This document shows, piece after piece, positions 1 through 64,000 of a stretch of DNA of 64,000 nt. The notes beneath the pieces are model-generated. The model did no database searches, was not told the DNA's origin, and saw only the letters and a list, made by a program, of their open reading frames with translations. How positions within the stretch are numbered: the stretch's first letter is position 1; each line of letters starts with the position of its first letter. Both the position numbers and the translations under genes were made by a program. This DNA is from Tetradesmus obliquus (taxonomy: Eukaryota; Chlorophyta; Chlorophyceae; Sphaeropleales; Scenedesmaceae): NCBI GenBank assembly GCA_030272155.1, contig CP126194.1, positions 1,603,501-1,667,500 on the forward strand, given 5' to 3'.

Positions 1-248
1 CCTCCTGGCGCAAGCGCTGCTGCTGCTGCTGTCAACGCTTCTGCCACTGCTCCGTGCCTGAACGCCTGTGCGCCCGCCAGCACCTGCTTTGTGCGTGCAG
101 TGCTGCACGCACACATCCTGCAATTATGTTGCTGTGCAACACGTGCATCTGAATGCCACGCCCTGCACGCTGCCAGCTGTGGCTGCCGTTGCTGCTTGCA
201 CTGAATCCCTTTGTGTAACTCTCCCGCCAAAAGCCTGCTGCATTGTTT

Positions 249-272
249 GCTGCTGCTGCTGCTGCTGCTGCG

Positions 273-307
<35 letters not shown>
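249..307. repeat. CTG trinucleotide tract
   Basis: Interrupted (CTG)n run of about 58 bases inside the putative intron 2 of the bL17 gene. Six-frame translation gives only homopolymer Leu, Cys or Ala, so those ORFs are not genes. Confidence 0.9.
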
Positions 308-450
308 GCTGCTATGGCGTGTGCATCAGGCCACCAGATGCTCCTTCCCGTGTTCAGTTTCCCAGCTGCACCACCCGCTGCTGCTGCAGATTGTATGCTG
401 CTGCAATACGATTGTTACAGGTGCCTTGAAAAGCACTTGCTGTCACGCAC

Positions 451-955
451 CTTGGTGGTCCTGATTTGCCCATGCCTGAGTGTCTCTGTGACCAGAGAGC
501 GAATCAGCGCCTTGCGCTGGTCTGCTGGCCGGCCTAGGTGCTTGACCTTGTTGCCGTGACGCATCATGGTCCACTTCATGCCTGCGCCTGGTGCTGCCAC
601 TACCACGCCAGCCTCTGCAAAAGCAGCAGGACAGCAGCAGCAACACCACCTGTGTTACTACCTAGCAACCTTCCGCTGCCCTGGCCTATGCACATTGTCC
701 AATTGCCTCGATATTCTGCTGGTAAACGGCCGGCCGCCCGTCAAGCTGACACTGCTGGTTGCCATGCGAGCATGAGAATCGATGGCTGCGGTGGAGCGAC
801 ATGGTCCAGGACGCACCATCTGCCCTGCCGCCCACGCTAACTCCAGACATGACATTGTTGAATGTCGGCACAACTGCGGGCTGTGGTGCGACACTGCGAG
901 CTGGCCTGGTGCTCCTGAAAGCCACAGCGGAGGAGCCTGCCTTGAAAGTCAGCAT
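451..955 (-). CDS. Plastid ribosomal protein bL17 (5' part of gene, continues left of window)
   Basis: Component of the large subunit of the plastid 70S-type ribosome. Exon 1 (955-817) begins at an ATG and encodes a Ser/Ala/Arg-rich leader typical of a chloroplast transit peptide ([15 protein letters not shown]...). Its GTGCGT donor is in phase 1. Exon 2 (614-451) follows a TTTTGCAG acceptor and joins in frame. It carries the bL17 N-terminal signature [17 protein letters not shown], then [20 protein letters not shown], ending at a GTGCGT donor in phase 0. I found no third exon between 450 and 1, where a large CTG tract lies, so the remaining two thirds of the protein must be outside the window. 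The N-terminal leader makes plastid location more likely than mitochondrial; that part is inference. Confidence 0.88.
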
Positions 956-2003
956 TTTGGCAAACTGCTGACAACTTCAACCAGGCAAAACTTGAATTAT
1001 CACGCGCAGTCACAAGCTGATTGTGCTGCAGTGGCACACCACCCAAATGTGGCCCGCAGTGAGTCCGCAGTCGAACCCCATACCCTCACCATACCGTTGC
1101 CTCCGCTGCTTTATATGTAAGGCAATATCATTCACGATGTTTACCACGATGTTTATGTTAGCGAAGTGGTGGCTTGTTCGTCTTTCTGCATGTTCCTTTG
1201 CATAGCAGCATGTTGGCCTCCTAGTCAACCTGTACGGTGCTGAGCTCAGGGCGCCCGTCATTGGCCCTGGGCAGCTCGATGCTATTTTTGATCGCTTTCA
1301 GGTCAGGGAATCAACCTCCTGAGTTGCGTGCAAGCTGGTGCAACCCACTTTCGGGGTCCCCTGCTGCCATGTACATGTGCAACGCAAGTGCAAGTGCAGT
1401 TTCATAGGCTCTGGCCTGGCAATCAACAATCCTCCTGCAGCAGCAAGTCGCAGGTAATGGCGCAAGAGTTCTTACACAGACTGAGGGTGTCCCACAACAG
1501 CCAGACACAGCACAGAGCATCATGCTGGCATGATGCCAACTCTCAAATATCTCGGTGCCCGCTGCCCGCTGCAGGCTGGCCATGCTAAAAACATCTACCG
1601 TATTGCCCATGCCTCCTTCCAAGCACACTTCCCCCTGTAACACATGCTTCACTATCAGAATAATCGTGGCGTGCCAGCGAACAATGCGCCACCTGCCTGC
1701 TTTGGTGCTGCCCAGCGCACCAGGGCAGCAGGGTAGCCTGGCATCACCCTCAGCAGCTGGTGAGGGGAACCAGCTACACTGCACAACACCACCGGCTGCT
1801 GCTGCTGCTGTTTGCTTGAGGCTTGTAGCTGCTTGACTTGCTGTCTGCGGTCTTGCTGCTGTTGCTGGCAGTAGTCCTTGCATGTTACTTTCTGGCTGCT
1901 GTTGGTGTAGATCGTGACTGGGTTGGCAACAGCTGACGCTGCACAGCCCATGGCAGCTGCCCACACCTTGACAGCTCCCTCTGCAAGCATCACGGTAGCC
2001 ATT
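956..2003. other. No gene recognised (between bL17 and hydrolase)
   Basis: Upstream of bL17 and downstream of the hydrolase gene. Open frames here are short and of biased composition. I see no conserved domain; it may hold the bL17 promoter (near 956-1200) and the hydrolase 3' UTR. Confidence 0.4.
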
Positions 2004-2004
2004 T

Positions 2005-2035
<31 letters not shown>

Positions 2036-4033
2036 TGGCGCCGTCAGCAAAGCATGAGGTTGTTCTCGACAGCTCAGCCAGCATCAGCATGATTGCTCTG
2101 GGTTTTTTTACCAGGGGGGACGAATTCCTACTGGCTAGTAATTGCTCTGGTTGACCCTGCATGTCCAAATACTCTTGCATGTCACACAGGACGCTTCGCC
2201 CCACATCATGCATCAATCCGCCATGTTGCTTGATACATTGACCATTGGCAATTCCACCATTATGGCGCGCAACAGCCGATGCTGACTTACCTGCACCCAG
2301 CATCTGGATGCCTTCACTCTTTCCTCGCCCATACGGCAGCGTGTCATCAGCCGTACCGTGCATCCAAAGCAGCGGCAGCGCAGCAGGCAGCCGTCCCTTG
2401 CAGGACTCTCCTGCAAACTCCTCTCCTAAAGTGGATGCAATGATACTGACGCCCGCCAGCCGGCTAGCCAAATTCGGTTGCTTGCACAGCAGAGCTTGAG
2501 CCAGCATGCCTCCGTTGCTGTAGCCTGTCAGCAGGGCTTTTGACTGTAAAGGGATACCAGGCAGCAGCTGCTGCTGCATGTCGGTGAGCAGGCTGGCGAT
2601 AAAACCGAGGTCATCTTGCTGCTTGTCGGCACACTTGGGCACGGCAGCAAAGCATGGCCAGAAGAGGCTGTTCCACATCTGCAGTGCAAGGGCACACGGG
2701 CAGGTGGAGGCAGTGGTGAGAGTGCAGCAGCGGGTGGCCATCAACCCGCTGAGTTGAGCAGCTGGCTGCGGCAGCAAGTGCTGCAGCTCCGGCGGATTGC
2801 TGTACAGAAGGAAGGGTGTCCTAGGCTAGGGTTTGAGACGGCAACACACTGCAGCACTGTGATGCTGAGGAGAGGCGCAACTCAACACATGCCCCCGGTG
2901 CAGCTGCTAATCCACTGTGGAGGCAGCTGCCACTGGTCACTGGTCACCAGTGACTGGTGATGCTCTTCAAGGAAGGGTTTCAAAAAATCATCAGCACAAG
3001 CAAGCTGTGCGCCTGCAGTGCACAGTGTGCAGTGCACGTGGATGCAGGCTGCTGCGCTCACCTGTGCATCGTCCACTGTGCCTGTTGCTTCAGGCACTAC
3101 CAGGATGTAACTGCTGTCCTTCACCAGGCCTCCACCATCAGCGCTGCTGCTGCTGCTGCTGCCGCTGCTGCTGCTGCTGCCGCCGCCGCCGCTGCTGTTG
3201 CTGCTGCTGCCGCTGCTGCTGCTGCCCAGCAAAGGACTGCCCGTCAGCACTGCCAGCTCATTTGCCTGTGCACTGCCGGCCAATGGGATGGGCCATGTGC
3301 TGCGCAGCTGCTGCCATTGCGGGTTGTCTGACACAAACCACTTGCCAGTGTGCACCCCGTGCAGGTACAGCCAGGGCGTGTAGCTGCAGCACACGCAGCA
3401 CAGCAGCTGCCAGCAACTCAGGGTGATGATTAGATGCGCCCGATGCTTTGCTGCAGGGTTTGTTGTAGCCAGTGCAGGCTGAGGGCCGCAAGGCACAACA
3501 GCTATGCATGGTGAAAGCCCATCGCTTAAATCACATGCTGATTCACTGTGCATCACAGTGAATAGCAGTACTGCTTTGTACAGCTGGTGCTAGCTGCAGG
3601 CTGGTTCCTGCATGCTCTGACACATGCAAATAACTGTAATGCAGCCTGATGAACAAATTCATCAAGACAGAGATGTGCTTTACCCTACCTTTTCCTTGTA
3701 GCCTGCATCCCCTGGGGAAAGTAGATGCTGACGATGCGTTGCTGCCCTGCAAGCCAGCAATCACGCCTCAGCAGCTGGCATTGCCGCACGCCTCACTGTG
3801 CAGTGATACTTGACGTTCATTGATTAAGCTCATAAAACACGAACATCACCTTTGAAGGTTGTGAATTTGCGACATGTCGGATGTATGGTAGTGGGTGTGG
3901 CTAGCCATGTGCCCCCAACTGCCCTGCAAAAGCAAGCTGCATCACCGGCCTTGCACTGCGGGGTGGAGCGAGAAACTGGCAAGCCAAACAGGTTCAATAA
4001 CAGCAAAGAAGCAACCAAGGCAGTGAGTGGCAT
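2004..4033 (-). CDS. Secreted alpha/beta hydrolase, PHB-depolymerase/feruloyl-esterase (LpqC) family
   Basis: Predicted serine hydrolase acting on ester substrates outside the cell or in the secretory pathway. Exons: 4033-3850 (phase 1), 3746-3689 (phase 2), 3383-3062 (phase 0), then 2678 to 2004. Exon 1 encodes a hydrophobic signal segment (MPLTALVASLLLLNLFGLPV) and a Cys-rich stretch. The next exons give RIVSIYFPQGMQ, then YTPWLYLHGVHTG (oxyanion-hole HG), VVPEATG, and MWNSLFW. The nucleophile elbow is GYSNGGM, and LWMHGTADDTLPYG carries the likely catalytic Asp. GGLMHD may carry the His. A perfect GTAAGT donor at 2290 lies within the last open stretch. Read through, the protein instead ends in nine Cys from a TGC run just before TGA, so the C-terminus is uncertain. 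An upstream in-frame Met could extend exon 1. Substrate is not predictable. Confidence 0.78.
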
Positions 4034-6295
4034 GATCACGAGTGACTGTCGTCGCCAACAACCGGTGGATTCACTATTCATCGCATAACGGGCAGAGTTT
4101 TCTACTTGGCATGCAAACGCAGAGCTCACCGCTTGTTTTAAGAACATACCATGGGATGTGCAATGGTGGACGTCAGACCATACACAGGGATCAGGGCAGT
4201 TCAACTGCCGCAATGCGTACGAAGTAACATAGGTGGCCCCCGGTCCTGTACTGCCTGGTAGATTGCTCCAGCGCATACCAAATGTTAACAACCTGCGTCC
4301 TACTACGTGTTACCAATTGCATAAACACAAGGAAGCCGGCTCAGCCGGCAGCGGCTGCAATAGCACAGGCAGGACATATACCAGATTGCCCTGCGTCATC
4401 ATGCAGTGATGGAGCATCCATTGTATACCCACATCTTGCAGCTGCTGCAACACACAACGTCTGCCAACTCTGTATAAGCCGGCTGCAGGCTACTCCCATA
4501 GGTCATGTGAATGCCTGTGCGCCCACTCTGCACATGCGAAGTGCAACCCATGTGAAGCAGGAAGCATTCGTCATCGCAAATGCACCGCCTCTGATATCAA
4601 AGCCTGGCAGCACCTTACACCTACAGTACCATTCAAGAACAGTTTAGACCCTGAAGCATGCACATATGCCGCAACAGCGGGCTGCCAGAAACAGCCGGAC
4701 ATCTCACCAGGGCGAGAGTGTCAACATAATTGTACGTCCTTGCCAACCAGGCCCTGATATTCTTTCTGAATGCCGCAGCGGCTGCTAGAGGTGCACACCA
4801 ACTTGGTTGTTGAACAACCTGCCAGACAACACACAGTGTCGGCATTGCCGGCGACCAGACTTATCATAGTGCAGTTGACAAGCTATACTCAGCAGCCCTT
4901 CCTCGTGCCTGCCTTGGCAACCTACTATGTGCAAAGCACCACATGCACCACGGACTAATCGGCCTTGCAATGTGAAAACCTCCGGTAGCATCTGCCGCAC
5001 AAAAGTCAGCGACACAAAATCGCACAGCTCTGCCTCAATACCTCAGCAGCAGCAGCTGCGGCACAGCCCAAAACCTAGCCCACAGACAGGCGCGCAACTG
5101 CCATGAAGGTGCAGCAGGGGGTGCCAAAATAGACGACAGCAACAGGACGCGCAGCACCGAGCAGCAAGCCGCTGGAAAAGCAGCACAGCTACCAAATGCG
5201 CAGATGATCATACACACACTGTACAAACGCGCCGATGCAGAACATGACCCGCACATAGTGCAGCAGCAGCGGCATCAGGGCAGCTAGTATACACATAAGT
5301 TGGATTGGCTGCTTGGCCAAGTGACAGCCTGACACCCACAAATGCCAGATAGTTATGAAGAGCACAAACACAGCAGGCAGACACGCAGCACTGGGCATCT
5401 CTGTCCGGGAAAAAACTGTCCTGGTAGATGCAGACGCAGAGGCCCAGCAGCATTAGCCAACACTGCTGCGGGCTTCAGCAGTACACGCAGCTTGTGTAAC
5501 GGCACCTGACCTAGCCCAGCAGACGCTGCTGTGCTGCCCAAAAGGAGCTAACTCACAGACAGCGGCACACTGCAGCAGACACACGCACACACCCACAGCA
5601 CATGGCACCCGGGACAACTGCAACAAGTCAACTCCAGCCTGGCAGTACACGATCGACCACACAACAATGCAGGCATGCGGGATAGAATACAAAGCAATCG
5701 CTGACGTTTAGTACACACACCATGTGGTGAGCAACCCCTGGCCAGTCAGCTGTGCCCTGCCAAGAAGCACAGCAGACGTAGGCGCATCATAGTACACACA
5801 CACACACACACGCAGAAGCAGCTGCAGTACAATGCTGCAGACCAACAAAACGCTGATCTCAGCAGCTTGCCGGCTGCAACAGCACACTCTGCCAATCACC
5901 GAAGCTACACATGACCATGCATGCACAAACACACGCCTACAAATTGTACCAGTCTGCGGTCAACGGTCAACACCAAAAGGGTGCACAATACCCACTATCA
6001 TTGCCCCCAACATGCATGCAATCCAGTGCAGCTGCCCAGCAAGGCTGAAGCGCGCTGCTGAGCCTGCTTAGTGTACAAGCAACAAGAGTGCCACAAGCCT
6101 CGGTGCCGATCCAGCGCCGCCAACCCACCACACAGCAAAGCAGCTCACCACGCACTGCTGGCTGCTGCTACAACTACTGTGATTCGCCCGCACACCCACA
6201 CAACAGCCAACCCAGGCCAGCCAGGCCCAGGCACGGCTCTCAGCAGCATGTACAACACTGCAAAGCTGCTGCAGCTGCAGCACGCTGCACCGCAC
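4034..6295. other. Intergenic, no gene recognised
   Basis: About 2.3 kb between the 5' end of the hydrolase gene and the 3' end of the BFN gene. It is CA-rich (for example a CA run near 5,785-5,812) and its open frames lack family signatures or coherent splice sites. I see nothing coding here. Confidence 0.5.
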
Positions 6296-9200
6296 TAGTC
6301 GCGCTTGGTGCTCTCGTTTTGCTGCTGCACCTCCTCCCCATGCGGCGCCTGCGCTGCACCGCCCCCATTGCCACTCCCATTCCCATTCATCCCGCCATCT
6401 TGGCTGCTGCTGCTGCTGCTGTCCTGGCGCCGCAGCAGCTCGTCGAGCGCTGCCCGGGCAGCGTGCTGTGCGGACAGCCGCGCCTCGTATTCACGGCCCA
6501 CTGCTGACTCGTGCGCCTCGATGAGCCGGCTGAGGTCTGCCATGAGCTTGTCTGCCTGGTCAAAGTAGCCGATGCTCCTGCAAAAGCAAGGACGACAGAA
6601 GCATGACGGCAACAGCCAGTACTCCTGCAAAAGGGAAACACAGAAACAAAGGAAGGGGTCCAAACAGCCGCAGTCCTGGTGCATGTTGATGCCCGCGCCA
6701 CCGCTTGCATTGTTCCCGGACACCAACAATGCGGCGTCTCCGACGCTCGCATTATCCGAATCTGGCAAACCCCCGACCACACACACCCAGCACTGCTAGC
6801 TAGCCGGCGCACCTATGCATGTTGATGTCCTCAGCCAGCCGCATCCAGGGGTGACCAATTCCGCATGTCTACCCATGTCACAATGCCACAAGCGCCCACG
6901 TCACGCCTACACCCCACACCCTTCCAAACACATACCTGTGCATGTTGATGTCCTCGGCCAGCCGCATCCAAGGGTGGTCGCGCAGCCGCGCCGCTGCCGC
7001 GTAGTCCTCCTCGCGCACCGCCACCTCCATCTCGCGCATCAGCAGCCGGATGGCAGGCAGCGACTCGGGCGAGGGCTGGCTGGAGGAGCCCTGCTGGGCA
7101 GAGCCGCTGCAACAGCATCATCATCATCATCAGCAGCAGCAACAGCAGCAGCCACAGCAGGAGCGCGGCAGGCAGGGTCAGAAGATATGCAAAATCCACA
7201 CAGCAGCCGGATGGCAGCAGCGACTCCGGCGAGGGCTGGCTAGAGGAGCCCTGCTGGGCAGAGCCGGTGCAGCATCAGCAGCAGCAGCAACAGCACCAGC
7301 CGCAGAAGCAGCGCACATGCAGCCGGCAAACCATCAGTCACATTAGGTGTGCATGATGAGAACAAAACGGCGTCAGCACGCAACCAGGTGCGTCTGCAAT
7401 ACAGCAAAACAGGCGTAATCAGCAGTGACTGCGGCTACTAGGGGTGTGGTGCAACAAATCAGCCCATCATCAGCCGGTCGTGCAGCGCGATGGGTGGCTG
7501 CCGTCCTGCTGCTTTGCACCACGCCAGGAAGGGGCTCAGCAGCAGCCCCTGATGGTATCAGGCAATCAAACTTGCCTTTACTGCCGCCCTGCAGTGTGCG
7601 CCAGTCATGACTTGTGTGCCATTGACTTCTATGCAAGCAGTGCTAGAAAAGCTGACGAACGCAAGAAGTGCCAGTCGAGCCACCGACCTCAGAGCATGTG
7701 AACGTAGGCCCAAAGTTCAGCTGCCTTCAGCCCACAAGTGTCGTACCAGGCTATGACCACGGGTCATGGCCTGGTACAACACTCAAGAGAAGAATAGCAG
7801 CTCAACCGTTGAGCCTAAGCACAGCAAGCTCCAAAGGCTGTGGCTCCACCACCACGTCTTGTGCTGCTACAATGCTGCTATTAAGGTCCTTGCCACAGCA
7901 GAAACTAGCCTACGTACAGCATGCGTGCGCTGCCGCACCTGCCGCGCCCGCTGCTGTTATTCTGCTGTTGACACAGCCAGACCTCCGCTGCACTCAAAAC
8001 TGCCACGCACCTGCCGCGCCGCTCCTCCACCACAATTTCCGCTGCAACAAAGCTGCTGGCGACACAGCAAAAACTAGCCCATGTACAACATGTGTGTGCT
8101 GCCGCACCTGCCGCGCCGCTCCAGGCCCGCGCGCCGCTGGCTCTCGCGCTGGCCCTCGATGTAGTTGACTGTGGCCCAGGTGCTGCTGTGGCGCAGGCTG
8201 GTGGAGCACGCCTCCCACACGCTCTTCTTCACGTAGATGGGCGCCTTGGCCTGCAGCACAATGCATGCAGCAAGAGCAATGAGTCAGACATGAGTGCATG
8301 ATGCATATAATTTGCTGCACAAAGATGAGTGGGATTGGGCGATGCAGCCACTCCTTCTGGCTTGCACTACTTCTTGCAGCATGCAGCTGCTGGGAACCTG
8401 CCTAAATGCCAGGATCCTGCAAGCTGTACCACATCAGCTGCGTCTGAACAAGCCATTGCTGTAATTTGTAACAGGCTGTGCGCAACCTCAAACCTCCAGC
8501 TGCAGCTGCTGCAGCTGCAGCTGTGATGCCGCTGCAGCTGCTGCCAACATGGCTGCTCCTGCCGCCGCAACTGCAGCAGCAGCTTCTCCTACCAGCTGTG
8601 TGCATTGTACCCTTGCTTCATACTGCTGCTGCGTCCTGCTGCTGTTTTTGTGGCTGTTTTTTGCAGCTGATGTGCTGCTATTCACCTTGAGAGCCAGGAA
8701 CGTGGCATCTGATGGCCGCACATCACAGTCCCACAGCACCTGCTGTGTTTCTGGGTCTCCGAAGAACAGCCGACCATAGTACACGTCGTTCACGCACGAC
8801 ACCACAGCCACGCGCAGCAGCGTCCAATCACGCTTGCTGATGCTGCGGCCGCGCTGCCACATCTGCACGGCAGGAAGCACAGCAGGACGCAGTACGCCAA
8901 CAAACGCAGCAGGCACATGACATCAGATAAATATGCCTGATGGGCACTCAGCCCCCTGCAAGGTCCAAGTAGGGCTGGTGGTGACAACAGCTGCTGTGCG
9001 TTTTTGAGTGAGTGTGCATATGTGTGTTTATGTTTCAGCAGCTGTTGCGCCTGCGCTATTGCATGCATGTGCATGGGTGGATGCCATGTGCCCTTGCAGG
9101 AAACGGCACCGCCCAGTCCATGCGGCTGCATGGCATGCCACCGCACCTCTGATAAAGACATTTACAGCAATGTCAGCTGCACAACATAACACCTCAGCTG

Positions 9201-10392
9201 CATGCAACAGGCTGTTGCAGAGATATCGCTTGGCTTTCCTTTCAGCAACACCTGTCTATGGAGCCATTCTGTACAGCTCTGCTTGTGAACCACCGCACTC
9301 ACCTCCCACAGGATGTCCAGAGCCATCGGCCGCGTGTTGTCTGACGGGCAGAGGTGCGTGTAGATGGAGATGCATGCGTCCCCGCTGATAAATATTTCCA
9401 TGACCCGCGTGTCATCGTTGACTGGCTCTGGCTGACCGGCCACTTGGAACAGCAGCACACCTGTGCACGCATGCAGGACAGTATAACTACTTTCAGCTGC
9501 AGCAGCTGTAGGTGCATCTGGTGCTCTGCCCTATGCTGGCAGAACAAAAACTCTGCATGAAAACGGAAAGCTTCACAAAGCTGGATGCGAAAGCAGGGTA
9601 TGCTGCCCTGCAACCCTGCTTGATCGCTCGGCTGCAGTGTCATTGCTGCTGGCGGTTGCTGCCACAAGCGCAGCTTGAAGCGCACGTATGCTGAGGGGCG
9701 GCGCCGCTTGCCCGCCACAAAGCGTGCCTCTACTGCCCAAACTCAGCGTAAATTAAGCAGAGAATACGTTTACCCAGTGCAAGACATGCTCATGTTCGCC
9801 CACAGGCGCACGCCAGCTGCTGCCAAGGCGCACCTCTCCACTGCGAGTTGGCAGAGTCTATCGCCACAGGGCCATACGGCTCCTTGACAAACTCAATCCT
9901 GCAGCAACACCAGATTGTTTAGCCAGCAGCAGCACCATCTAAGCAAAGGCAGCAACAGAGCAGCACCTGTAGGACAACACGCAGGAACTACAGCACAGCA
10001 GCACACCCACGCACCCACACAGGTTCCCACACAGGGCCAACGCCGGTTCATAGCAAACTTACTTGTAGTATTCCTCCTCTTTGAAAGGAAAGGGTTCATC
10101 AGGCCCTGCACAAACCAGGCCGTGTCACGAAGTGCAGTGCGGGACTCTGCTGCTCGTTGGGTTGATCTAGAAGCCCAAGCTCACCAGCTCGCGCCACAAC
10201 ACTGCTCCGGAACCTGACTGAAGGCGTCCAAGCACCTTGCTGCACGCGCTGGAAGGATGCCTTCCTCCTGCTGATGCTCTGGCATGGCCCTGGTCGCGAC
10301 ACAACAGCACTCCTGCACAGCCTAGGCACGGTGCGTGCTGACAGGTGTCCTATTGTCGACCCCAGACGCTGTCTAGTGGCCAAGCTCTCCAT
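6296..10392 (-). CDS. Bifunctional nuclease-type protein (BFN/DUF151 domain) with C-terminal UVR motif
   Basis: Plant relatives (BBD proteins) are described as DNase/RNase-type factors. Exons by splice sites and phase: 10392-10185 (Arg/Ser-rich leader ending VVARAG, probable plastid or mitochondrial transit peptide), 10105-10063, 9898-9834, one starting 9732 (3' border not resolved), 9460-9303, 8862-8686, 8250-8108, 7106-6936, and 6577-6296. Conserved blocks are PFPFKEEEYYK; ISIYTHLCPSDNTRPMALDI; VNDVYYGRLFF; and the BFN hallmark DVRPSDATFLALKVKAPIYV. A UVR-like helix pair MREMEVAVREEDYAAAARLR follows, then a charged Ser/Gly/Asn-rich tail. This domain order (BFN then UVR) matches plant BBD proteins. 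Introns contain degenerate copies of flanking exon sequence, listed separately. It is divergent from LPA3. Confidence 0.82.
6811..6853 (-). repeat. Degenerate copy of the 3' end of the UVR exon
   Basis: Repeats the end of the 7106-6936 exon (RLAEDINMH plus the splice donor) inside the following intron. A shorter echo (INMHQ) lies at about 6,680-6,700. The authentic exon end at 6936 preserves phase with the last exon; the copies are read as pseudo-exons. Confidence 0.7.
7198..7268 (-). repeat. Degenerate copy of the 5' part of the UVR exon
   Basis: Near copy of the segment around 7,042-7,108, which encodes GSAQQGSSSQPSPESLPAIR in the real exon, lying in the upstream intron. The copy carries an adjacent CAG-rich acceptor-like tract but is not needed for a continuous reading frame. 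Confidence 0.72.
7893..8025 (-). repeat. Copies of the exon end and donor from the 8250-8108 exon
   Basis: The exon-end/donor motif seen at 8,099-8,119 (plus strand GCCGCACCTGCCGCGCCGCT) recurs near 7,930 and 8,006, and one copy also shares the downstream intron sequence (ACTAGCC...GTACA...ATG). These are tandem duplications of an exon-intron junction. Confidence 0.65.
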
Positions 10393-10809
10393 TTGCCCGA
10401 GCTGTACTTTGCTCGGACACTAGTCACGGATGTCCTGGCTATCTGCGGTAAATTCAGATAGATCAAACAGCCAGAAACTTTATAGCGCAAATGAGTTTTG
10501 AATTCGCTCCTCAGAGATGTCCTGTAGTGCACATGAGAGAGCAGAAAGCAGCTCGGACAGGTGTAGCTGCTTCTATTTGCTCAAAGACGTACAGTGTCGC
10601 TGAGCCATAGCTATGCACAAGCCAGAAGACAATCGTGTGCTTCAGCCTGCAACCTACTGTGACCTGGTGTTTCTGACACTTCACACGAAAGCACCACGAT
10701 CCTGCCTCATTGGCGTTCCTCAGAGCACTAAAACTACATGCAAAGGTATCTCGTATCGTGCTGTTGACTGTTTAACCATAGCTGCGCAGTGTTGCATCTC
10801 AAACACACA
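10393..10809. promoter_or_regulatory. Shared intergenic region of divergent BFN and LPA3 genes
   Basis: A 417-bp gap lies between the start codons of two divergent genes, both with organelle-type leaders. A bidirectional promoter is inferred from the geometry. I do not identify a specific element with confidence. Confidence 0.4.
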
Positions 10810-13101
10810 ATGCAGTCGTCCACTCAGCGAGCTGGGGCAGCAAAACATGCCTTTAAATCCGGCAGCATGCCAGCCTGGGTGCGGTCGCGGCCATGCTCGC
10901 GTGGCACCCAGCAGCAGCGAACTGTGAGGTGTCAGGCAGCAGAGCCAGCTCCAGCAGCCAAAGCAGTAGGCCGCGACCGCTACAGGCCTTCCTCTTACTC
11001 GGAGCTCGTAGCGGATGCTTCAAAGTCGGTGATGGCAGCAATCAACGATGGCGTTGACCTCATGGAAGTGGAGTTCCCTGCTGTGCCAACCAACATTGAT
11101 GGTACGCACACCGCGCATGAGGCTACAGCAACCTCATTGGCGCCAGCAGGACCTTCTTGCTGATGTATTGTCTTTTCCTGCAGCCTACAAGGGCAGCTCA
11201 GACCTGTTCATTGACTCCAACATCCAATATGCGCTGCTGGCGGCAAAGCAGGTAGGCGTCACACTGCTGGCTGGTGTTCCTGCAAGCTGGTGGCCTGCGC
11301 ACCAAGCACACTCGATACCAGCCACAGTGCCAAACGACAAGCTGGGTATATAACCACAACCATAATTGTATGCCACTTGCTTGTGGTGTTGCTTGACATA
11401 TGCACTAGGTCAGAGAGCATACTCAGTCGTCCAGGCTGTGTAGTAGGCTTGCAGGCACAGCTGTACCTGGCAGTTTCAGCGTGACAATTGCTTCACTGTG
11501 CTAGGCATATCCGCTGCCACGCTAGCTGCACTCAATAGATGTGCATCCTCAGTGCTGTTTGTGTACCTGACCAATGGTGGCATTGCTGCTGTTTTCCTCT
11601 GCCTCTGCAGATAGCAGCTACTGGCAAGAAGGTCCACCTGGTGGCACCTGACTTTGGAGAGTATGCACGCTCATACAAAATGTGAGCAAATAGAGCAGCA
11701 GAGCTTATACCTCAGTGGTATGGTTGGGCATGGTGTATCAGGCGGCTGCAGCAGCTGTGTGCAGCCGCTGTAGCTACAGCTGTGCAGCGGTTGTGCCGTC
11801 CTGCAGCTGCTTGCAGGACAGTCCATGCTGGCGTGTGCTGCCCACAACAAGTGCAGCAGCAGCTGCATGCTATGCCACATGGGTTGTGCTATGCCACATG
11901 GGTTATAATTGTGGCATGCACTGGCACCTGACAGCTCTGCACGCCTATGTTTCTGGGTGCAAGGCAGGGCCAACTGGGCAGCAGCACTCCACAGACACTT
12001 ACATGATGTTAACATGGCCTGGTGTTGGCAAATTACCACATCACATATATACGCGCTGCTGCTGCTGCTGCCGTCACCATCACCGCCACCGACACTGACC
12101 TGATTTCAACATGGCATGGTGTCAGCAAATCACTACATGACTTGTGTATGTCCTGCTGCTGCTGCTGCTGCTGCCAGGTTCAAGCCGTCCCTGGACCTGA
12201 TGCAGGGCGTGAGCATGGGCCACCTCAAGGAGGCCAAGGCAGCAGACTTTGTGAGCGGCATCCAGTCGCTGTTTGCGGGCAGCGCGCCAGAGTCAGCAGC
12301 CGCAGGTGCGTGCGGGCAAATATGGCAGATATGGTAAGTATGGCAGTGCACGTGTGTATGCTTAGCTTGCAGCTAGGCTGAGATGCGCCTAAACAACAAG
12401 GAGTACATCATCAAAGCAACAGTTGCTGTTCGCGGGCAGGGCACCAGAGTCAGCAGCCGCAGGTGTGTGCGGGCAAATTTGGCAGTTGCGCGTCTGCATG
12501 CTCAGCTCGCAGCTAGGTTGAAATGCACGTCAGTAAGGAGCACATCATCGAGGCAACCAGTTGCCGTTTCAGGGCAGCACGTCAGAGTAGCAGCCGCAGG
12601 TGCGGCAGGGAGAGCTGCATACTATCAGGCTGCATAGTGCTATCGCATACCATCGTGAGCGGCATCCAGTCGCTGTCTGCAGGCAGTGCGCCAGAGGCAG
12701 CAGCCGCAGTTGCAGGAGGCAGCAGCTGCAGCTGGTGCATCTGCTGATGCAGGGTAGTGCGTGGCGCTGCTCAGTGCAGCTTGAGCTCGCCCTACTGGAG
12801 CTGTAACTCTTCTTCTTCTGCTGCTGCTGCTGCAGGCGCTGCTGCTGACGTGTACATTGTGACCAACATTACAGGCGTGGAGCTGCCAGCACTGGAGGAG
12901 TACACACAGCAGGTGCGGCGGCTGCAGACTCAGCGCAGCAGCAGCAGCAGAGCTGTGGCTGGGAGTCGTGTGCCATGTTCAGCCTGCAGCTGCGGTCTAG
13001 TGTGCCGGATCGGTGTGCGCGCTGATGATGTATCCTGCTCTGTCTATCTGCTTCGGCAAGGTCAGTCAGCGGTACACCTGTCAGCTATCACAACTCTCTG
13101 G

Positions 13102-13149
<48 letters not shown>

Positions 13150-14513
13150 AGGTGTTTAAAGGCGAACCCGTGGTGACGCCGAACCTGGAGCTTTACACGC
13201 TGGGTGACTAGTAACTGACTTGATTGCTGCTGCTGCTGCTGCAGGTGTCCAAGGGCAAGCCTGTTGTGACGTGGAACCTGGAGCTGGACACGCTGCGGGG
13301 TGACCTGGGGCTGCTGGGGTACCCGCCTAAGGACCTGCAGTACAGGTGAGATGGTGAAAAGACCTGGTTCTACTGCTACTGTAGTCCAGTGGTGGATGCA
13401 GTTTTTGATATGCGTTGACAGTGGTGAATACGCACGCACAGGTGAGTGCAGACAGCGCAGCAGGTGACCTGTTTCTGGGGCAACAATCAGCTGGCATGGG
13501 TTCAGATCTTCACTGTTCACACACCAAAAATCACCGAATCATACTTAGCTTGCTTGGTGCATTGTCCGCAGGTTCCTGTCACGCGTGCGGCCGGTGTTCT
13601 TCCTGCGTGCGCGCGACTACTCCAAGAGCGTGCCCGTGGCGCCCTTCATCATCAACTACTCGGGAGCACTGTTCAGGGAGTACCCCGGGCCATGGCAGGT
13701 GAGGCAACGCATCAGCAGCTGTGGGTCTAGCACATCACGGCAGTGCAGCTGTGCAGCTGAGCACAGCATGCTCCTCACCTTTGCAAAGCAGGGCAATTAA
13801 TCGTTGACTTCTGTATATGCTAGTGCGCATGGCTGTTGAAAGAATCTCGTGTGCCGCAACATGCCTCTTCAATGGTAAATTTTGCGCGTTGGCATGCCAG
13901 CTGCATTGCTGTTGCTGAGGCTGCGTAGTGTCCCTGGCTACTTGGTTGCGCTAGTAATTGAGCCGTTGGCTACAAATGGGTGTTAGCGCTGTTGTTTACT
14001 GGTGGTTGTGTCTCAATGGTTGATCCTCTGCTGTGCTCTATTTTCTGCCTTCCAGGTGCTGCTGAAGCAGGACAGCGGCGAGTATGCGTGCATTGCTGAG
14101 GGCCCGCTGCGCTACAACCTTGGCGAGGTCATGGCAGCCATGCGACTCATGTCCTACGCGTGCTGTATTGGCGGCTGTTGGCTTTCTCTGCGCCGCGCAG
14201 GTGGTGCTGAAGCAGGACAAACACCCACCTCCCAAACATCCTGCGTTGGTTGCTTTGAACCCACCGCTCCGCTGTTTTATCTATTATCTGTCCGCAGGTG
14301 CTGCTGAAGCAGGACAGCGGCGAGTACGCGTGCATTGCTGAGGGCCCGCTGCGCTACAACCTGGGTGAGGTCAAGGAGGAGCTCATGGCAGCCATGGGGC
14401 TCAACACAGAGGAGGCAGGCAGCACCATGGCATTTTTGCGGCGCGGTTACAAGACCAGCACCTGGTTCGAGGATGATTCGGAGCAGGAGCAGCACAGGGA
14501 CTGGCGGCTGTGA
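10810..14513 (+). CDS. LPA3: LPA3-type photosystem II accumulation factor (DUF1995)
   Basis: In plants LPA3 assists accumulation/assembly of the PSII core subunit CP43 in the chloroplast; that role is inferred by family. Eight exons join in perfect phase: 10810-11101, 11184-11251, 11611-11681, 12178-12305, 12836-12912, 13245-13345, 13572-13698, and 14298-14513 (TGA). This gives 359 aa, a usual length. Residues 1-50 or so form a Ser/Arg/Gln-rich transit peptide. Then come [16 protein letters not shown], the DUF1995 core [101 protein letters not shown] and a charged C-terminus. The start is the first ATG giving a leader. Several introns end in CTG tracts acting as 3' splice sites. The gene carries three separate families of pseudo-exon copies. 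Confidence 0.9.
12424..12720 (+). repeat. Tandem degenerate copies of LPA3 exon 4 end plus donor
   Basis: The end of exon 4 (GSAPESAAA plus GTGCG donor, near 12,275-12,330) recurs at about 12,424-12,480, 12,555-12,610 and 12,655-12,715, together with intron sequence, giving a decayed tandem repeat of roughly 130 bp. None of the copies is required for the reading frame. Confidence 0.78.
13099..13150. repeat. CTG tract ending in a CAG acceptor
   Basis: About 17 CTG units directly followed by CAGGTG, forming the 3' splice site of the LPA3 pseudo-exon at 13,151. Confidence 0.85.
13151..13212 (+). repeat. Pseudo-exon copy of LPA3 exon 6
   Basis: Follows a long CTG tract and CAG acceptor. It encodes [19 protein letters not shown] and then a stop, while the real exon 94 bases further (13245-13345) encodes [17 protein letters not shown] and continues. 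Same acceptor architecture, decayed coding. Confidence 0.82.
14056..14222 (+). repeat. Two pseudo-exon copies of the LPA3 last exon
   Basis: Copy 1 (14056 to about 14142) matches the start of the last exon ([20 protein letters not shown]) but lacks the KEEL segment. Copy 2 (14201-14222) keeps only the acceptor and VVLKQDK. The complete exon is 14298-14513. Confidence 0.85.
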
Positions 14514-15175
14514 GCGGCGGCGACAGAGTTGTTGGGAATCATGTTTTGAGCTGCCGAGCCGTTCTTGCTGGCTGCTGTTGGTGCAAGTGTTTGTTTGTAG
14601 GGGTTCTCTGTTTGTGCTGGCAGCTGGCAGCTGCTGTTCGGATGGTGTTTGTGTTGAGCGGCAGCTGCCGCCTGTCGGCTCGGGACGCAGCAGGTTGCAC
14701 ATTTGTTGTGGCAGCAGCACTTCTCATGCTGAGGGGTTTGCACGTGGAGGTTCAACACGCGAATCGCCAGTGTGCAGCCGACCTGAGGTGCTACTACACT
14801 TTTGTTGTTGGCGCCTGCACAGCAGAGCAGACAGTTGTGTTATCAGAACCATAGCGGCAGTCATTTTGTGCCAGTGCTGCATCATGCTGCGCCGTTTGCT
14901 ATTAGTGTGAAGGCCTTGGTGCTGCGTTATGTTGCATTGCAACAGGGATTGATTGTGTTTGTTGACGTACACAGTGTGCTGTTGGGCGCATGCCATGCGG
15001 CCCTCCTCTAGAGTGCAGATCTGCACGGCAGTCCTGCTGCAGGCTGTAGTGTTGCAGGCCGCACGATGAATAGCTGCCACGGATTCTCATTTTCAGGATG
15101 GCAGGCAGAGTCAATGTTGCCTTTCTGCTGAAGCTTTAACCAAAAGCGGTGGCGGCACCATGTTGTTCTGCTGAA

Positions 15176-15180
15176 TGTAA
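15176..15180 (+). terminator. TGTAA polyadenylation signal candidate (LPA3)
   Basis: TGTAA is the usual green-algal poly(A) signal. This is the first one downstream of the LPA3 stop, implying a long 3' UTR of about 660 nt. Confidence 0.4.
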
Positions 15181-17796
15181 CGTGTTATACGTACGTGTCA
15201 CCCGTACGCATGTGTGCATCTAGATGATTGCACAATGCCACCATGAAGCAGCGACCAAACTCCAGGTGAATGCTCATATCGCCGCATATTTCTTCTGCTT
15301 TTGGCTATAGCAGCGCGCTAAAGGGTACAGCGTCAGCGCTGAGTCAGCCGGATGTGCAAGCAACACTCTGGCGGACGTCCCTGGCAAGACACCAACGTTC
15401 ATACAAACATGTAAATGCAGCCCTGTATACATGCCTTGAGCGCCCCTTGAACATAGTGAAACATGAGAAGCAGCAGGACTGAACACATCACAGCTCTTCC
15501 CCGGCATGGGTGCAGAACAATACGGCTGTTTACATCAGCCGCTGCCAAACACACTGCTAGGAAATGGTCAACCAAGAGGCTTCAAAGCCGCGGGGAAAGG
15601 TTCAGCTGTCGATTGTGACAGCTGCTCTGCACACTGCCAACAGCGCACTGCAATGCACTTTTATCCAAGTGCAACACGGCTGCCTGGCTTTTTGCCCCCA
15701 AGATAACAGGTGGCTGCCCATTGGAGAGCAAAGGAAACTGCCAATCCACACAACGTGCATGCCATCCAACAGCAATGATTGCTGGCACATCACCATCGAT
15801 CAACCTGCTGATTGCCTGCAGGTGTGCTGACTTCAGCAGCCTGGTCCAGGTGCGATCAAATTGGCAACGGTGAAGCCATATGATCCACTCAGCTGTGGAA
15901 CAGCTGCAGTTTCACCTGAACTGCAGCATTGATGACGCCGGTGCCGCAAAGCAACAACACCAATCAGTTATGCTCCCCGACAAGCTCTACTGTTATTCTG
16001 CGGCATCAAACAGCTCCCAATACAGTGCGTCCACTGCTGGCACACTTTCCACAGCACTGCCTGGCAGGCCGCTCCTGGTGATATGCTGGTTGAATAAGCC
16101 AGCAGCGGCAAAGCCAGTGCTCGCACAGATTTTGACTGTCCACACACTTATACCAGCTGCACAATCGCAGCCAAATGATGGAACCTGGAGATCAACAAAC
16201 ACTGGGTAACCCAATCACTGACATCCACCACTTCTGAAACAAACAGTCTTGCTCCCAGCCTCACTGGCAAGTGGCAGCTGCCTGAGCTTTGCCAAATAAT
16301 CTTGCTCAGGCGCAGCATGCTTAGCATGATGCATAACTCTGTGAAATTTGAAACCCCTGTGTACTTATGTTGATCGCATGCCATATGACTGGCTAACAAG
16401 TGCAGGTGGCAGCCAGCAGGCTGGTAAGTTATTGATGATGCTGATGAGTTTTTTTCTGCGATTTCTTCTGACGGTTGGGATGATGATGAGTTGTTCTTCG
16501 ATGTTTCCTCCCCCTATGAGCCTCTCGTTGGCTCCTGACTGGGGTTCCCACTCCTCGTTGAGTGGAGCATGTAATGTAATGTAATGTAATGTAATGAGGC
16601 ATTGCTCCTATTAGCTTGAGCTTCCAATGCATAACATGAAGTATGTGTGACTATCAATTGATATGAGCGGCCAGCAGGCTGATCTCGATGCATTGCTCCT
16701 AACAGCTCAACGCTTAAGCTTCCAATGCATATCATGAAGTATGTGCGGCCATCAACTGCTATCAGCAGCCAGCAGGCTGATCACGTCTACAGCAGCAGTG
16801 CCCGGCCCTGCTGCACCAGCCACCACGTGGTTCTGTGCACAGAACAGAGTGCCATGATTACTACCCTCCCACGCATCGACCTTTCAGAGCCAGAGCCAGC
16901 TTCAGCCCTGCTTACATGTGGTAAAATGAACACTCTTCCTTCACATCCTCAGGTGAGTGCACGCATGCTGCCTCCCATCACCAACCTTTACAGCACAAAC
17001 TCTGGATATCACCCTAGCTGCACAACTGCGCAAACTGTTATGGCTGTGCAAGGTACATGCCATGCGGGATGCAACCACACAAAAACACAAAACAATCAAG
17101 CCCCTGCCACTGTTAGCAGCCTATCAATGAGCTGCAGGTCACAACCACACAACAATCACAACATCAAGCCTGGGGGGGGGGGGGGGGGGCTGCCACTGTT
17201 AGTGGCCGGAAAAAAACAGTGTAGCAGCTGCAAGGCTGCAAGCAGTACATACTGGTACATATGCGCGTTGCCAACAAGCCCAGCGGCGGGATGCAGCAGT
17301 TGCAGGAATGCTGTGCGACTGCGTGCAGTGAACGCAACGGAAGTCCTGCAGCTGCGTATTCAACAATATGTAAAGGATCACGACTGACATACCTCAGCAA
17401 CACCAGCACACAGGCCTACAATAGCTTACTTGTAAAACTAAAAAGTGCAGGTATGATGTGATAAGTTGTGGTGCCTGGCCAACTGCAGCAGTCCTTGCAG
17501 GTTGCACTGTGGCAGAAGATCACGCTGAACCTCCTGAATCCATGTCGCCGCAACACACACAAGCCTTGCGCCTGAGTCATGCAGCGCCTGATGGTTACCA
17601 CCTTGACACTCCAAAACCCGCACCGCCATCCACACTTCTTGCATGAGTAAATGCTTTGAATGTGCATCCAGGCGGCAAGCTGTTGCATATCCAAACACAA
17701 GTAAAGATTAAAGTTTATAAATATAGATATATATTTTTGAAATCTGGTGCACAGCCAGCAGCTGCTCCAGTAATGCGCCTGCACCTCCATACATTT
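15181..17796. other. Intergenic region with small repeats, no gene recognised
   Basis: Between convergent LPA3 and the EXORDIUM-like gene. It contains a (GTAAT)5 microsatellite at 16,571-16,595, a 91-bp tandem duplication at 16,599-16,780 (units starting GCATTGCTCC), and an 18-base G run at 17,172-17,189. Open frames show no family signature. Confidence 0.55.
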
Positions 17797-17801
17797 TTAC
17801 A
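17797..17801 (-). terminator. TGTAA polyadenylation signal (EXORDIUM-like gene)
   Basis: On the minus strand, 77 nt beyond the stop codon at 17,878, the expected spacing for a chlorophyte poly(A) signal. Confidence 0.6.
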
Positions 17802-17877
17802 CCCAAGTATGAGTGCCCCACCACCCCACCTGCCGCAACCGGCTGCCGCCAGGGCTGTCATGTGAAGTGAGATGCTA

Positions 17878-18244
17878 CGGGTACTGCATAGAGCAGTAAC
17901 CACCCGCAGCGTTCACCCAGTTGCGCTGCACCAGGTACTGGCGCGTGCCACCTGCCGTGCTTTGCAACTGCATATTGTAGAATAGGTGCCCGCTGCGTTG
18001 GAGGCGGTGTATTGTGTGCCGAACGTCCACGCACACTTGTCTGCATTCTCGTAGCCGCGTGTGTCGTACCTGCCGCGCGTCACATGAAGTATCAGGGTTG
18101 TGAGTGGCTGAGCCCTTCTAAGTAGGCATAGCAGCAGCCCCAGCGTGGCGTGCTAGCACATCAGATACTGTCAGTCTGCTTGTTGGGTCTGCTGCAGTGC
18201 GGAGGGGCAACTTGGCAGCAGATGACTGCTGGTTCTGGTGGTGG

Positions 18245-18289
<45 letters not shown>

Positions 18290-21200
18290 AGACCATGACA
18301 TGCTGGTAGAATGACATTTATCTCCTGGATTGGCAGCATGCAATGCATCCTGTTTTGTGCACTTCATGTTGCGGACGCCACACAACATCTTCCCAGTCTG
18401 AGTGCAGCAAGTAAGCCACACTGTGTTGATTGCTTGAACATGCAAGGTGTATGCCGCAGCTACTGCAGCAGCAGTCCACACAGCCACGACAGCCAGCAGC
18501 AATCACCCATGGGTTTTTACTGGCCAGTGAACAGGCTGGCAAGAACATGCGGAGCCCTGGTTGGCGTGTCTGTCTGTGTGTGTAACCCTCACCATGCGTT
18601 CAGCTGCGGGTCAGTTGCCTTTGCTGGCAGCGCCAGATCAACAACGTGACAAAAGCTAGCCAGTGTTTGTTCCTCACCACGCGTTCAGCAGCGGGTCAGT
18701 TGCAGCCTCCGTCCAGTGTGTGTTCCTCACCACGCGTTCAGCAGCGGGTCAGTTGCAGCCTCGGTAAGCTCATGTGCTATGATTGAAATCATGCCATCCG
18801 TGCCGGTATCACCATTGGGGCTGGTTGTCTGTGCTGCGCAGTTGGCGGGGCAGCGCGCTGGGTTTCCTGCAAGCAAGAACAGCAAGTGCAATTGCAGCAT
18901 GGTCAACACCCCGATGGTGTGAGGGTGAAGCTGGCTCCGTAGGCTCATTTTGCTGCTGTTTGCTTTGCATGCCAGGGCGGTTGATCACAGCAGTGTCTGC
19001 TACATGCAACGTGTACAGCGTGAACTGCGATGAAGATGACCGCATGTGTATGCAGTCAGCCGGCTGGCAAGCAATGCCAGATTTCCAGAGCATCACCGTT
19101 GCAGCCTGCTGTGCTGCAGGTGTCGCGAGTACCAACAGAAGGCTGTTTTCAACCATCACAAACAGCCTGCAGCAACAACTGTACACAGCTGCTGGCTGCA
19201 AACGTCTGCTGCTGCAGCAACTGCTGTTATGCAACCGCTGCCATCCCCCACGCATTAAAAGAAGGGCACGCCCTCTCACCGACCCAGGAGTACTTGATGT
19301 AACCCACGCCTGCCATCATCATCATGTTACCATTTAAGCCATAGCAACGTCGCCATCGGCCCCGCGCCCCACAGGAGCGGCTGATTGAACAGGCGGAGGG
19401 GGAAGGGGAGGGAGCACTATTTCATTATCCCGCTTGCAGACATTCCTGTGATTCCAGGCAAGAACAAGGTAGTCAGCAATCAGCCGAGCAGCCAACCTGC
19501 AAACACCAGATCCACCCCAAACATCGTCAGAAACAAAACGCAACACCATGGCAGAGGGGTCAGTCATGGCCAATAAAGTGCGCAGTTTTTCAGCGCAACC
19601 TGGCAGCCTTCGCAGCTCTCTCTTACACTACGCCTGCCATGTTGGTGTTTGTGTGCCAGCCGCAGTAGTTGGTGCAAAAGCCAGAGTTCTGGTTCACATC
19701 AGCTGAGCTCAGCACAAAGTACACGCCATTCACATCGCCGGGCAGAGCCCCAGAGGATATGGCAGTAGTCACCACGCTCTGTATGTCAGCATTCGAAGGG
19801 TTGGTTCCCTTGGTGTAGCCCACCGTGGTCTGCAAGCAGCGTCAGTCAGCAGCTCGTCATGTGATGTACTGGCAGATAACGAGCAGGCATCATGTAGCAT
19901 CCTGCTGTGAGTCCAGGTGCCTCTGTGGGGTGCATTTTCATGCCCACCTTGTATTCCTGTACATGCCTGTACACATGTGAGATTGGCTAGAAGATGCATG
20001 CATGCCATATGGTATTCAGAGCCATAAGGATGCCTGGACTCTGCCTAACATTTTGGTCGAGTGTGCTGTGCCTGGCCTTTCACAACACATCCCTGCATTT
20101 TACACTTCACCATACCATCATAGCTTGGGGCACGCTGCCGCTGCTGCGCAGGCACACTCACACTCTTAGCAAATGTCACTGTAGGCGACACCTTTGCGCC
20201 GCCGACAGCGCTGTTGTCGTAGTATGTGGTTAATATGTTCCACCAAGCGCTGTTTCCGATGTTAGACAGGAACTCAGGCACGATAGTGAGAGCAGGGTGG
20301 CTTGCTGGCCAGTTGCCGTACCTGCAGACAGCGCAATGGGGTGACAAGCCGGCCAGAACAGCCATTCACCCCCTCAGATGATGTTTGCTACCACAGCTGC
20401 TCAGATGATGTATCTAGCAAACCAGCAAACTGTGCAGTCAAACACGACACCTGGTCAACAGGGCGCTGCTGCGTAGCTGCTAACCAGATTATGCATGCTG
20501 CCACAGCTGCTCCGACAGTGTTTGGTGCTACGGCTGCTCCCCCAAATGATATAAGTAGGTCACAGCAGCTGACCAGCTGATGCACGCTGTCGCAGAGGTT
20601 TTCCTGGGTGGAACCTCAGAGTGACAGCTAGAGCTGAGCTGCCTGCAGCGTCCTATTAACCAGGTATCTCTACCCATCGGTGTCAGTTGTGGCGTATGCA
20701 TGAACACACCATGCAACCCCTTTACTGCTGTCACAACTGCTCGATCAAGCTCACCAGACGATGTATGCTGTCACAGGTTTGGTCATGACCGGCCCGTTGT
20801 GATAGGTGATGGTGTTGAGGTTGGTGGTACCGCGGCTCGGCCTGGCTCGCCCGACAAAACCACTGAACCCACGTGGGTTGTCTGCAGACACAGCACAGCA
20901 CATAACTTAGTTGCAGACACAGCACAGCACAGCACAGCACAGCACAAAGCTGAATCCGGGAAGAAAGTTATTTTTCTGCTGTGGTTCTTGCAGCAGTGCT
21001 GGCGTCAAAGAAGGCAGGCCATGTTGCTGCCACAATGTGCAAGGTCACACAGTGTACATGTACGTGTGAATCGTGTTCGCACGGCATGCATGCTGCAGAC
21101 GAAACAGTGCTTTGCAAACTTGTTCAACCGCTGCTGCCAGCTTGATTGTCTGCAGAATGGCAATGCAGAGTGAGCCACATCGAACAGAATGCATCCTCAA

Positions 21201-22029
21201 ACAGGCTGGATTGTGGCCCTCAGAGCAGGCTGCTGTAGTGGTTCAAAGCACTGCACTGTTGCAGCTGGTGCTGGTGCTGGTACACCAGCTGCAGCCAGTG
21301 TATACACAGTGTGCATGGCCATGGCTTACTTGGGTCTCCGTCAAGGCCATTGGCTTGGCGGTTGCCATTACCGCCGGCATTAATTTAAAATTGATTTTCT
21401 ATGTTTTACTGATCTACGCCACCACTTATATATATATAGGCAGGTGGTGCAGTGCCTGCAGGAAGTACTGTGTACTGTGTGGCTCCAGCAGGTGTTGATA
21501 CAGCTGTAACAAAAGTCCCATCTGATCAGCCGCAGCTACACCGATCAACTGATGCATACAGTGAACCGTAGTGCACGCTGAGCCTATCAACTTCCGCGCG
21601 CACGTCTGCGATGCATGCGCGTGTCAGCGGCTCCATAGCCGCATGACTCAGCTCCAGGCCTGACTGTGCTGCAGCTGCAGTGCAGCTAGGGAGCGTCACT
21701 GGCCTCTGCATGCACGTCTGAGATTCGTGCTGGCATGAATGGCTCCATGGCCGCCACATCCGACCACACCTCCTGTGCCCCAACACCAGGCCTGCAGCTT
21801 TGAGGCAACACACATCGCAAGTTGCTTGTTACAGCCACACCTACTGACGAGGCCGCACGGTCACAGCTGTGTATGTTCTTCATTGCAGCCTCAGAGCAGC
21901 AGCTATGGCGCATCACTTGCTTCCGCGTGCACGTCTGAGATGCATGCGGGTGTGAATGGCTCCATGGCCGCCACATCCCACCATGCCTCCTCACAGAAGA
22001 ACTCACGCTTGCCGTCAGCATCGAGCTGC

Positions 22030-22085
<56 letters not shown>

Positions 22086-22115
22086 TAGCAGCAGACTCAG
22101 CAGAGTTGAGAGCAT
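17878..22115 (-). CDS. EXORDIUM-like / phosphate-induced protein 1 family secreted protein
   Basis: Secreted or wall-associated protein of the PHI-1/EXO family, whose plant members affect growth. Exons: 22115-22007, 20881-20755, 20321-20162, 19829-19634, 19309-19280, 18866-18731 and 18069-17878. Phases join throughout except in the last. Exon 1 is a signal peptide whose core is about 20 Leu encoded by a CTG run. Conserved blocks are [101 protein letters not shown] and [10 protein letters not shown]. The last exon needs one extra base near 17,985 to move from the CAWTFG frame to the QYLVQRNW frame: either a real frameshift or a sequencing error. The 19,633-19,310 intron has GC-AG borders. The exon 1 to exon 2 join is inferred from phase and the signal peptide. 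Confidence 0.82.
18247..18291. repeat. CTG trinucleotide tract
   Basis: Uninterrupted (CTG)n run within the last intron of the EXORDIUM-like gene. Confidence 0.9.
18588..18709 (-). repeat. Two copies of the end of EXORDIUM-like exon 6
   Basis: The exon end and donor at 18,722-18,762 ([11 protein letters not shown] plus GTGAGG) recur at 18,669-18,709 almost unchanged and at 18,588-18,624 more diverged, all in the downstream intron. Confidence 0.82.
21585..22006 (-). repeat. Three-copy tandem repeat in intron 1 of the EXORDIUM-like gene
   Basis: Minus-strand copies at about 22,006-21,904, 21,775-21,680 and 21,660-21,585 each encode a variant of [19 protein letters not shown]. The first copy starts directly at the exon 1 donor. 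The signal-peptide exon splices past all of them in correct phase, so I treat them as intronic; alternative inclusion is possible. Confidence 0.7.
22029..22084. repeat. CAG tract encoding the signal-peptide poly-Leu
   Basis: (CAG)n on the plus strand, read as CTG (Leu) codons on the minus strand inside exon 1 of the EXORDIUM-like gene. Confidence 0.85.
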
Positions 22116-22420
22116 ACGAATGTGCAGCACGGTCCAACTAACAGCAGTGCCAGCCATTACCGCTCCATTGGCGCGGGCCGATGGCGTTGATGGGTAACAT
22201 GATGATGAGCAGTGCCAGTGAGACGGCACAAGCACGAGCAGGGGCAACGTGCGTGGTCTGACCCACCACCACGTACATACAGCAGCAGAGAGCAGCACAT
22301 CAACCTGCCAGCTAAGAGCCTTGTCACACACACCTACACTGTGGGCAATGACAGCAGAAAAACACGTAAATGATGTCTATGGTATGACAGTAACCAGTAA
22401 TTACGAACCAGGCAGCTCAC

Positions 22421-24415
22421 CTGTGCCCAGCAGCTCTGAGGCACGCTGCGCCACACCTCGCAGCGGCTGCACTGCACCCAACGCAGCCCAGCCTGCCCCG
22501 CTGGCGCTGCTGCTTTCTCTTGCGGTGTGCTGCTGCTGCCGCCCTTGGCTCCAGGTGGGGGAGTGGACCCAGCAGCCACTGCTGCTTGCAAACCACTTCC
22601 TGCTGCTGCTGCTGCTGCTGCTGCTGCACTGGCTCCACTGCCGCCCGCGCCAGCACTGGCAGCAGCACCACTTGCTGCTGGGGTGCCTGCTGCCCCACTT
22701 GGCTTGGGCATGTTCACCTTGCCTAGTTTCAGCTTCTTCTTTGGCTGCTGTGACTGCTGCTGCTGCTGCTGCTGCTGCTGGGGCTGCTGGTTGTGCAATG
22801 GCGGCTTGCCCGGCGGTCGCTGCTGCTGCTGCTGCTGCAGCGGCGGCAGCTGTGGCTGGGGTGACTTTCGTTGTTGTTGCTGCTGCTGCTGCTGTGGCTG
22901 CTGTGGTTGTGGGGACTTTCTCTGTGGCTGCTGCTGCTGCTGCTGCTGCTGCTGTGGCTGCTGAGGTTGGGGTGACTTTCTCTGTTGCTGCTGCTGCTGC
23001 TGCTGCAGCTGGCTGCTGGTGGCACCTGGGCTGCTGCGCCTGGCCTGCTTCTGCCCTTTGCTGCCGCTGTTTGCCCTCTTCGGTGCTGTCGGCGGCAGCT
23101 GCCCCGCATGCTGCTGCTGCTGGTAGCGCAGGCGCAGCTGGTGCAGAGGCACCCCAGCCACACTCACACTGTGCCAACCATCATCGCCCTGCTTGTTGGG
23201 TGACACCAGGCGCTTAACATACACCGAGAAGGCACTGGGCGTGGTGAACTCGCTGCCTGCAGCCACAAAACGAAACACCAGGTGATGAATCAGGATGTGG
23301 AGCCTTAGGACAAATATACATATACAGCATGCTGATTGTTACGCACCTCCCTGCAGCCATGCAGCAATGGTTCAATGATGGCGGATCAGGATGATGTGGT
23401 AACTGTGACAGTGACGCACCTGCTGATAGAGGCAGGTAACAGCTGGATGGTAAAGTGGCTTGAGAGGCAGCCTGTAAGGACAGCTACATGCCAAGAGCCA
23501 ACCCGGCAACTGCTCAGCAGCGCAAACATAGGGGAATGCGGCCGCCTGCTGTGCATTCATCACAATGACACTATCCGTCCCCAGCGACACTGAACATTCA
23601 ACTGCTGCTGTCCGCTGTGCATCCCTGCCACCCAGCGCACCTCTGAAAGCAATCGCGCCGTTGTCCTGCAAGCTGGCGCTGTAGCTCACGCCCCGGTATG
23701 TAACTGTTACATTGTCATGGCCCGCCTGCAGCAGCCCTGCTGCCAGCATGTCTGCTAGAGTAGGGCTGCTGCTGCCGCCTTTGCTCTTGGTGCTGCTGGT
23801 GGGCCCTGCAGGGCTGGGGTTGAGGTTTGGTTCACTGGGCTCTTCTGAGGCGTGCCGCTGCTGCTGCTGCTGCTCACCCAGGGACATGCGCTGTGTAGCA
23901 AAAGCAACAGGCAGGGAAAGGACAATGCAACATGCTGTAAGAGGGGCGCTGCTGCTGCTCACCCAGCAACATGCTGCACGTTGTTGGTGTTTGAGCAGGC
24001 AGTGAAAGGGCAGTTGGCTTTAAGCAACTCCATCAATGGATGACATGCTTGGCAAGTAATTCAGAGTGAATATGTGTGCTGCCTGGTGATTTGTGAAGAC
24101 AGCGAGCAAGTGCAGAAGAACTGACCGCTTGCACACAACCGTGCACGCTATCAGTCCCTGGCCTGCTACCCGTAGTTGGTTGCACAGCCTGCTCAAGCAC
24201 CTATAGCCTAGGCATTGTTGCGGCATCAGCAGCACCATGCATGCCAACACTGCGTGCAGCTCTGACATAGCAGCAACAGCGAGTCAGTCATTGATGTAAC
24301 GGTGAGCATGCTGTTGGCCACATTGTGGAACAGAAGCTCTGCTCGCTCACCAGTTTGCGCTTCTGCCCTGCTGCTGCTGGAGTGCCATCTGCTGCTGTTC
24401 CAGGAGTGCCCCCCA
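22421..24415 (-). CDS. RAMA-domain, Gln-rich, CW-type zinc-finger protein (ends unresolved)
   Basis: Likely nuclear chromatin-associated protein. Three exons are supported: 24415-24351 (GTPGTAADGTPAAAGQKRKL), 23890-23641, and 23256-22421, joining in phase. A RAMA-type domain is split across two of them: TLADMLAAGLLQAGHDNVTV, YRGVSYSASLQDNGAIAFRG, then EFTTPSAFSVYVKRLVSPNK and GDDGWHSVSVAGVPLHQLR. A long Gln-rich region follows with repeated RKSPQPQQPQ blocks, a basic KKKLKLGKV motif, Ala/Gly-rich sequence, and finally the first half of a CW zinc finger (RWVQCSRCEVWRSVPQSCW). The donor at 22,420 implies at least one more exon, which I could not place before the next gene's start at 22,115. The 5' end upstream of 24,415 is also unplaced. 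RAMA and CW domains are associated with modified DNA/histone recognition by family knowledge. Confidence 0.75.
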
Positions 24416-25054
24416 CTGCAGGCAAGCACCAAAGCAGCATAGGTGATGCATAAGATGGAGCTGATACTGTTATGTGCTGCTGCTGGTGGTGCTGTTGCTG
24501 CTGCAGGATGTGAGCAGGCAACGCACCAGCATCAACTAGCTGGCCTTGTATGAGAAGCCTATGGGTTGTGCCACTGACAAACGGCCCTGCACTAATTAGG
24601 CTCGCCATCATCGCTTAAAAGTAGCTGCAGTTGATCACATGCTTGGCTGCGTTGATGAGAACTACCGATACGAGAGCTGTTTCGTCCACAGCAGAACCTA
24701 CGAATCAGCACTCGTGGTGCTTGGAGATTGCTGCTGATAACCTTGTACACTCGTAAGAATGTCAAACTGATTGCAGCAGGTTTCCACCGGCTTCGCTTCA
24801 CGTAACCTTGACAAGGCAGCAGTGACTAACTGTTGTGACAACTGATTCTGATACAGTGGTGGGCGGTGCGAGCTTTCAAGCTTCAGTACCGCACCACAAG
24901 ACCCTTTAGTTTGTGTATTTTTTATCCTATCTGCAGGTGCTGCTCCAGTGCAAGTGATTTCAGCCCTGTGGCGTGCTGCCACTGCTCTGAGCCGTTGCTG
25001 CCAGCTGTTGCATCATCGCACACTCTGCCTAGCCCTTGCTGCAACTCACAAAAC

Positions 25055-26171
<1,117 letters not shown>

Positions 26172-26919
26172 GCAGCAGTGTGGAGCAACTCGTGAGTTCG
26201 GAGTTGACCGTGGCGTGGGCTGTGGCACATGTGCCCAGGGTTTGGTTAGAGGTTGACAATCTGGTGTGGTTTGTGTGTCAGTTGCGGCATCTGGTTTGTG
26301 CATTTGCTGCAGGAGCTGCCAGAGTTGCCATATGCTCTCCTGATCATTCACGCGCCGTGTCACCCGGCCTGGGCTGTTGACTCAACCACATTACACACAG
26401 CTGTCAGGATTGATGACCCGCCTATGCTGCGGTGCAGTCTGCAAGTTGCAACTGGCACAGCCATATTAGGCGCATCCCAGTTTGCTGAAAGCTGGCACAG
26501 CAGTTAGGCGTGGCTGCTGCGTAGCTCTGCACAAAACTTTGACGTGACACCGCCTGCTGCAGGTTGATTCTGCAGGGCAGTAGCAATGCACCGCTGGCTG
26601 GCAAGTCCATGCTTGTTTTTGAGCATCACCTGTTGTGCTGTCCTGGACACCCAACAGCATGCGTCATGTGACAGTGACAGGCGGCATGTGCCAGCGTTGT
26701 GACAGGGTTGTGTGGGCATTCAATGGTGCATCCTACACCAATGGTGCATTGCACCGGTGTTCCCTCAAGCTGATGCATTCGCATGTGGAGCTCAGTTTCG
26801 GCTGGACACGCTGCAATATTGCGTCGGGCCTTGATTGTTTGTTCAAGTGCCTGCTGGTCAATCCTTTCACAAGCATCTCTCTCACCGTAGCCTGGTGACT
26901 CTAGTTGCGCACTGCAGTG

Positions 26920-29617
26920 ATGCGATCAACCAAGATGAAGCGAAAACATAGCAAGCAACCAAAAAAGGACGCAGATGCTGATGTGCCGGCCCCACTGGCA
27001 GCTTACGGTACGTCTGAGCGCGCACTAGGGTGTGTCCTGCAAGCTGCAGCTGCCTGAAAGTCGTATGCAACTGCAGGTGAACAATTCATGAGCATGTTCG
27101 ATGACTACGATGAGCAGCAGGCGAAGCCAGCAAAGCAGGCGCGACTGTCGAAGCAGCAGCAGCAACAGCAGCCAGGGAGCAGGCTCAAGCCATCCAACGT
27201 GCAACGTAGCGGTTCTGGCAGTTCTAGCGATTCAGAAGATGAGAAAGTTGAAGGTAAGAGCCATTGAATCCAGTGTGGCCTCACAGGCAACAGCTGGCCA
27301 GTGCTGTTGCTGCTGCCGCCGCCACTGCTGGGCACTTGTCTGCTACTATCGGGCTCAGTTTTCGAACTCACCTGCATGAGCATTAATCTAAGATGATGTG
27401 TTGCATGCTCTTGATCAAGGCCAAGCTGGCAGCAGCGAGCATCTGTTTGTCTTTTGTGATGTCGTTGGTGCCTGCTGCAGAGTGCCGCACAAGCCATGCA
27501 GCAGCATCCACATCAGCAGGCAAATCAGCTGCAACCAAAAGCAAGAAACGCAAGAAAGCAGCAGCGGCAGCGGCGGCAGCAGCAGCAGCAATGGCAGCAG
27601 TACCAAGCAGCAGCAGGCTCGATGCCTTTCTGTCCAAACGCAAGGGCCTCAACAGCAGCAAGGCAGCACAAGCGCCCAGTCAGGCCCAACTGCTGGCACA
27701 GCAGCAGCAGCAGGAGCAGCAGCGGCTGCTGGAGAGGCAGCTGAAGAGGCAGTTCATGTCTTGCAAGGCGAGTTGCAGTTTGCTGCTTGGTGTGAGCTGC
27801 CTGCCTTGCTCCAGCCACACATAGCAGTGATGGACAGCAGTGCAGCTTGCAGCTTGGTAAGCAACATGACAGACAAAGGGACTGACTTGAGACAGTCAGC
27901 CAGGAGCCAGGCAAGGCAACTGATGTGACCCCACTTTGGCATGAACTTGCAAGAGCAGCAGCTGGCAGTGCAGGCTCTGTGTATTGCAACTGAGTCACTG
28001 GGCCGCTGTTACTAAATGCTGGCTGTGTGTCCGTCTGCTGCCAGCCTGCCTGCCTGTCTGTTTGTTTGTTGTTACACCTTGTTCTGTTGAAAGGCTCAGC
28101 ACAGAAGAAGCTTCTGCTGCACTGCATGCTGAGGCTCAGGTATCACGACCGCTGCTACATAACTTGGCGGCGGGTCCACATAAATGCATGCCATGCAGGT
28201 GCAGTGGTTGTCACAGAGGCTCAATGTATCTCTGGTTGCGTCCACAGTACTGAGCTTGCACTACTGCTGATTTGTCTTGTGCAGGTGGCCAAGATCTTCA
28301 ATGACGTGGACACCAGCCAGCTGGCAGCAGCAGCAGCAGGCCAGCAGCAGCAGCAGGAGATCGACGCCAACCTCACACCTGAGGAGTTTGCGCAGATGCG
28401 GCGAGACGTGGAGCTGCTGGGTGAGTGGCAGGCAAGCTGGCGTGATGTACAGCAGCAGGAGAAGGAAGAGTCAAAGAACGTGAATTTGTCATCTGGCCGT
28501 TGTAGGCAGACTGCCTTAGTGTTTGCCTATGCACAGCGGCAGCAGATGCGGTGAGACGTGGAGCTGCTGAGTGATTGTGGCTGGTGGTGTCTTGTGATGC
28601 ACATGCCGCAACAGCAGCAGCAGCGGTTGGGGAAGGAGCTGCACATATGGATGTGCTGCATGAGCTGTGGTAGAAACACTGCCTTAGCAATTGCTCACCA
28701 ACAGAAACACAGTGCTTGTGTCATGCTGCGTGCCATCGCTGCAGGCGCCTCTGCGCTACCCAAGCGCGCCGCCAAAGCCTGATATCCAGCATGCATGCAT
28801 GACCTGGCCTTGTTCTGGCAATGAATACTGCACTATGCTGCTCGGATCACATCCCACCGTGGCACAACCATCTCGTGTCGTGCATTGTTGCAGGCGCCTC
28901 TGCGCTGGACAAGCGTGCCGCCAAGGCCTGGAAAGCAGGCATGCTGGCACGCCTGGGTGCAGCAGCAGACAAGGCGCCCCGCACACCTGCCAGCCTTGGC
29001 ATAGGCATGGCGAAGAAAGCAAAGCAGCGGGAGGCTGTTGCGCTGCAGGAGGCGATTGCGGCTGGCATGGTGCAGGCGAAGGGGCGGGGAGCAAAGGCGC
29101 GCGCGCTCAAAGGTGCGGTGCAGTGACACGCATGTAGTGTTCACACGTGGTCACGTCACCTGGGTGCTGGTTTTGGCGGGAACATGCCAGCGTCGGCTGT
29201 GCACGGCATCAGCAGTACACCAGAGCTCAGACTGATGCCAGAGAAGTAGCTTGATTGTGTCTGCACACGCTACCCCTCATGTATGGCAGGGGGAGTGTCT
29301 GCAGTGCCACACTACATGCATGCCTGTGCCCTGTTGCGTTTCTCTGTGCAGCTGAACAGCGGACACTTTGTGGCACACCTACACATTTCTGCGGCACACG
29401 CCCGTTGGTGTTATCCTTGCTACTCAACTCACCTGATGTGCTCCTGCACCCTTTCCCTGCTGCCCCTGCTGCTGCTGGCTGCTGCCAATCTGCTGTGCTG
29501 CCAACAGCAAAGCAGCGGGACAAGGGCCTCATGGAGGCTGGGCCTGGCTTCAGGAACGGTGTGCTGCGGCTGGGCAAGTCGATGAAACCCCGGGAGCAGC
29601 AGCAGCAGCAGCGATGA
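26920..29617 (+). CDS. Faf1/C1orf131-like (DUF4602) nucleolar protein
   Basis: Probable ribosome-biogenesis protein; human C1orf131 and yeast Faf1 belong to the small-subunit processome. Supported exons: 26920-27007, 27077-27253, one starting 27481 (end uncertain near 27,789), one ending 28139 (LSTEEASAALHAEAQ), 28285-28420, 28894-29112, and 29508-29617. Exon 1 is Lys-rich (KMKRKHSKQPKK), exon 2 acidic/Ser-rich, exon 3 Lys/Ala/Gln-rich. The conserved core is VAKIFNDVDTSQL, TPEEFAQMRRDVELLG, ALDKRAAKAW, RTPASLGIGMAKKAKQRE. The end, QRDKGLMEAGPGFRNGVLRL, is typical of this family and only reached by splicing GTGCGG at 29,113 to the acceptor at 29,507. Without that splice the protein would stop at 29,126. 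Family assignment rests on pattern memory; a profile search would settle it. Confidence 0.65.
28541..28782 (+). repeat. Pseudo-exon copies flanking a Faf1-like intron
   Basis: At 28,541-28,583 the end of exon 28285-28420 (QMRRDVELLG plus donor) is repeated with a premature TGA. At 28,738-28,782 the start of the next exon (acceptor plus GASALPKRAAKA) is repeated and hits a stop. The real exon starts at 28,894. Confidence 0.85.
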
Positions 29618-29748
29618 CATGGCAGGTTGTGCTGCTAGGCCCTGGCGGTAGTGGTCCACAGCCGGAGTGGGTTTTGAACCAAGGCTCAACGTTCACACCT
29701 CTGGTTCTGTGCAGTCTTGTTGTGTTATGCATTTGCAGCCACGTGGCC

Positions 29749-29753
29749 TGTAA
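29749..29753 (+). terminator. TGTAA polyadenylation signal (Faf1-like gene)
   Basis: 132 nt beyond the stop at 29,617. This supports the gene extending to the 29,508-29,617 exon rather than ending at 29,126. Confidence 0.55.
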
Positions 29754-30290
29754 CAGCAGACCCGAACCAGTATTCAGTCATATCTTGCATTAATTGTGCA
29801 TACTGCCGTGGCACGACTTGCGACGATCGGGTCCTGGGTGTGTTGCCACTTTATGCAAGCCTGCTGCAGCCCTGATGAAGAGGAACATGCGAGAAACTCA
29901 GAGGTCTGACAACATGCTTGATCATGCATGCGTAATCAACGCAGCACAGTTTGCATGACAGCAGTGTCATGCTGCCATGTTGCTCAGTTGGTCAGCTGTA
30001 GCTGTGCTTGTCAAGTACCAGGGCCACGTGTCCACGTGTGGCTGGCCGCAGTGCTGCGTCCGGATCCCGACTGGTGAGCCGCTAGAGGCTTTCACCATGT
30101 AGATGCTGGGCTCTTCTGCGTAAAGGAAGCTTGACGTACACTACCACGGTACCCCGGACACAGCCTGCACTGTACTCTGAGCGCTTCGCTACACGGGGAG
30201 CAACTGCTGTAGCAAAAGTAATTCTGTAAAAGGCTTTCAATAAGCAGGGAATGCCGTGCATCACCACCTGTATGCTGTACGTCAAGACCT

Positions 30291-30854
30291 GTGACCGCTT
30301 ATGCATGTGACCTTCTATTGGCCTGCAAGTGTGCAACCGCCGACGTAGAGCGCTTATTCAAGAATTGCCTGTTCATTCCACAACATCTTTTGGCTGACGT
30401 TTTAAGCATTTGCTGCGTGATCCAAGACCAAGTGCACCGCAACTATCTCTGCCCCTGCGTTATCGTGGAAGACCATCGTCTACGGCTCACGGGTCAGTAT
30501 TTGCTGCTGCATTTACTAGAAGGTGCGAGCTCAGCGCTGTCGGGCACGGTGTGTTGGCTCAGCACGAGCAGAGTAGGGCTGATGCTGTTCGAGCCTCTGT
30601 TGTCCTTGTATGGGGCAAATGGCGTCTCACTGACACATGAAGTTATGCCAGGCGTCAACGTTGCAGCGATCTGGCTATGCCAGCAACCGCTGCTTGCTAC
30701 AGCTTCCAGCCTGCAGCAGCTTATCCGAGAGGGGACAGCAGAGCTGGATGCACGCATCATCCGCCAGCAATGCCGCCATTCAGAATTGGTAACGAAACAT
30801 CGTCTGTTTGCGCGCATCTGCAGGCCGGCAGCAGATAGAACCGGCTTCATTTGA
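30291..30854 (+). CDS. Unrecognised open frame, possible 5' exon(s) of the following gene
   Basis: A 187-codon open stretch without an early ATG. It contains CVIVEDHRLRLTGQYLLLHL and an amphipathic segment, faintly reminiscent of the N-terminal ATPase-like fold of Elongator subunit Elp6, but I cannot support that. It lies directly 5' of the 30,908 reading frame, separated by a pyrimidine-rich TTCTGCTTGCAG acceptor. Confidence 0.22.
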   Translation: MTAYACDLLLACKCATADVERLFKNCLFIPQHLLADVLSICCVIQDQVHRNYLCPCVIVEDHRLRLTGQYLLLHLLEGASSALSGTVCWLSTSRVGLMLFEPLLSLYGANGVSLTHEVMPGVNVAAIWLCQQPLLATASSLQQLIREGTAELDARIIRQQCRHSELVTKHRLFARICRPAADRTGFI

Positions 30855-30907
30855 ACCTTATGTGCTGCACTTGCTGCCTTCCCCATACCTTCTGCTTGCA
30901 GTACAGC

Positions 30908-31435
30908 ATGGGAGCAAACGCTGAGGAGCCCAACCCCTTTGGGGCATTCGGCAACCACCACAACATCGATGATGACGAGTTTCAGGACCATCCAGGCGGC
31001 ATGCTGACAGCAGACAACACCATCAATGTGCTGGACTCTCCCTTTGCCTCATCTAACATCCACAATGACCTTGAGGCAGAGGCAGCAAACAGCAGCAAGA
31101 GCGCTGCCAACAACAGCAGACCAGCCCAGAACCGCAACGAGCTGCCGGCATGGTCAACCGGCTCTGCCGGTGCCTCAGCCAGCGCAGCAGCAAAGGTAGC
31201 AGCGGCGCCTGGCGCAGCGCGGCCTGCAGGAACAGCAGGCGCAGCAGGGGACCTCAACAACAGCAACGGCGCAGTCGTGGATATTCTGGAGAGCCCTTTC
31301 GTGTCTGCTTGCCTCAGCCAGGATCTGAAGAACATCGAGGCTGAGCTGGCGGCAGCAGCAGCAGCAGAGGAGCTGTCCAACTCTGCAGCAGCGCTGAACA
31401 TCGGCGGCAGCAGCAGGGCCAGCAGCAAGGCATGA
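30908..31435 (+). CDS. Uncharacterised acidic/Ala-Ser-rich protein with two LxSPF motifs
   Basis: Not recognised. From the first ATG after a good 3' splice site it encodes 175 residues ending at TGA 31,433-31,435. The N-terminus has EEPNPFGAFG and an acidic NIDDDEFQDHPGG. Two similar short blocks, INVLDSPFASSNIHNDLEAE and VDILESPFVSACLSQDLKNI, are separated by an Ala/Ser/Asn-rich linker, so the protein may be built of a duplicated peptide module. An NPF tripeptide is a known EH-domain ligand, but its use here is speculation. A TGTAA signal at 31,527-31,531, 92 nt past the stop, supports a real 3' end. Upstream exons are likely because the ATG follows an acceptor. Confidence 0.5.
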   Translation: MGANAEEPNPFGAFGNHHNIDDDEFQDHPGGMLTADNTINVLDSPFASSNIHNDLEAEAANSSKSAANNSRPAQNRNELPAWSTGSAGASASAAAKVAAAPGAARPAGTAGAAGDLNNSNGAVVDILESPFVSACLSQDLKNIEAELAAAAAAEELSNSAAALNIGGSSRASSKA

Positions 31436-31526
31436 TGTGCAGCGGGCGCTATGTCTGCGTGAGCAGCAGCTGCTGCTGGTGGTGGTGCTGTCAAGCTGTC
31501 CAACAGAGCAGCAGCGGCTTGTGCGC

Positions 31527-31531
31527 TGTAA
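31527..31531 (+). terminator. TGTAA polyadenylation signal
   Basis: 92 nt downstream of the stop of the LxSPF-motif protein. Confidence 0.5.
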
Positions 31532-34500
31532 GCAAGCAGGACAGATGCATGGCATCCGCTTGCTCCTGTGGCCCCTGCTGCTGTTATGTGAGCTGTGTAC
31601 AGTATTACGCTTGGCATATGCCGATCAGTGGCTTTGGTATTGTGGACTTGTGTTGACAGTTCTGCGTGGGTGTTGCTGCGCAGCAGGCGTGCTTGCAGTG
31701 GGTTGCTAGTCAGGATTCCTGCCCAATGCATAGACATGCTCTGCTATTTCGTTGCTAGCTGGCTTGCAGGCCCTCATGGCGCTCGGCTGCTTGGGAAGGT
31801 CTACTGCACGTTCTGCATGGAATGTTGTCATCATGCCCTGATGCTGACCTGTGAATGCGGCATATCATCTCCATAAGAGGCTGCGGTAGCGGCGCTCGAG
31901 TGCAATGTGTGTAGCGCGTGGGGTCGTGTGCTTGTATCGTGCTGCTGGTGTTCATGCTGTATATGATACAGCAGCCCGTCAGCTCAGCCTGACACAGGTG
32001 GTGCACGTGCAGCGATCCAATACCGCTGCACACCTTGTACAGACTGTTTTACATGACTGCGTAAGGTGTTTGCGGGGTACGGGGCTTGCGGGGTAAGGGA
32101 TGGGGAATCAGGCTGCATCAGTGTTGCATCATGACTGACGTGCATGCGTGCATGCGTGGTCTATCTATCGGCGGATCGCCTATTTATGGACATGCTATTT
32201 GTCGGCACTGCAGTGTACATGTCACAGACATGATGCGTGACGTTTGTGCTGGTGCAAGCATTGTAGCGGCCCGCGCTGCTGCTGCAGCAGATGCAGCAGC
32301 CACAGCGGCGAGAGCCGCTACCCCAGAACTTGATACAGACACAGGGCCTTACAGGACCGGAAGTGGCTGCGTTTTGACCTGTTGTGGTGGAGCATAAGCG
32401 CAGTATAATGTGCTGGTGCTGCCTTTTCGCATGCAGCAGTGTCACACACAGGAGCCCTCTCTGGGCAATGCTATTGCAGTATCCTGAGATGGACACCTTG
32501 TGAACTACAAGGCTGCTGTGCATCAGCACGGTATGTGTGGGTGTTGATGACTTGTTTGCAGTGGCTTCAAATGGCAGGCAGTTGAGTTTGGCTGGTGCCT
32601 GGACTGCCTTGTGTGCTGCATGCCTGCGAGATACAGCTGTTGTGCATCAACACAACTCGTGCTGGTATTGCCTGAACGTCATTTGAAGTCCTATGCACTG
32701 TGTGTTGATGCATGCATGCAGTCCTGCTGTTGTGAACGCTCCTGTAGGTCGGCCTGCCCTGCAAAGCAGCAGGTGCAGTTGCCACCCACTGCGTCCAGGT
32801 TGGCAACAGCAGCAGCATGTACAGCCTTGCTGCGCTGCTGTTGCTGTTTGGTGTGCACGGCGTTGCTTGATAAAGACGCTTTTGCTGAATGGCGACTGAG
32901 TATGCGGTATAGGATTGTTTCAAGCTATGCAACTTGAGTCAAGAGGTGATGCAGTGATGTGTGTTGCTCAGCCACGTGCCTCTGTGGGTTTGCTCCTTTG
33001 TTTTGGTGGCAGGGCAGACAAATACTACGCTGTTCGGTCCGCTGCCTGTGGCTTGCATGTATGCTTGCTGCTGCAAGCTTAAAGGACACCTCTGCAGCTG
33101 CAGCTGGTCAATCGCAGTGTTGCTTGGTGCGCCTGCAGCTGCAGTTCTGCATCTGGCCAATCGCAGTGTTGCTTGGTGCGCCTGCAGCTGCAGTTCTGCA
33201 GCTGGTCAATCGCAGTGTTGCTTGGTGCGCCTGCAGCTGCAGTTCTGCAGCTGAGGCCGTGTCATAACAGCAGTTGACAGGGACCAGCGTTAATCTTTTG
33301 ACACAGCAGCCAGTGCTGTGCTGCCGCAAGTGACGGGACCTGCTGGCAATCAGAGCATGCAAGCATTGCAGACACAGCGCCGTGCATTCGAAAGTTTCAA
33401 AGGGTGTAGTACAATGTGCCTATGGTGTGCAACATGTGTGCTGCGGCGACTGCTGTGCTGACATGCCACTGTTTCAGACCCTCTGGCCCTGTGGCTGCGC
33501 AGCCGCATGCTGTCCCCAGCAGCTGCAGTAGCTGCAAACCTGTTGTTTTGTGGCAGGGCCGTGATAGCTGAGCTACCGGCAGTCTGTTTTGAATGTTGAT
33601 GCCAAGGCTACACGCACGTACACAATGGGCGGTTGCGGGAGCACACACGCCCACAGGATCAACCGGCATGGCTACGCAATTGGATTCGTCAGGAGAGCTT
33701 GGACAGTTTTGTCTTGATCTGTCAGCTGCGCTGCTGGATTAATCTGCTGGAGCACGCAGTGACTGCAAGTCATCGTGGTAGTACCGTCTGGTGTACTGGT
33801 GTCACTGGGCTTTTCAGCCAAGCACGCGCACGGTGCAAGCACTGCGATCTGTGCAGATCTGGATCTAGATCAGGTCAAGGCTGCAGCTGCCTGTATTGCC
33901 ATGTGCTGTACATGCCTGCATGTGTTGCAGCACCGTACACCGTTCTGGCTTGTAACAAACGTTTTAACATTAGCCTCGCACTTGCTGAGCCGTTGGTGCA
34001 CTTGCTGAGCACTTGAGGCGCTTGCCAAATCATTCAAACACATGCTGACAGAGTGATTGCATTTTCGTGCATGTATGCAGTCTAGCCGCGCATCATGTGC
34101 TGGAAAACTGTTCCATGATGCCACATTCCCCTTCCTGATGCAGCGACTCAAAATACGTTACAAGCCTGTCTGGCCTGGCTAGATCACCCTGTCACGACAC
34201 GACCCTGAAGAAGGACCAACATAAAATTGAAGCCCAGCCTAGAGAGCAGCACACCGACTACAGAGGGTAGTACTATCTTTCGCAGCTCTACACTGCTAGC
34301 TGGCTAGCAGCGCTGCAAAACGTGCACCTTGCAACAACTGTAGTTGGTGCCATGTGTCGACCGTAGCAGGGATGCAGGATCCAGCAACAGCCACCGTGAT
34401 GTTGGTAACTAAACAAAAGCGTTCACCAAGCGCGCCCTGATGAGGGCCGCACGCCAAGCTTATATATAGGCTTGAAACAAATACGATATGGGTTCCACTG

Positions 34501-34957
34501 TCAGGCTAAATGGCAGCTAGAATACGTGATGCTGTGCGCTGGCGTGACAACGCTCCATGCTGCAGGAACACGGCAGCTCAAGCACCCCAAACCCACGCTT
34601 GAATTCATGGTACACTGGTACCTTCAAGTCATCAGGAAGACATCTGGTCACAGCGCCAAAAAACAGTTTCTGCAACAGCTTTGCTAGCGGCAGCCAATGC
34701 TGGCAGCGCAACCATCAGCATATGACGCTGCACAGCCAAAGCATTGCATGCTGTGCGCTGGCCTGACAAAACCATGCAGGTGCACAACAGAACGATGTCA
34801 GGTCACCTGGCATGCTGCACGTGGCAGTGAACAACATAGCATCATTGAGTTAACGCTTCCGTAAAAGGCACCTCCATTGCCAAGAGGGTGCCAAGTCACA
34901 GATCACACTCATAACACAAGTCATTGTGATAGCCCAATTGGCGGCCTTTGAGCCTCA
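31532..34957. other. Intergenic, no gene recognised apart from a tandem repeat
   Basis: About 3.4 kb with only short biased open frames. A TATATATA box-like element lies at about 34,460. No conserved domain or coherent exon chain is visible. Confidence 0.5.
33097..33253. repeat. 49-bp tandem repeat, about 3.2 copies
   Basis: The unit contains CAATCGCAGTGTTGCTTGGT followed by GCGCCTGCAGCTGCAG. Unit starts are at 33,109, 33,158 and 33,207 and the copies are nearly identical. PstI-like CTGCAG palindromes recur in each unit. Confidence 0.9.
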
Positions 34958-35060
34958 CCAATGGCAGCCACAGCCAAGGCAGCCGCACCCTTAGCAGATG
35001 GCGCAGCTTTCCCTGAACATGTTAACACGCGGCTCTGCTACACCCTCCTGGCGTGCAAGC
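34958..35060 (-). repeat. Degenerate copy of the 3' end of the CTIC-tail gene
   Basis: Matches 35,076-35,185 (CACCAATGGCAGCC, then CCCTTAGCAGATGG and CCCTGAACATGT motifs recur). It lies just downstream of the stop codon. Confidence 0.75.
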
Positions 35061-35116
35061 CTCCTCTGTTGCACCAATGGCAGCCCAACCAAGATGACCT
35101 GATCAGGTCATGACCC

Positions 35117-36388
35117 TTAGCAGATGGTGCAGCTCTCCCTGAACATGTCCACATCCGGCTCTGCTGCAACTTCCCGGCGTGCAAGCCGAGCCTTGGCCCG
35201 CACCAGCCGTGCCTTTGCAGCCTTGCCTTGCAGCGCTGCTGCGGTTGCCCTGCTGCCGCTGCCAGCCGCAGCTGCCTTCTTTGCACGCACTGCTGCAGCA
35301 GCTGCTGCTTTTGCTCCTGCTGCTGCTTCGGCGTCTGCTGGTTGTGTGGCTGCTGCCGATGCACAGCACTGTATGCTTGGTGCTGCTGCTGCTGATGCAG
35401 AAACTTTGGGTGCTGCAGGCTTCTTTACACTGTGACTTGCTTCTGAGTCTTCAGCTGCTGCTGTTGCTGCTGCTGCTGCTGATGGTGACGCAGGCACCTG
35501 TACATACAGAAAGGCAGCAACGGCATCAGCAGTGTGCCAGATGCAGCATGTTGAGCAGGTTCCTTGTGTTGGGTCTATCAGGCACTGCCTGGCAACAGCT
35601 CAGGCAGGTTATTATGTTCAACACATAGCTAAGCCAGCCTCAAAAAAGGGACACTGCATGTAATGTTTTGCAAGCCACAAAATAAAGATTGATACAAGCA
35701 CAGGCAGCATGTTAGGTGAAGTATCTGGGCCAAACTGCATTGTGTGTCATCCTTGCCACGGCACGGCCATGCAAGGATTAGTCAAGCATCAGACATAAGC
35801 TCACAGCACTTGCAGCCGGGTTCTCACCTCACTGCCATTGCATGTTGCTTGCTCCTCAGCGTCTGTGTGTCTGCGCTTGTTCCCGGCGCTCTGTGCCTTG
35901 GTGCCAGCACGGGTGTCAGGCTTGTGTGCCTGCAAAGCAGCAAGACAGCGCTTGATATAAAGCACTGACAAATGAAAGTGCTACAGGAGCTGCTGTAGCA
36001 CCAGTAGACAGTGCAAGACCCACACAAAGCTGCCAGGGTTGGTGAGTGCCAACACCAGCTGCACTGTCTGCCGCAGATGGGACACGCATGTGCATATGCA
36101 TACATCGCCTGTGCTGCTGATGTTTACGTCTGCCATTTCAATTACCAGAAACAAACACAAAGGTATAGCAACAGCATTAACAGCATCAGCAGGCCCTGGT
36201 TGAGGCCCATACGGGCATGCTGCAGGTTCTACTAGAGTCAGTGAAAAGCAGATGCAGCAGTAGTTGCTGCAGTCCTGCTGCCATGCATGCCCACCTCTTC
36301 CTGCGCTGATTGGTGCGCACTCCTGAAGTGCTTGGATTCACTCATGTGCGCCATCGAATGTTTTCTGCCGGATACGTGCTCCGCCGTG
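35117..36388 (-). CDS. Uncharacterised Lys/Ala-rich protein ending in Cys-Thr-Ile-Cys
   Basis: Not recognised. Three exons are supported by splice sites and phase: 36388-36295 (SGRKHSMAHMSESKHFRSAH), 35929-35828 (AHKPDTRAGTKAQSAGNKRR), and 35497-35117. The last exon is Ala-rich, then basic (RLVRAKARLARREV), and ends DVDMFRESCTIC with TAA. The terminal CTIC resembles a CaaX box in form (Cys three from the end is followed by Thr-Ile), but Cys at the last position is unusual; prenylation is speculation. The low-complexity basic composition suggests a nucleic-acid or chromatin association. Exon 36388 starts in phase 2, so further 5' exons exist but were not found. Confidence 0.5.
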
Positions 36389-37513
36389 CTGCAGAAAACA
36401 CAGCAGCACGCCACAGAACGTAGGAGGTTAGGTGTGAAAATGCCGGCGCACCCTATCATATGTTATGCATTGCTTAAATGAGCAACAAAACAACCCTATA
36501 ATTGCAGAAACGGGTGCAACAAACCTGTTCCGGTGCCGGCCAAGGCGTAAGATGTGGTAATCACTTCGTGACCTCGTGCTTACAGCCCAGTCTGAGAGGG
36601 TATTTGTTCAGTCATTCAAACTTAAAAAAACAGTTGTTGAATGCTCCGTCGTTCTCTGTTGCAAGGCTGTCAGGCCTCTAGTTGTAGATTTGATTGTAAC
36701 CAGTTGCCGTGACACCTAGGACTGTCGAGATACCCTGTTTGACCATGCTAATTGCCCCGGATCTTACAGCTACGTATGCCGTTTACATCTCTCATGTCAC
36801 TGGTAGAATATGTATCTTCTGCTGTGTACTTTACATACAAGCAAGAACCATTGGTGCATGACTACATGCAGCAATTCGACCGTGCCGCAGCGCTACAGAC
36901 TGTGCGGGCCAAAGGATAGGCCATTAACCCACAAGTACCCTGTCCAGGCGCCTGTTGTAAGCTTCTCTTGTGAACTGGACCAAAACCAGCGCAGAAGTAC
37001 GCGATGTGCACTGTGCCACACAGTGCAGATCTGCAGACTGCGTTGTACCGGTATGTGTGCCTTCAGCACTCAAGGCAGCAAGCAGGCATCAAGACACTGC
37101 ACCAACGATAACTTAATCGGCCACGATGTCATATCCATAGTTTTAACATGGTTCCATGCAGCAGCCATTGGCTGCCAAACCATCACTGCTGGGCAGGATG
37201 CACCTGCTAGCCAGTGCCACAGCCATGGGCAGCGCTGCGGTTCGCCAAGCCCCTAACCCCAGGCAATTCTTTTGATATGCAATTGAGCCAGTGACATGGC
37301 TTTCTGCCAGCTGCAGTAACCGCCTTCACTCAGCTGCCCTCACTGACAAAGTCACACCCGGTGGCACCGGCATATCTCCCCGCACAGCTGCCGCTGTAGT
37401 GCTGAGGGGTTGTTAGATGTCTAGAACCACGTAACAAGCACTTCCGCCGGTTTATGGTACCAAGTTCGAGCAACAACACCCGTGCCGGGCAGTGTCGACA
37501 GACTTAACAAGCC
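36389..37513. other. Intergenic, no gene recognised
   Basis: One open frame at 36,810-37,256 lacks any signature, signal peptide or splice structure, so it is not called. The region presumably includes 5' sequence of both neighbours. Confidence 0.45.
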
Positions 37514-38207
37514 ATGCAGAGCCGCACCTGCACCTTCGCGTTGCTATTCGTAGCCTTTGTTGCCGTGTGTGACTGCATAAGTGCACAGCAACCCACGAAG
37601 AAGCCACCGCCTGTTGCCTCTGGCCAGCAGCAGAAGCAGCAGCAACAACAGCAACAGCAGGCCTCTATACTTCCTTCAGCCAGCACCAAGCCATCAAGCA
37701 AGCTGGTAGAACTCAAACAACCTGTCAAAATCACCGCCAGCAGCGGCCAAGGGCAGCCAGAGCAGGCACAGCTGTACGAGTGTGTGTTGTGCAGCAAGCC
37801 AGTTGGTGGAGGGGCGCGTGCTGCTGCTGCTTCTGCCTCAGCGCAGCAGCAGGCAGTGGCTGCTCTGCAGGCGGTGGGCATACAGGTAAGCAAGGTGCAG
37901 GATGCTGAGGCCAAAGCATCGGGTGTTGCGGCGTCACCAACTATCCTGCGCTGGGGCATAACTCGCAAGTGCTGTTATTGAAATTGGGCATCAGTGACCA
38001 GAGCTGCTGTGAAACACCAGCAGGAAGCACACTGCTTGAATGTCTTCCTTTGTGCTGCTGTGCTGTCTTGACTGCTTGTGCTGGCCGCAGGTCAACGGCA
38101 GGTTTGGCATCCAGGCCTCTGTGCGCATGACAGCCCGCCAGGCAGCCAGCAAGGCAGTGCAGGACAACTGCTGCTACACAGTGCGCTCAATGGCCGCTCA
38201 TGGCTGA
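37514..38207 (+). CDS. Small secreted Gln-rich protein, unrecognised family
   Basis: Two exons, 37514-37885 and 38091-38207, join in phase 0 with strong GTAAGC and CCGCAG sites, giving 162 aa. Residues 1-24 are a clear signal peptide (TCTFALLFVAFVAVCDC then SAQQ). A Lys/Pro then poly-Gln stretch follows, then YECVLCSKPVGGGA with a CxxC, and a C-terminal region FGIQASVRMTARQAASKAV ending DNCCY. Paired Cys suggest disulfides or a small metal site. Function unknown; the exon structure and leader argue that it is real. Confidence 0.6.
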
Positions 38208-38522
38208 CACGGAGTTGGTGTCGTATCAGCGTGTGAAAGAGAGGCAGACGCACCAGCAGTTGACTAGAACATCCACATAAACAGAGCAGTCGAGACACAA
38301 TCTGCAGCAGCAGCAGCCTCTGCAGCGCAGTGCAGCTGTCAGTGAGCGCGTGACGTGGTCGTTGCGTCTGTGACACCTGCACTACAGCAGGCTTGTGACA
38401 GCAAGAATACGATGTGTTAAGAATGGCTGCTACAGCCATGAGCGCGGCACATGCCGCTTGTTCAGGCCAACAGTGCTGACGGAGTGAGCTAGGCTGAGAT
38501 GGGATGGAGCGCCAGCAGCAGC

Positions 38523-38559
<37 letters not shown>

Positions 38560-38887
38560 GCGCCACATGATCAATGCTGAAGCCTGCAGAGGTGAGCATC
38601 TGCACGGGGCAGCTGTGTGCAGCAGCTGTGCTGTTCTTATTATTATACATGCTACCTGAGCTGTTGCTGCTTCATCTTGTGGTCCGCAAATAATGTTAAA
38701 CTCTGTTGCCGGTTATCATCTTGGCCACCGGGCATCAGGCACCAATACTCTTGCAGGGTAGCTGCTGCGGCATGCTGTTTTGCTGTGTTGTGCACACCAT
38801 ATGCACGTGCCGGCCTCACAAACAAAAGGTGGCTTTTTTTCATCAAGAGTAGCGGCACTGCGATCTGCTGTGAACTCAGTGCTGTCA

Positions 38888-38924
<37 letters not shown>

Positions 38925-39816
38925 AGGTGCGCATGTTGTACTGTCTGAGGGCACCCTGCTGCCCACAGCTGCTGGTTTTTTCGCCTGGGTGCATGCTGGA
39001 GAAAGGCAGGCATGACAAGCTCAGGGGTGAGCTTTTGGCGTGGCACAGGCAGCAGCAAGCAACGTGGTAGGACAGCTGCAGCTGCAGCGGCATGGCATGT
39101 GCAATCGATACATGATTGTGCTACCTTGCTGCAAAGTTTGAAGCACCATCGTTTGCAGCTAGCCGGTATGCAGGGACAGATGTGATCCTGGCACCATCAA
39201 CTGCAGCTGCAGCAAGGGCGGCTGGGGCATGGTTGTGTCAGCTTGTCGGGTAAGTTGTGTTCTGTTAGCGTCTGCAGGGGGTCTGACTGAGCGCAGTGCT
39301 GCTTGCAATAGCAGCAACACACTTCACTCAGCTCAGGACTCCATCAGGGGTCTCAATTGGGGCAACTTGATGATAGCTCACTTGCGTGCTCGCTGCCACC
39401 GCTGCTGCTGTTGCAGGTGATGATGCATGAGGCAGCCCCAGCCATGCAGCACCGGCAGATCACGTGGCGCACAGGTAGGGGCAGTATCGCTTGGCACAGC
39501 ACACCCAGCCCCCCTTCAAGTAGCAGTTTTCTGTTGTGTGCTCTGCAATGCCTCAGGTGTGGCAGCCATTCCAATAGCAGCAGCTGTGTTGTGCCTGCAG
39601 GCGCAGCTGCAGGGCTGCGTGCACTTCTTTTGACTGGATGCTGCTGTCTGCTGCCGCTGCTGCATGTTACCAGGCCATGGCTGCATGTTCTGGGGACAGG
39701 GTGTCACTACTGTTACACCTAACGTTATCCGCAACAGGTGAGCTGGTTTGTGAATGCTTGTGCTGCGGCTGTGGGCTAGGCTTTATTATGTAGTGCCATT
39801 CTAAGTGCCGTTAGCC
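38208..39816. other. Sparse region with possible isolated exons
   Basis: CAG/CTG tracts lie at 38,523-38,556 and 38,891-38,926. Two acceptor-preceded open stretches (from about 38,927, and 39,418-39,472 encoding VMMHEAAPAMQHRQITWR with a GTAGGG donor) look exon-like, but I cannot link them to a gene or family. Confidence 0.3.
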
Positions 39817-40023
39817 ATGGCAGCTGAAGCAGGGGACATAGATGCGGCAGCGGATGCAAGCACAGCGCCATGGGCTGCACAGCGCCGCTGGAACAACGCA
39901 CATAAAGAGTACTTTGCAGAGCGCATGCGATCCAAGTACCAGACAGATGCAGCTTTCAGGAAGATCCATATTGTGCGTGTGCTGCAAAGCAGGCAGCGCA
40001 GGATGGAAGCCAGGACAGCATAG
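39817..40023 (+). CDS. Small basic ORF next to the helicase unit
   Basis: 68 codons from ATG to TAG. The basic, helical core WNNAHKEYFAERMRSKYQTD followed by FRKIHIVRVLQSRQRRMEAR is compatible with a small nucleic-acid-binding peptide. It converges on the D5-like helicase ORF 64 bases away. It could be an accessory ORF of the same mobile unit or an exon of an unseen gene; not recognised. Confidence 0.35.
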   Translation: MAAEAGDIDAAADASTAPWAAQRRWNNAHKEYFAERMRSKYQTDAAFRKIHIVRVLQSRQRRMEARTA

Positions 40024-40086
40024 CATTACTTGCCCGCTCCACGTGTGAGTTACAAAGCTACTTCTTGTTCAAGTTATCTTGCAGGC

Positions 40087-41709
40087 TCAGAAGCCGCCAT
40101 CTTCTGAGCTTGCCGTCTCACTTCCATCCATGTCTAGCACGGCATCCCCCTCTGCGCCTCCTGACATGAAGTTGGCCCTCACCAACTCCGCGTGCAGGAC
40201 TGCCCAGTCCACCTCCCAGCCACCAAGGCGCGCCGGCCCAATGTTCTTCGCCTTGCGCAGCGGCCCTCGAGCCTGGCCAGGGGTCTTGTTGCTGGCGTAT
40301 CTGTAGTGCAGCTGCTGGCCAAATTTCATGCATGTGTGGGCTGGTGCGGCCCCTTTGGCCCAGGCGCTGCTCTCACCCCACTCCACATAGCCTGCGTACA
40401 GCCCTGCAGTGGTCAGCGCCTGCACCTGAGGAGGCGTAGGCTGCCCTTTGCATGCTGCGGCTTCGCAGTCCGCCAGGTGCGTCTCCACGCTGTGCACAGC
40501 CCACTGGGTTATGGTGTCAGCTGTCTGCAGTGCTGACATGCGAGCTGCACTGGTTATGTGGGTGCGGAACAATGCCTGCATGTTGGTGACTGCTGACAGG
40601 TCCAGCTGCTTCCAGTGCTCAAACACCGCCTTGAGGTTGCGCTTGTCCTCCTTCCACTTGTAGATGTGGCTCCAGAACTCTGTGTCCCCCACACGCTCCT
40701 GGGAGAACTGGGTGGCAAAGAAGCGCCGGTTGGTCTCCACAAGGCCAGCGTCGTTGCCGGTGACAACCCACCGCGCCTGGTTGCGCACGGTGATCTGACG
40801 CAAGTACTTCTGGTTCACCTGCACTGTCTTTGCTGTCAGCAGGTGGCGCACCTTGCCTGCGTTCCTCCTCAAGTCCTCGCTCTCGTTCACGTGCACCACC
40901 AGCTTGTTCAGCAGCCCCACTGCGTGGTCACCCAGCAGCTCCTGCGTGGGCGACGCCGTGGTGGTGACGTACTCGGCCCCAATGATTTCCTCCATCATGT
41001 CCATCAGCGTGTCCTTCCCAGCACCCCTGGCGTGCGAGCTGGTTGACCAACCAGCCTGGCTGTGCTGGCCGGGCCGTTGTACCAGGTCCGCAAAGAAGAT
41101 GTTGATGATGTGGGCTGCCTTAGGGTCATCGTTGCTCGCCAGCCTCAGCAGCTCCTCATACCCCCAGATGTCCTCGGAGCTCTCCTCCTCCCACTTCTCG
41201 GCTGCAAAGCCTGTGAAGAGGTTATACACTCGAGGTGGGCAAAGTAGCGGTGGTGGCAGGAACTCCACCTTGCTGAAGCAGCGGGCATCGGGGTCCTTCA
41301 TCCACAGCTCAGTGAACGGCACGTCAACAGCCTTGAATCCTTGCTTGGTCTCCTTGGCCGCCAGCAGCCGAAGGCTCTGGTGGCTGTCCTTCAGCTCTTT
41401 CGTTGGCATCATGTGCATGCTGTCACCGGTGGCGCTGCCTGTCTCTGCCAGCTTGACAAAGCAGTGTGGCTTCATCACCATGAAATGGCTAAGCTCAAAC
41501 ACTGACCTCAGCGCTCCGTAACTCTGTGCCCCCACTGCAGGCTCTTTGCGCGTGGTGGTATGTAGTCTGTGCCGCGCCTGCAGCGTTGACAGGCAGGCAC
41601 TGTGAGGATCATTGCATGACAGCAAGGTGCCTGTTGAGAGCAAGCTGTCAGCAGTTAGTGACACACACACCGTGGTGCTGGAGCGCTGCTTGCAGCAGTT
41701 GCTCACCAT
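40087..41709 (-). CDS. D5-like primase-helicase (superfamily 3 helicase), viral or mobile-element type
   Basis: An uninterrupted 540-codon frame. Residues 160-220 have the linker typical of large-DNA-virus and phage D5 proteins (VYNLFTGF, then IINIFFADLVQRPGQ). Walker A is ARGAGKDT at about 227-234, Walker B LLNKLVVHVNES at about 266-277, motif C ARWVVTGND at about 312-320, and an arginine finger ETNRRFF at about 325-331. Such SF3 helicases unwind DNA as hexamers during replication of viruses, plasmids and some mobile elements. No primase active site is visible, so the N-terminal half may be divergent. An acceptor at 41,577 could start the true exon. The ATG at 41,709 falls only two bases after the stop of the upstream frame. 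No capsid, polymerase or integrase is seen nearby, so an endogenous virus fragment, a transposon or a domesticated gene are all possible. Confidence 0.7.
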   Translation of the reverse strand: MVSNCCKQRSSTTVCVSLTADSLLSTGTLLSCNDPHSACLSTLQARHRLHTTTRKEPAVGAQSYGALRSVFELSHFMVMKPHCFVKLAETGSATGDSMHMMPTKELKDSHQSLRLLAAKETKQGFKAVDVPFTELWMKDPDARCFSKVEFLPPPLLCPPRVYNLFTGFAAEKWEEESSEDIWGYEELLRLASNDDPKAAHIINIFFADLVQRPGQHSQAGWSTSSHARGAGKDTLMDMMEEIIGAEYVTTTASPTQELLGDHAVGLLNKLVVHVNESEDLRRNAGKVRHLLTAKTVQVNQKYLRQITVRNQARWVVTGNDAGLVETNRRFFATQFSQERVGDTEFWSHIYKWKEDKRNLKAVFEHWKQLDLSAVTNMQALFRTHITSAARMSALQTADTITQWAVHSVETHLADCEAAACKGQPTPPQVQALTTAGLYAGYVEWGESSAWAKGAAPAHTCMKFGQQLHYRYASNKTPGQARGPLRKAKNIGPARLGGWEVDWAVLHAELVRANFMSGGAEGDAVLDMDGSETASSEDGGF

Positions 41710-41713
41710 TGCT

Positions 41714-44464
41714 TCAGGCTCCCAGGTTCTCCAGCAGCTGTGTCAGTGCATAGGCCATCTGCAGCTGCACTGCCTCCAGGGTCCTGATAGTGCCCTGTGC
41801 ATCTCTCGTTAGGCTGCCACGCAGGGACAGATCTGCCTTGAATTCAGTCACAGCTGCATCTGGCAGGGGGCTGTGCAAGTCAATGCGCAGCTTGTCCCTG
41901 CCCACCTTGACTGTGGTGAGCGGTGCCTCAATGCCTGCAGGTGTGCAGCACAAAGTTTGCTGAGGCAACTAGGCAGTTACTCAAGTCATAACAGTTGTGC
42001 AGGCAGCTCACAGCAGCATGCAGCTGACACCTCAGCCGCTTATCAGCTCACCTGGCTGCAGGCAGCGGCCAAACAGGAGCCTGAAGGCGCAGCGCACTGC
42101 TGAGAAGGCGTTGTTGGCGCTGGTGACCCTGCCTCCAGACAGCCGCTCCATGGCCAGCAGCCTGTGTGGTGTCAAGGTGAGAGCACAGCAGGGGTTTCAG
42201 CAGTTTGCTTTTTAATCATCAGCATATTCCTGTAGCAGGTTCAGGCAACGCCCCACATACACACCTGTCTGTGACAATGTCAGCGCCAATCAGCAGTGGA
42301 TCATCATGTGGAGACAGCAGCTGCAGCAGAGCCTGAAGGTGTAGCGGCAGATTCCTGTTTCCCGAGCTGTCCAGGCAGGCTGCATCGGCCTCACTCTGCT
42401 GCCGGAACTCCTGCAGCTTAGCCTTGAGCTGTTTGGGAGTAAGTTTGACCCTTATGCTGCCGCTGCTGCTTTCAGTGCTGCTTGACGCCATCAGGTGGCG
42501 CCACAGTGGAACACCAACCTCACAGCATGCCCGAGCCTGCTGCTTGGCCAGGGTGCTGTTGAGACGCATGCGGCTGCCACGTGCACAAGGAGTGGTGAGC
42601 ACCTGCACAGCAGATACAGCAGAGCAGTGAGATCACATGCGTTGCTTGCTTGCAGGACACTCCTCCTGCTGCGTGCTGAGCGGGGTCAGGCAGGACATAG
42701 ACACCTGTTGGTGCAGTACTGATCTGTTCACAACTGACAAGCATTCACCTTGTACACAATGCGTGTTGTACTGCCTGCACCGTCATGGTGGACTTGCATA
42801 TCACCACTTCCCGCTGCTGCTGCTGCTACCGCTGGTGCTTGCACAGCTGATGAGAAGGTTGTGTCCAACTGCTGCCTGTGCTTCTGTTGCTGCATCGCCT
42901 CAGGCAAGTAGTCATCATCGCTTGTGTCACTCAGGGCCTGCCTGCCTGGCCTGACAGCCACTTCAACCTCCTCCTGCTGAACAAGCCTTGCTGGCAGGCC
43001 AGGCTGACCCATACGCTGCTTCTTGGTGCTGCTGTACTGAGCTGACCCCCTGGCATCAGATGGGGAAACTGGTGACTGCACATTGTCACCTGGCACAGCT
43101 GGTGTTGGGGCTGGTCCAGCTGCTGCAACACCAGCTAGCCCAAGTGCAGCAGGCAGCCCCACCCCAGTCATTGCAGCCACTGGCTGCCCAGCAACACCGT
43201 GAAGCAAACCCTGGACCTGCATCAGCTGCTGTAATGGTGAGGCCTGCAAAGACTGCCCCAGCAGCTGCTGCAGCAGTGAGGGTGGCTGTGCAGCGGCCGG
43301 CTGCAGTAACTGAAGCAACACAGGAAGCTGCACACCCAACGCCTGTTGAGGAGGTTGCAGCAGCTGTTGCAGTGTCTGAAGCTGCCCCAGCGCACCAGCT
43401 AGCGGCATCTGCGGCCCCAGCAGCTGCTGAAGGAGAGCTGGCTGGCCTGGGGCTGCCCCAGCTGCTGTTGCACTGCCCTGCAACTGCAGCAACTGGTCCA
43501 GCAGAGTTGGCTGCTGCTGTGCTGACCCTGCACCTGCTGCTGGCTGCAGGGACACAGCAGCTTCTGGTGTTGCAGCCAGGCCCTGCTGCTGCGGCTGTGT
43601 TGCTGGAGCATCCTCACCCAAGTCATCACTATCAGCTGACTCATCAGCCCAGCCCTGCTGGACTGGTGCTGGCTTCCTAGGCCGCAAGCGTGTGCTTGTG
43701 ATGGTCCTGACAGGTGAGGGCTGCTGACTCTCAGTTGCTGTGGTGTCAAACTCATCCTGCTGGCCTGTGGCAGTATCCTGCTGCATGCTGCCACCAGCTT
43801 GGCCTGCACTGCTGCTGCTGCTGACGCTGCTGTGCTTCTTCTTGACTGCAGGAGGCCCTGAAGCAACCAGGTCTTCCATCCAGCTGCGCTGCAGATAACC
43901 CAGCAACCCACGCCTCTGTGCTGCTGCCCTGAACTGCTGCTGGTGTGCCAAATGCCCTGAACCTGCTGCTTAAAAGGCGGTACGTGCACACCTCTGCACC
44001 TTGCTGCAGGTACAGCTGCTCCACTGGCTTGCAAACCTCCCAGTGAAGGCGCTTCAGCTGCTGGTGTGGGTGTACAACGCTGTACATGCGCACGCTGTCC
44101 CTGATGGGCGCCTTGTTGCACAGGGCCTTGATGTCCCTGAAAGCACCATTGTCTGACAGAGTGATGTCACCAATGCTGATGATGCTGTTACAGAACAGAG
44201 CCTGGCTCAGGTGAGGCTGCTTTTCATCGGCATAGAGTGGCTGTGGTGCTTTAACTACCACAGTACAGCCTGGCTGCAGCAGTGCCAGCGCTTGCATCCC
44301 TTGCTGCAGTAGTAGTCACCAGCTGGCACGCTAGGTAGACCCAGGCAGTGCGTGTGGTTGCCTGTGTTGCATGTGCTGCACAAGAGCATGTTTTCTGCAT
44401 CATCTTTCTGCTTGCACACAGAACAGAAGGGATCTTCATCATCAAACGCAACTGTAGCTGCCAT
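41714..44464 (-). CDS. PHD-finger protein, multi-exon, probably part of the same mobile unit
   Basis: The ATG at 44,464 starts a C4HC3 PHD finger: FCSVCKQKDDAENMLLCSTC, then NTGNHTHCLGLP and GDYYCSKGC. PHD fingers read histone tails and also occur in some transposon proteins. Downstream frames: 44,297 to about 44,000 (VVVKAPQPLYADEKQPHLSQ), a Gln/Pro/Leu-rich exon 43,951-42,749, then 42,605-42,265 (RVKLTPKQLKAKLQEFRQQS), 42,161-42,052 and 41,934-41,714 (VGRDKLRIDLHSPLPD), the last three joined in phase. The PHD and the next block are in different frames with no obvious intron, so a frameshift or a separate start at 44,297 is possible. The combination with a D5-like helicase immediately downstream is unusual. 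Family not recognised beyond the PHD. Confidence 0.5.
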
Positions 44465-44597
44465 ACTGCGGTGGTGACTCGTTTCTGTTTACCGTCTGCA
44501 GGTGGCAGTTTGCAGGGCTCCCTGCAGCAAGATGAGCAGCAGCAGTGTGCAGGACTGAGTGTCCAGAAGCAGGAAATCCTGGCATAACACTTGGTGC

Positions 44598-44765
44598 CAC
44601 AAGGGGCCCAGCAAGGGCCCAGCAAGGGGCCAGCAGGGGGCCAGCAGGGGGCCAGCAGGGGCCCAGCAGTAGGCCAGCAGGGGGCCAGCAGTAGGCCAGC
44701 AGTAGGCCAGCAGGGGGCCAATAGGGGGCCAGCATCAGGCCAATAGGGGCCCAGCAGAGGGCCAG
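44598..44765. repeat. 11-bp minisatellite (GGCCAGCAGGG)n
   Basis: About 14 imperfect copies of an 11-base unit, with GGCCAGCAGTA and GGCCAATAGGG variants, just left of the inverted duplication. Confidence 0.9.
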
Positions 44766-44870
44766 CAGCATGCCAGGAGTGCCAGCATGTACATTGAGTG
44801 CCAGGCATGCAAGTAAAGCATGTCTGCTGTGGGTGTTGATACTTGTGAACTGTAACAAGGTACTTCGGCA

Positions 44871-45047
44871 TCGTTTGACAGGCGTGAACAATCGCATATG
44901 ACGTCACAACAGTACGCTGTGCCACTGATGCTGCAGCTTACTTGACAGATTGCTGAATGCTGCAAGCGCCTGCAGATGTAGCCTCCGCACGGTTTGTTGA
45001 CGGAATAGAGCGTGTAGCTAGCCAACGGCATTTTGCTTTGTACGGAG
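44871..45047 (+). repeat. Old diverged copy of the arabinokinase 3'-flank, at the left junction
   Basis: Aligns by eye with about 45,705-45,905 (TGACAGGCGT...AACAA, GATGCTGCAGCTTACTT, TTAGCCAA/CTAGCCAAC...GGCAT...TTTGCT) in direct orientation, at much lower identity than the big inverted arms. Confidence 0.6.
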
Positions 45048-45571
45048 GTAGTGAACCTCCTGCAGCATTACTAGGATCACTGGAAACTCTGGGTGAATTG
45101 ATTTTCTGTTATTTGTTGGTTACAAGGGGAAGCGTAACCCTACCAGCTGGCCATACACACCAACCAGACGAATCTGAGTTGATGTTCCGATCACATGCTA
45201 GATACAGCGCTTGCGGGTTGGGCAGTGGTGGCACCAATCACATTGTCAACATTGTGCGGGGGCACATGCTGGCTGCACCGAAAGCCGGCAGGGCGCCTGC
45301 TTTGTACGGGGCTAAGATTACGGGTGGTGGGTGTGGCGGTACGGTTTGTGTTCTAGGGCTTGCTGGCAGTGCAGGCCAGGCTGCTGTTGACGCAGTCTTG
45401 TCGCAGTACCAGCAGGAGACTGGCTATGCTCCCTTTGTGTTTGCTGGCAGTAGTTTGGGGTCGCGGAAGTGGGCATCTGCGGTTACGCAGGCGCAGGGAA
45501 GCAGGAGGTGGGCAGTGATTGCGTGTGCTCACAGGGTGCCAACAGGTACAAACATGTGCCAAGGGGTGTGA
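45048..45571 (+). pseudogene. Truncated duplicate of L-arabinokinase C-terminus
   Basis: Carries the final GHMP-kinase portion: SHARYSACGLGSGGTNHIV and the third GHMP motif YGAKITGGGCGGTVCVLG, ending at TGA 45,569-45,571. Homology to the right copy stops at about 45,048 (TAGTGAACC), so the upstream kinase exons are missing. Inside the retained part the frame is open, which suggests a recent duplication. Confidence 0.85.
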
Positions 45572-47007
45572 GGACGTCTGTCACGTCCTCTGGGTGCTAG
45601 GGTTGCAAAACATTGTAACGGATTCCCAAGAAAACATTCCAACAACAAAAGATTGCTTATATTGCAGTCCAATTTCATAAGTGTAACAGACACTGCAGTA
45701 TTCTGTGACAGGCGTAACAAACGCACTTGATGTCACATCAGTATGCTGGCGTATGGATGCTGCAGCTTACTTTGTATGTTCTGTCACTGTATAGTACCAG
45801 CGTCTACAAACGTTGGCCTCAGTACTGATTTCTGGTTAATTCAAGTTGTGTATTTAGCCAATGGCATGACTCACAGAGCCTGTAGAAGTGTGCACTTTGC
45901 TGGCGGCTCACTGCCGCTGACCTTCTGTACAAAGTAACAGCACTCCAAGCATGCAAGCAAGCAGAAGAACCTTCTGTGCGCTGTTGCGTTCACCCTTCCA
46001 TCGTACAGAAACATTTTTGGCAGCAACTTCAACTTCTTTCACCATTCCTAAGGACCTTTTTCTCACTCATGTCCCGATTCTGACACACATGTGGTGCAGT
46101 GCCTTTGCAATCGTCAAGCAGTAGGAAGGGTGTTGTGCCTCACTGTTGACCTGCAACCAAATTGTGTTGCATTGTTGGCCATAGCCATGTGTACACTCGA
46201 TACTTGTTTCCTTGACTGTATTCTCTGCCACGATTGTCAGCGCATTGTCACAGTGGTGATGCTGTGTTCTATTGCATTTCTGTTACCCCAGAGCTCAAGG
46301 TCACATCCATAACATGAGCAAGCCATGGGTCCAGAATCTGAGCAATAACTGTTCACGGCTTGAGAAGCAGCACCTACCGCATAACCCTCCACACGGTGTG
46401 TATTTACAAAAATTACATTACTCTCTTGCATACTCGGCAGCTAGTTCAGGCAGGCAGCGCCACAAGAGGCTGCCAGCAACCACCAGAATAACATATCATG
46501 GCCCATAAGGCTTGGTTTGCCGGACATAGCTGCTTCATACCTCATTGCGGAACGCCACACCAAACACCCCGCCTCAGCAAGTCTTGAGCAAATGAAATTG
46601 ATGCACAATCTTCAATGAGATGTCAATGCACCAATGCGAGTGTGTGCACTTCAGCAATGCTGACATGCAGCCAACCACATGGACCGGGCATGCCTACTCA
46701 CAAGCATGATTGGGCAGCACTGCTGTATGGCATACAGCACAAATATACCACCATGGTATTCGCATGATGTTCTTCACTCAATCAACTTGTAACACATTGC
46801 TGATCAGCACAGCAACATGTCACAAGCAAATGCCACACATGAAGTTGGCACTAAATCCTTAGCAACACACTAATACAGGAGTGTATTTCCCACCCAAAGC
46901 TGGCATACAGCCAATGTGTGCTGTCATAGCTTTTGCGATCCAGAATATTGTTCTGAGCCACACACAGAAAGGCTCAGCAGTGGGGCTGGAGCTGATTGTC
47001 CACATAC

Positions 47008-48405
47008 TTAGTTGATTGCGTCAAGGAGGCGCCTGCCGGCACCGCCGCCGCCAGAGCCACCACCACCACCACCAGCACCACCACCACTACCACCACCACC
47101 ACCGGCCGTCAGATCAATCGTGCCACCCTGGGCAGTTGCACCACCACCGGCGGCTGCCCCAGCATTAGAGATTGCGCCGGAGCCTCCAGCAGGCTGTGCA
47201 TTGGTGGTGCCAATACCACCCCTGATGGCTTGGTTGGATGCAATACCGCCTGCAGGAAGGGCGACACCACCTGCTGAAACACCTCCTGTAGCACCAGTGC
47301 CTGCTGAGGCCAGGCCACTGCCAGCAGTAGCTGACGCTGTGGGTGCGCTCAAGCCACCATCTGCACCACCAGCAGCGGCGACATTGCCACCACCACCAAG
47401 AGTGGTTGCAGACGTGCCTGAGCCTCCAGTGTTGCCAGCAGCTGTTGCGATCCCGGCATCAGTGCCTTCTGTGTTAGCAATGCCGTTGGTTGGATTGCCC
47501 GTACTACTGCCACCGGTAAAACCCCTGCCTGACGTGCCAGTTGTGGGGTTGCTAAGGCTTGCGCTGTCAACAACCCCGCTACTGCTGCCCTGGGCGACTC
47601 CTGTGGTAGCAACACCACCAGAGCGTGTGGTGCCAGCAAGGTAACTGCCGCTGCTGCCAGTGGTTGTGCCCGCGCCACCTCCAACAATGGCACCATTGGT
47701 GCCACCGACGTCGGCCGCCTCAGTAGACTTGCTGGACCTGTCAGAGCCACAAGTAATAGGCAGACAGCATGTGAGGGTGTCAACAATGTGGCAGCACACA
47801 AGTCCTGAAGGAGAGAAAACATCGCCATGCAACAAGGGTCACCACTTGCGCTGGCATGCAAGCATGATACTGGACTTATGTCTGCCAGCAGAATGGTGAT
47901 GCAGGAGTTTGGACACTTGTAAGATGCAGCCTGATGCTGCATAATGCTTCCGCTTGCAAAGCAGATGCAGTGCAGCAGTTGCGATGCCACAGCTGGCTGC
48001 ATGCACGCAGTATGCAGTAGAAACCTGCACCGAAACGCATCCTTCCATTGGTGCCGTTCCACCGAGAAACGCAACCTATACGCATCGCAAACAAACCAAC
48101 TCATGCACCTACATGGAAGAACTGCCGGAGACTGTAGTGCCACGGCTGGAAGCAACAACAGCACCGCCGCCGACGCCGCTGACGGAGCCACCCATGGACC
48201 CCTTTGTGGCACCGGATGCCACCTGCACTTTTGCGGCAGCAGGGGCTGGAGTTGGCTTGTTGTAGGTGACGGTGACAAACTTGAAAGGGCCGAAGAAGTT
48301 AAGGTTCCTGGCGGCCTCAACGTTGCTTGCGTGCATCACCAGCGCGAGCATGGCCAAGAGGGCCACAGCTGTGGCCCCCACTGGCTGCAGGACACCTCGC
48401 GTCAT
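47008..48405 (-). CDS. Glycine-rich secreted protein (left copy)
   Basis: Two exons, 48405-48113 and 47737-47008, phase 2 at the join, 340 aa. The N-terminus MTRGVLQPVGATAVALLAML with LVMHASNVEA is a signal peptide or anchor, followed by RNLNFFGPFKFVTVTYN. The rest is Gly/Thr/Ser/Ala-rich with GGGG blocks and ends GGAGRRLLDAIN. Such proteins are typical of cell-wall or extracellular matrix. The copy is virtually identical to 59996-61393, and in the same relation to the arabinokinase tail (convergent). The intron begins GTAGGT and ends TGACAG. Confidence 0.8.
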
Positions 48406-49286
48406 AACTCTTGGCGAACTACTGGCGGGGGCTCCTGTGGCAAGCAGCAAACAGCAGAGGTGGCTAAGTGAGCGCTATGTGTGGATATACATGCGGACCT
48501 GGCCTCACTGTTCACACTCTCGGTCGGCAAGGCAGTCTGCGCGGTGATGTTCACACCCATGCTGCCCACTGCAATCGTTGGGTTTAATGCACCACAATTT
48601 AGATATATACTACATCACCATGCATTGTAAAGGAAACTGGATCCTGAGGCTGCCTTGCAAGTGGTCCGAATCATTATATCATCGTGACTGAACCAGCCGT
48701 CTTCCAAGCTGTCTGTTGATATAAATGCACGACGAAAGCATTAAGTGATAATGAAAACAATGTATGAGGACGTTGACATAACCTGCTTCTCCGAAGTGGA
48801 TATCCCTGAGCAATCGCCGATGACCATAAGGAAACAAGGCCGCTATCTTCTGCTTTGGTGCTGTTTATAAGATCTAACCGTGTGTATGGCTCACCTGTGG
48901 CCTCCGACCGTGGTCAGCAGTGGCTTCAACTGTGAAGTGCGCAGTTAATCAGCACTGTTCACGAACAAGAATCCTTGCACAATGCACAACAATCAAGGTG
49001 AATGCAAGGTCTACAGCTGGCAGGCTATGTATAGTACATGCTTGCTTGTCTCTGTTTCACGATGTGTCACCAGTAACATGAGCTGCAGCTTCGCCTGACG
49101 TTGAGGCGTTGGACGTACCGGCCACACCCGTCAGAACGACAAGAGACGGGTAGTTATAGGCTGTAACAATATACAGCAATTCGTTGGCCGGTGCGCAACG
49201 ACTGCTCACGGGGCAGGCCGGCTGTAGCCAGCTGGCACCACTGCAAGCGGGTGGCACCTTAGAGTTTGCTCTGACTGTGGGGCAAT

Positions 49287-49342
49287 GGTGGTAAGTATAG
49301 TATACCATAAGTATACTATTATGGTATACTATACTTACCACC
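49287..49342. repeat. Perfect 23-bp-stem hairpin (left arm)
   Basis: GGTGGTAAGTATAGTATACC... pairs with ...GGTATACTATACTTACCACC around a 10-base loop AGTATACTAT. It is mirrored at 59,060-59,115 in the right arm. Confidence 0.95.
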
Positions 49343-49418
49343 CCTGCTGTGGGGCAACACGGAGCCCACAGCAACCTTGTAGTTGCAGGTTAGTCTCTCC
49401 ATAGGCGGTGTGCATGGA

Positions 49419-49483
49419 CACTACTCAAGCACCGCTTATGGAGAACTATTGAAAAGCACAGGTATATAAGCATTGGTTCAAGC
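49419..49483 (+). repeat. Left terminal inverted repeat
   Basis: 65 bases starting CACTACTCAAGCACCGC and ending GGTTCAAGC. One mismatch to the right end. It forms a near-palindrome with the adjacent flank (CTCCATAGGCGGTG / CACCGCTTATGGAG). Confidence 0.88.
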
Positions 49484-49507
49484 GTCACTGCTTGATTTTT
49501 TCTTCAC

Positions 49508-52500
49508 TCAAATGGCCGCCACGTGAGCGCGCACGCGGTTCACAAACTCGGACACATAGCGCTCATCGCCGCCATGCTGCATGTTTTGCCTGCTCCACAG
49601 CCTCTGTCAATGGCGACCGCACGCGCATACCCTAGATACCGCACCACATCATCCACCTTTGTCCCCGCCATGATGCAGAAAGGGCACACCAGGTAAGCAA
49701 CCCAGGACGCTACAGTGTACATCATCTTGGCGCGCGCAGGTGAGTCGGCGTACACAGCCCCCAGCACAGCAAAGTGCAGAAACACAGAGCCCGCCATGAT
49801 GGCGGATGTGTTGGGGTCCCTCTCTGCAGGGGTGACGTACACACCATGATCGCCTGTAGTCACAGCAGCGGCAGGTGCAGAAGCAGTAAAACAACTGTCT
49901 AGCACGATACCTTGCGGCATGCAAAGCACCCCGGGTCTTGCTGCTACTGCTGCTGTGCACCTCATGTCAGCAAACGCTTGCATGACAAGCAGCAAACTGA
50001 TGCAGTGCGCGGTATAGGCTGAACTGAAACATTGTCCAAGTCAAGGGCTCTTAGGGAAGCACTTGCAAAATCTGCCCGAAAACTATGCTGTCATAGAAGC
50101 TGCGCACCTGCACCAGCTGCAGCATAGTCGCTGTCGCCGTCTCCAGCAGCAGCAGCAGCAAAAGCTAGCGCGCCTGCAGGCACAAGAAGCGCGCAAGTGT
50201 GAACAACACTCGCATGCCGGCCAAGCAGCAGTGCACCCCGCTGGAATAGAACAAGATCACATGCGCGCCAGCCGTACACTGCCTGCACACTTCTCCATGC
50301 AGCACATGGCTGCTCATAGCGCAACTGTGGCGACTGCTGCAGCGTGCTGCTGCTGTCATGATGACTGCACTGTGCTGTGAAAAGGCCAGCATACCTGCGC
50401 CAGCTGCAGCGGTGCCGCCGTCTCCAGCAGCAGCAGCAGCAGCAGCAGCAGCTGGCGAGCCTGCAGGCACAAGAAGCGTGCAAGCTTAAACAACACTCCC
50501 ATGCCGGGCAAGCAGCAGCGCACCCCGCTGGAACAGAACAAGATCACATGCGCGCCAGCCGTACACTGCCTGCACACTCCTCCATGCAGCACATGGCTGC
50601 TCATAGCGCAACTGTGGCGACTGCTGCAGCGTGCTGCTGCTGTCATGATGACTGCACTGTGCTGTGAAAAGGCCAGCATACCTGCGCCAGCTGCAGCGGT
50701 GCCGCCGTCTCCAGCAGCAGCAGCAGCAGCAGCTGGCGCGCCTGCAGGCACAAGAAGCGTGCAAGCGTAAACAACACTCCCATGCCGGGCAAGCAGCAGC
50801 GCACCCCGCTGGAACAGAACAAGATCACATGCGCGCCAGCCGTACACTGCCTGCACACTCCTCCATGCAGCACATGGCTGCTCATAGCGCAACCGTGGCG
50901 ACTGCTGCAGCGTGCTGCTGCTGTCATGATGACTGCACTGTGCTGTGAAAAGGCCAGCATACCTGCGCCAGCTGCAGCTGTGCCGCCGTCTCCAGCAGCA
51001 GCAGCAGCAGCAGCAGCAGCTGGCGAGCCTACAGGCACAAGAAGCGTGCAAGCGTAAACAACACTCCCATGCCGGGCAAGCAGCAGCGCACCCCGCTGGA
51101 ACAGAACAAGATCACATGCGCGCCAGCCGTACACTGCCTGCACACTCCTCCATGCAGCACATGGCTGCTCATAGCGCAACTGTGGCGACTGCTGCAGCGT
51201 GCTGCTGCTGTCATGATGACTGCACTGTGCTGTGAAAAGGCCAGCATACCTGCGCCAGCTGCAGCGGTGCCGCCGTCTCCAGCAGCAGCAGCAGCAGCAG
51301 CAGCTGGCGAGCCTACAGGCACAAGAAGCGTGCAAGCGTAAACAACACTCCCATGCCGGGCAAGCAGCAGCGCACCCCGCTGGAACAGAACAAGATCACA
51401 TGCGCGCCAGCCGTACACTGCCTGCACACTCCTCCATGCAGCACATGGCTGCTCATAGCGCAACTGTGGCGACTGCTGCAGCGTGCTGCTGCTGTCATGA
51501 TGACTGCACTGTGCTGTGAAAAGGCCAGCATACCTGCGCCAGCTGCAGCGGTGCCGCCGTCTCCAGCAGCAGCAGCAGCAGCAGCAGCTGGCGAGCCTGC
51601 AGGCACAAGAAGCGTGCAAGCGTAAACAACACTCCCATGCCGGGCAAGCAGCAGCGCACCCCGCTGGAACAGAACAAGATCACATGCGCGCCAGCCGTAC
51701 ACTGCCTGCACACTCCTCCATGCAGCACATGGCTGCTCATAGCGCAACTGTGGCGACTGCTGCAGCGTGCTGCTGCTGTCATGATGACTGCACTGTGCTG
51801 TGAAAAGGCCAGCATACCTGCGCCAGCTGCAGCGGTGCCGCCGTCTCCAGCAGCAGCAGCAGCAGCAGCTGGCGCGCCTGCAGGCACAAGAAGCGTGCAA
51901 GCGTAAACAACACTCCCATGCCGGGCAAGCAGCAGCGCACCCCGCTGGAACAGAACAAGATCACATGCGCGCCAGCCGTACACTGCCTGCACACTCCTCC
52001 ATGCAGCACATGGCTGCTCATAGCGCAACTGTGGCGACTGCTGCAGCGTGCTGCTGCTGTCATGATGACTGCACTGTGCTGTGAAAAGGCCAGCATACCT
52101 GCGCCAGCTGCAGCGGTGCCGCCGTCTCCAGCAGCAGCAGCAGCAGCAGCAGCTGGCGAGCCTACAGGCACAAGAAGCGTGCAAGCGTAAACAACACTCC
52201 CATGCCGGGCAAGCAGCAGCGCACCCCGCTGGAACAGAACAAGATCACATGCGCGCCAGCCGTACACTGCCTGCACACTCCTCCATGCAGCACATGGCTG
52301 CTCATAGCGCAACTGTGGCGACTGCTGCAGCGTGCTGCTGCTGTCATGATGACTGCACTGTGCTGTGAAAAGGCCAGCATACCTGCGCCAGCTGCAGCGG
52401 TGCCGCCGTCTCCAGCAGCAGCAGCAGCAGCAGCAGCTGGCGAGCCTGCAGGCACAAGAAGCGTGCAAGCGTAAACAACACTCCCATGCCGGGCAAGCAG

Positions 52501-54679
52501 CAGCGCACCCCGCTGGAACAGAACAAGATCACATGCGCGCCAGCCGTACACTGCCTGCACACTCCTCCATGCAGCACATGGCTGCTCATAGCGCAACTGT
52601 GGCGACTGCTGCAGCGTGCTGCTGCTGTCATGATGACTGCACTGTGCTGTGAAAAGGCCAGCATACCTGCGCCAGCTGCAGCGGTGCCGCCGTCTCCAGC
52701 AGCAGCAGCAGCAGCAGCAGCTGGCGAGCCTACAGGCACAAGAAGCGTGCAAGCGTAAACAACACTCCCATGCCGGGCAAGCAGCAGCGCACCCCGCTGG
52801 AACAGAACAAGATCACATGCGCGCCAGCCGTACACTGCCTGCACACTCCTCCATGCAGCACATGGCTGCTCATAGCGCAACTGTGGCGACTGCTGCAGCG
52901 TGCTGCTGCTGTCATGATGACTGCACTGTGCTGTGAAAAGGCCAGCATACCTGCGCCAGCTGCAGCGGTGCCGCCGTCTCCAGCAGCAGCAGCAGCAGCA
53001 GCAGCTGGCGAGCCTGCAGGCACAAGAAGCGTGCAAGCGTAAACAACACTCCCATGCCGGGCAAGCAGCAGCGCACCCCGCTGGAACAGAACAAGATCAC
53101 ATGCGCGCCAGCCGTACACTGCCTGCACACTCCTCCATGCAGCACATGGCTGCTCATAGCGCAACTGTGGCGACTGCTGCAGCGTGCTGCTGCTGTCATG
53201 ATGACTGCACTGTGCTGTGAAAAGGCCAGCATACCTGCGCCAGCTGCAGCGGTGCCGCCGTCTCCAGCAGCAGCAGCAGCAGCAGCTGGCGCGCCTGCAG
53301 GCACAAGAAGCGTGCAAGCGTAAACAACACTCCCATGCCGGGCAAGCAGCAGCGCACCCCGCTGGAACAGAACAAGATCACATGCGCGCCAGCCGTACAC
53401 TGCCTGCACACTCCTCCATGCAGCACATGGCTGCTCATAGCGCAACTGTGGCGACTGCTGCAGCGTGCTGCTGCTGTCATGATGACTGCACTGTGCTGTG
53501 AAAAGGCCAGCATACCTGCGCCAGCTGCAGCGGTGCCGCCGTCTCCAGCAGCAGCAGCAGCAGCAGCAGCTGGCGAGCCTACAGGCACAAGAAGCGTGCA
53601 AGCGTAAACAACACTCCCATGCCGGGCAAGCAGCAGCGCACCCCGCTGGAACAGAACAAGATCACATGCGCGCCAGCCGTACACTGCCTGCACACTCCTC
53701 CATGCAGCACATGGCTGCTCATAGCGCAACTGTGGCGACTGCTGCAGCGTGCTGCTGCTGTCATGATGACTGCACTGTGCTGTGAAAAGGCCAGCATACC
53801 TGCGCCAGCTGCAGCGGTGCCGCCGTCTCCAGCAGCAGCAGCAGCAGCAGCAGCTGGCGAGCCTGCAGGCACAAGAAGCGTGCAAGCGTAAACAACACTC
53901 CCATGCCGGGCAAGCAGCAGCGCACCCCGCTGGAACAGAACAAGATCACATGCGCGCCAGCCGTACACTGCCTGCACACTCCTCCATGCAGCACATGGCT
54001 GCTCATAGCGCAACTGTGGCGACTGCTGCAGCGTGCTGCTGCTGTCATGATGACTGCACTGTGCTGTGAAAAGGCCAGCATACCTGCGCCAGCTGCAGCG
54101 GTGCCGCCGTCTCCAGCAGCAGCAGCAGCAGCAGCTGGCGCGCCTGCAGGCACAAGAAGCGTGCAAGCGTAAACAACACTCCCATCCCGGGCAAGCAGCA
54201 GCGCACCCCGCTGGAACAGAACAAGATCACATGCGCGCCAGCCGTACACTGCCTGCACACTCCTCCATGCAGCACATGGCTGCTCATAGCGCAACCGTGG
54301 CGACTGCTGCAGCGTGCTGCTGCTGTCATGATGACTGCACTGTGCTGTGAAAAGGCCAGCATACCTGCGCCAGCTGCAGCTGTGCCGCCGTCTCCAGCAG
54401 CAGCAGCAGCAGCAGCAGCAGCTGGCGAGCCTACAGGCACAAGAAGCGTGCAAGCGTAAACAACACTCCCATGCCGGGCAAGCAGCAGCGCACCCCGCTG
54501 GAACAGAACAAGATCACATGCGCGCCAGCCGTACACTGCCTGCACACTCCTCCATGCAGCACATGGCTGCTCATAGCGCAACTGTGGCGACTGCTGCAGC
54601 GTGCTGCTGCTGTCATGATGACTGCACTGTGCTGTGAAAAGGCCAGCATACCTGCGCCAGCTGCAGCGGTGCCGCCGTC

Positions 54680-54715
<36 letters not shown>

Positions 54716-57700
54716 TGGCGAGCCTGCAGGCACAAGAAGCGTGCAAGCGTAAACAACACTCCCATGCCGGGCAAGCAGCAGCGCACCCCGCTGGAACAGA
54801 ACAAGATCACATGCGCGCCAGCCGTACACTGCCTGCACACTCCTCCATGCAGCACATGGCTGCTCATAGCGCAACTGTGGCGACTGCTGCAGCGTGCTGC
54901 TGCTGTCATGATGACTACACTGTGCTGTGAAAAGGCCAGCATACCTGCGCCAGCTGCAGCGGTGCCGCCGTCTCCAGCAGCAGCAGCAGCAGCAGCTGGC
55001 GCGCCTGCAGGCACAAGAAGCGTGCAAGCGTAAACAACACTCCCATGCCGGGCAAGCAGCAGCGCACCCCGCTGGAACAGAACAAGATCACATGCGCGCC
55101 AGCCGTACACTGCCTGCACACTCCTCCATGCAGCACATGGCTGCTCATAGCGCAACTGTGGCGACTGCTGCAGCGTGCTGCTGCTGTCATGATGACTGCA
55201 CTGTGCTGTGAAAAGGCCAGCATACCTGCGCCAGCTGCAGCGGTGCCGCCGTCTCCAGCAGCAGCAGCAGCAGCAGCAGCTGGCGAGCCTGCAGGCACAA
55301 GAAGCGTGCAAGCGTAAACAACACTCCCATGCCGGGCAAGCAGCAGCGCACCCCGCTGGAACAGAACAAGATCACATGCGCGCCAGCCGTACACTGCCTG
55401 CACACTCCTCCATGCAGCACATGGCTGCTCATAGCGCAACTGTGGCGACTGCTGCAGCGTGCTGCTGCTGTCATGATGACTGCACTGTGCTGTGAAAAGG
55501 CCAGCATACCTGCGCCAGCTGCAGCGGTGCCGCCGTCTCCAGCAGCAGCAGCAGCAGCAGCTGGCGCGCCTGCAGGCACAAGAAGCGTGCAAGCGTAAAC
55601 AACACTCCCATCCCGGGCAAGCAGCAGCGCACCCCGCTGGAACAGAACAAGATCACATGCGCGCCAGCCGTACACTGCCTGCACACTCCTCCATGCAGCA
55701 CATGGCTGCTCATAGCGCAACCGTGGCGACTGCTGCAGCGTGCTGCTGCTGTCATGATGACTGCACTGTGCTGTGAAAAGGCCAGCATACCTGCGCCAGC
55801 TGCAGCTGTGCCGCCGTCTCCAGCAGCAGCAGCAGCAGCAGCAGCAGCTGGCGAGCCTACAGGCACAAGAAGCGTGCAAGCGTAAACAACACTCCCATGC
55901 CGGGCAAGCAGCAGCGCACCCCGCTGGAACAGAACAAGATCACATGCGCGCCAGCCGTACACTGCCTGCACACTCCTCCATGCAGCACATGGCTGCTCAT
56001 AGCGCAACTGTGGCGACTGCTGCAGCGTGCTGCTGCTGTCATGATGACTGCACTGTGCTGTGAAAAGGCCAGCATACCTGCGCCAGCTGCAGCGGTGCCG
56101 CCGTCTCCAGCAGCAGCAGCAGCAGCAGCAGCTGGCGAGCCTGCAGGCACAAGAAGCGTGCAAGCGTAAACAACACTCCCATGCCGGGCAAGCAGCAGCG
56201 CACCCCGCTGGAACAGAACAAGATCACATGCGCGCCAGCCGTACACTGCCTGCACACTCCTCCATGCAGCACATGGCTGCTCATAGCGCAACTGTGGCGA
56301 CTGCTGCAGCGTGCTGCTGCTGTCATGATGACTGCACTGTGCTGTGAAAAGGCCAGCATACCTGCGCCAGCTGCAGCGGTGCCGCCGTCTCCAGCAGCAG
56401 CAGCAGCAGCAGCAGCAGCTGCGCCTGCGTCAGCGGGCGCGCCTGCAGGCACAAGAAGCGCGCGCGCTTCTTCAACAACACACGCATGCCGGGCAAGCAG
56501 CAGTGCACCCCGCTGCCAGCTGGAACAGTACTGAACACCTGATGCAAATCATTCTGTGCTCCGCAACATGGATTACTCCTCACAGCATGTGGGCGCACCT
56601 GGTTTGGGTGGCGCCAGTCTCGCTATGTCAGCCTTGAGTGGCAGCAGAAAGGCATCCATCACTGTAGGCTCTGTGGGGCCTTCTATCAGCACCGTGAGGG
56701 AGTGCCATTCAGCCCATGCTGATGCGCCATCAGGAAGGCACTCGTACCTGCAGCCCAGTGCGGTCATTGTGTCACGGTGGCGCAATGCTGGCCAAAGCTG
56801 AGACCTCACAAGAGACAGCTTCGCTAGCATGATGGAATGCAGCATATCAAGGAGTTCAAATATAAAACATATGAAGCGATGCTTTACAAGATCAGCCCTG
56901 ACACACCTCCACCAAATGCCGCCTGTAGACCACTGCCTGCTTTTGAACGGCTGGAAGAAATCGGCCCCGAGCGCAATCACGCCATGGCCTGGTCCAGCTG
57001 CCGCACCACCTGTGGCTTTGTTGACCCGGTTCCATTCTGGAGAGTCCTAGTAGTTGCCAACCACCTTGGCCTTCGCAGTCCTGATGGCTGTCACAAAGTT
57101 TGGGTCCATCATCAGCTCCTCAATGGACTCCTGTGGACGGATGTACCAGAACCTCTGCATGCAAAGCAGTCAAGCTAAGTGAGTGACATCAGTCAGAACA
57201 TATGCTTGTTAACTGCCCTGGAACCTCGCGGCAGCAAGTACCTGCACAGCCGAAGAACATCAGCGCAGCAAAATTGTCAGCTCCATTTACCCTGAGGTGA
57301 AAAACACACTTGCACTTTTGGCACAGCATGGTCAGAACATCCCGCAACTACACTGCATACGCCGCCACCCCTGTCCAGCACTCACCCTCACGGGCACTTC
57401 CTTGCATCAAACCGTGCTCCGCCGCACTTCTTGCAGCAGTCCTGCCGATGAGCCTTCCACTCGGACTGGGGAGTAGGGGGCCAGCCGGTGCACCCCAGGA
57501 GACAGGAGTGCCACTCGTACTTGCTGGCAGTCGCCACATCCAGCACCTGCTTCATCATGTACAGGCTCTTGGGCAGCGTGTGGCCTTGCAGCACATCACA
57601 GCATGCTGCGTCATTGTTATCATTATGCAGATGATGATAGCATGCAGTGGCTCAACAGAAAAGCACGAGCAGTCACACACAAACCTGATGGAATCAACAG

Positions 57701-58301
57701 CCTGATGCGACAAGCCATGCGGCATGCTACTTCCAATAGCAAACTCACCACCCACAGCTCTCACCTGCGGCAGCAACTCTGTGATGAAACCGAGCGTGTC
57801 ACTGAAGGCGCTATTTGTCATGCTATGGTCGTTCCAGATGGAGACACACTTGAAAATGGCATCCATGTTGGTTACACGCGCGCCTGGGTACACCGGGTCG
57901 CCAGCGTGCTCCTGGCACCAAGTGTGCTGCGGCAGGTTGCGTGGCATGTCCTCTGGCCTGGCATAGTCCTTAGCAGTTTTGGCTGGACGGCCCCAGAAGA
58001 AGCCACCAGACGATGTGCCGGCCCCAGGCGCAGCCGCAGCACCATCGCCAGAAGAACCACCACCACCAGCAGCAGCAGCAGCGGCTGCAGCAGCTATCTC
58101 AGGAGTGTGCGTACAACCTGATGCACCGGGGGTCGCTCCTGCCACCCAAGCATCTGCGGCGCCTGCTGCCCCACCTGCAACAGCCATGGCTGCTTCAACA
58201 GCAGCTGCAGCTGCAGCCGCAGCAGCTGTATCTTGGTCATCTGGGCTGCCATCACCAGCGTCATCACCAGCGTCATCACCAGCGCTGTCCTGGAGCAGCA
58301 T
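49508..58301 (-). CDS. CACTA-type transposase (Tnp2-like) with a 23-exon internal array
   Basis: From the ATG at 58,301: an Ala/Gly/Asp-rich N-terminus, then LPQHTWCQEHAGDPVYPGA and DTLGFITELLPQ. Next exons give GHTLPKSLYMMKQVLDVATA with zinc-ligand-like YEWHSCLLGC and DCCKKCGGARF. Then come RFWYIRPQESIEELMMDPNF, SPEWNRVNKATGG, the catalytic-Asp block VIALGADFFQPF, and VLIEGPTEPTVMDAFLLPLK, ending at a phase 1 donor at 56,598. The tandem exon array follows. After it: GDHGVYVTPAERDPNTSAIM, VFLHFAVLGAVYADSPARAK and LVCPFCIMAGTKVDD (ends 49,631), then a last exon 49,589-49,508 with GGDERYVSEFVNRVRAHVAA. Order and motifs match Transposase_21 proteins. Problems: an in-frame TAG at 57,047-57,049 unless a 58-nt intron removes it, and a C-terminus shorter than usual. 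Confidence 0.75.
50098..56460 (-). repeat. Tandem array of about 23 exon-intron units (about 284 bp each) inside the transposase gene
   Basis: 22 near-identical units plus one diverged unit at the 50.1 kb end. Spacing is 281, 284, 287 or 293 bp, differing only by CAG triplets. On the minus strand every unit has an acceptor (TTGTGCCTGCAG or TGTAG), an exon of about 60-63 nt (for example 50,741-50,682), a donor (GTATGC; GTGCGC in the last unit), and an intron of about 221 nt. In phase 1, set by the upstream exon, each exon reads as Gly-Ala/Ser-Pro-poly-Ala-GDGGTAAAGA with no stop, and the next downstream exon (GDHGVYV) also needs phase 1. The first unit (GAPADAG...) and last unit (GALAFAAAAAGDGDSDYAA) are diverged but still open. 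Confidence 0.88.
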
Positions 58302-58811
58302 ATGCTACTACTCTGCTGCCTGCTGCTGACCTGGCCACACCATGCCTGCCTAGACAGGGGTGCTGGCAGCATAGTGTCAGACAGCAAATAAGTGTCTTAG
58401 CAAATAAGCTTTTGGTTTATCGACCTCGGCAGGATTTCTTGAGCAAGTGCCGGAGCAGAGGCCAAGGTGTCCCTTCTCGAAACACTACATAGCGAAGTTA
58501 CCCAGCTTGCAGAAGAGGCGACTGGGATCACTGACATACAAGTTATAAGGTCCGAGTACGAATGCGCTAGAGGCTACAGCTGCAGGGCACACACCAGGGT
58601 GCCAACCATGTGAGGTAGGACGTTACTTTTGACAGTTCATGACTGCGCAGGCCTGCGCTTGCAGACCACATCACAACAGGCGTTTCAAGCAGCTGATTCA
58701 AAAAGCACCAGGGATCGTCACACGTCTTGCCAACCATTGCACCAACAACAGGTCACTTCACTTGCTGCTACTGCTCCCCGGTGCCAAGTGATTTTGGCTT
58801 TTCATACACAG

Positions 58812-58918
58812 ATGGCAGACTATCACACAGTATACAAAGGCCCTGAGGGCGAGACGACGCAGTGGGAGGACATACAGATACGGCTAGGCAACATGGCCCC
58901 CAAGCCAAAGCCCTGGAA
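58812..58918 (+). pseudogene. Captured first exon of a phosducin-like protein 3 gene
   Basis: After an acceptor-like CATACACAG, an ATG opens MADYHTVYKGPEGETTQWED and IQIRLGNMAPKPKPW, the conserved N-terminus of PDCL3/phosducin-like proteins, which assist CCT chaperonin folding. Homology ends where the transposon terminal repeat begins (58,919), so no thioredoxin-like domain is present. It lies divergent from the transposase start (58,301) and could share its promoter. It is a truncated fragment, not a working gene. Confidence 0.8.
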
Positions 58919-58983
58919 GCTTGAACCAATGCTTATATACCTGTGCTTTTCAATAGTTCTTCATAAGCGGTGCTTGAGTAGTG
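58919..58983 (-). repeat. Right terminal inverted repeat
   Basis: Complement of the left terminal repeat with one mismatch (TATGAAG versus TATGGAG). Ends ...CTTGAGTAGTG. Confidence 0.88.
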
Positions 58984-59059
58984 TCCATGCACACCGCCTA
59001 TGGAGAGACTAACCTGCAACTACAAGGTTGCTGTGGGCTCCGTGTTGCCCCACAGCAGG

Positions 59060-59115
59060 GGTGGTAAGTATAGTATACCATAATAGTATACTTATGGTAT
59101 ACTATACTTACCACC
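59060..59115. repeat. Perfect 23-bp-stem hairpin (right arm)
   Basis: Mirror of 49,287-49,342, with the loop reverse-complemented (ATAGTATACT), as expected for an inverted copy. Confidence 0.95.
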
Positions 59116-59995
59116 CCTGCCCCACAGTCAGAGCAAACTCTAAGGTGTCACCCGCTTGCAGTGGTGCCAGCTGGCTACAGCCGGCCTGCCCCGTGAGCAG
59201 TCGTTGCGCACCGGCCAACGAATTGCTGTATATTGTTACAGCCTATAACTACCCGTCTCTTGTCGTTCTGACGGGTGTGACCGGTACGTCCAACGCCTCT
59301 ACGTCAGGCGAAGCTGCAGCTCATGTTACTGGTGACACATCGTGATACAGAGACAAGCAAGCATGTACTATACATAGCCTGCCAGCTGTAGACGTTGCAG
59401 TCACCTTGGTTGTTGTGCAGTGTGCAAGGATTCTTGTTCGTGAACAGTGCTGATCAACTGCGCACTTCACAGTTGAAGCCACTGCTGACCACGGTCGGAG
59501 GCCACAGGTGAGCCATACACACGGTTAGATCTTATAAACAGCACCAAAGCAGAAGATAGCGGCCTTGTTTCCTTATGGTCATCGGCGATTGCTCAGGGAT
59601 ATCCACTTCGGAGAAGCAGGTTATGTCGACGTCCTCATACATTGTTTTCATTATCACTTAATGCTTTCGTCGTGCATTTATATCAACAGACAGCTTGGAA
59701 GACGGCTGGTTCAGTCACGATGATATAATGATTCGGACCACTTGCAAGGCAGCCTCAGGATTCAGTTTCCTTTACAATGCATGGTGATGTGTATATATCT
59801 AAATTGTGGTGCATTAAACCCAACGATTGCAGTGGGCAGCATGGGTGTGAACATCACCGCGCAGACTGCCTTGCCGACCGAGAGTGTGAACAGTGAGGCC
59901 AGGTCCGCATGTATATCCACACATAGCGCTCACTTAGCCACCTCTGCTGTTTGCTGCTTGCCACAGGAGCCCCCGCCAGTAGTTCGTCAAGAGGT

Positions 59996-61393
59996 ATGAC
60001 GCAAGGTGTCCTGCAGCCAGTGGGGGCCACAGCTGTGGCCCTCTTGGCCATGCTCGCGCTGGTGATGCACGCAAGCAACGTTGAGGCCGCCAGGAACCTT
60101 AACTTCTTCGGCCCTTTCAAGTTTGTCACCGTCACCTACAACAAGCCAACTCCAGCCCCTGCTGCCGCAAAAGTGCAGGTGGCATCCGGTGCCACAAAGG
60201 GGTCCATGGGTGGCTCCGTCAGCGGCGTCGGCGGCGGTGCTGTTGTTGCTTCCAGCCGTGGCACTACAGTCTCCGGCAGTTCTTCCATGTAGGTGCATGA
60301 GTTGGTTTGTTTGCGATGCGTATAGGTTGCGTTTCTTGGTGGAACGGCACCAATGGAAGGATGCGTTTCGGTGCAGGTTTCTACTGCATACTGCGTGCAT
60401 GCAGCCAGCTGTGGCATCGCAAATGCTGCACTGCATCTGCTTTGCAAGCGGAAGCATTATGCAGCATCAGGCTGCATCTTACAAGTGTCCAAACTCCTGC
60501 ATCACCATTCTGCTGGCAGACATAAGTCCAGTATCATGCTTGCATGCCAGCGCAAGTGGTAACCCTTGTTGCACGGCGATGTTTTCTCTCCTTCAGGACT
60601 TGTGTGCTGCCACATTGTTGACACCCTCACATGCTGTCTGCCTATTACTTGTGGCTCTGACAGGTCCAGCAAGTCTACTGAGGCGGCCGACGTCGGTGGC
60701 ACCAATGGTGCCATTGTTGGAGGTGGCGCGGGCACAACCACTGGCAGCAGCGGCAGTTACCTTGCTGGCACCACACGCTCTGGTGGTGTTGCTACCACAG
60801 GAGTCGCCCAGGGCAGCAGTAGCGGGGTTGTTGACAGCGCAAGCCTTAGCAACCCCACAACTGGCACGTCAGGCAGGGGTTTTACCGGTGGCAGTAGTAC
60901 GGGCAATCCAACCAACGGCATTGCTAACACAGAAGGCACTGATGCCGGGATCGCAACAGCTGCTGGCAACACTGGGGGCTCAGGCACGTCTGCAACCACT
61001 CTTGGTGGTGGTGGCAATGTCGCCGCTGCTGGTGGTGCAGATGGTGGCTTGAGCGCACCCACAGCGTCAGCTACTGCTGGCAGTGGCCTGGCCTCAGCAG
61101 GCACTGGTGCTACAGGAGGTGTTTCAGCAGGTGGTGTCGCCCTTCCTGCAGGCGGTATTGCATCCAACCAAGCCATCAGGGGTGGTATTGGCACCACCAA
61201 TGCACAGCCTGCTGGAGGCTCCGGCGCAATCTCTAATGCTGGGGCAGCCGCCGGTGGTGGTGCAACTGCCCAGGGTGGCACGATTGATCTGACGGCCGGT
61301 GGTGGTGGTGGTAGTGGTGGTGGTGCTGGTGGTGGTGGTGGTGGCTCTGGCGGCGGCGGTGCCGGCAGGCGCCTCCTTGACGCAATCAACTAA
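59996..61393 (+). CDS. Glycine-rich secreted protein (right, parental copy)
   Basis: Exons 59996-60288 and 60664-61393, 340 aa. It is identical in structure to the left copy apart from a few substitutions (MTQGVLQ here, MTRGVLQ there). It has a signal/anchor segment, a FFGPFKFVTVTYNKP block, then long Gly/Thr/Ser-rich sequence with a C-terminal poly-Gly stretch and RRLLDAIN. The conserved, non-glycine ends suggest function; a matrix protein is inferred. The 3' end faces the arabinokinase gene. Confidence 0.82.
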
Positions 61394-62782
61394 GTATGTG
61401 GACAATCAGCTCCAGCCCCACTGCTGAGCCTTTCTGTGTGTGGCTCAGAACAATATTCTGGATCGCAAAAGCTATGACAGCACACATTGGCTGTATGCCA
61501 GCTTTGGGTGGGAAATACACTCCTGTATTAGTGTGTTGCTAAGGATTTAGTGCCAACTTCATGTGTGGCATTTGCTTGTGACATGTTGCTGTGCTGATCA
61601 GCAATGTGTTACAAGTTGATTGAGTGAAGAACATCATGCGAATATCATGGTGGTATATTTGTGCTGTATGCCATACAGCAGTGCTGCCCAATCATGCTTG
61701 TGAGTAGGCATGCCCGGTCCATGTGGTTGGCTGCATGTCAGCATTGCTGAAGTGCACACACTCGCATTGGTGCATTGACATCTCATTGAAGATTGTGCAT
61801 CAATTTCATTTGCTCAAGACTTGCTGAGGCGGGGTGTTTGGTGTGGCGTTCCGCAATGAGGTATGAAGCAGCTATGTCCGGCAAACCAAGCCTTATGGGC
61901 CATGATATGTTATTCTGGTGGTTGCTGGCAGCCTCTTGTGGCGCTGCCTGCCTGAACTAGCTGCCGAGTATGCAAGAGAGTAATGTAATTTTTGTAAATA
62001 CACACCGTGTGGAGGGTTATGCGGTAGGTGCTGCTTCTCAAGCCGTGAACAGTTATTGCTCAGATTCTGGACCCATAGCTTGCTCATGTTATGGATGTGA
62101 CCTTGAGCTCTGGGGAAACAGAAATGCAATAGAACACAGCATCACCACTGTGACAATGCGCTGACAATCGTGGCAGAGAATACAGTCAAGGAAACAAGTA
62201 TCGAGTGTACACATGGCTATGGCCAACAATGCAACACAATTTGGTTGCAGGTCAACAGTGAGGCACAACACCCTTCCTACTGCTTGACGATTGCAAAGGC
62301 ACTGCACCACATGTGTGTCAGAATCGGGACATGAGTGAGAAAAAGGTCCTTAGGAATGGTGAAAGAAGTTGAAGTTGCTGCCAAAAATGTTTCTGTACGA
62401 TGGAAGGGTGAACGCAACAGCGCACAGAAGGTTCTTCTGCTTGCTTGCATGCTTGGAGTGCTGTTACTTTGTACAGAAGGTCAGCGGCAGTGAGCCGCCA
62501 GCAAAGTGCACACTTCTACAGGCTCTGTGAGTCATGCCATTGGCTAAATACACAACTTGAATTAACCAGAAATCAGTACTGAGGCCAACGTTTGTAGACG
62601 CTGGTACTATACAGTGACAGAACATACAAAGTAAGCTGCAGCATCCATACGCCAGCATACTGATGTGACATCAAGTGCGTTTGTTACGCCTGTCACAGAA
62701 TACTGCAGTGTCTGTTACACTTATGAAATTGGACTGCAATATAAGCAATCTTTTGTTGTTGGAATGTTTTCTTGGGAATCCG

Positions 62783-62787
62783 TTACA
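62783..62787 (-). terminator. TGTAA polyadenylation signal (arabinokinase)
   Basis: 43-47 nt beyond the stop codon on the minus strand. Retained in the left copy at about 45,614. Confidence 0.6.
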
Positions 62788-62829
62788 ATGTTTTGCAACC
62801 CTAGCACCCAGAGGACGTGACAGACGTCC

Positions 62830-63988
<1,159 letters not shown>

Positions 63989-64000
63989 TGTCTAAGTGCG

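Follow-up and report, generated by a model that had tools for sequence, protein, structure and literature searches.

Can a transposon lengthen its own protein by duplicating whole exons, and are the repeats that fill such a gene really exons? These questions are raised by a locus of the compact nuclear genome of Tetradesmus obliquus, analysed here as a window of 64,000 nucleotides (contig CP126194.1, positions 1,603,501 to 1,667,500; a tRNA scan found none). The first-pass annotation had proposed an array of 23 exons, in units of about 284 bp, inside a transposase gene. All 23 could be extracted: the minus strand from 56442 to 50108 holds 23 units, in each of which an acceptor, a predicted exon of 60-81 nt and a GT donor follow one another, and TRF reports a period of 284 with 22.1 copies and 97% matches (50135-56416). 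As proposed, the array is inserted between the exon carrying the FLLPLK block, which ends at 56599, and that carrying AVYADSPARA, which starts at 49853, and both junctions are phase 1. The genome also contains a close copy (C8) and a diverged family of the same element. The features of the window copy, in the order of the minus strand and followed by its flanking arms, are:

57379..57593, minus strand, transposase exon 2 (approximate, conserved block), 85-86% match to diverged-family copies
56907..57154, minus strand, transposase exon 3, in-frame TAG in the window copy
56599..56747, minus strand, transposase exon 4, ends ...DAFLLPLKADIARLAPPKP, phase 1 donor
56362..56442, minus strand, array exon 1, diverged end unit, APADA common with the first C8 unit
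56078..56140, minus strand, array exon 2
55791..55856, minus strand, array exon 3
55510..55569, minus strand, array exon 4
55226..55288, minus strand, array exon 5
54945..55004, minus strand, array exon 6
54652..54723, minus strand, array exon 7
54365..54430, minus strand, array exon 8
54084..54143, minus strand, array exon 9
53800..53862, minus strand, array exon 10
53516..53578, minus strand, array exon 11
53235..53294, minus strand, array exon 12
52951..53013, minus strand, array exon 13
52667..52729, minus strand, array exon 14
52383..52445, minus strand, array exon 15
52099..52161, minus strand, array exon 16
51818..51877, minus strand, array exon 17
51534..51596, minus strand, array exon 18
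51250..51312, minus strand, array exon 19
50963..51028, minus strand, array exon 20
50682..50741, minus strand, array exon 21
50395..50460, minus strand, array exon 22
50108..50173, minus strand, array exon 23, diverged end unit, GDGDSDYAAAGA common with the last C8 unit
49516..49853, minus strand, transposase exon 5, HGVYVTP...AVYADSPARA, phase 1 acceptor, frame change near its end, homology stops at 49516
45049..49486, no strand, left arm of a 4.44-kb inverted duplication around the element fragment
58916..63352, no strand, right arm of the same inverted duplication

The 23 array exons all have lengths divisible by 3 (60, 63, 66, 72 or 81 nt) and add up to 491 codons. Their AG acceptors read CTGCAG or CTGTAG (23/23), their donors GTATGC in 22 units and GTGCGC in the last, and every one of the 22 introns between them measures 221 nt. 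Length changes sit in the exons only and in triplet steps, which bears out the annotation, even if most of this variation is (GCT)n slippage: because the exon is itself a GCT repeat, triplet lengths are partly automatic. Nine of the 22 introns are identical and seven intron types can be told apart, the inner units being homogenised, and the window and C8 copies have the same end units. The near-identity of the window units indicates a recent expansion.

The window copy is a truncated pseudogene, with an in-frame TAG in exon 3, a frame change in exon 5 and homology to other copies that stops at 49516-49518. The linker of several hundred residues expected by the annotation, 491 residues at its full length, is therefore probably never part of a working transposase, and we regard the 23-unit array as, in all likelihood, the product of a recent run-away expansion in what is now a dead copy. 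The two inverted arms of about 4.4 kb that flank the element were considered as transposon terminal repeats and rejected: elsewhere in the genome they have no long match (the best is 74% over 320 nt, the remainder short repeats), the family's real ends are CACTA termini, and inspection of the arms' outer flanks by eye found no target duplication. The CACTA termini of the diverged family have no match within the window, where the copy is truncated. An assembly or window-only artefact was also rejected, because homologous units lie on eight other contigs (C2, C5, C7, C8, C11, C12, C13, C16).

The proposed CACTA type is supported by the termini of the diverged copies and by their target duplications, and the window element is probably a fragment of such a DNA transposon. 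The left terminus, CACTATGGTCACC, is present in 8/8 diverged-family copies and the right one in 6/8 (it was not found for C11b and C5 within the stretch examined). The terminal inverted repeat is imperfect (47 bp, 91%), with inverted CACTA ends, and 3-bp target duplications accompany five of the six copies with both ends readable (TAC, CTT, CAC, AAG, GTG), those of C2 being mismatched. The protein, whose motifs may resemble those of Tnp2-type DDE transposases, gave no transposase match in Pfam, NCBIfam and PDB sequence searches; a sub-cutoff Pfam match to Cytochrome-c551 (E 0.013) and two PDB matches above E 0.5 were all taken as chance. No relative passed in GTDB genomes or IMG/VR.

The annotation had advised a search for copies with other unit numbers, and these exist: 23 units in the window, 3 in C8, 7 in five diverged-family copies and 5 in three others. 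It had also named intact copies without any unit as evidence against it; units are present in 10/10 copies found with transposase blocks on both sides of the site, a count that is a lower bound (at least ten copies), since the genome search scores the best candidates only, and that leaves out the C6 locus, which matches on the 5' side only. In the diverged family the modelled gene comprises 12 or 14 exons, array units making up 5 or 7 of them, and with all units included it stays open to the terminal stop in 4/4 models (1405, 1355, 1355 and 1357, including the stop); each of the remaining four copies shares 99.98-100% identity with that of C2 across the 9.5-10 kb compared. Introns in this family measure 178-185 nt and vary by non-triplet steps, and exon lengths change by triplets only. 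Four distinct arrays form the whole comparison set; in the C16 copy the bounds of unit 3, with a CAGCAG acceptor, were placed by eye.

The array could, however, be a minisatellite within a single large phase-1 intron that separates exons 4 and 5 and is always removed; its exon-like parts would then arise incidentally from a GCT-rich repeat. Taken by itself, the window can prove little here: its 21 near-identical inner units have 98 open AG...GT windows in common (and 34 on the opposite strand), and the frame is kept by inclusion of the array and by its complete skipping alike. When 24 aligned units of the four arrays, drawn from two diverged families, are compared, though, only the predicted exon is widely shared among the open, symmetric AG...GT windows of triplet length (22/24, phase 1), the next-best AG...GT pair recurring in 13/24 units; the two units in which the predicted exon is missed are last units of the diverged family, with a donor of their own that aligns at another place. 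In all 38 exons examined from the four arrays the repeat unit is one whole symmetric exon plus an intron. Phase 1 is unbroken in 38/38, against 37/38 for phase 0 and 24/38 for phase 2, so the units taken together bear out the statement that no phase but the imposed one is open, but for any single unit it carries little weight. Substitutions point both ways. Within the diverged family (8 units) exons are not more conserved than introns (8.2%, 164/1992, versus 4.8%, 244/5117), as an intronic repeat would have it, whereas in the single unit pair compared between families the exon is more alike (51/60 identical, 85%, GCT run included) than the intron (51/73 in its last 80 nt and 61/99 in the rest, 62-70%). 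The annotation had named equal divergence together with frame breaks as speaking against exons; exons indeed lack the higher conservation, and none of the units examined carries a frame-breaking change. The same elements hold a second array (period 282, composite about 18457-21644), which we rejected as a coding exon array as its unit has stops in all six frames, and which lends the minisatellite some weight. Against it, in two more distant families a single exon encodes a low-complexity linker at the array site; a third has no linker there (one of two copies was read in each of L034 and L035, and the C10 match stands outside the comparison). In a further relative on C14 (L037) the site is too degraded to read. 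Altogether, an intronic minisatellite appears quite unlikely.

Modules that are exons might still be optional ones, their varying inclusion yielding transposase isoforms with different linker lengths and so regulating activity. Any subset would keep the frame because all modules are symmetric, and near-identical splice sites in a long row favour skipping, but the splice sites look uniform, not graded, and we find this unlikely. It is quite possible, if somewhat short of an even chance, that the jump to 23 units belongs to a dead copy only and is uninformative on the working element: the window copy is truncated and carries both a stop and a frame change, and its near-identical units speak for a recent expansion. 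Such a jump would account for the 23 units only and not for the array itself, however, and 5 and 7 units occur in copies with open models and 3 in the C8 copy.

The reading that we favour, and that the sequence makes likely, is that the transposase gene of a CACTA-type element holds tandem symmetric phase 1-1 mini exons, and that its linker grows and shrinks by duplication of intron-exon modules. As unit number differs between copies (3, 5, 7, 23), the gene seems to lengthen a protein linker by duplicating whole exons. The predicted exons would be spliced into the mRNA and yield a linker rich in Ala and Gly that joins two conserved transposase blocks; no spliced retro-copies were found with two junction patterns at up to 2 mismatches (one 2-mismatch match on C1 and zero, respectively). 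Unequal exchange or replication slippage within the array may multiply the modules while leaving the two end units in place, and any number of modules would be tolerated, since no exon shifts the frame and the linker residues are presumably free of constraint. Purifying selection acts on the flanking transposase exon blocks (dN/dS 0.13, 0.16 and 0.37), and the exon tail, over ten codons between families, has a dN/dS of about 1.2; given this value and the higher divergence of exons than introns in the diverged family, nothing shows that linker residues matter, and the linker may be a relaxed, hypervariable one. Since distant families lengthen the same site by amino-acid repeats within one exon, linker growth seems to have moved here from codon repeats to exon repeats. 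It is conceivable, but highly improbable, that the exon array is a built-in regulator, in which transposase activity depends on the number of units, through linker length or splicing load, and arrays grow from copy to copy until one silences itself; every insertion would then carry its own expanding counter.

Variable exon arrays have precedents. The coding VNTR of LPA kringle IV-2 has a unit that holds whole exons and introns, but it lies in a host gene and its unit is much longer than that of the window array. The micro-exon genes of schistosomes resemble our array in having short symmetrical exons in a row, but they are not transposases and are not known to consist of near-identical tandem units. 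In teleost fish, a zinc-finger exon of Piccolo is present in 8 to 16 copies depending on the species, attributed to unequal crossover (PMC3484663): here too a single exon is amplified to a variable number, although in a host gene and for a zinc-finger domain instead of a transposon gene and a low-complexity linker. The element is like plant CACTA (EnSpm/Spm) elements in its CACTA ends, imperfect terminal inverted repeats of about 47 bp, 3-bp target duplications and multi-exon transposase. However, a survey of 64 plant CACTA transposases gives one to six exons, with up to eleven cited for maize, and its main text does not contain the word 'tandem' (PMC4158355), whereas 12 or 14 exons, with 5 or 7 array units among them, are modelled for the diverged family and the window copy has 23 array units. 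We found no CACTA element with such an exon array in the open-licence PMC literature, and one may still be in print.

A few host genes are known to contain tandem exon arrays that vary in number, and here one lies in a transposase that must function if the element is to spread. With its many copies in one genome, the element offers replicate arrays, in which the growth of an exon array, and whether symmetric phase suffices to make it harmless, could be measured, and the shift of the linker from codon-repeat to exon-repeat growth could be timed.

The tandem array of 23 mini exons that the first-pass annotation had described inside the transposase gene is real. It can be recovered both by TRF (period 284, 22.1 copies, 97% matches) and by exon extraction, which yields 23 modules on the minus strand. 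All 23 exons, of 60-81 nt, are AG/GT-bounded and open in phase 1, and the 22 introns between them measure exactly 221 nt each; combined, the exons would add a predicted 491 residues. Length does vary by triplets only, as had been claimed (23/23 exons are multiples of three), the differences being mostly GCT slippage.

Features in and around the array (window positions)
44602-44768: 11-bp tandem repeat, 15 copies, immediately outside the left inverted arm
45049-49486 and 58916-63352: 4.44-kb arms of an inverted duplication enclosing the element fragment
49282-49347 and 59055-59120: near-perfect palindrome in each inverted arm (29-nt arms, 8-nt loop, GGTGGTAAGTATAGTATACCATAA)
49516-49518: point at which homology of the window copy to its relatives stops
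50135-56416, minus strand: the array
56141-56220: example of the conserved intron stretch before a unit acceptor
58303-58918: stretch upstream of the transposase gene

The window by itself does not tell whether this pattern is an exon array or chance, because the units are near-identical and many open AG...GT pairs are common to them: the 21 inner units tested share 98 in the coding orientation, and 34 in the opposite one. With the window uninformative in this respect, and the triplet differences mostly slippage, the exon claim has to be judged on relatives.

The window lies at 1603501-1667500 of contig C4, in a genome whose composition and gene style suggest a green alga. We searched this genome (104.7 Mb, 17 contigs) and found high-identity unit matches outside the window only on contig C8, in a copy 96% identical to the window copy over 1.6 kb and holding 3 units. 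A diverged family of eight copies, with coding blocks 76-86% identical, carries modules with introns of 178-185 nt at the same site, 3' of ...DAFLQPLTADIVRLAPPQP and 5' of HGVYVTPAERDP...AVYADSPARAK, and in equal phase. Five of these copies (C2, C12, C13 and two on C11) have 7 units and three (C16, C7, C5) have 5, so that unit number, which the first-pass annotation had proposed to compare, differs between element copies (3, 5 and 7 vs 23). Identity among the five 7-unit copies (loci L024, L025, L026, L027 and L028) is 99.98-100% across the 9.5-10 kb compared, and three of them have a matching 3-bp target duplication, which points to a very recent transposition burst of the diverged element.

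Among 24 aligned units (9/23 from the window, 3/3 from C8, 7/7 from C2 and 5/5 from C7), we looked for acceptor-donor pairs around a stop-free stretch of 30-130 nt whose length is a multiple of three. In phase 1, 22/24 units share the predicted exon, and in phase 0 21/24, whereas the runner-up pair is common to 13/24; the two units that lack it end their arrays in the diverged family, and their own donor sits in a different alignment column. Eight diverged-family units share just 8 open AG...GT pairs on the coding strand and 5 on the opposite one. The exons had been said to be open only in the phase imposed by the flanking exons: phase 1 is indeed open in each of the 38 exons from the four arrays, but 37 are open in phase 0 as well, and 24 in phase 2. 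We consider it quite probable that the array exons are used in mRNA.

A Pfam search with the transposase gave no recognition, so it is the termini and target duplications that place the element in the CACTA group. The left terminus CACTATGGTCACC is present in 8/8 diverged copies and the right terminus in 6/8, with element lengths of 17.0 kb (C2) and 15.7 kb (C16), and a 3-bp target duplication flanks five of the six copies with both ends read. Array-including gene models of 12 or 14 exons are open up to a single terminal stop in all four diverged copies modelled. The C8 copy has a single in-frame stop, in its last exon, and CACTA ends sought for it were not found. A 64-member survey gives one to six exons for plant CACTA transposases and cites up to eleven in maize (PMC4158355), fewer than in our models. 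Variable-number exon arrays or coding repeats are described for Piccolo in fish (PMC3484663) and for LPA KIV-2 (PMC11462820); those are host genes, whereas the array here lies in a transposase gene, and our search of open-licence PMC literature turned up no transposase described as carrying an exon array. The diverged family also contains another tandem array, of period 282 with about 11 copies at 99% (L028:1-1544 with L030:8357-10000, locus coordinates), with stops in all six frames and shorter in the C16 copy.

The window copy itself is a fragment. Beyond the point where its homology stops, about 2.1 kb of the C2 gene still follow, and C8 and C2 stay similar over about 2.3 kb. It also carries an in-frame TAG in exon 3 and a frame change in exon 5; the 23-unit array therefore resides in a dead copy. 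Its near-identical units (7 intron types among the 22 introns, 9 of these introns being identical) suggest that the array grew recently. The enclosing inverted arms match at 100% along 3562 nt and at 98% along another 875 nt, a genome search with them gave no further long match, and their outer ends show no target duplication; the duplication could be genuine, a locus that forms a hairpin, or a fold-back artefact of assembly. Upstream of the gene, the window sequence resembles a C6 locus (L029:4546-5183, 86% and 73%) and not the C8 copy, so a different copy or family may have supplied the 5' side of the fragment.

A bias of substitutions between exons and introns, which the first-pass annotation had proposed as a check, appears in one comparison between families but is reversed within one family. 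In that between-family unit pair, 51/60 exon positions are identical, including the GCT run, whereas the intron matches at 51/73 positions over its last 80 nt and at 61/99 elsewhere (shuffle z-scores 10.8, 7.4 and 2.0). Within the diverged family, across 8 inner units (first and last excluded), exons differ more than introns (164/1992 vs 244/5117 compared positions). Since, in addition, dN/dS is 1.16 over ten codons of exon tail compared between families (0.13, 0.16 and 0.37 in three flanking exon blocks), the linker residues look unconstrained, while frame and splice sites are retained. The reading frame survives whether the entire array is included or skipped. Some 75-80 nt of intron upstream of each unit acceptor are 70% alike between families (one unit pair) and may contain a splicing signal; by blastn, most other introns of the gene are no longer alignable between families.

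Two distant transposase families of the same genome (L034 and L035), with proteins 48-49% identical (based on one of the two copies in each family), have low-complexity sequence within one exon at the array site, Gln-rich in the former and Ala/Gln-rich in the latter; in L034, read by eye, this linker is followed by a phase-1 intron and then by HGIEVTP. A still more distant family (L036, 30%) has neither linker nor intron there. The simplest history, we infer, is that an old variable linker adjoining a phase-1 intron was broken up into intron-exon modules before the two array families separated, and that the modules multiplied afterwards. Each of these two families keeps distinct first and last units fixed in place, and change is confined to the inside; as the inner units are homogenised, copy number has likely changed by unequal exchange or slippage within the array. 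The linker is likely neutral or near-neutral, and a regulatory role for the array is at most a possibility.
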